Position numbers and translations under genes: made by a program | NCBI GenBank assembly: GCA_021741645.1 | Contig: JAIOXK010000010.1 | Span: 1-35,395, forward strand | From: Candidatus Nanopelagicales bacterium | GTDB lineage: Bacteria > Actinomycetota > Actinomycetes > S36-B12 | DNA: 35,395 nucleotides | Direction: 5' to 3' | In this document: positions 1 through 35,395 of the stretch, piece after piece | Layout: every line of letters starts with the position of its first letter | Position numbering within the stretch: position 1 is the stretch's first letter | Notes under the pieces: model-generated | The model's input: only the letters and a program-made list of their open reading frames with translations | Databases searched by the model: none | What the model was told of the DNA's origin: nothing

Positions 1-38
1 GTTGTGGCGGGTTTGAACGGCTTCAAACCCGCCACAAC
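1..38. terminator. Perfect 17-bp inverted repeat with CGGC tetraloop (terminator-like hairpin or palindromic repeat)
   Basis: GTTGTGGCGGGTTTGAA-CGGC-TTCAAACCCGCCACAAC read directly; lies just downstream of the 3' end of the minus-strand ORF 116..406. Confidence 0.6.
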
Positions 39-57
39 TCGCCACTCGCCGGGGTGG

Positions 58-136
58 GCTCACTCCTCGCCGTGCTCGCGGACCCACGGCTCGACAGCTC
101 CGGGGCTCGCTGCGCTCACTCCTCGCCGTGCTCGCG
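58..136. repeat. 23-bp direct repeat (two copies, 58-80 and 114-136)
   Basis: gctcactcctcgccgtgctcgcg occurs twice, 56 nt apart; the second copy overlaps the 3' end of ORF 116..406. Confidence 0.85.
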
Positions 137-406
137 CAGATACGTCGCGAACCTTGCCCGCAGCAGGCCCTGCGTCGTCTCGTCCAGTTCGGCGTCGCCC
201 ATCATCTCCTTGACCGCGCGGACGGTCTCGATGAACGTGCCTCCCACGGCGCCGAGGTCGCCGCCCTCGCCCTCGATCGCCACCATGCCGGGCATATGCG
301 AGAACAGGTCGGTGAAGAAGCCAAGATCCAGATGGTGCTCGGCGTAGGAGAACGCCTTCTTGCGCAACTCGTCGAACGGCAGATCCTCAAGGGCGACATC
401 ACTCAT
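116..406 (-). CDS. Conserved small hypothetical protein (96 aa)
   Basis: ORF track; acidic soluble protein MSDVALEDLPFDELRKKAF..., no recognised domain. Confidence 0.65.
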   Translation of the reverse strand: MSDVALEDLPFDELRKKAFSYAEHHLDLGFFTDLFSHMPGMVAIEGEGGDLGAVGGTFIETVRAVKEMMGDAELDETTQGLLRARFATYLREHGEE

Positions 407-442
407 GGCATCAGCCTATGCGCTGGCAGACGGCGGCACGCG

Positions 443-916
443 TCACGTCGGCCGATCGTCGTCCCCGCCGGCCGGGATGCGGCAGGACTGCTCCAGCCAC
501 AGCGCCGCCGCGACGATGCCCACTGCGCCGACCGCCGCCGTCGTCGAGGCCCAGAAGGTCTGCACGGCCGAGGGTGCGGCCATCCGACCGACCATGCCCA
601 CGGCAATGCCCCCGTAGAAGCCCACCATCAGCGACCCGATCCTCGAGGCCGCCATCGCCATGGCTGCCGATCGTGCCGCGACCAACGGCTCCATGGGCTT
701 GGTGCCCGGGCGCCCCTGGATGCGCGGTCGGGCCAGCACCGTCCAGTAGGCGATGGCACCAGCGAGGAGCCAGAGCGCCGCGGCTGCGAGCCAGGGGACG
801 GGCACGAGCCGTCCGAGCCACGAGGAGACGATCTGCACCAGCCCCCAGCCGAGGGCACCACAGATGACGGCGATCGCGACCAGCAGGCGCAAGCGTGTGG
901 GCTGCATGGCATTCAT
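443..916 (-). CDS. DUF3180-like membrane protein
   Basis: Four hydrophobic segments; position immediately downstream of folK, as is common for DUF3180 in actinobacteria. Confidence 0.75.
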   Translation of the reverse strand: MNAMQPTRLRLLVAIAVICGALGWGLVQIVSSWLGRLVPVPWLAAAALWLLAGAIAYWTVLARPRIQGRPGTKPMEPLVAARSAAMAMAASRIGSLMVGFYGGIAVGMVGRMAAPSAVQTFWASTTAAVGAVGIVAAALWLEQSCRIPAGGDDDRPT

Positions 917-1443
917 GGCGTGACGTCCGATGTCGCGGCCAGCGCATGTGCAGTCCGACGCACACCCGCGTCGCCCACCGAGGCAAGAAGATCGGCGACG
1001 GTCCCGCGACCGGGAACGACGCCGGCGGGGTCGACATCAGCCCAGGGGACGAGGACGAAGGCCCGCTCATGAGCGCGCGGATGCGGCAGCTCCAGTCGCT
1101 CATGCTCCATCACCAGATCGGCCACGGCCAGCACGTCGATGTCGAGCGTGCGCGGCCCCCATCGCACGTCGCGCACGCGACCGAAATCAAGTTCGATCGA
1201 CTGCGCAGCGTCGAGCAGCTCGATCGGCTCCAGCGAGGTATCCACCATCACGACGGCGTTGAGGAACACGTCCTGGTCGGGACCCCCGACGGGGTCGGTC
1301 TCGAACACCGCCGAAACCGCAACCACCTCGATGCCGGGGGTCGCATGGAGCGCATCGACTGCACCTTGCAGGGTGCCAGCCGAGTCACCGATGTTGGACC
1401 CGAGCGCCAGAGCGGCTCGGCACACCTCAGGCACGGCCGGCAT
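913..1443 (-). CDS. folK: 2-amino-4-hydroxy-6-hydroxymethyldihydropteridine diphosphokinase
   Basis: ALALGSNIGDS..., VFETDPVGGPDQDVFLNAVV, GPRTLDIDVL motifs; start chosen at MPAVPEV (ORF track extends to 1494). Confidence 0.9.
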   Translation of the reverse strand: MPAVPEVCRAALALGSNIGDSAGTLQGAVDALHATPGIEVVAVSAVFETDPVGGPDQDVFLNAVVMVDTSLEPIELLDAAQSIELDFGRVRDVRWGPRTLDIDVLAVADLVMEHERLELPHPRAHERAFVLVPWADVDPAGVVPGRGTVADLLASVGDAGVRRTAHALAATSDVTP

Positions 1444-1792
1444 GCCGTTCCACTCGTATGGCCACATCGTCGAACGGAACCGGGATCGGCGCATGCGGCT
1501 TGTGGACGACTACCTCGACCCGCGCCACCCCCGGCACGAGGCATGCACCGGCAATCCGCTCAGCCAGCGTCTCGATGAGGTCGAACGGCTCCCCCACGAT
1601 GAGCGCGTGCACCGCCGACGCGACGCTGGCGTAGTCGACAGTGTCTGCCAGGTCGTCGCTCGTGGCAGCCTTCGCGATCTCGACGGCGAGAGCAACATCG
1701 ACGACGAATTCCTGCCCCTCTGCCCGCTCACTCGCGAGTACCCCGTGAAAGCCGAACCCGCGAATACCGGTGATGACGATCTGGTCAGCCAT
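1427..1792 (-). CDS. folB: Dihydroneopterin aldolase
   Basis: MADQIVITGIRGFGFHGVLASERAEGQEFVVDV; start chosen at 1792 within longer ORF; fol cluster context. Confidence 0.9.
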   Translation of the reverse strand: MADQIVITGIRGFGFHGVLASERAEGQEFVVDVALAVEIAKAATSDDLADTVDYASVASAVHALIVGEPFDLIETLAERIAGACLVPGVARVEVVVHKPHAPIPVPFDDVAIRVERHAGRA

Positions 1793-2681
1793 GTGAACTC
1801 CCTGTTTGAGCGGCCTCACTGGACCGTGGGGCTGATCCGGATCGCCAAGCAGCCGCCACGCGCACCGCATCGGCGGTGCCTGCCACGTCATGCACTCGCA
1901 CTGCCCAGACTCCTGCGTGGGCCGCGATGGCGCTGATCGCATCGGTGGCTCGGTCGCGACCATCGAGTGCTCGAGGGGATCCTTCCGCGTCGGCCAGCAA
2001 CGCACCGATGAAGCGCTTGCGGGACGCACCGATCAGGACGGGAAGCCCCACCTCGAGGAAGTCGGGGAGCGACCGCAGGATGACCCAGTTGTGATCCGGC
2101 TCCTTGGCGAAGCCGAGACCAGGATCGATCACGATCCGGCTCCGCGGAATTCCCGCCGCCTCCGCCGCAGTCACGCGTGCGCCCAGCTCCTGCAGCACCT
2201 CCGCCACCACATCGTCGTACTGCGCAAGGTCGTTCATGCGATCGCTGTGGCCACGCCAGTGCATGGCGATGTAGGGAACACCGAGCGTCGACACCGCCGC
2301 ATACATCTCGGGATCGGCCAGCCCACCGCTCACGTCGTTGACCATGCAGGCACCGGCCCGCACAGCGTCTACCGCGGTCTCGGCGCGCATGGTGTCAATG
2401 CTGACCGGGACTCCTGCCGCCACCAGACGTTCGATCACCGGCACAACGCGCTGGCGCTCCTCATGCGAGTCGACCCGCACTGCACCGGGACGCGTGGACT
2501 CCCCTCCGACATCGATGACGTCCGCGCCGCTGCGATGCAGTGCCACGCCATGCGAGACGGCCGCATTCACATCCAGATAGCGGCCGCCATCGGAGAACGA
2601 GTCCGGCGTCACATTGACGACACCCATCACGGCCGTGCGTTCGAGCTGGGACAGGGCCAGGGGCAGGCCGTCCGGGTGCAT
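1785..2681 (-). CDS. folP: Dihydropteroate synthase
   Basis: VMGVVNVTPDSFSDGG, DVGGESTRPGA, DPGLGF motifs; start at MHPDGLP within longer ORF. Confidence 0.93.
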   Translation of the reverse strand: MHPDGLPLALSQLERTAVMGVVNVTPDSFSDGGRYLDVNAAVSHGVALHRSGADVIDVGGESTRPGAVRVDSHEERQRVVPVIERLVAAGVPVSIDTMRAETAVDAVRAGACMVNDVSGGLADPEMYAAVSTLGVPYIAMHWRGHSDRMNDLAQYDDVVAEVLQELGARVTAAEAAGIPRSRIVIDPGLGFAKEPDHNWVILRSLPDFLEVGLPVLIGASRKRFIGALLADAEGSPRALDGRDRATDAISAIAAHAGVWAVRVHDVAGTADAVRVAAAWRSGSAPRSSEAAQTGSSHG

Positions 2682-2683
2682 TG

Positions 2684-3295
2684 CTAGCGACCCAGGATCA
2701 GAGCCATGGCCTCGGCGCGCGTCGCCGCATCCCGGAGCGTGCCACGCACCGCACTGGTGGTCGTCTTGGCTCCCGGCTTGCGCACACCGCGCATCGACAT
2801 GCACAGATGCTCGGCCTCCATCACGACGATGGCCCCACGAGGCTCCAGAATGCGCATGAGCGAGTCTGCGACCTGAGTCGTCAGGCGCTCCTGCACCTGA
2901 GGACGCTTTGCGAAGACGTCGACGAGTCGCGCGAGCTTCGACAGGCCGGTGATGCGCCCGTCAGGACTGGGGATGTAGCCGATGTGGGCGACTCCGTGGA
3001 ACGGCACGAGATGGTGCTCGCACGTGCTGTAGAGCTCGATGTCCTTCACGAGGACCATCTCGTCATGGCCGATGTCGAATGTCGTGGACAGTACTTCGTC
3101 AGCGGTCATGCGCATGCCGCGGAAGGTCTCCTCGTAGGCGCGCGCAACGCGAGCCGGGGTGTCACGCAGGCCGTCGCGCTCGGGATCCTCGCCGATGGCC
3201 ACCAGCAGATCCCGCACCGCGCGCTCGGCCGCCTCGAAGTCGAATGCTCGCACCTGACTGTCCGCGGCAAGGGTGACCGGGTCGATGCCGCTCAC
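2684..3295 (-). CDS. folE: GTP cyclohydrolase I
   Basis: [18 protein letters not shown] and [12 protein letters not shown] motifs; 4-bp overlap with ftsH. Confidence 0.95.
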
Positions 3296-5292
3296 GCCTC
3301 GTCCTCGACACCCGATGGCAGAGCAGGCGTGGTGCCGGTCGAATGCCCGATGGCCGAGTGCCCATTGGCTGAATGCCCATTGGTCGAGATCTCGGCAGGA
3401 GTCAGCACCGGACCACGCTCGTCAGGACGACGCCTGGCCGAGCCCGTCCACGCCGGACGAGGCTCACGCAACTGCAGCTCCGCGAAGACCTCCTCGATCT
3501 CCGCCTTGTCCAGGGTCTCGCGCTCAAGAAGCGCCAGCACCATCGCGTCGAGGACGTCACGGTTCGCGACCAGTACGTCGTATGCCTCCTGATGCGCCGC
3601 CTCGATGAAGCCGCGCACCTCCTCGTCAATGGCCGCGGCCACTTCCTCGGAGTAGTCGCGGATGTGCCCCATGTCGCGGCCGAGGAAGACCTCGTTCTGC
3701 TCCTGGCCGTAGCGGATCGCGCCGAGTCGCTCGGTCATGCCGAACTGCGTCACCATCGCGCGCGCCACCGCCGTGGCCTTCTCGATGTCATTCGAGGCAC
3801 CCGTGGTCGGATCGTGGAAGATCAGCTCCTCCGCGGCACGCCCGCCGAGCATGTAGGCAAGCTGGTTCAGCATCTGGCTGCGCGTCGTCGAGTACTTCTC
3901 CTGATCGGGAAGCACCATCGTGTAACCGAGCGCACGACCTCGGGGCATGATCGTGATCTTGTGCACCGGGTCGTTGCCTGGCAGGGCCGCGGCAACGAGC
4001 GCGTGCCCAGCCTCGTGATACGCCGTGATCTTCTTCTCCAGATCGTCCATCACTCGCGTGCGCTTCTGCGGCCCAGCGATGACGCGATCGATCGCCTCGT
4101 CGAACGCCTCGTCGTCGATGACGGTGCCGTTGTTCCGAGCAGTCAGAAGCGCCGCCTCATTGAGGACGTTCGCAAGATCGGCACCGGTGAAGCCGGGCGT
4201 GCGTCGGGCCACCGACATGAGGTCGATGTCCTCTGCGATGGGCTTGCCCTGCGCGTGCACCTTGAGAATCTCGAAGCGTCCGTTGAGGTCCGGGCGCTCC
4301 ACTGCGATCTGCCGATCGAAACGACCGGGACGAAGCAGGGCGGGGTCAAGAATGTCTGGCCGGTTGGTCGCGGCGATGAGGATGACGTTCGCGTTGACGT
4401 CGAAGCCGTCCATCTCGACGAGCATCTGGTTGAGTGTCTGCTCGCGCTCATCGTGACCGCCTCCGAGCCCGGCGCCGCGATGGCGCCCCACGGCATCGAT
4501 CTCATCGATGAAGATGATCGCCGGAGCATTCTCCTTCGCCTGGTTGAACAGGTCGCGGACGCGGCTGGCTCCGACGCCGACGAACATCTCGACGAAGTCC
4601 GAGCCGGAGATGGAGTAGAACGGCACGCCAGCCTCGCCGGCCACAGCTCTCGCAAGCAGTGTCTTGCCGGTTCCCGGTGGACCATAGAGAAGGACGCCCT
4701 TGGGGATCTTGGCCCCAACCGCCTGGAACTTCGCCGGATCCTCCAGGAAGTCCTTGATCTCGTGCAGCTCCTCGACGGCCTCCTCGGCACCGGCCACGTC
4801 GGCGAAGGTCGTCTGCGGCATGTCCTTGGTGATCATCTTCGCCTTGGACTTGCCGAACTGCATGACCTTGGATCCGCCGCCCTGCATCTGCGACATCAGG
4901 AAGAAGAACAGCAGCACGATCAAGGCGATCGGCAGGAGCGAGATGAGAAGCGTGACGAGCAGGCTCTCGGTGGGCACGACGATGTTGTAGCCACCCGGCA
5001 GCTGCCCGGCATTGACCTTCGCCTGGAGCAGCTCCTGCAGATTGACGCCCTGACCCGCGACGTAGGAGGAGCGCGCCTTGCTGCCGTCCTTGAGGGTCAG
5101 CTCCAGCACCTGGTCGCGGTCGACGATCGTGGCTGTGTCGACGTTGTTGGACTGGATCTCGGTGATGGCCTGGCTGGTGTCCAGCTCCTCCGGAGCACCG
5201 ATCCCCGACACGAAGCTCGAGCCGATCAGCACGAACAGCACGATCATGGCGATCCAGAAGATGGGACCGCGCAGGAGCTTCTTCACATCCAC
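3292..5292 (-). CDS. ftsH: ATP-dependent zinc metalloprotease FtsH
   Basis: Walker [12 protein letters not shown] region, HEAGH zinc motif, two N-terminal TM segments; NGHS repeat in C-terminal tail. Confidence 0.97.
3341..3385. repeat. Three tandem 15-bp units encoding (T/A)(N/I)GHS repeats in the FtsH C-terminal tail
   Basis: gaatgcccgatggcc / gagtgcccattggct / gaatgcccattggtc read directly; encodes [15 protein letters not shown] on the minus strand. Confidence 0.85.
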
Positions 5293-5310
5293 CTCATCAC
5301 GGTACTACGA

Positions 5311-5328
5311 GGTGAGGGATGCCTCACC
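5311..5328. promoter_or_regulatory. 7-bp perfect inverted repeat upstream of ftsH (possible operator or 5'UTR hairpin)
   Basis: GGTGAGG-GATG-CCTCACC, about 19 bp upstream of the ftsH start. Confidence 0.35.
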
Positions 5329-5367
5329 CGGCGCAGGGGGCACCTACCTCAGCCCTCGGCGAAACCG

Positions 5368-7014
5368 CTACTCGACGCGGACCCGGTATCTCGTGCCGCC
5401 GCCGACACTCATCGCCGACACTCCGCTGGGCGATGCAGACGCGAGGAGATGCGCACCCAGACCCGGCTCACCTCGGGGATCACCAACGGTGTCTGCCTCG
5501 CAGGTGACCTCCAGACTCCCCTCCCAGCGACGTACGTCGAGATGGACGCGCTGCGCCCCCGAGTGCCGCACGGCATTCGAGATCAGCTCCTCCCCCGCCC
5601 GGACAGCGAGCGCCAGCCGCGGGTCCGCATGAGTCTCGGGATCGATCTGCACGGTCACCGTGCAGATGCCCTGCCACGCCCGCGAGACTCGAACCGCTCG
5701 GGCCAGCGGGTCCTCCTGATAGGCGGCGAAGTCCTCGCTGATCGACCTCCCGAGCAGGGACTGGGCGCGCTCCAGGGCAGCTCGTACGCCAGCCTCGTCC
5801 GACGAACGACCTGCTGCCTCCAACTGCATCGCGATCCCCGTGAGCTCAGCCTGCAACGAGTTGTGCACGTAGGTGGACGCGACGTCAAGGCTCGCGTCAG
5901 CGCCACGATCGGAGGAGTGACCCACCACGAGGAGCACCTTGGTCCGGTCAGCATCAGCAAGGGCGATGGCCGCCGCTGCGAGGAGCATTCCCAGCAGGGT
6001 GGCGGGCAGAAGGACCATGAGTCCGTTCGTCCAGAGAAGGGATGACTCGAACCCCATCACCCGGAGCACGGCATCGGCAAGGAGGATCGGCACCACGGCG
6101 GAGGCCACCATCGCCAGCGAGCCGACCATCAGTCCCGGTCGACGACGGACGAGTCGATGCCCGATCCACAGGGTGGCGCCAAGTGCGAGGGTCGACAGAG
6201 CTGCCGCGAGAACACCTCGCACCGCACCGAGCAGGGCTGCCCCACCGACTGCCGACCCGAGGAGCCAGAGCAGCAAGATCGCAGGAGTCGGCACGGAGAA
6301 TCCGGAGACGGCGTCCCGGAGGGTGTAGGACCAGCGCACGTGGGGCACCTCCTCCGGTGCACCGAACCACAGGCGACGACTCAAGGGCCGAAGATTGGTC
6401 TCGATCTCCTGGCGCAGGGCCAATGATGCTCGGGCGAGCGCAGCCGGGCTTGGCTCACCGGCCGTCGTGCGGACGACTGACTGCAGGGTCGACTTCATTC
6501 GCCGGACGTCGGGGAGAGCGTCCCAGTCCAGAACCGAATCCCCACCCGACGAGAGTCGAGCCCTGCGCGACAGCAGGTCTGCATAACGGGCGGCGTACGC
6601 ATCCAGGCTCGAGACGATCAGGCCGCCCAGCCCGAGCCAGACGATGGCCGACACGACCGAGTTCGCCACCACGACGGCACCGCCTGCTGGTGGAACAACG
6701 TCAAGCGCCGACGCCAACGGCAGGAGCACGCTCGCCCGAAGAGCTCCGGCGCCGATAGCGACGATGATGAATCGCCGCGCTCCGTTCGTCTGGCTCGAGG
6801 TTCCGAGCGATGCCCACACGCGGCAGAGCACAGCCAGACAGCCAGCAACCAGAAGGGAGACGGTCGCTGATGCGATGAGCACACGTGCCACGCGTGGTTC
6901 GCTCGAGTCCATCGAGATGAGTCCGCCGATGAAGGACGAGAGCGCATAGAAGACGATCACCGGGGACGACAGGCGCCAGCCGTCGAGAAGTCTGCGCAGG
7001 GATGCAACGGTCAC
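5368..7014 (-). CDS. Membrane sensor histidine kinase (HATPase_c)
   Basis: Multiple TM segments; putative H-box VASTYVHNSLQAELTGIAMQLE; N-box EELISNAVRHSG; 4-bp overlap with response regulator. Confidence 0.8.
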   Translation of the reverse strand: MTVASLRRLLDGWRLSSPVIVFYALSSFIGGLISMDSSEPRVARVLIASATVSLLVAGCLAVLCRVWASLGTSSQTNGARRFIIVAIGAGALRASVLLPLASALDVVPPAGGAVVVANSVVSAIVWLGLGGLIVSSLDAYAARYADLLSRRARLSSGGDSVLDWDALPDVRRMKSTLQSVVRTTAGEPSPAALARASLALRQEIETNLRPLSRRLWFGAPEEVPHVRWSYTLRDAVSGFSVPTPAILLLWLLGSAVGGAALLGAVRGVLAAALSTLALGATLWIGHRLVRRRPGLMVGSLAMVASAVVPILLADAVLRVMGFESSLLWTNGLMVLLPATLLGMLLAAAAIALADADRTKVLLVVGHSSDRGADASLDVASTYVHNSLQAELTGIAMQLEAAGRSSDEAGVRAALERAQSLLGRSISEDFAAYQEDPLARAVRVSRAWQGICTVTVQIDPETHADPRLALAVRAGEELISNAVRHSGAQRVHLDVRRWEGSLEVTCEADTVGDPRGEPGLGAHLLASASPSGVSAMSVGGGTRYRVRVE

Positions 7015-7652
7015 GGCCCCGCCCAGGGAACAGACTTGCCTGACATCTGCGCATAGGCACGAGCCAGCAGGACGCGCTGGTTGCCTGCGCTCCGGTCGAT
7101 GCTCAGCGCGTCGGCGATCCTCTGAACGGTGCGTTCCACCGCCTTCTCCGTGACGCCCTGCTCACCGGCGATCTCGGAGTTCGTCCGGCCAGAGGCCACA
7201 AGTCGGAGCACGGAGACCTGCAGCGAGGTCAGCCGTGATCCCCTGGCTGGCTCAGCGAATCGGCGAAGGGGGTGTCGTCTGACCTCCGCCAGCACCTCAC
7301 GAAGGGACTCCACGTCGTCCAGCGCGCCCTTGACGATGAACGCGGCACCCAGCGGGAGAGTTCGCTCGCGCGGATCCTTGATGCGCGGGTCGCTGAAACT
7401 CGTGAGCAGGACGAGCCCGATTGTCGGGTGGGCCTCGCGCAGGGCATACGCGACGTCGATGCCCGAGGGGCCCGGCCCCAGGTCAAGGTCCAGGAGTGCG
7501 ACGTCGACCGTCGCCCCTCGCGCCTTCGCCATCGCTTCCGAGGCCGTGGCGCACGCTCCCACCACCGTGAATCCCAGCGCCTCGATGGCCGTCGCAAGCA
7601 TGGTGCGGGTGAAGCGCTCGTCCTCCACGACCAGGACGTGACCCAGACTCAC
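7011..7652 (-). CDS. Response regulator with LuxR-type HTH output domain
   Basis: GHVLVVEDERFTRTML, phosphoacceptor region LLDLDLGPGPSGID, HTH LTSLQVSVLRLVASGRTNSEIAGEQGVTEKAVERTVQRI; GTG start at 7652 chosen, ORF track extends to 7739. Confidence 0.85.
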   Translation of the reverse strand: MSLGHVLVVEDERFTRTMLATAIEALGFTVVGACATASEAMAKARGATVDVALLDLDLGPGPSGIDVAYALREAHPTIGLVLLTSFSDPRIKDPRERTLPLGAAFIVKGALDDVESLREVLAEVRRHPLRRFAEPARGSRLTSLQVSVLRLVASGRTNSEIAGEQGVTEKAVERTVQRIADALSIDRSAGNQRVLLARAYAQMSGKSVPWAGP

Positions 7653-7753
7653 CCGCTGAGTATGGGGGGCGACCCTGGGCCGGTCATCGGGGTGGGTGGG
7701 GCTGACCCCACGTGGTGCTTGGCTGCGATCTCCCGTCACTCCAAAGTCAACGC

Positions 7754-8968
7754 ATGCGCCCCGTCACCGTTGCTCTGCTGACCGCCGTGATCGCCGTCTC
7801 CGGAAGCCCAGCGGCGCAGGCCGAGACAACCGCACAGGTCATCGCCACGATCCCCGTGGGAGCGACGCCCTTCGGCATCGCAGTCACTCCCGACGGGTCT
7901 CGTGTGTACGTCTCGAACTCGACCGGCGGCTCGGTGTCGGTCATCGATACCTCATCCGAGTCAGTCATCTCCACGATCACGTCGGATGTCGGCACGACGC
8001 CCGTAGGCATCACCATCGACGCCAGTGGCACGTATGCATACGTGGCGAACTATGGTGCCGGGACCGTCACCCGGATCACTGTGTCGTCAGGAGCGACGAC
8101 ATCCATCGATGTGGATGGGGCCGTCGGTGGAGTGTGCCTGAACCTGCTCAACATCGCCTTGACGCCCGACAGCGCCACGCTTTACGCCGCCTGTCAGGCC
8201 CAGAGCCGTGTTGTCTCTGCTCCCGTGGGTGGCGGGGCTGGCAACACCCTCATGAGCGTGGCCGTGACGTACCCCACGGATGTCGCCCTGTCGTCCGACG
8301 GCTCAACCCTCGTCTCGTCTCTGTCGGGGACAAACGAGGCCTACATCGCCGACGGTTCCGGCAGTTCCTTCGTCACTGTCACCGCTGGTCCCTATGCCGT
8401 GGCCGTGTCGCCGACCAGCGGGCTCGCCTACCTCGCGGGGCAGACATCGGGTGCTGTGAGCGTCCTCGACACGGCAGCCCGCGCAACGGTCGGTTCGACG
8501 ATCGCGGTCGGCGGAGCACTGAGCGATATCGCCATCACTCCAGATGGCGCCAACGCTCTCGTCACCGTCCTCGATCAGGACATCGTGAAGATCATCCACC
8601 TGAGCACCGGGCTGGTCACCCACACAGTCGCCGTCGGCGATGGCCCACAGAGCCTCACGGTCACAGCAGATGGCAGGTACGCCTACACCGCCAACCGGTA
8701 CGACAACACCGTCTCGGTCATTGCACTGCCGGAAACTCCTGCCAGCGGAGATCGCGTACCCACGGCGCCCCTGCAGCAGTTCGCCCGCGCGGAGACCGAG
8801 AACTGCGAGCTCCAACCCGCAGCACTCATCGACTTCCCGGGACTCTCTGGCCAGGTCGATCGCGCATGGGGCCAGAGCTGGGCCCAGTGGCCCAACGGAG
8901 GTGCGGGCGGCTTCGTCTGCACCCGCCAGCCGTACTACACAAGCAATGGAGCCTGGAGCGTGCGGTAG
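7754..8968 (+). CDS. Secreted YVTN-family beta-propeller repeat protein
   Basis: Signal peptide MRPVTVALLTAVIAVSGSPAAQAE; repeated PxGxAxTPDGxxxYVxNxxxxxVSVID blades. Confidence 0.88.
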   Translation: MRPVTVALLTAVIAVSGSPAAQAETTAQVIATIPVGATPFGIAVTPDGSRVYVSNSTGGSVSVIDTSSESVISTITSDVGTTPVGITIDASGTYAYVANYGAGTVTRITVSSGATTSIDVDGAVGGVCLNLLNIALTPDSATLYAACQAQSRVVSAPVGGGAGNTLMSVAVTYPTDVALSSDGSTLVSSLSGTNEAYIADGSGSSFVTVTAGPYAVAVSPTSGLAYLAGQTSGAVSVLDTAARATVGSTIAVGGALSDIAITPDGANALVTVLDQDIVKIIHLSTGLVTHTVAVGDGPQSLTVTADGRYAYTANRYDNTVSVIALPETPASGDRVPTAPLQQFARAETENCELQPAALIDFPGLSGQVDRAWGQSWAQWPNGGAGGFVCTRQPYYTSNGAWSVR

Positions 8969-8971
8969 TGC

Positions 8972-9523
8972 TCAGCTGTAGACGTGCGGGGCGAGAGTGC
9001 CCACGCAGCGCAGGTTGCGGTACTTCTCCGCGTAGTCAAGCCCGTACCCGACAACAAACTCGTTGGGGATGTCGAAGCCGATGTAGCGCGGGTTCACATT
9101 CACCTTCTGGGCATCCGGCTTGCGCAGGAGGGTGAACACCTCGACTGATGCGGGGTTGCGGGAGGAGAGGTTCTTCATCAGCCACGAGAGGGTCAGCCCC
9201 GAGTCGAGGATGTCCTCGACGATGAGGACGTGCCGATCGTCAAGGTCCGCGTCGAGATCCTTGAGGATGCGGACGACGCCGCTGGACGTGGTGCCAGAGC
9301 CGTATGACGAGACCGCCATCCAGTCCATGTCGGCGGTGCGCCCCAGAGCGCGCGCCAGGTCTGCCATCACCATGACGGCACCCTTGAGGACTCCGACGAG
9401 CAGGAGGTCCTTGCCCTCATAGTCCTGGTCGATCTGTGCCGCGAGCTCCACGAGCCGGTCGTGGATCTGCTGCTCCGTGAGGAGGACGTGCTCAAGTTCA
9501 GAGGAGATGTCCTCAGGATTCAC
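8972..9523 (-). CDS. hpt: Hypoxanthine phosphoribosyltransferase
   Basis: LLVGVLKGAVMVMADL, VLIVEDILDSGLTLSWL, FVVGYGLDYAEKYRNL; GTG start at 9523. Confidence 0.95.
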   Translation of the reverse strand: MNPEDISSELEHVLLTEQQIHDRLVELAAQIDQDYEGKDLLLVGVLKGAVMVMADLARALGRTADMDWMAVSSYGSGTTSSGVVRILKDLDADLDDRHVLIVEDILDSGLTLSWLMKNLSSRNPASVEVFTLLRKPDAQKVNVNPRYIGFDIPNEFVVGYGLDYAEKYRNLRCVGTLAPHVYS

Positions 9524-10536
9524 TGCTTCTCCAGACGGGGGCTCGATGAGTGCACGCTCAGCCTGCCACACGATCGCTCTGCGATCACACCGCCCGGCAA
9601 ACTGACCGGTCCCTGTCCGTGCCACTGGCTGACGAGGGCTTCCACCGAACGCACGTGATCGATGCCAACGTCCTCCCCGGGAGCTCCTGCCTCGATGATC
9701 ATCGAACGGATCACCCTGCTGCGGATGGCAGCCGCGAGCCCCGCAAGGTCGCTGCAATCGCTCGAGATCTGCGACCCGATGATCGAGACGATGCGACGGT
9801 AGGCCTCGTCGGCGATCTCCTCCAGCGCATCCGCATCGTCACGAAGCAGGTCGGCACTACGCGCCAGCCCGGCGATCACTCCAGAGCCCAGCGCCTGCTC
9901 GATCTCTGCCAGCGCCTGACGAACCCGGACCCGAGCGAACATCGGATCCTCGTTGTGCGGGTCGTCCCAGGCCTGGCGCCCGATCGCCGCGAGGGCATCC
10001 TCTGCGGATGCTCGGACGGTCGACCGCGCAAGGTGCAGGAAGGGCCGTCGCCACAGGCCGGTGCGCGGCGCCATGGCCGCCAGTGAACGCGCACCCGAGC
10101 CGCGAGCCAGACGGAGCAGCACCGTCTCAGCCTGATCCTCCCGGGTGTGACCCAGCAGGACGGCCTCGGCGCCGCTCTCGTCCGCGGCACGCCTGAGCGC
10201 CTCGTACCGCGCATCGCGGGCGGCTGCCTCAGGGCCGCCTTCGGTGCCCACCTCCACGCGCACGACGGATGCGGGCGCACCCAGCAGGTCACACGTGCTG
10301 GCCGCCGCGTCAGCGACCTCGTGCGAGTTCGACTGAAGGGCGTGATCGACGACCACCGCATTGACCGAGAGCTCCGCGCGTCCGCCAACCCAGACCGCCG
10401 CAGCCACGAGAGCAAGCGAGTCAGCGCCACCCGAGCAGGCGACCACCACACGAGCACCGGGGCGCAGATCCGCCAGCCCCTCGGTCATCGACCGCCGGCA
10501 GGCGAGCGTCTCCTCGGAAGAAACCCGGCGACTCAT
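9520..10536 (-). CDS. tilS: tRNA(Ile)-lysidine synthase
   Basis: PP-loop VVVACSGGADSLALVAA; LLGHTREDQAETVLLRLARGSG; start at MSRRVSSEET within longer ORF. Confidence 0.93.
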   Translation of the reverse strand: MSRRVSSEETLACRRSMTEGLADLRPGARVVVACSGGADSLALVAAAVWVGGRAELSVNAVVVDHALQSNSHEVADAAASTCDLLGAPASVVRVEVGTEGGPEAAARDARYEALRRAADESGAEAVLLGHTREDQAETVLLRLARGSGARSLAAMAPRTGLWRRPFLHLARSTVRASAEDALAAIGRQAWDDPHNEDPMFARVRVRQALAEIEQALGSGVIAGLARSADLLRDDADALEEIADEAYRRIVSIIGSQISSDCSDLAGLAAAIRSRVIRSMIIEAGAPGEDVGIDHVRSVEALVSQWHGQGPVSLPGGVIAERSCGRLSVHSSSPRLEKQ

Positions 10537-11597
10537 GCCCCGAGCCCCACCCGATCCATCCAGGCATCCGGGTCGTGGATCTCGACTCGCGAGGGCAGGT
10601 GGTCCGGCGAGGTCCACACGCGGTTGAAACCCGGCATGCCGACCCGGTCGACGACATGGCGGACGAAGGCGGCGCCATCGGTGTACTGCCGCATCTTGGC
10701 GTCCATTCCCAGCGCACGGCGAGCGATCTGATCGACTCCACGGACCTGCTCGCGACGCTCGCTGAACCGCGCACGGATCGTCCTGACCGATGGCACCACC
10801 GCGGGTCCCACGTCGTCCATGACCACATCGGCATGACCTTCGAGCAGTGACATCAGGCCGGTCAGCTCGTCGAAGAGGATCTTCTGCTCCGGCGTCTGCA
10901 GCGCGTCGATGACGCTGACATCGGAGCCCGAGCGCAGCGATCGCACCAGCGCGTAGACGAAGGCCACGAGTCGCTCCATTGTCTCTCGCGCCGACAGGTC
11001 GGAGGCCTCGAGCAGGGCCTGTATCCGGGCAGCGAAGTGCTCGCCGAGCCACGGGACCGCGCCGAACTGCACTCGATGCGTCTCCTCGTGAAGGCACACC
11101 CAGAAGCGGAAGTCCCGGGGATCGACGTCCAACTGCTGCTCGACGCTCACGATCGTCGGCGCCACGAGCAGGAGTCGCCCGGGCTGGTGCGGCCCCGCAC
11201 CGAAGGTCTCGAACTGGCCGAGCACCTTGGTCGAAAGCCAGGCCAGCACCGCCCCGAGCTGCAACGCCGTGCCGCGCGACCCGAGGCTGCGCACCACCGC
11301 GGGGGCATTCTCCGTGCGCTCGGACAACGTCTCCCAAGAACCGAGGATCGTCTTCATCCCCTCCACGTTGGATGCGATCCACGCTCCCCGATCGACGACG
11401 ACCGCCGGCGAGGTGTCAGGGGCGACGAGACCGGTCACCTCACGCACAGGTGCGATCGCCTCGCGGGCCAGGCCGCGGAGCATCGCGACGGCCTCACGCG
11501 CGGCCTCAGGCTCCAGTTCCGGACCCGACGGGGCGAGGCGTCGCGCGGTCGCGATCGCCAGATCCCAGTCGATCGTGTCGGGACGAGTGTCGGCCAT
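10533..11597 (-). CDS. DUF2342 / zincin-like zinc-dependent metalloprotease
   Basis: LHEETHRVQF motif (HExxH-like HEETH), MSLLEGHADVVMD; synteny with tilS and dacB as in actinobacteria. Confidence 0.85.
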   Translation of the reverse strand: MADTRPDTIDWDLAIATARRLAPSGPELEPEAAREAVAMLRGLAREAIAPVREVTGLVAPDTSPAVVVDRGAWIASNVEGMKTILGSWETLSERTENAPAVVRSLGSRGTALQLGAVLAWLSTKVLGQFETFGAGPHQPGRLLLVAPTIVSVEQQLDVDPRDFRFWVCLHEETHRVQFGAVPWLGEHFAARIQALLEASDLSARETMERLVAFVYALVRSLRSGSDVSVIDALQTPEQKILFDELTGLMSLLEGHADVVMDDVGPAVVPSVRTIRARFSERREQVRGVDQIARRALGMDAKMRQYTDGAAFVRHVVDRVGMPGFNRVWTSPDHLPSRVEIHDPDAWMDRVGLGA

Positions 11598-11605
11598 CAG
11601 GGCAG

Positions 11606-12649
11606 TCAGCGTGCGTCGGTGGGCGCATCAGGCGCGGGTGGGCGGCACACCACTCCGGTCAGCTTTCCCGCTCCCTCGCCGTGAAGGCTCAGCCGGCCTG
11701 CCGCATAGGGGACGAGGACGGCATCGCCCTTGGCGACCTGGAGTGAGCCGGCCTCCGTGGTGAGCACTCCGTGTCCGTCCAGCATGAGGATCACGGCGAA
11801 CCCGGGATCGACGTCCACCGGACCGCCGGAGGTGTCGAAGTGATGCGCGCGGAAGTAGGCGTCGGCAGCGGCCGGCATGGCCGAGTGAAGGCCAGCGCCC
11901 TCGATCTGCTCGCGCGGGAGCACCAGGTGGTCAAGGTCGCTCGACGACACCGCTGAGTAGTCGACCGCACCCAGCACGGTGTCGAAGCCCAGATCCAGAT
12001 GCCCGTCCTTCTTGCCGTCAACAGCAAAGCCCTGCCATTCGAGCAGGATCGACAGGTCCGTCGGCTCCTGAAGTTCAAGGACGAAGACCCCGGATGCCAC
12101 GGTGTGCGGAAGACCCGCCGGCACGAGCATCGCATCTCCTGGCCGGACGACTCTGCGCTGCAGCGATGCCAGCAGGGACTCGGAATCCTCCGCATCGACC
12201 CAGGCCGCCACCTGGTCCCGGCTCATCTCCTCGGCGAAGCCGACGCCGACCTCGCCCCCCTCGGGTGCGTCGAGGACGTACCAGGCCTCCGTCTTCCCGT
12301 GAGCCAGCCCGAGGTGCGTTCGCGAGAACTCACGGTTCGGGTGCAGGTGCACGGGCAGTCGCTGGTCAAGGTCGAGCAGCTTGATCAGCACCTCGGTGCT
12401 GGTGCCGAAGCGCGCGACGTGATCCGCGCCGAGCCACGCCTGGGGATCAGATTCGATGGCCTCGATCAGCAGGCGGCCATCGGGAAGTCGACTGAAGCCC
12501 TGCGGTGCCTGACCGAACCGAGCCGTGGTCGAGCCGATCCACTCCTCAGGCCGTTGCGGGCCGCCCGGCCCATGCCTGAGCGCACCGATGCGATCGCCGC
12601 CCCGATAGAAGTGGTCGAACTGGTTGACCGGCAGCAGGACGGGCAGCAT
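11606..12649 (-). CDS. manA: Mannose-6-phosphate isomerase, class I
   Basis: EEWIGSTTARFGQ, LLDLDQRLPVHLHPNREF, KTEAWYVLDA, GDAMLVPAGLPHTV motifs; start at MLPVLLP. Confidence 0.9.
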   Translation of the reverse strand: MLPVLLPVNQFDHFYRGGDRIGALRHGPGGPQRPEEWIGSTTARFGQAPQGFSRLPDGRLLIEAIESDPQAWLGADHVARFGTSTEVLIKLLDLDQRLPVHLHPNREFSRTHLGLAHGKTEAWYVLDAPEGGEVGVGFAEEMSRDQVAAWVDAEDSESLLASLQRRVVRPGDAMLVPAGLPHTVASGVFVLELQEPTDLSILLEWQGFAVDGKKDGHLDLGFDTVLGAVDYSAVSSSDLDHLVLPREQIEGAGLHSAMPAAADAYFRAHHFDTSGGPVDVDPGFAVILMLDGHGVLTTEAGSLQVAKGDAVLVPYAAGRLSLHGEGAGKLTGVVCRPPAPDAPTDAR

Positions 12650-12667
12650 CTGGTGTCTTCCTTTCTT

Positions 12668-12706
12668 TGACCGATCACGGGGACCGATCACGTGGACCGA
12701 TCACGA
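12668..12706. repeat. Three tandem 13-bp repeats (ggaccgatcacgN) in the dacB-manA intergenic region
   Basis: tgaccgatcacgg / ggaccgatcacgt / ggaccgatcacga followed by partial ggacgg, read directly. Confidence 0.88.
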
Positions 12707-12719
12707 GGACGGACCGGGC

Positions 12720-14072
12720 TCAGTCGCATCCGCACGTGGCGAGGGTGGCCGCGATGGTGTCCATTGTGGCGCGCGCCTTGCCGATCGACTTCACCTTGTC
12801 GTCGATCATGGCAAAGACGAGCGTGCGACCCTCGGCATCCAGCACTGTTCCGGCCAACGACGTGACGCCCGTGAGGGTGCCCGTCTTCGCGTGCACGAAA
12901 CCGCGCCCGTCCGCGGTCGCGGTAGTGCCGAACCGACTCTCGAGAGTCCCGGTGAACCCGGCGATCGCCAGGCTGGAGCCGATCGGAGTCAGGTCGGCGT
13001 CCTGCCCGACCACCACATCGGAGAGCAGCTCCGCCAGCAGTGCAGGCGGAATGAGGTTTCTCCGGGAGAGTCCGCTGCCGTCGACCAGGGTCAGCCCGGC
13101 TATGGGCAGGCCAGCCTCGGCGAGCACCTGAACGGTCGCCTGTGCGCCACCGGCGAAGGAGGGATCCCCCAGCAGCTTCCCGCCCACGAGGTGAGCGAGC
13201 GCCTCTGCATAGTTGTTGTCCGAATCGGTGAGGAAGCCCTCGACGATCTCCACCACCGGTGGTGACTCCACGCGGGCGACCTCCGTAGCTGAGTCCGCCA
13301 GTGCGCCCTTGCGCGTCTTCTTCACCTTCAGCCCCTGCGACTTCAGAAGGGCGGAGAATTCCTTCGCCGCCTGACGAGCAGGGTCGGTGACTCGCGATGA
13401 GGCACCGGGTCTCACACGACCACCGTCCACGACGAGGGCACTGACCGGGGCCGCCACTCCCGCAGACGGAAAACTCGACTTCCATCCGGGCCCGAGGGCC
13501 GGGCCGGTGAAGGCGGATGCGTCGTAGACGACGGTGATGGCCCGTTGCGTGCCGTAGTCCTCGGCCACAGCCTTGGCGAGTGCTGTCAGCGAGGCACGGC
13601 CGTTGTCGATCGTGTCCCGCTTCTTTCCCCGCACCAGCGTGGGATCACCCCCGCCGACGAGATAGACGGTGTCGCCGTCACGGTAGGCGATGGTGGGAAT
13701 CGTGGTGCCGGCGCCCAGAACCTCCAGGGCAGCAGCAGCGGTGGCGACTTTGGCCGTGGAGGCGGGAATCCGCGGCTTGCTGCCACGCTGGTCGAACAGA
13801 ACCGATGACGATGCCGGGTCGAGCACGATCACCGAAGCACGCGAGAGGTCCCTCTTCACCAGTCGACCGATGGCCGACCGGACCCCCTCCGGCGTGGGCC
13901 GGGGCTCCTGCTGCACCGTCGGGCTAAGGATGCTGGGGGCAGGCACCGGTGGAGGGGTGGTGTCGGCGACTGCCGGAGCAACAGCCAGCAACCCGGCAGC
14001 GAGGATCGCCGCCAGGGGGATGGCTGACAGACGGATGGCCGACCGGGGGTTGGAGCCTGCTCGTCGATGCAC
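12720..14072 (-). CDS. dacB: D-alanyl-D-alanine carboxypeptidase/endopeptidase (PBP4, S13 family)
   Basis: Signal peptide; SxxK (PASTAKV), SDNNYAEALAH, FVHAKTGTLTGV motifs. Confidence 0.92.
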   Translation of the reverse strand: MHRRAGSNPRSAIRLSAIPLAAILAAGLLAVAPAVADTTPPPVPAPSILSPTVQQEPRPTPEGVRSAIGRLVKRDLSRASVIVLDPASSSVLFDQRGSKPRIPASTAKVATAAAALEVLGAGTTIPTIAYRDGDTVYLVGGGDPTLVRGKKRDTIDNGRASLTALAKAVAEDYGTQRAITVVYDASAFTGPALGPGWKSSFPSAGVAAPVSALVVDGGRVRPGASSRVTDPARQAAKEFSALLKSQGLKVKKTRKGALADSATEVARVESPPVVEIVEGFLTDSDNNYAEALAHLVGGKLLGDPSFAGGAQATVQVLAEAGLPIAGLTLVDGSGLSRRNLIPPALLAELLSDVVVGQDADLTPIGSSLAIAGFTGTLESRFGTTATADGRGFVHAKTGTLTGVTSLAGTVLDAEGRTLVFAMIDDKVKSIGKARATMDTIAATLATCGCD

Positions 14073-14151
14073 TGGTCGTCCTCCCTCCCCGACTTAGGGA
14101 AGACTAGGGCACTGAGGGAGCGCCGATGCTCGGCGTTCAGGGAGGACCACC

Positions 14152-14649
14152 ATGGAGCCGTTGACCTTCGATGTGACCATCGAGATCCCTGCAGGAAGCC
14201 GGAACAAGTACGAGATGGACCATCACAGCGGACGGATTCGCCTCGACCGGATGCTCTTCACCTCCACCCGATACCCGCACGACTACGGGTTCATCGACAA
14301 CTCCCTCGGTCTCGACGGCGATCCCCTTGATGCCCTCGTCCTCGTGCAGGAGCCCACATTCCCCGGCGTCGTCATCTCCTGCCGCACGGTCGGGATGTTC
14401 CGCATGACGGACGAGGCCGGCGGCGACGACAAGGTCCTGTGCGTGCCGTCAGGGGACCCCCGCATGGAGCACCTGCGCGACATCCACCACGTGGCCGAGT
14501 TCGATCGCCTGGAGATCCAGCACTTCTTCGAGGTCTACAAGGACCTTGAGCCCGGCAAGAGCGTCGAGGGCGCCACCTGGGTGGGGCGGACGGCGGCGGA
14601 GGCCGAGATCCACGCCTCGTGGGACCGATTCAAGGCAGCCGAGCATTAG
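14152..14649 (+). CDS. ppa: Inorganic pyrophosphatase
   Basis: [49 protein letters not shown]. Confidence 0.96.
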
Positions 14650-14663
14650 GCCCGGTGTCCCAA

Positions 14664-14681
14664 AGTGAACTAAAGGTGAAC
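14664..14681. promoter_or_regulatory. PHO-box-like direct repeat (period 11 bp)
   Basis: AGTGAAC-TAAA-GGTGAAC; same arrangement as the elements near pstC and pstS. Confidence 0.55.
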
Positions 14682-14761
14682 AACACTCGAACGAGAGATT
14701 TCCTGAAAGTGGCCGGATCGTGCTAACGTGGTAGCAGTCACCGCGACGGCGACCGCTCATT

Positions 14762-14803
14762 GACGAGCAAGAACCTCGATCAGACGAGCAAGAACCTCGA
14801 TCA
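14762..14803. repeat. Exact 21-bp tandem duplication
   Basis: gacgagcaagaacctcgatca x2, immediately upstream of ORF 14820..15047. Confidence 0.92.
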
Positions 14804-14819
14804 GGAGAGCAGGTGCGAC

Positions 14820-15047
14820 ATGAACCTCCCCTTCCTCAGGCGCGACCGGCACCTCACTGCCCTGCATCCGCCACTGCATGACCAGCGCCATCAGGTCTCC
14901 TCCACCTTCAGTTACGGCCGATGCCGGTTCGTTCTCGAGTGCTCGTGCGGTGCCGAATTCGACACCCCCTACATCGACGAGGCCCTCGAGATCCGCGAGC
15001 TGCACGAGCGGCTCGGGCCGCTGGCCGACGAGATGGCCGCTCTGTAG
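14820..15047 (+). CDS. Small uncharacterised protein (75 aa) with CRFVLECSCGAEFDTPYIDEA motif
   Basis: ATG at 14820 with AGGAG upstream at 14803-14807; ORF track gives longer TTG-start version from 14760. Confidence 0.65.
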   Translation: MNLPFLRRDRHLTALHPPLHDQRHQVSSTFSYGRCRFVLECSCGAEFDTPYIDEALEIRELHERLGPLADEMAAL

Positions 15048-15055
15048 CCAAGGCC

Positions 15056-15083
15056 GCTCCACACTCGACGCTCCACACTCGAC
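15056..15083. repeat. Exact 14-bp tandem duplication
   Basis: gctccacactcgac x2, read directly. Confidence 0.9.
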
Positions 15084-15120
15084 GAAGGTCCCCCTCAGCA
15101 CCCGCTGACGGGGACCTTCG
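15082..15120 (+). terminator. Rho-independent-like hairpin between the small ORF and the SQR gene
   Basis: CGAAGGTCCCC...TCAGC-ACCC-GCTGA...GGGGACCTTCG; long stem, no strong T-tract. Confidence 0.65.
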
Positions 15121-15182
15121 TCATCTCAAGTCCCGCACTTCGACCCCACGGCGGACCCGGGTTGGGGTGCCACCATCGAGAC

Positions 15183-16433
15183 ATGAAGAAGCTGCTGATC
15201 CTCGGCGGGGGAACCGCCGGAACCATCGCCGCCAACAAGCTGCGGCGCAAGCTGTCCGCGACTGACTGGGAGATCACCGTCGTCGACGCGGATGACAACC
15301 ACAGGTACCAGCCCGGGTACCTCTTCCTGCCCTTCGGCACCTACAAGCCATCGCAGATCACCAAGAGCCGCCGCAAGAACCTCACCAAGGACGTGCCCCT
15401 CGTCTACGGGGAGATCGATCGCGTCGAGGCTGACGAGAACGCGGTGCTCCTCACCGATGGCCGACGTCTGGACTACGACGTCCTGATCATCGCCTCCGGC
15501 GTCACGCCACGCCCTGATCAGACCGACGGCATGACCGGTGACCAGTGGGGCGACAGCGTCCACGAGTTCTATACCTACGAGGGCTCCGTGGCCCTGGCCA
15601 AGAAGCTCGAGACCTGGCCCGGTGGCCGCCTCGTCATCAATATCGTCGAGATGCCGATCAAGTGCCCGGTCGCACCCCTGGAGTTCGCCTTCCTCGCCGA
15701 CTCCTTCTTCAAGGACAAGGGCATGCGAGACAAGGTCGAGATGACCTACGTGACGCCGCTGCCCGGCGCCTTCACCAAGCCCATCGCGGCTCAGGCCTTC
15801 GGCAACACGCTGGAGGAGAAGGGCATCGCCGTCGAACCCGACTTCATGCTCATGGAGGTCGACAACGAGAAGAAGGCTCTTGTCTCGTATGACGAGCGCG
15901 AGGTTCCCTTCGACCTGCTCGTGACCATCCCCCTGAACATGGGCGCCGACTACGTCGCCAGGTCCGGTCTCGGCAACGAGATCAACCTCGTGCCGGTGGA
16001 CAAGTTCACCCAGCAGGCCAAGGCCCACGCGAACATCTTCGCCCTCGGCGACGCCAACGACATCCCGGCCTCCAAGGCCGGCTCCGTGGCGCACTTCGAG
16101 ATCGACATCTTCGTCGAGAACTTCCTGGAGTACATCCAGGGCAAGGAGATGACCCACAGGTTCGACGGGCATGCCAACTGCTTCATCGAGACAGGCGGCA
16201 AGAAGGCGATGCTCATCGACTTCAACTACGACTGGGAGCCGCTTCCCGGCAAGTACCCCGTCGCCGGCATCGGTCCCATGAGCCTGCTCAAGCAGACGCA
16301 TCTGAATCACATCGGCAAGCTCGCCTTCCGCTGGATGTACTGGAACATGCTCATCCCCGGCCGACCCATGGGGCTGCCGCCGCTGATGTCGACGTCCGGC
16401 AAGCGAACCGACCTGGTCACCGCCGAGAAGTAG
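15183..16433 (+). CDS. Sulfide:quinone oxidoreductase-like FAD flavoprotein
   Basis: LLILGGGTAGTIAANKL FAD motif; RYQPGYLFLPFG; IKCPVAPLEFAF and HANCFIE cysteine motifs; NIFALGDANDIPASKAGSVAH. Confidence 0.85.
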   Translation: MKKLLILGGGTAGTIAANKLRRKLSATDWEITVVDADDNHRYQPGYLFLPFGTYKPSQITKSRRKNLTKDVPLVYGEIDRVEADENAVLLTDGRRLDYDVLIIASGVTPRPDQTDGMTGDQWGDSVHEFYTYEGSVALAKKLETWPGGRLVINIVEMPIKCPVAPLEFAFLADSFFKDKGMRDKVEMTYVTPLPGAFTKPIAAQAFGNTLEEKGIAVEPDFMLMEVDNEKKALVSYDEREVPFDLLVTIPLNMGADYVARSGLGNEINLVPVDKFTQQAKAHANIFALGDANDIPASKAGSVAHFEIDIFVENFLEYIQGKEMTHRFDGHANCFIETGGKKAMLIDFNYDWEPLPGKYPVAGIGPMSLLKQTHLNHIGKLAFRWMYWNMLIPGRPMGLPPLMSTSGKRTDLVTAEK

Positions 16434-16494
16434 GCGACGACCACACACCAGCAATCACGACACACCCAAGACCCGATCAAGCAAGGAGAACGAG

Positions 16495-16809
16495 ATGCCC
16501 ACCACCACCATCAACGGCCACGACGTCACCGTCGACGACGAGGGCTTCATGACCGTGTACGACGAATGGGACGAGGACACCGGCAAGGCGCTCGCCGAGG
16601 CCATCGGTGTCGACATGACCGACGAGCACTGGCAGGTCATCCGCTTCCTGCGGAATGACTTCAAGGATCAGGGCGCAACGCCCACCATTCGCCGCGTCTC
16701 GACTGCCGGCGGCGTCGACACCAAGAAGCTGTTCCAGCTCTTCCCCAAGAAGCCGGCCAAGAAGATGGCCTACATCGCAGGCCTTCCCAAGCCTGCCGGC
16801 TGCGTCTGA
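16495..16809 (+). CDS. DsrC/TusE-family sulfur carrier protein
   Basis: WDEDTGKALAEAIGVDMTDEHWQVIRFLRNDF and C-terminal AYIAGLPKPAGCV; AAGGAGAA RBS. Confidence 0.92.
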   Translation: MPTTTINGHDVTVDDEGFMTVYDEWDEDTGKALAEAIGVDMTDEHWQVIRFLRNDFKDQGATPTIRRVSTAGGVDTKKLFQLFPKKPAKKMAYIAGLPKPAGCV

Positions 16810-16821
16810 GAGGCCAGGACA

Positions 16822-17331
16822 ATGACTGCAACGCAGGACATGCTCGTCCCGTCATTCGATGACGAGGTCGAGACCGGTCGCAAGCTCGCCATCATCATCT
16901 CCAAGGGCAGCCTGGACATGGCCTATCCAGGCCTGATCCTCGGCAATGCCGCGCTGGGTGAGGGTGTGGAGGTGGAGCTCTTCTTCACGTTCTGGGGATT
17001 CGACATCATCACCAAGGGGCGCATGGAGCACCTGAAGTTCTCGCCCGTCGGCAACCCCGCGGCTCACATCCCCGCAGCCCTGGCGCCGATCCCCGGCATG
17101 ACGTCGATGGCAACGCACATGATGCACAAGTCCCTGGAAGAGTTAGAGATCCCCGACGTGCCCGAGTTCCTCGAGCTCGTCAAAGCCTCGGGGGCGCGGA
17201 TCTGGGCCTGTCGCCTCAGTGCCGACATGAACCACCTGTCGGCAGACGACCTGTGGGATGGGGTCGACGGCATCATCAACGCCAGCGACTTCATCGAGAT
17301 GACGGACGGTGCGCAACTGCTCTTCATCTGA
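16822..17331 (+). CDS. DsrE/DsrF/DrsH-like (DsrE2-type) sulfur-transfer protein
   Basis: KLAIIISKGSLDMAYPGLILGNAALGEGVEVELFFTFWGFDII and GARIWACRLSADMNHL. Confidence 0.85.
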   Translation: MTATQDMLVPSFDDEVETGRKLAIIISKGSLDMAYPGLILGNAALGEGVEVELFFTFWGFDIITKGRMEHLKFSPVGNPAAHIPAALAPIPGMTSMATHMMHKSLEELEIPDVPEFLELVKASGARIWACRLSADMNHLSADDLWDGVDGIINASDFIEMTDGAQLLFI

Positions 17332-17358
17332 AGGGCGAGTCGATCCGCGATGGAGCGG

Positions 17359-17388
17359 GAGCGCGGTTGCTACTCAGCGACCGCGCTC
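17359..17388. terminator. Hairpin between convergent genes (bidirectional terminator-like)
   Basis: GAGCGCGGT-TGCTACTCAGCG-ACCGCGCTC; loop contains the TAG stop of ORF 17370..18641. Confidence 0.6.
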
Positions 17389-18641
17389 TCGGCCTCCTCG
17401 GGGGTCATGCCCTCGTCGATCTCGGTGTCGACGATCTGCTCATCGACAGCTGGGTTCTGGGGAGCTTCGCCCTCAACTCCTGGCACTGTGACCTTCAGCG
17501 GCAGGAAGGTCTGCACCCGGATGGGCTCGGGCAGCGGCGTGACCCCGAACGTCTCAAGAGCGCCCTGTCCGGCCAACCGGACGACGTACTGCGTGAAGGC
17601 TAGAGCGCCCGGGTCTTCGGGCGCATCGCAGGTAAGCAGGTGCGACACGCCATTCACCGGCCACCCGACGAGAGGCTGTCCGTCGCCGAGCACGATCTTG
17701 GACGAGGCGACATCAAAGTTGCCCTCGACTGGCACGCCACCCACAGCAGGACTGGCGAACATGCTGCCCGTATCCGGGTCTGTGGTGATGCTCATGGCCC
17801 CTGAGCCCACCTTGTACAACTGAACGTCGTCAGCCGTGACCACGAGCTCACTGCCATCGTCCAAGGTCACGGGGAGATTCGCGGTGGGGATCACATTCGT
17901 GAACGATTGGAATACCGGCATGACGCTGATCGCGCTCTCAACGAGAGTCAGCTCAGAGATCAGGTCCATCGATGTGGGGAACGTCTGGCCGCCGTCGAGG
18001 GTCTCCACGGTTCCCGCGGGCCACTCCTGCGGCACCTCGTTCGCAAGCCAGGTCGTCATGGCCTGCACCGCACCGCTCGGACCCTCTAACTCCATGAGCG
18101 CGAACTCCGGCAGCAGCGTGAGATCGAAGTCGGGATTGGCCTCCACGATCAGCGGGTCCTCCCACGATGTGATCGTGCCGTTCAGAATCCCGGCCACGAT
18201 GGTGGGCGTCATGACGATGCCCTCCAGACCGATGACGTTGTAGGCCATCGAGACGGGGTAAGCGAAGATCGGCACCACGATGGTCTCGCCCGTACTGCAG
18301 TTGTCTGCGGCGAACGAGTCGATGACGTCCTGACCTGGCGTGCGATCAACCAGAGCCACCGGTGCGGGATCGGACTGCGGCACCTCGATGACTGTCGTCT
18401 CGGGGCAGACCCCGCTGAACGCCATCCCCACGGCGTCCATGGAGCCGGCGAAAGCCTCAGGGACGGCCACCTGCACCTCACCGGGCACGCACACGATCGA
18501 CGATTCCGCCTGAGCTGCAAGTACGTCGGGCGGAAGCGGCGGGGTACACGCCGCGACCGTGACCACTGCTGCACCCAGAAGAGAGGTGAGGACGACGCCT
18601 CGGGTCTTGACGGACTGCCGAGACATCGTCCTCACCTTCAT
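17370..18641 (-). CDS. PstS-like substrate-binding lipoprotein
   Basis: Lipobox TVAAC; NGTITSWEDPLIVEANPD, EGPSGAVQAMTTWL resemble PstS fold segments; adjacent to pstS. Confidence 0.75.
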   Translation of the reverse strand: MKVRTMSRQSVKTRGVVLTSLLGAAVVTVAACTPPLPPDVLAAQAESSIVCVPGEVQVAVPEAFAGSMDAVGMAFSGVCPETTVIEVPQSDPAPVALVDRTPGQDVIDSFAADNCSTGETIVVPIFAYPVSMAYNVIGLEGIVMTPTIVAGILNGTITSWEDPLIVEANPDFDLTLLPEFALMELEGPSGAVQAMTTWLANEVPQEWPAGTVETLDGGQTFPTSMDLISELTLVESAISVMPVFQSFTNVIPTANLPVTLDDGSELVVTADDVQLYKVGSGAMSITTDPDTGSMFASPAVGGVPVEGNFDVASSKIVLGDGQPLVGWPVNGVSHLLTCDAPEDPGALAFTQYVVRLAGQGALETFGVTPLPEPIRVQTFLPLKVTVPGVEGEAPQNPAVDEQIVDTEIDEGMTPEEAESAVAE

Positions 18642-18678
18642 CTTCGCTCTGGGTTCAAGTGCTGCTGTTGCTGATGTA

Positions 18679-19734
18679 CTACTGGATCTTCAGAACGAAC
18701 TCACGAGCCTTGGCGAGCACCTTGCCGCTCACCGGCACGTAGCCGAGGGAGGCTGCGCGTGAGGGTCCGCACTTGGCCAGCGTGTAGTCCCAGAACTGGC
18801 GAACACCAAGGCCGTTCGGGCCCTTGCCATCGGTGCGGGCGAGCCCGTAGCTGAAGATGGCGATCGGGTAGGCGCCCTTGGCCTTGACGTTGTAGTTCAG
18901 GCTCACGAGGCCGTTCGCCCCGATGTTCGTCTGGTTTCCGAGTGCCTTGGCGGCAGAGGCCGACGACGGGGCAACGAACTCGCCCAGCGCATTCTGGATG
19001 CGAGCCGAGGGGTAGCCCTTGGCGTCGCCCAGGTCGACGTAGCCGATGGTGCCTTCCTTGGCGAGCACGTTGGCCATGACGCCGGAGTTGCCCTTGCCTG
19101 CGACCGAGTTGGCCGGGGGCTTGCCACCCGGGAATGCCGTGCCCATGTCGTCCTGGACCTTCGGGAAGATCGTGGGCGCCCAGGCGTTCAGGTACTGAAG
19201 GAAGTTGTTCGTGGTACCCGAGGAGTCGGAGCGGTAGGAGATCGTGATCCCCGTCGCCGGGAGCGACTTCGCGATACGCGGGTTATCCTTCTTGATCTCG
19301 TTCGCGTTCCACTTGGTGATCTGGCCACCGAAGATCTTGGCGAGCGTCTTCTGGCTGAGCTGGATGGACGAACCCAGGGTGCGACCGGTCTTCGGGTTCT
19401 TCAGGTTGATCGGGGTCGTGACCGCACCGCCGATGGCCGGGATGTACTCCCATTCGAAGGTCGGCTCACCTGACGAGTACTTGCTGTCCGTCATCGCCGT
19501 GACGAAGGTGCCCTTGGCGAAGTTGCCCTTGCCCGTGCCCGAGCCGGTAGAGGTGTAGGTCACGCTGAAGTTGCTCTGCGACGCATTGAAGTCGGCGGCG
19601 CACTGCGAGATGAAGACGTATGGGAACGAAGCGCCACCAGCCGGGATCTTCTCCTCGGCCAGAGCGGGGGCCGCCAACGCGACCGTGGACATGGCCACGG
19701 CGGTGGAGGCGATGATCGCGAGAGTGCGACGCAC
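18679..19734 (-). CDS. pstS: Phosphate ABC transporter substrate-binding protein
   Basis: GGASFPYVFISQCAADFN, LAKIFGGQITKWNANEIKKDNP, YRSDSSGTTNNFLQYL; GTG start with AAGGAG RBS. Confidence 0.93.
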   Translation of the reverse strand: MRRTLAIIASTAVAMSTVALAAPALAEEKIPAGGASFPYVFISQCAADFNASQSNFSVTYTSTGSGTGKGNFAKGTFVTAMTDSKYSSGEPTFEWEYIPAIGGAVTTPINLKNPKTGRTLGSSIQLSQKTLAKIFGGQITKWNANEIKKDNPRIAKSLPATGITISYRSDSSGTTNNFLQYLNAWAPTIFPKVQDDMGTAFPGGKPPANSVAGKGNSGVMANVLAKEGTIGYVDLGDAKGYPSARIQNALGEFVAPSSASAAKALGNQTNIGANGLVSLNYNVKAKGAYPIAIFSYGLARTDGKGPNGLGVRQFWDYTLAKCGPSRAASLGYVPVSGKVLAKAREFVLKIQ

Positions 19735-19849
19735 TGGAATCTCCTTATATCTGGGAACTGGAACGCTTCGAAACCTAAGGAGCGATGTTGACGCTCCGGT
19801 GCGTCCTCGATGGCATCCAGGCGTTGCTCAAGTGAACAATCCGTGTACC

Positions 19850-19868
19850 GGTGAACAGCGGGTTAACC
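19850..19868 (-). promoter_or_regulatory. PHO-box-like element upstream of pstS
   Basis: Plus strand GGTGAAC-AGCG-GGTTAACC (minus: GGTTAACC-CGCT-GTTCACC), period 11 bp; a further AGTGAAC at 19831; overlaps the pstB stop codon. Confidence 0.7.
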
Positions 19869-20714
19869 GAATCTGCCATTCACGTAGTCGAGGGTGCGCT
19901 GATCCTGGGGGTTTCCGAAGATCTCCGTCGTCGCCCCCTGCTCGACTACGTGCCCGGGCTCGTTCTCTGCCGCAAGGAAGAAGGCTGTGTAGTCCGAGAC
20001 ACGAACAGCCTGCTGCATGTTGTGCGTGACGATGATGATGGTGACGTCCTTCGAGAGCTCGCGGATCGTCTCCTCGATCTTCAGGGTCGAGGCCGGATCA
20101 AGCGCCGAGCATGGCTCATCCATGAGCAGGACGTGCGGCTGCACAGCGAGTGCACGAGCAATGACCAGTCGCTGGGCCTGTCCGCCGGAGAGCTCGCCTG
20201 CCGCCGCGCCGAGGCGGTCCTTCACCTCGGTCCACAGTCCAGCAGAGGTCAGGGTCTGCTCGACGATGTCGTCGTGGTCGCTGCGCTTCATGCCGGAGAG
20301 CTTGAGCCCGGACAGGACGTTTCCGCGGATCGTCATCGAGGGGAACGGGTTCGGCTTCTGGAAGACCATGCCGATCTTGAGCCTGATGTGCACGGGATCG
20401 ATGTCGCGGTCGTAGATGTCCTTGCCCTCGTAGAGAACGGAGCCGGCCAGAGCTGCTCCAGGAATCAACTCGTGGAGGCGGTTCAGCGTGCGAATGAAGG
20501 TCGACTTTCCGCAGCCTGACGGACCGATCAGCGCGGTAACTGTCTGCTTGGGAAAGTCGATATTGACACCCTCAAGCACCTTGCGCTTGCCGAACCAGAC
20601 GCTCACGTCGCGGGCGGACATCTCGGTCTCCTTGCGGACAGGAGCAGAGACCTCGCTGTCCATCAACTCGACCTCACCGACCTCATCGAGGCTGCCGAAC
20701 TCTGCGGTGGCCAT
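19863..20714 (-). CDS. pstB: Phosphate ABC transporter ATP-binding protein
   Basis: GPSGCGKSTFIRTLNRLHELIPGA, FQKPNPFPSMTI, ELSGGQAQRLVIARAL, LLMDEPCSALDP; start at MATAEFG. Confidence 0.96.
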   Translation of the reverse strand: MATAEFGSLDEVGEVELMDSEVSAPVRKETEMSARDVSVWFGKRKVLEGVNIDFPKQTVTALIGPSGCGKSTFIRTLNRLHELIPGAALAGSVLYEGKDIYDRDIDPVHIRLKIGMVFQKPNPFPSMTIRGNVLSGLKLSGMKRSDHDDIVEQTLTSAGLWTEVKDRLGAAAGELSGGQAQRLVIARALAVQPHVLLMDEPCSALDPASTLKIEETIRELSKDVTIIIVTHNMQQAVRVSDYTAFFLAAENEPGHVVEQGATTEIFGNPQDQRTLDYVNGRFG

Positions 20715-20727
20715 GGTGTTCCTTCCT

Positions 20728-21810
20728 CTACTTACTACTGAGTCGGCCCCGGCCGACGACGCGGGCGATGACAAACAGGATACCGACGAGGACGATGAGA
20801 ACGAGGGCTGAGGCCCAGGCCCGCGCGACCGCATCGGGGTAGGGCAGTGCCACATTGTTGAAGATGTACGTCGGAACGGCTGCGATCGGCCCACCGAACG
20901 GGTTCACGATCGTGGAGTCCGCATAGCCGGATGCCAGCAGCAACGGTGCGGTCTCGCCGATGACTCGTGCCACGCCCAGAATGATGGCTGTGATGATGCC
21001 CGTGCGTGCTGCCGGAAGTACGACCCGGAACACGGTGCGAGCCCGGGTCGACCCGAGTGCCAGGGCTCCCGTGCGCAAGTCGTCAGGCACGAGTTTGAGG
21101 ACCTCTTCGGCAGTGCGTGCCACCGTCGGGAGCATGAGAATCGCGTATGCCAGGCCACCGGCGAAGGCCCCCTGCTCAAATGCGCCGGTCGCCACGATGA
21201 TGGTCAAGACGAACAGGCCGGCCACCACCGAGGGAACGCCGGACATCGCCTGAACGAAGAAGCGCACATAGGGCACCGCCCGCCCGCGGACCTCGGTGAT
21301 GTAGATGGCGGTGGCGATGCCGATCGGTACGGCGATCAGTGCGGAGATGCCCACGATGAGGAGGGTGCCGAGAATCGCATGGCCAATGCCGCCGTACTCA
21401 AGCGGCGTACTGGGGCTGACGTACACGTTGTTCTGGTAGATGAAGTGCGCGCTGAGTGCAGAGAATCCACGGACGATGAGGGACCCGATGACCGAGATCA
21501 GGATCACGAGGCTGAAGATCGTCGCGCCGATGGCATTGACGATGATGACGGAGTCGAGGATCCCCCGCTTGCCGCGAGTCGCAAACGCCGCGAAGCCGGA
21601 TGCGATCAGCTGCAGTGGCAGGTAGACGACGGTCATGAGCAGGGCCCCGGGGATATCTCCCCAAATGAAGAGAGCTCCCACGATCACGAGGGGAATCAGC
21701 GTCGCCAGCACCACGGACCAGGTGAAGACGGGCGTCTTCTTCCGCCACGGGTGCTGGATCCGCTGCTCCTGAAGGGCTGGCAGACTCTCAGCGTCAAAGG
21801 TGATCGTCAC
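20728..21810 (-). CDS. pstA: Phosphate ABC transporter permease PstA
   Basis: Multi-TM; GVPSVVAGLFVL, LMLPTVARTAEEVLKLVPDDLRTGALALGSTR. Confidence 0.94.
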   Translation of the reverse strand: MTITFDAESLPALQEQRIQHPWRKKTPVFTWSVVLATLIPLVIVGALFIWGDIPGALLMTVVYLPLQLIASGFAAFATRGKRGILDSVIIVNAIGATIFSLVILISVIGSLIVRGFSALSAHFIYQNNVYVSPSTPLEYGGIGHAILGTLLIVGISALIAVPIGIATAIYITEVRGRAVPYVRFFVQAMSGVPSVVAGLFVLTIIVATGAFEQGAFAGGLAYAILMLPTVARTAEEVLKLVPDDLRTGALALGSTRARTVFRVVLPAARTGIITAIILGVARVIGETAPLLLASGYADSTIVNPFGGPIAAVPTYIFNNVALPYPDAVARAWASALVLIVLVGILFVIARVVGRGRLSSK

Positions 21811-22775
21811 TTCTGCAGCCTCCCTGTCCGTGCGACGATGAGGTTGGCGATGACGTTCACGATCAGTGTCATCACGAAGAGGAAGAACCCTGCTGCGAGC
21901 AGAAGGCTCAGTTCGAACTCTCCCGAGACCTCACCGAAGCGCGAGACGATCAGGGTGGCCACCGATCCACCACCGGACTCGATGATCTGGTACCAGTTGA
22001 CCTCGAACACGATCTTGAGAACGAAGAACACTGCGATCGTCTCTCCGAGGGCACGACCGAGGCCGAGCATGACTCCGCCCACGATTCCGCCTCGCCCGTA
22101 GGGAAGGGCGACGTAGCGGAGCATCGTCCACATCGATGAGCCGAGGGCCTCGGAGGCGTTGATGAGGTCCGGTGGCGTGCGGGCGAGCACCTCGCGCGAG
22201 ACCGACGTGATGATGGGGATCATCATGATCGCCAGGACGAATCCGGCGATGAATGGTGTCCCGAGGAAGTTCCCGCTCGTGTTCTGGAAGATCGGAATCC
22301 AGCCCAGATACTGGTTCAGCAGGCGCTGCCACTCCTCGGCCGACGGGTTGAGGATGTAGAACGCCCACAGGCCGAGGATGACCGAGGGAATGGCCGCCAT
22401 CAGGTCGATCAGGTTGGTGAGAGCCGTCGCCACTCGTTTGGGTGCCAGGAAGACCATGAAGATGCTCAGGAGCAAGGAGGCTGGCACCGCGATGACCAGA
22501 CCCACGACGGCCAGAAGGATCGAGCCGTAGAGCATGCCCCAGATGCCCGCCGTGGGCGGATCGGTGTTGATATCCCACGCAGTGGTCGTGAGGAACGACA
22601 GTCCCTGAGACTCGAAGGCGGGGATGGTCTGGAGGCCGAGGAACACGGCAATCCCAGCCAGCACAGCGAGCGCCGTGAACGCGGCAAGCGTCACGGTCCG
22701 GTTGAACACCCGGTCGCCCCGGTGGGATGTGGCCGCGGACTTGAGGTCGCGGTACTCGGTCTCCGTCGAGGACAT
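21807..22775 (-). CDS. pstC: Phosphate ABC transporter permease PstC
   Basis: Multi-TM; AIPSVILGLWAFYIL, PPDLINASEALGSSMWTMLRYVALPYGRGGIVGG. Confidence 0.95.
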   Translation of the reverse strand: MSSTETEYRDLKSAATSHRGDRVFNRTVTLAAFTALAVLAGIAVFLGLQTIPAFESQGLSFLTTTAWDINTDPPTAGIWGMLYGSILLAVVGLVIAVPASLLLSIFMVFLAPKRVATALTNLIDLMAAIPSVILGLWAFYILNPSAEEWQRLLNQYLGWIPIFQNTSGNFLGTPFIAGFVLAIMMIPIITSVSREVLARTPPDLINASEALGSSMWTMLRYVALPYGRGGIVGGVMLGLGRALGETIAVFFVLKIVFEVNWYQIIESGGGSVATLIVSRFGEVSGEFELSLLLAAGFFLFVMTLIVNVIANLIVARTGRLQK

Positions 22776-22841
22776 GACGGGAGCGTCGTGGAGACCGATG
22801 GACGATGCCCCACGGGCCGTGAAACGTGAACCTACTGCAAC

Positions 22842-22858
22842 ATGAACACCCGATGAAC
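22842..22858 (-). promoter_or_regulatory. PHO-box-like element proximal to pstC
   Basis: Plus strand ATGAAC-ACCCG-ATGAAC, period 11 bp, about 67 bp upstream of pstC; additional GTGAAC at 22826. Confidence 0.55.
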
Positions 22859-23021
22859 ACCCTCCAGGGCGGGGTCATCGCCGCTTCACCGTCTGGGCCA
22901 CGGGCGCCATCACGGTGCCTGATCACGCTGCCTGACGGCGCTTCCTGCTGATGTCGGCTGATCTTGGCTGCGCGCACATCCTCGGTTACCGGGAACACAT
23001 CCCAGGAGCTGGAAAGCGTTG

Positions 23022-23039
23022 GGTTAACTCAAGGTGAAC
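23022..23039 (-). promoter_or_regulatory. PHO-box-like element distal to pstC
   Basis: GGTTAAC-TCAA-GGTGAAC, period 11 bp, about 247 bp upstream of pstC. Confidence 0.65.
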
Positions 23040-23051
23040 GCAGGTGGCCTG

Positions 23052-23255
23052 CTAGTCGGCCACGCCCTCGCAGGCCTTGAAGAACCGGTCCCGCCATCTG
23101 TCGGCCTTGGCGCGCAGGGAGGCCAGTTCAATCATCTCGTCCTTGTCCAGAGCCGGATCCTCATCTGAGGTCAGGACCGGCGTGATGCGCTCGGCGTACT
23201 TGGACTCGAAGTGCCGCCAGCGTTCGAGCGGGTCAGCATCCTTGGACTTGGCCAC
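23052..23255 (-). CDS. Small hypothetical protein
   Basis: VAKSKDADPLERWRHFESKYAERITPVLTSDEDPALDKDEMIELASLRAKADRWRDRFFKACEGVAD; GTG start chosen, ORF track extends to 23321. Confidence 0.6.
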   Translation of the reverse strand: MAKSKDADPLERWRHFESKYAERITPVLTSDEDPALDKDEMIELASLRAKADRWRDRFFKACEGVAD

Positions 23256-23337
23256 GCTCGGAACATACCGCGCCAAGATGAACACCCCGCAGGGAACGTG
23301 GCTACTCCCCCGACCGGGCACCCCGCCGGCGCGACCG

Positions 23338-24549
23338 TCAGGCGTGTCGCAGGTCGACCACTGTGACCTCGTCTCCCGCTGCCACCGAGGTGACCTCCTC
23401 GGGCACGACGATCAGGGCGTCAGACTCGGCCAGCCCACCGAGCACATGGGATCCCTGACCGGTGCCCACCGGAGCAACGTCACCCGAGGGCAGGAACACC
23501 GCCCGGGCGAACTGCCGCTTGTGGGGCGGCGACGTCAGGCTGGCAGCACAGCGGGCTCGCAGGATCGGTCGGTCGAGGTCCGGCAGGCCGCGCATCAACC
23601 GGATGGCTGGCCGCACGAAGTTCTCGAAGGAGATGTAACTGCTCACCGGATTTCCCGGGAGAGTGATGATCGGCGTGCGCTCCTCCCCCACATGGCCGTG
23701 CCCTTGCGGCATGCCGGGGTTCATGGCGATCTTCATGAAGTCGACCGACCCCAGAGTGCTCAGCACCGCCTTGACGGTGTCGTACGCCCCCATGCTGACC
23801 CCGCCGCTGGTGAGGATCAGGTCGCACCGATGCAGCTGATCCTCGATCGCGGTCATGAAGGCCGCCTCGTCGTCGATGATCGGACCCACGCGATAGGCAT
23901 CGGCCCCGGCCTCGTGGCAGGCAGCCACCAGCAGGTAGCTGTTGCTGTCCGTGATGAGTCCGTGCCGCAACGGCGTTCCTGGCTCCACCAGTTCCGAGCC
24001 GGTGGAGATGACGGCCACACGGGGTCGAGGCCGCACCTTGACCGTGCCGCAGCCGACCGCTGCCAGAATCGCCATCTGCCGGGCACCGATCAACGTGCCC
24101 GCGCGCATGACGACGTCACCGGCAACCACGTCCTCCGCCGCCTTGCGCACGTAGGCACCCGGATCCACCGAGTCCAAGATGAGCACGGTGTCGACACCTG
24201 CATCCGTCCGCTCGACCGGCACCACCGCATCCGCGCCCTCCGGCATCGGCGCCCCCGTCATGATCCGAATCGCGGTTCCCGGGCGCAGGCTCTCCGATGC
24301 TCGGTAGCCCGCCGGCACGTCGTCGATGACAGTCAGCGATACCGGGCTCTCCGCCGAGGCGTCGGCGATCTCGGCTGACGCGACCGCGTAGCCGTCCATC
24401 GAGGAGTTGTCGAACGAGGGCAGCGGCCACGGAGCGGAGACGTCCTCCGCCAGCACGCACTCATGGGCGGAAGACAACGGGACGTTCAGCGGGGCCAGCG
24501 GCTCGACACTGCCCAGGATGCGAGCGCGGTAGTCGTCGACGTTCAGCAC
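23338..24549 (-). CDS. moeA: Molybdopterin molybdenumtransferase
   Basis: PSFDNSSMDGYAV, IMTGAPMPEGADAVVPVE, ISTGSELVEPG, LTSGGVSMGAYD, LPGNPVSSYISFE. Confidence 0.95.
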   Translation of the reverse strand: MLNVDDYRARILGSVEPLAPLNVPLSSAHECVLAEDVSAPWPLPSFDNSSMDGYAVASAEIADASAESPVSLTVIDDVPAGYRASESLRPGTAIRIMTGAPMPEGADAVVPVERTDAGVDTVLILDSVDPGAYVRKAAEDVVAGDVVMRAGTLIGARQMAILAAVGCGTVKVRPRPRVAVISTGSELVEPGTPLRHGLITDSNSYLLVAACHEAGADAYRVGPIIDDEAAFMTAIEDQLHRCDLILTSGGVSMGAYDTVKAVLSTLGSVDFMKIAMNPGMPQGHGHVGEERTPIITLPGNPVSSYISFENFVRPAIRLMRGLPDLDRPILRARCAASLTSPPHKRQFARAVFLPSGDVAPVGTGQGSHVLGGLAESDALIVVPEEVTSVAAGDEVTVVDLRHA

Positions 24550-24568
24550 GGTGCGACTCTAGAGGGGA

Positions 24569-25069
24569 TCAGCGCTCGGCCATGTTCGAGATGCCCTTGG
24601 CTCCCATCATGACCGTGAGTGTGCGGGCACGGGCATCGGACTTGTTGCTGACGTTGTGCCAGATGCCCTTGGCCTGGACGAAGGCGCTGCCGGCAGGGAA
24701 GTCCTTCACGACGCCCGCGTCGTACTCGATGCTGATCGCACCCTCCATGACATAGACGTAGGTGGGCACCCGGTACTTGCGCCACCCGGACTCCTGGCCG
24801 GGCTCCAGCACCTCGAGCTCACTGCTGATCTGGGCCTTTTTCTTCTTGGGGTACTCGATCGGCTGATCCAGCGCCGTGAGGGCCTGAGCGTCCATGAGGA
24901 CGGCCGCACCCTCGAGTGCCGCCACCTCCTCGAGCGTCGATGCCTCGCCCTCGGGAAGGGCCTCATCGTCGCCACCGCAGGCCGCGAGGCCAAGGGACAG
25001 GAGCGCGGTGGCAGCGACCACGGCAAGTCGGGATCTCGTCGAGCGAGTACCCGTTGCCGACGTCTTCAT
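24569..25069 (-). CDS. Cupin-domain lipoprotein
   Basis: Lipobox LGLAAC; cupin-like LEPGQESGWRKYRVPTYVYVMEGAISIEYDAG. Confidence 0.8.
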   Translation of the reverse strand: MKTSATGTRSTRSRLAVVAATALLSLGLAACGGDDEALPEGEASTLEEVAALEGAAVLMDAQALTALDQPIEYPKKKKAQISSELEVLEPGQESGWRKYRVPTYVYVMEGAISIEYDAGVVKDFPAGSAFVQAKGIWHNVSNKSDARARTLTVMMGAKGISNMAER

Positions 25070-25135
25070 CTCATCACTGTAACCCCGCGGACGGCCTCCG
25101 GCACGGGATTTCACGGGACCTGCCAGACTCCGGCC

Positions 25136-25852
25136 ATGCGTCGCCGCTGGGCTGCCTGGGCCCCCTCACACACGGTGCCGGTGACGTCGTGGCGGTCGAA
25201 CTCCCGCTGGCGCACCAGCCCGGGCAACTTCGCCCTCCTCGTCTTCGGCCTGTGGCTCTTCGGCACCGGCGAGGCCCTCCTGGTCACCGCCGGGCTGGGT
25301 AACGGTCCGTGGACCGTGCTTGCTCAGGGCCTGACGACGAAAACGCCACTCAGCATCGGCATGGCGACCTTCATCATCAGCGTCATCGTGCTGCTCCTGT
25401 GGATTCCTCTGCGCGAGCGCCCCGGGCTCGGCACCATCATGAACGCGATCGTCATCGCCACCGCGCTGCAGGTCATGGTCCTGGTGCTGCCGACAGACCA
25501 TCCGGGCGGCTTCCTCGGCCTCATCACGCAGCTGGCCATGGTCCTCGGCGGAATCGCCCTCATCGGGCTCGGCAGCGGCATCTACCTCACGACGGGTCTC
25601 GGACCGGGCCCCCGCGACGGCTGGATGACCGGCGTGCACCAGCGCACCGGCTGGCCCGTCAGTCGCGTGCGGCTGGGAATCGAGGCGACCGTGCTGACGA
25701 TCGGCTGGCTGCTCGGTGGCACGGTCGGCATCGGGACGGTCCTGTTCGCGCTGCTCGTCGGCCCGGCCGTGGGCTACGGGTTGCGCGTGGTGAAGTCCGT
25801 CGATCGGGGAGCCGTCACCGATGACGAGCAGCATCCGGAACTGGAGGCCTGA
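25136..25852 (+). CDS. YczE/YitT-like integral membrane protein
   Basis: Multiple TM segments; GTGEALLVTAGLGNGPWTVLAQGL and GSGIYLTTGLGPGPRDGWMTGVHQRTG. Confidence 0.75.
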   Translation: MRRRWAAWAPSHTVPVTSWRSNSRWRTSPGNFALLVFGLWLFGTGEALLVTAGLGNGPWTVLAQGLTTKTPLSIGMATFIISVIVLLLWIPLRERPGLGTIMNAIVIATALQVMVLVLPTDHPGGFLGLITQLAMVLGGIALIGLGSGIYLTTGLGPGPRDGWMTGVHQRTGWPVSRVRLGIEATVLTIGWLLGGTVGIGTVLFALLVGPAVGYGLRVVKSVDRGAVTDDEQHPELEA

Positions 25853-25856
25853 GCGC

Positions 25857-26450
25857 ATGACGGCGCAGATCTGGCTGATTCGCCACGGTGAGACCGAGTG
25901 GAGTCGCACCGGACGCCACACCGGACGGACCGATGTTCCCCTCACCGAGGCCGGAGTCGCGGCGGCCGCACGCCTGGCCCCGCGGGTGAGCACGCTCTCT
26001 CCCGGCCTCGTCCTGTGCAGTCCACTCCAGCGCGCCCGAGACACGGCCCGGCTTGCCGGACTCACGCCTGACTCCTGCACCGACGACCTGCTCGAATGGG
26101 ACTACGGCGCATGGGAGGGCCGCACGACGGCCGAGATCCGCCAGGAAGCCGCCGACCCCGCCTGGCTGATCTGGGATCACGACGTGCCACCCGGTGACAC
26201 CGCAGGCGAGAGCCTCTCGGACGTCGCCGTTCGCGTCGAGCGGGTGATCGACCAGTGCACTCCCGAGCTCGACGCGGGTCGTGACTGCATCCTGGTCGCC
26301 CACGGGCACGTGCTGAGAATCCTCACGGCACGGTGGCTTGGACTTCCCCCGATCGATGGCCGCCTGTTCGTCCTCGATGCCGGGAAGCTGTCTGCCCTCG
26401 GTTTCGAGCACGAGACGCGAACCATGCGACTCTGGAACTCCGGTTCCTGA
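25857..26450 (+). CDS. Histidine phosphatase (phosphoglycerate-mutase-like) family protein
   Basis: IWLIRHGETEWSRTGRHTGRTDVPLTEAG; LVAHGHVLRIL. Confidence 0.9.
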   Translation: MTAQIWLIRHGETEWSRTGRHTGRTDVPLTEAGVAAAARLAPRVSTLSPGLVLCSPLQRARDTARLAGLTPDSCTDDLLEWDYGAWEGRTTAEIRQEAADPAWLIWDHDVPPGDTAGESLSDVAVRVERVIDQCTPELDAGRDCILVAHGHVLRILTARWLGLPPIDGRLFVLDAGKLSALGFEHETRTMRLWNSGS

Positions 26451-26470
26451 ATCTTTGGCAGGATGGATGC

Positions 26471-26683
26471 ATGGCTAATACCCCGAATCCGGACGACAGC
26501 TCCCGCCGCACGCTTCGATTCTCGCTGTTCCTCCAAGGGTTCGCGCTTGTGATGATGGGCGGCGCCCTGATCGTCCGCGTGACGGTCCTCGGCTGGGACA
26601 TGGCCGCGTTCCTGCTCACCGGCCTCGTCGTCGTGATCGCGGGAGCCATGGGGTGGACCGTGAATCGACTCCGCAATGACTGA
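26471..26683 (+). CDS. Small membrane protein (two TM segments)
   Basis: MANTPNPDDSSRRTLRFSLFLQGFALVMMGGALIVRVTVLGWDMAAFLLTGLVVVIAGAMGW. Confidence 0.6.
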   Translation: MANTPNPDDSSRRTLRFSLFLQGFALVMMGGALIVRVTVLGWDMAAFLLTGLVVVIAGAMGWTVNRLRND

Positions 26684-27722
26684 TTCCCCTGACTCGAACC
26701 CGTGGCGCGGCTTTGCGAGTGACAACTACGCGGGCGTGCATCCGGAGGTCATGGAGGCGATTGCTCGAGCGAACACCGGCCATCAGGTGGCCTACGGCGA
26801 TGATGAGCTCACCGCCAGACTGCAGGAGTTCGCTCGCAAGGAGTTCGGTCCGCGGGCGGAGATCTTCCCCGTGTTCAACGGCACCGGTGCCAACGTCGTC
26901 GCCCTGCAGGCACTGACCGAGCGCTGGGAGTCCGTGGTGTGTCCTGCCACGGCACACATCAGCGCCGATGAGGGCGGCGCGCCCGAGGTGATGGCCGGTC
27001 TGAAGCTCTGGACGGTGCCCACACCCGACGGCAAGCTCACGCCGGCACTGCTGGACACCGAGGCGTGGGGATTCGGCTTCGTCCACCGATCCCAGCCGGG
27101 CGTCATGTCGATCACCCAGACCTCGGAATACGGCACCGCCTACGCCCGTGAAGAACTGCAGGCGCTGGCTGACCACGCCCATGAACTCGGGCTCCATGTG
27201 CACGTCGACGGTGCACGTCTGGCGAACGCCGCCGCGACTCTCGGGTGCACCTTGGCCGAGGCGGCCAACGGTGCGGACATCATCTCCCTCGGCGGCACCA
27301 AGAATGGCGGAATGATCTCAGAGGCCGTGGTCGTCGTGAATCCCGATGCCGCGCGTGGTGTCGACTTCCTGCGCAAGACCTCGATGCAGCTGTCCAGCAA
27401 GATGCGCTTCATCAGCGCGCAGCTTCTGGCCCTCTTCGACGGCGATCTCTGGCACCGCAACGCCATGCATGCGAATGCCATGGCGCAGCTGCTCGCCGAG
27501 CGAGTAGGGGCCATTGGAGGGGTGACCATCACTCAGGTGGTGCAGGCGAATGCCGTGTTCGCCACCCTGCCTGCCGATGTCACATCCCGACTGCAGGCCG
27601 AGCATCGCTTCTACACCTGGAATGAAGCAACCGGTGAGGTGCGGTGGATGTGCTCGTGGGACACCACTGCCGACGACATCGAAACCTTCGCCGCGTCCGT
27701 CGCCGCTCAGATGTCTGGGTGA
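26676..27722 (+). CDS. Low-specificity L-threonine aldolase / beta-eliminating lyase family, PLP-dependent
   Basis: FASDNYAGVHPEVMEAI, VHVDGARLANAAATLG, ISLGGTKNGGM (Schiff-base lysine). Confidence 0.9.
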   Translation: MTDSPDSNPWRGFASDNYAGVHPEVMEAIARANTGHQVAYGDDELTARLQEFARKEFGPRAEIFPVFNGTGANVVALQALTERWESVVCPATAHISADEGGAPEVMAGLKLWTVPTPDGKLTPALLDTEAWGFGFVHRSQPGVMSITQTSEYGTAYAREELQALADHAHELGLHVHVDGARLANAAATLGCTLAEAANGADIISLGGTKNGGMISEAVVVVNPDAARGVDFLRKTSMQLSSKMRFISAQLLALFDGDLWHRNAMHANAMAQLLAERVGAIGGVTITQVVQANAVFATLPADVTSRLQAEHRFYTWNEATGEVRWMCSWDTTADDIETFAASVAAQMSG

Positions 27723-29116
27723 TCCTGCGGCTTAGCCCAGTGCGTCGTCGTGTCTGACCCTCGGGCCTGCCGCGCCCGCGCTACCTGCTCGTCGGCCACC
27801 TCTCGCGCGTAGTGAGCATCGAGGTGCAGCGCCTTGACCGACACCGGCCCCGGGGTCGAGTCGGCGTGCATCGTCGCGAGGTCCAGCATCCGCTCCCACG
27901 GACCCTGGGTCACCCGAACGGACTGCGTGCGCACGTGCGGAATGACGGACAGGCGCCGCGTGAATCGACCACTGCGAGTCGCCAGCACCGAGTCATCCCA
28001 CGCGACGGCAAGACGTCGCCACTGTATGAAGGCGCGTCGACGGCTTCGCTCCGGTGCCGGGTGCCAGTCAAGGGCGTCGAGATCAAGGCCCGGCATCAGT
28101 CGATGCACGAGGGAGATCGCCACTGGCAGCGGCGCCACGGGAATCAGAAGGGTCTCCTCTTTCTGGTTGCCATTGCTCTCACCCCCGACGCCCGCAATGT
28201 TGATTCGCACGCGCACCCAGTTCCAGCGGCGCCACAGCAGCGGCTCCACGAACTCGATGGCCTGCACCCGCCCGGGTGGGACGGTGCGGGTCTCCGTGCG
28301 CGCAAGGCCGAAGCGCAGGCGCAGCCCGTCCGGCGACTGACTCACGGTGAAGCGGAAGTAGCGCATGAACTCTGAGGCGACGACGAGGATGGGAACGCCG
28401 CCGGTGATCAGCACGAGAGGCAGGCCTCCCCAACCCTCGCTCAGCACGGTGAAGACGAAGATCGCCACGGTCAGCAGCAGTAGACCGGCCGTGGCAGTGC
28501 GCATGACGAGCGATACCGCCAGGTCTCGGGTCGGCACCGTGGCCAGGGCCGACTCGGGAGCCTCCTCCACGTCTCCGGCAAGACCAGCCGCTCGCGCGAG
28601 CACCTCGTTGCGCAACGACCGTGCCTGAGCGAGTTTGAGGTATCTGAGTTTGACGCGCGAGTCGCCAGATCCTGCGACCTCGATGGACACCTCGGCCATC
28701 GAGAACAACCGGGCGAAAAGCGGCTGGGCAACGTCGACCGCCTGGAGGCGACTCAACTGCAGTCGTCGCTGCTTGCGGGTGAGAACTCCGGAGTCGACGC
28801 GGAAATCCCCGTCGTCATCGAACCAGTACCAGAGATTGCGCCAGGCGAGGTAGGACCAGCCAGTGACGGCAAGGCCGACAACGACCACCGCGAGCACCGT
28901 GATCGGGACGATGCCCCAGCCGAAGGCAGCCAGCACGCCGCCACCCGAGGCGACGACGAGGAGGACGATGACGGGCACCACGGAGACGCCGTGCACGATC
29001 GGCGTGATCGGGTGAACGTGGCGTCGGCCCAGCGCATCCGAGGGAGAGTCACCCGGAAGGGTCAGGCCCAGGCCGAGATCATCGCCGATGGGTGAGGGCT
29101 GCTGGGCGTTGCTCAC
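27707..29116 (-). CDS. Bacterial PH-domain membrane protein (YdbT-like)
   Basis: TM segments and repeated bPH2-type segments (WYWFDDDGDFRVDSGVLTRKQRRLQLSRLQAVDVAQPLFARLF). Confidence 0.85.
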   Translation of the reverse strand: MSNAQQPSPIGDDLGLGLTLPGDSPSDALGRRHVHPITPIVHGVSVVPVIVLLVVASGGGVLAAFGWGIVPITVLAVVVVGLAVTGWSYLAWRNLWYWFDDDGDFRVDSGVLTRKQRRLQLSRLQAVDVAQPLFARLFSMAEVSIEVAGSGDSRVKLRYLKLAQARSLRNEVLARAAGLAGDVEEAPESALATVPTRDLAVSLVMRTATAGLLLLTVAIFVFTVLSEGWGGLPLVLITGGVPILVVASEFMRYFRFTVSQSPDGLRLRFGLARTETRTVPPGRVQAIEFVEPLLWRRWNWVRVRINIAGVGGESNGNQKEETLLIPVAPLPVAISLVHRLMPGLDLDALDWHPAPERSRRRAFIQWRRLAVAWDDSVLATRSGRFTRRLSVIPHVRTQSVRVTQGPWERMLDLATMHADSTPGPVSVKALHLDAHYAREVADEQVARARQARGSDTTTHWAKPQDHPDI

Positions 29117-29625
29117 AGGCCCGTGGACCTCTCCTCGCCTCGACGTGCGAGGCGATCCCGCAGCTCGACGGCAACGTCGGGGACCAGCCCGGGGATGCTC
29201 GCGTCGGTGGTCGCGGCCGCGGTGTGCAGCTGCACCGTCGTCACTCCGAGCCAGCGGTCGATGGGGCCGGCCTGAACATCGACAAGCTGCATGCGTCCGT
29301 AGGGAACGATCACGAGCCGACGGAAGAGAATCCCGCTCGTCACGAGCAGGTCATCACCGCGCTCGGCATACCCGAAGGAGCGCACGCGACGGCCGATCAG
29401 CCACCACAGCCAGATGAAGATCACCACCGCGATCGCAGCGACCAGCACAGGAACCCAGGTCGGCACCCCCGGGATCAGGACAAGGGCGACGACGACGGCG
29501 ATGACGATGAGGTAGACCAGCGCGAGGGAGATTCGCCGCGCGACTGCCAGCCGCGGCGACACGGGGATCCATCCCAGCTCGTAGGTGAAGGCGGTGTCCG
29601 GTGTCATGTCGGTCAGGCTACCCAT
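29113..29625 (-). CDS. Bacterial PH-domain membrane protein (YdbS-like)
   Basis: RSFGYAERGDDLLVTSGILFRRLVIVPYGRMQLVDVQAGPIDRWLGVTTVQLHTA; 4-bp overlap with next gene. Confidence 0.87.
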   Translation of the reverse strand: MGSLTDMTPDTAFTYELGWIPVSPRLAVARRISLALVYLIVIAVVVALVLIPGVPTWVPVLVAAIAVVIFIWLWWLIGRRVRSFGYAERGDDLLVTSGILFRRLVIVPYGRMQLVDVQAGPIDRWLGVTTVQLHTAAATTDASIPGLVPDVAVELRDRLARRGEERSTGL

Positions 29626-29671
29626 GGCAGGCCCGTGAGCGCGGGTCGGCGACAGACGCTAGCCTGATGGA

Positions 29672-29764
29672 GAACCGGGGAGCTCGCGAGATCGGCGGGC
29701 TGAGAGGGTGGCCGCTCCCACCGACCCATAAACCTGATCTGGGTAATGCCAGCGGAGGGAAGGG
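29672..29764 (+). ncRNA. TPP riboswitch (THI element)
   Basis: ACCGGGGAGCTC...GGCTGAGAGGGTGG...CCGACCC...AACCTGATCTGGGTAATGCCAGCGGAGGGAAG, directly upstream of thiB. Confidence 0.95.
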
Positions 29765-29770
29765 ATCCCC

Positions 29771-30856
29771 ATGCGTCGTCGAACATCACCTGTCATCACC
29801 GCAAACATTGCGGTCCTTGCATCTGCACTGCTTCTCGCGGGCTGCGCGTCGTCCGGAACAGATGGCTCCGATGCCGTCGAGCCCGCGGCATCCGAGCCGC
29901 AGACAGTCCAGCTGCTCGCCCATGACTCCTTCGTCGTGAGCGATGACCTCATCACCGCATTGAAGGAGGACACCGGAATCACGCTGGAGATCATCAGCGG
30001 GTCCGATGCGGGAACGATGGTCGCCGGCGCGGTGCTGGCCGCGGGAAACCCGACGGGCGATGTCATGTTCGGGGTGGACAACACCCTGCTGTCCCGCGCC
30101 CTCGAGGCCGACGTCTTCGAACCGTACGAGTCGCCCGAGCTCACCTCAGTGGTCCCCGCCCTTCGAACAGACACGGCTGAGGGTCGCGTGACGCCGATCG
30201 ACTTCGGTGACGTGTGCATCAACATTCACGATGCGTCCTTCACCGACATTGACGCGCCGAGCACCCTGGACGACCTCATTGATCCGACGTACCGCGACAT
30301 GCTCGTCGTGGAGGATCCGGGCACGTCGTCGCCCGGGCTGGCCTTCCTGCTCGCAACGATCGCGCGATACGGCGACGGCTGGACCGACTACTGGGCAGCA
30401 TTGCGGGACAACGGCGTGAAGGTTGCGGCGTCGTGGACCGACGCCTACTTCGGGGAATTCAGCGGAGGTGGGGAGGGGACCCGGCCCATCGTGGTCTCCT
30501 ACGCCACCAGCCCGCCAGCGGAGATCGTCTACGCCGAGGAGCCCAAGCCCGAGGCGCCGTCCTCCTCCGTCATGGCCGATGGCTGCTACCGGCAGGTCGA
30601 GTACGCCGGCGTCCTGGCCGGAGCGCGCAATCCGGAAGGAGCCAGGGTCGTGATCGACTGGCTGCTGTCCGAGGGTGTGCAGTCGGATGTGCCGATGTCG
30701 ATGTTCGTCTTCCCCGCGCGCGAAGGCATCGCCTTGCCGGCCGTCTTCACCGACTTTGTTCCCACAATCGACAGCCCCCTGCAGTTGCCGCCCGACGACG
30801 TGGCGGCGGGAATCGCCGGGTGGCTCGCCGAGTGGGGCGCCGTGATGGGTCGCTGA
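29771..30856 (+). CDS. thiB: Thiamine ABC transporter substrate-binding lipoprotein
   Basis: Lipobox LLLAGC; LLAHDSFVVSDDLI, GNPTGDVMFGVDNTLLSRAL, PIDFGDVCINI; TPP riboswitch upstream. Confidence 0.9.
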   Translation: MRRRTSPVITANIAVLASALLLAGCASSGTDGSDAVEPAASEPQTVQLLAHDSFVVSDDLITALKEDTGITLEIISGSDAGTMVAGAVLAAGNPTGDVMFGVDNTLLSRALEADVFEPYESPELTSVVPALRTDTAEGRVTPIDFGDVCINIHDASFTDIDAPSTLDDLIDPTYRDMLVVEDPGTSSPGLAFLLATIARYGDGWTDYWAALRDNGVKVAASWTDAYFGEFSGGGEGTRPIVVSYATSPPAEIVYAEEPKPEAPSSSVMADGCYRQVEYAGVLAGARNPEGARVVIDWLLSEGVQSDVPMSMFVFPAREGIALPAVFTDFVPTIDSPLQLPPDDVAAGIAGWLAEWGAVMGR

Positions 30857-32466
30857 TGACACCGACCCTGCCCGGATGGCTGCGGTGGTCATGGCTGCCG
30901 CCGGGAGCCTTCCTGCTGGTCTTCCTGGTCTATCCACTCGCGGTGCTGGCGGTCACCGTCACCTCCGACAGCGGTGGTGGTGTCATCTCCACACTTGCCT
31001 CACCGACGCTGTGGCAGGTGACCGGGCTCGCCGCCGGGCAGGCTGCGGCGAGCACCGTCGTCGCGCTGCTCGTGGGGCTGCCGTTGGCGAATGTCGTCTC
31101 GCGGTATCGCTTTCGGGGGCGCGCATTCGCACAGGCGCTCGTGACAGTGCCGTTCGTCCTTCCCACCGTTGTGGTGGCACTGGCCCTTCGATCCCTCCTC
31201 GGTGACGGCGTGCCGCAGGGCCTGGTCCTCGTCGTGATGGCCCACGCCTACGTCAACCTCGCCGTTGTCGCACGCATCGTCGGCGCTCAATGGGCGCAGC
31301 ACTCGGGCGACTACGAGAGCGTCGCTCGCACCCTGGGGGCATCACGCTGGCGGGCCTTCGTGGACGTCACACTTCCCAGCCTCCGCCCGGCGATCGCGGC
31401 GAGCGCGGCCGTGGTGTTCGTCTTCTCCTTCACGTCGCTCGGGATCGTCCTGCTGCTGGGCGATCCCACGACCAGGACCCTCGAATCGCAGATCCTCCGC
31501 CAGACCTCGGTCCTGCTCGACTTCCCCGGCGCCGCCGCCACGGCTCTCGTCCAGCTCGTCATCGTGTCGACCGTCCTACTCCTCGGGGCGGCGGCCTCGA
31601 GGAGATCCGCCACCCGACGGTCGCGTCCTCCTGCGCTGCGGCCGCTGCCGTCGTCCGTGAGCGGGCGGGCAGCCGTGCGGATCACCGCAGTCATCGGAGC
31701 ACTGATCGTTCTCGCGCCCGTGGCAGCGCTCGTGGCATCGTCTCTGCGGAGCAGCCGAGGATGGGCACTGAGCTGGTGGACCTCGCTGGGTTCGGTGGAT
31801 GCCGGCACGACCCGGCTGAGTCCACCGAGTGAGGCCATCACCACGTCACTCACCTACGCAGCGCTCACCGCTCTCATCGCCGCTGGTGTCGGCGGTCTGG
31901 CAGCAATCGCGTCTCTGACCTCCGGGCGCAGTCGGATCATCGCCGTGCTTGCCCTGATTCCCCTCGGAGTGTCCGCCGCGACGCTGGGACTGGGCACCCT
32001 CCTGGCCTTCGGCCGGCCGCCCATGGACCTGCGCGCCACCGGGCTCCTCATTCCCCTCGCCCACGCCCTTGTCGCCGTGCCGCTGGTCATCGCCGTGGTC
32101 GCGCCCAGCCTGCGGTCGACGGACACCCGCATGAGTGCAGTCGCGGCTACCCTCGGCGCCCGTCCGACGCGTGCCTTCTGGACCACCTACGGTCCGGTAC
32201 TGCGCATCGTGATGGTGGCAGCCGCCGCCCTGGCCGGCGCGGTGTCACTGGGCGAGTTCGGAGCGGCAACGTTCCTCGGTCGGGCAGCGGCACCCACGGT
32301 GCCCGTCCAGATCGTGCGCCTGCTCGGACGTCCCGGAGAGCAGTCCCTCGGCGTGGCTGCCGTTCTCGCCGTGGTGCTCGTGGTGATGACGCTCCTGCTC
32401 GTCATGCTGGTCGACAGGTGGGCCACGCCCCTTCGACGAACCACCGCACAGGAGAATCCCGCATGA
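30856..32466 (+). CDS. thiP: Thiamine ABC transporter permease (double permease domain)
   Basis: Two inner-membrane permease EAA-like regions (ESVARTLGASRWRAFVDVTLPSLRPAI; MSAVAATLGARPTRAFWTTYGP); ATGA overlap with thiB. Confidence 0.88.
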   Translation: MTPTLPGWLRWSWLPPGAFLLVFLVYPLAVLAVTVTSDSGGGVISTLASPTLWQVTGLAAGQAAASTVVALLVGLPLANVVSRYRFRGRAFAQALVTVPFVLPTVVVALALRSLLGDGVPQGLVLVVMAHAYVNLAVVARIVGAQWAQHSGDYESVARTLGASRWRAFVDVTLPSLRPAIAASAAVVFVFSFTSLGIVLLLGDPTTRTLESQILRQTSVLLDFPGAAATALVQLVIVSTVLLLGAAASRRSATRRSRPPALRPLPSSVSGRAAVRITAVIGALIVLAPVAALVASSLRSSRGWALSWWTSLGSVDAGTTRLSPPSEAITTSLTYAALTALIAAGVGGLAAIASLTSGRSRIIAVLALIPLGVSAATLGLGTLLAFGRPPMDLRATGLLIPLAHALVAVPLVIAVVAPSLRSTDTRMSAVAATLGARPTRAFWTTYGPVLRIVMVAAAALAGAVSLGEFGAATFLGRAAAPTVPVQIVRLLGRPGEQSLGVAAVLAVVLVVMTLLLVMLVDRWATPLRRTTAQENPA

Positions 32467-33113
32467 CCCCCAGCCGACTGGATCTGCAGGCTCTGGCCCT
32501 CGGCTACGAGGGTCGGGCGTTCATGCGCGGGATCGACCTCCGCGTCGACGCATCGGAGATCGTCGCGATCCTCGGTCCCAGCGGCAGCGGCAAGTCGACA
32601 CTGCTCAGTGCCATTGCCGGCGTGGTTCCTCCTCTGGACGGCCGAATCCTGATCGACGGTCGTGACGTCACTCGCGCGCCCATCCACGAACGGGATGTCG
32701 GGCTGATCTTCCAGGAGCCGCTGCTCTTTCCGCACCTGGATGTTGCGAGCAACATCGCCTACGGGCTGCGCCGCCACGGGCAGACCCGCAAGGCTGCACT
32801 CCTGCGAGCCACCGAGCTGCTCGAGTGGCTCGGCCTCGGCGGCTACGAACGACGCCGCGTCGATGAGCTGAGCGGCGGACAAGCCCAGCGCGTCGCCCTG
32901 GCCCGCGCGCTGGCGCCGAGGCCCGCCGTGCTCTGCCTGGACGAGCCCTTCAGCGCCCTCGATGCAGACCTGCGCCAGCGGTTGGCCGTCGAGGTCTCCG
33001 CCATGCTGCGGGAATCGGGGGTGGCAGCGATCCACGTCACCCACGATCCGACCGAGGCGCGGACGGTCGCCGATCGCGTCATCGAACTGTCCGCACTCGG
33101 TGAGGCCCTCTAG
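32463..33113 (+). CDS. thiQ: Thiamine ABC transporter ATP-binding protein
   Basis: GPSGSGKSTLLSAIAG, ELSGGQAQRVALARAL, LCLDEPFSALD; overlap with thiP. Confidence 0.9.
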   Translation: MTPSRLDLQALALGYEGRAFMRGIDLRVDASEIVAILGPSGSGKSTLLSAIAGVVPPLDGRILIDGRDVTRAPIHERDVGLIFQEPLLFPHLDVASNIAYGLRRHGQTRKAALLRATELLEWLGLGGYERRRVDELSGGQAQRVALARALAPRPAVLCLDEPFSALDADLRQRLAVEVSAMLRESGVAAIHVTHDPTEARTVADRVIELSALGEAL

Positions 33114-33122
33114 GGTCGCCCC

Positions 33123-33563
33123 ATGTCCGCTTTCACTGTCCGGTCCGGGCCGTGGTCCGCTGCGCAGATCAGCGACTACCTGACGGCGACAGCGATTCCT
33201 GTACGCCTCGCATCCTCGGGGCGCTACCCCCTCGTGCAGTCCCTGTGGTTCCTCTTCGACGGTGACTCGCTGTGGTGCGCGACGCAGGAGGACTCGGTAC
33301 TCGCTCAACGAATCCGCCGAGACGACCGGGTGGGATTCGAGGTCTCCTCCGAGCACCCGCCGTACCGCGGCGTTCGTGGCACCGGCCACGCGCATCTGGA
33401 GCGAGCGGCTGCTGCGGACCTGCTTCCACGCCTGATCGACCGATATCTGGGCACCGAACCGACTCCGCTGGCATCGTGGCTGATGTCCAGGATCGACTCC
33501 GAGCTGGCGATCCGCATCGATGGCCTGTCTATGACATCGTGGGACTTCTCGGCTCGGATGTGA
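33123..33563 (+). CDS. Pyridoxamine 5'-phosphate oxidase-like FMN-binding split-barrel protein
   Basis: RYPLVQSLWFLFDGDSLWCATQEDSVLAQRIRRDDRVGFEVSSEHPPYRGVRGTGHA. Confidence 0.78.
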   Translation: MSAFTVRSGPWSAAQISDYLTATAIPVRLASSGRYPLVQSLWFLFDGDSLWCATQEDSVLAQRIRRDDRVGFEVSSEHPPYRGVRGTGHAHLERAAAADLLPRLIDRYLGTEPTPLASWLMSRIDSELAIRIDGLSMTSWDFSARM

Positions 33564-33595
33564 CTGGTTCTGACAAGACCTGAGGGGACGGCGCG

Positions 33596-34000
33596 ATGGA
33601 TGAGGGGGCCTACACGAGCGGCATGCTCGTCGTCGCCCAGATCTTCGAGGTCATCGCCGCCGGGATCCTCGTCGTGGGACTGGTCATGGCCTTCGTTCTG
33701 GCAGCCAGGCGCTACGCCAGCACCCACGACGGCAAGGCCACGTACACGCTGCTGCGTCAGTTCTTCGGCGGGGTACTGCTGCTCGGTCTGGAGGTGCTCG
33801 TTGCCGGTGACCTCATCCGCACGGTCGCCGTGGCGCCCACGCTCGACAACGTCGTCGTCCTCGGACTGATCGTCCTGATCCGCACCTTCTTGTCCTTCAG
33901 CCTCGAGATCGAGATCGAGGGTGTTCCGCCCTGGCGCCGGGCGTTCGTGAGCGGAGCCAGTGTCATGTCCCGCGCAGTGAAGACCTCGGAGGCCTCATGA
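33596..34000 (+). CDS. DUF1622 membrane protein
   Basis: LRQFFGGVLLLGLEVLVAGDLIRTVAVAPTLDNVVVLGLIVLIRTFLSFSLEIEIEG. Confidence 0.85.
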   Translation: MDEGAYTSGMLVVAQIFEVIAAGILVVGLVMAFVLAARRYASTHDGKATYTLLRQFFGGVLLLGLEVLVAGDLIRTVAVAPTLDNVVVLGLIVLIRTFLSFSLEIEIEGVPPWRRAFVSGASVMSRAVKTSEAS

Positions 34001-34851
34001 CCACCCCGATCGATGGCCGCCCTCTTGAACCGGGAGTCCGGAGGGACTTCACCGAGGCGATGTCCTACGGGGACTACCTTCGGCTCGACCTCGTCCTATC
34101 CGCGCAGCAGCCGCTCAGCGATCCGTTTCGTCACGACGAGATGCTGTTCATCATCCAGCATCAGACCTCTGAGCTCTGGCTGAAGCTCATGCTGCACGAG
34201 CTCCGTGCCGTGCGCAGGCTCCTCGCCGACGATGATCTCTCGACGGCGTTGAAGGGACTCGCCCGCGTCAAGCACATCCAGCACACGCTGATCGAGCAGT
34301 GGAGTGTCCTCAGCACCCTCACGCCGAGCGAGTATGCCGAGTTCAGGTCCTTCCTCCAGAGCTCCTCGGGGTTCCAGTCCTGGCAGTACCGCGCCGTGGA
34401 GTTCATCCTCGGCAACAAGGACGAGCAGATGCTTCAGGTGTTCGAGCACGATGCCGCCACCCATGCACTGCTGATGGAGCTCTATGAGGACTCGACGATC
34501 TACGACGAGTTCCTTCGACTCCTGCATCGCCTGGGCCACCCCGTGCCCGACGACATCCTGAATCGGGACGTGCGCGAACGCTGGCACCTGCATCCCTCAC
34601 TGCTGCCGGTCTTCCAGGACATCTACGACCACACCAGGAACAACTGGCGCGAGTACGAGGCGTGCGAGGAGCTGGTCGACGTCGAGGACAATTTCCAGAT
34701 GTGGAGATTCCGCCACCTGAAGACGGTGGAGCGGATCATCGGATCCAAGAGTGGGAGCGGCGGCTCCAGCGGCGTCCCGTTCCTGCGCAAGGCCCTTGAC
34801 CTCACGTTCTTTCCAGAGCTGTACGCCGTGCGTGCCGAGATCGGCACATGA
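33997..34851 (+). CDS. kynA: Tryptophan 2,3-dioxygenase
   Basis: MSYGDYLRLDLVLSAQQPLS...HDEMLFIIQHQTSELWLKLMLHEL; SSSGFQSWQYRAVEFILGNK. Confidence 0.95.
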   Translation: MTTPIDGRPLEPGVRRDFTEAMSYGDYLRLDLVLSAQQPLSDPFRHDEMLFIIQHQTSELWLKLMLHELRAVRRLLADDDLSTALKGLARVKHIQHTLIEQWSVLSTLTPSEYAEFRSFLQSSSGFQSWQYRAVEFILGNKDEQMLQVFEHDAATHALLMELYEDSTIYDEFLRLLHRLGHPVPDDILNRDVRERWHLHPSLLPVFQDIYDHTRNNWREYEACEELVDVEDNFQMWRFRHLKTVERIIGSKSGSGGSSGVPFLRKALDLTFFPELYAVRAEIGT

Positions 34852-35395
34852 GTCAAGGCAGGACCACCGTCCTCGTCGCCTACGACCAGCTCGACCGGCA
34901 CCACGGAGCCCTCGCAGTGGCCGACCCCGCCACTCACGACGTTCTGATGGTGGAGAGCGAGGGCATGCTGCGCTCGCGCACGTGGCACGCGCAACGACTC
35001 CACCTGCTGATGTCCGCGGCCGCGCACTTCCGGCGCGACCTTGAATCCGAGGGATTCACGGTTCACCACCTCAGTGCTCCGTCCACCTCGGCTGGGATCG
35101 CTGCGCATCTCGATGAGCAAGGCAATGGGCGTGCCGAAGGGCATGCCAATGGGCATGGGAATGGGAATCGACGTGAGCCGTCGATCATCGCCGCCGAACC
35201 CTCATCGCACGGAGTCCACGAGGCGTGGCGTGCGGCAGGCGTCGAGCTTCTCCCCAGCGATCAGTTCCTCACCTCGCGTTCGGAGTTCCGCGACTGGGCC
35301 GAGCGACAGCGAGCAATGCGCATGGATGCCTTCTACCGTTGGCAGCGCACGCGTCTGGACGTCCTCATGGACGGCAGTGCTCCCGTCGGCGGCAC
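34848..35395 (+). CDS. Cryptochrome/photolyase-related protein (FeS-BCP type), truncated by window end
   Basis: Own translation from ATG at 34848: MSQGRTTVLVAYDQLDRHHGAL...LTSRSEFRDWAERQRAMRMDAFYRWQRTRLDVLMDGSAPVGG; open to window end, so absent from ORF track. Confidence 0.8.
   Translation, partial: MSQGRTTVLVAYDQLDRHHGALAVADPATHDVLMVESEGMLRSRTWHAQRLHLLMSAAAHFRRDLESEGFTVHHLSAPSTSAGIAAHLDEQGNGRAEGHANGHGNGNRREPSIIAAEPSSHGVHEAWRAAGVELLPSDQFLTSRSEFRDWAERQRAMRMDAFYRWQRTRLDVLMDGSAPVGG
35119..35170. repeat. Degenerate GGCAATGGGCAT-type repeat encoding a GNGRAEGHANGHGNGN linker
   Basis: ggcaatgggcgtgccgaagggcatgccaatgggcatgggaatgggaatcg, read directly. Confidence 0.75.

Follow-up and report, generated by a model that had tools for sequence, protein, structure and literature searches.

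The presence of DsrC is usually taken to indicate the dissimilatory sulfite reductase pathway, and in Escherichia coli the TusBCD-TusE relay delivers sulfur drawn from IscS via TusA to tRNA. In Allochromatium, persulfurated DsrEFH passes its sulfur to DsrC-Cys111, the penultimate cysteine and sole sulfur-binding residue of DsrC, while the upstream DsrC cysteine occurs in organisms with DsrAB and is replaced elsewhere with few exceptions (Stockdreher et al., PMC3397948). A large sediment survey counted more SQRs of type III than of any other type (1,814 of 2,593), and adding sulfide there raised sqr transcript levels in several groups, Actinobacteriota, Bacteroidota and Verrucomicrobiota among them (PMC12345210). 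For an operon joining SQR, DsrC and DsrE2, we found no description in the openly searchable full-text literature, a scope that leaves most subscription papers outside. We analyzed such a gene trio, hereafter the cassette, in a 35,395-nucleotide stretch of DNA from Candidatus Nanopelagicales bacterium (assembly GCA_021741645.1, contig JAIOXK010000010.1). This stretch, the window, is the entire contig C21 of a 2.39 Mb genome that comprises 157 contigs and is 83.7% complete.

Three adjacent genes for sulfur handling

A preliminary description of the window, made from the letters alone, had recognized three consecutive plus-strand genes of the SQR, DsrC and DsrE2 families, flanked by hairpins and next to ppa. 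Profile matches above cut-off in Pfam or NCBIfam bore out the three families, both hairpins were recovered, and ppa does lie upstream of the trio. The features are as follows.

15081-15122, + strand: hairpin upstream of sqr, its arms 19 nt long (z -8.0)
15128-15140, + strand: AAGTCCCGCACTT, short inverted repeat upstream of sqr (upstream alignment, read by eye)
15183-16433, + strand: SQR, type III, 416 aa (NCBIfam NF049943 and predicted fold)
16495-16809, + strand: DsrC/TusE-family carrier, 104 aa (PF04358 and TIGR03342)
16822-17331, + strand: DsrE2-like sulfur-transfer protein, 169 aa (PF13686 and predicted fold)
about 17356-17391, no strand: G+C-rich hairpin downstream of dsrE2 that overlaps the convergent gene at its end (z -4.0)

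The genes are separated by 61 bases (SQR to DsrC) and 12 bases (DsrC to the DsrE2-like gene). Between ppa and sqr lies a small ORF (14760-15047, + strand) with a conserved CRFVLECxCG stretch, which is present also at loci L033 and L040 and had no match in Pfam or NCBIfam. The contig opens (1-38) with a perfect 17-bp inverted repeat around a 4-base loop; no plasmid match was found for the window, and a plasmid origin was rejected on this ground.

The first protein is a type III SQR. Its match to NF049943, the type III model of NCBIfam, reaches 624 bits (cut-off 525). It carries the FAD motif G8-x-G10-x-x-G13 with G8, G10 and G13 invariant, and holds the redox cysteines C161 and C333, which are kept in 81 of 81 sequences; the start M1 is conserved in relatives. 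Its AlphaFold model (pLDDT 92.2) predicts an SQR fold: the nearest solved structure is human SQR (TM 0.86, 23-24% identity), followed by other SQRs, all ranking ahead of type II NADH dehydrogenases. The enzyme probably oxidizes toxic hydrogen sulfide with reduction of quinone. At locus L149 (2229-3317), an SQR gene has an in-frame TGA exactly at the C333 position, with a two-cysteine DsrC adjoining on the opposite strand; the TGA probably encodes selenocysteine, as expected of a redox position, and this fits the 'selenoprotein subtype' in the name of NF049943. The SQR frame of one cassette (L152, 1877-2995) is broken by an in-frame TAA, reflecting either a pseudogene or a sequence error. The window's genome also encodes a second SQR-like flavoprotein with an adjoining transporter (contig C140; L051, 5656-6849), which reaches 225 bits against the type III model and thus falls under the cut-off.

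The DsrC-family protein matches PF04358 with 115 bits (cut-off 24.9) and TIGR03342 with 88 bits (cut-off 53.5). Residue alignment to solved DsrCs identified the penultimate cysteine C103 (CysA) only, the CysB position not being a cysteine. By its domain match and penultimate cysteine, the protein belongs to the TusE/DsrC superfamily; with CysB missing and dsrAB not found in the 83.7%-complete genome, it is not DsrC sensu stricto, the partner of DsrAB. The same pattern extends to the relatives, with CysA in 80 of 80 cassette DsrCs and CysB in 0 of 80, so DsrCs of this kind are not expected to act as classical DsrAB partners. Two-cysteine DsrCs, found at loci L133-L151 in other Actinomycetota, lie outside the SQR-DsrC-DsrE2 cassette. 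An additional DsrC copy upstream of SQR at L021 (1082-1393) ends in ADGS, without the sulfur-binding cysteine.

The third protein matches PF13686 with 104 bits (cut-off 25) and scores 103 bits against the NCBIfam SulfCarrDsrE2 equivalog, under its cut-off of 210, and is therefore named DsrE2-like here; the score points to a distinct DsrE2-like subgroup. Besides the DsrE2 domain, it has the conserved active cysteine, C130 in a WAC motif, kept in 78 of 78 readable sequences. An N-terminal cysteine, C26, occurs in 66 of 80 relatives, and the window's protein has I26 instead. Among solved structures, 2qs7 and 3pnx from the DsrE family come nearest to its predicted one (pLDDT 85.1).

Flanking hairpins and upstream DNA

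Neither hairpin has a U-tract, and a terminator pattern scan found none at either place, so the hairpins were rejected as intrinsic terminators; an Rfam search likewise found no match to a known RNA element. The hairpin at 17356-17391 is the boundary of the SQR-DsrC-DsrE2 unit. On the other side, the 3′ arm of the upstream hairpin is GGGGACCTTCGTC, followed by AAGTCCCGCACTT (together 15110-15140 in the window). Exact copies of GGGGACCTTCGTC occur upstream of sqr in close relatives, at six other loci (L010, L012, L017, L038, L040 and L053), which represent at most four genomes, L010 and L038 coming from one and L012 and L040 from another; statistics for this sequence come from a shuffle count within the window. 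Where spacing was read, GGGGACCTTCGTC stands about 60 nt before the sqr start codon with a AAGTCCCGCACTT-like sequence next to it, and an alignment read by eye showed AAGTCCCGCACTT to be partly conserved at similar spacing upstream of sqr in genus relatives. This recurrence, together with the AAGTCCCGCACTT-like sequence, suggests that the upstream hairpin motif does more than terminate transcription and has a regulatory role; AAGTCCCGCACTT is a candidate operator or promoter element.

Conservation across genomes

A GTDB scan seeded with the window's SQR, in a survey of relatives without Pseudomonadota, yielded at least 590 confirmed relatives, the best 80 of which were kept. Among these best 80 of at least 590, the order SQR, DsrC, DsrE2 on the same strand was found in 79, the 80th contig ending after SQR; chance adjacency was rejected because of this conservation. 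The same best 80 of at least 590 come from Actinomycetota, Bacteroidota, Chloroflexota, Verrucomicrobiota and Deinococcota, and include Nocardioides, Intrasporangium, Terrabacter, Actinoplanes, Acidimicrobiia, Cyclobacteriaceae, Psychroserpens, Pelagicoccus, Thermoflexus and Trueperaceae, and the true spread of the cassette may be wider. Since the 80 loci are ranked by identity to the window's SQR, the survey would overlook SQRs further away that lack the cassette, and such SQRs may exist. Within the window's order, a cassette-type SQR is present in 25 of 59 genomes, with DsrC and DsrE2 beside it in the same arrangement in all 24 whose contig allows the check.

Counting the window, the cassette occurs as the bare trio (47), with an HTH regulator upstream plus a DUF1641 protein between SQR and DsrC (21), with the DUF1641 protein alone added (8), or with the regulator alone added (4). 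The HTH regulator upstream of SQR was seen at L034, L039, L049 and L050 and at 25 of the 80 named loci; its sensory part resembles PocR weakly, three of its cysteines are largely conserved (22, 24 and 22 of 25), and it is a candidate sulfide or persulfide sensor. Neither persulfide dioxygenase nor rhodanese was seen among the recurrent neighbors of the 80 loci (best of at least 590). Distance matrices of the three cassette proteins correlate at 0.61-0.81, compared with a null maximum of 0.27, a correlation that common descent of the hosts could also explain.

Sulfur genes in the rest of the genome

The preliminary description had pointed out that dsrAB or sHdr elsewhere in the genome would turn the trio into part of a dispersed known pathway; dsrAB did not emerge from the window's own genome, the 59 relatives or the 30 cassette genomes, nor sHdr from the window's own genome. 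A family search of the 83.7%-complete genome gave no match to the NIR_SIR domain, and dsrA exceeded its cut-off in none of the 59 relatives and none of the 30 cassette genomes; weak dsrA matches in the latter (24-48 bits versus a cut-off of 393, mostly in long frames) are most likely assimilatory reductases. CCG domains in the window's genome were confined to one 739-aa ORF, and the paired HdrB-type CCG subunits expected of sHdr were not found there. With no NIR_SIR domain and a single CCG ORF in the 83.7%-complete genome, and no dsrA above cut-off in the 59 and 30 genomes, a dispersed classical Dsr or sHdr pathway was rejected.

The reported lack of tusA and rhodanese was a statement about the window only, and as such it stands; both families are present elsewhere in the same genome, at a second sulfur locus.

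5182-11827 of contig C48 (L052): DsrE2, TusA, Fe-S/NrfD fusion, molybdopterin oxidoreductase and a divergent rhodanese-MBL fusion

The DsrE2 of this contig-48 locus occurs in 19 of the 59 relatives, 12 with the cassette and 7 without; of the 25 relatives that bear the cassette, 13 lack the locus, and some of these genomes are incomplete. Since the cassette often occurs without it, the cassette does not depend on that locus. The apparent isolation of the cassette is partly produced by the limits of the window: the module is neither unique nor isolated, being shared by several phyla and accompanied in this genome by the second locus, though it is frequently found without that locus. TusA was detected in 20 of the 30 cassette genomes and was absent from 10. 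A rhodanese-PDO fusion with a similar domain order is found in cable bacteria, where it is called uncharacterized (PMC13047784).

Proposed mechanism and alternatives

We consider it probable that the three genes form one functional unit in which sulfide oxidation is coupled to a protein-bound sulfane-sulfur relay. The analysis shows the linkage of the genes, their conservation, the cysteine pattern, the predicted folds and the lack of dsrA in the genomes searched; for the enzyme's activity, the order of transfer and the sink, we infer the following scheme. As a monotopic membrane flavoprotein, the SQR would oxidize H2S at C161 and C333 and deliver two electrons to the quinone pool by way of FAD, both steps being taken from its family. 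The sulfane sulfur would then leave onto C130 of DsrE2 rather than onto a small thiol, and move on to the C-terminal C103 of DsrC, as suggested by the transfer from DsrEFH to DsrC in Allochromatium. DsrC would act as a one-cysteine carrier like TusE rather than as a substrate of DsrAB or DsrMK, because CysB is missing. The sulfur sink presumably lies outside the operon: here the locus with TusA, DsrE2 and the rhodanese-dioxygenase-like protein is a candidate, and other hosts would have to use a different acceptor. A module for sulfide oxidation and persulfide relay without DsrAB, much as the preliminary description proposed, is still the best reading, direct transfer from SQR being the conjectural part; the description had left open whether DsrC or DsrE is the direct acceptor, and the Allochromatium precedent (PMC3397948) favors DsrE2 to DsrC over DsrC first. 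The wider proposal, a widespread mode of sulfide oxidation in which a type III SQR directly loads DsrE2 and then a DsrC with one cysteine, these proteins taking the place of glutathione, coenzyme A or free polysulfide as acceptors, is one we advance tentatively, as a serious possibility that falls somewhat short of probable. If true, bacteria without DsrAB would gain a dedicated protein-persulfide exit route from SQR.

Alternatively, the SQR alone might make soluble polysulfide or a low-molecular-weight persulfide (of mycothiol in Actinomycetota), with DsrC and DsrE2 supplying biosynthesis of tRNA 2-thiouridine through MnmA, the part played by TusE in E. coli, or of cysteine or cofactors. The presence of CysA only is the TusE condition, and TusE hands sulfur from TusBCD to MnmA (PMC3397948); sulfide-derived sulfur could also matter for assimilation in a genome with no sulfite reductase domain, although this absence comes from an 83.7%-complete genome. 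A housekeeping tRNA step would be oddly patchy at 25 of 59 genomes of the order, and no biosynthesis gene was seen to recur beside the cassette at the 80 loci (best of at least 590). We judge this reading unlikely; if it were true, the operon would tie sulfide capture to assimilation and not to detoxification.

Full oxidation by dispersed genes, running from SQR over DsrE2/DsrC, next over TusA with the second DsrE2, and on through the rhodanese-MBL (persulfide dioxygenase-like) fusion to sulfite and through the membrane molybdoenzyme to sulfate, would make use of the genes grouped on contig 48 of the same genome. It is also in keeping with Intrasporangium calvum and Nocardioides sp. T2.26MG-1, in both of which about 0.7 kb of the same contig separates TusA from a full-length rhodanese-MBL fusion. 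However, 13 of the 25 cassette-bearing relatives have no contig-48 locus, 7 relatives have the locus and no cassette, a full-length fusion was found in only 2 of 30 cassette genomes, and the molybdoenzyme, whose nearest solved structures are arsenate and thiosulfate reductases, could act as a reductase; we find this pathway quite improbable. Finally, DsrC and DsrE2 might be regulatory or protective partners that sense or quench excess persulfide with no onward carriage. Both are small single-cysteine proteins, and the HTH regulator with three conserved cysteines stands beside many cassettes, but that same regulator already provides a separate one, and neither DsrC nor DsrE2 has a DNA-binding domain match in Pfam or NCBIfam, which leaves such a role very improbable indeed.

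Comparison with known systems

The component proteins are known, and their fixed combination in bacteria without DsrAB appears to be undescribed in the openly searchable literature. Because DsrC is a fixed SQR partner in many bacteria without a DsrAB pathway, DsrC alone is unfit as a marker of that pathway, and annotation is correctable in hundreds of genomes. The natural acceptor of type III SQRs becomes a testable question that now has a concrete candidate.

The SQR subtype of cable bacteria is of the same type III, and by our own reading its C159 and C339 correspond in place to C161 and C333 here; those bacteria have a full Dsr pathway, and no DsrC-DsrE2 operon with SQR is described in the accessible part of the report (PMC13047784). 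The Bacillus licheniformis yrkD-nreBC-sqr-pdo and Staphylococcus cst systems resemble the cassette in combining, in a heterotroph, SQR with a DsrE homologue as sulfane-sulfur carrier, but they include TusA, rhodanese and persulfide dioxygenase as well as regulators of their own, with no DsrC described in the part of that source available (PMC9918477). The persulfide dioxygenase and rhodanese that mark the cst and yrk operons are missing from the cassette, the rhodanese-MBL fusion lying on another contig. Closest in the transfer itself is Allochromatium vinosum, where a DsrE-family donor with an active cysteine likewise serves a DsrC acceptor with a penultimate cysteine; the cassette differs by a single DsrE2-like protein in place of DsrEFH, a DsrC without CysB, no DsrAB and the link to SQR (PMC3397948). 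In TusBCD-TusE of E. coli, too, a DsrE-family donor feeds a DsrC-family acceptor that has one cysteine, whereas in the cassette the DsrC/DsrE2 pair is tied to SQR.
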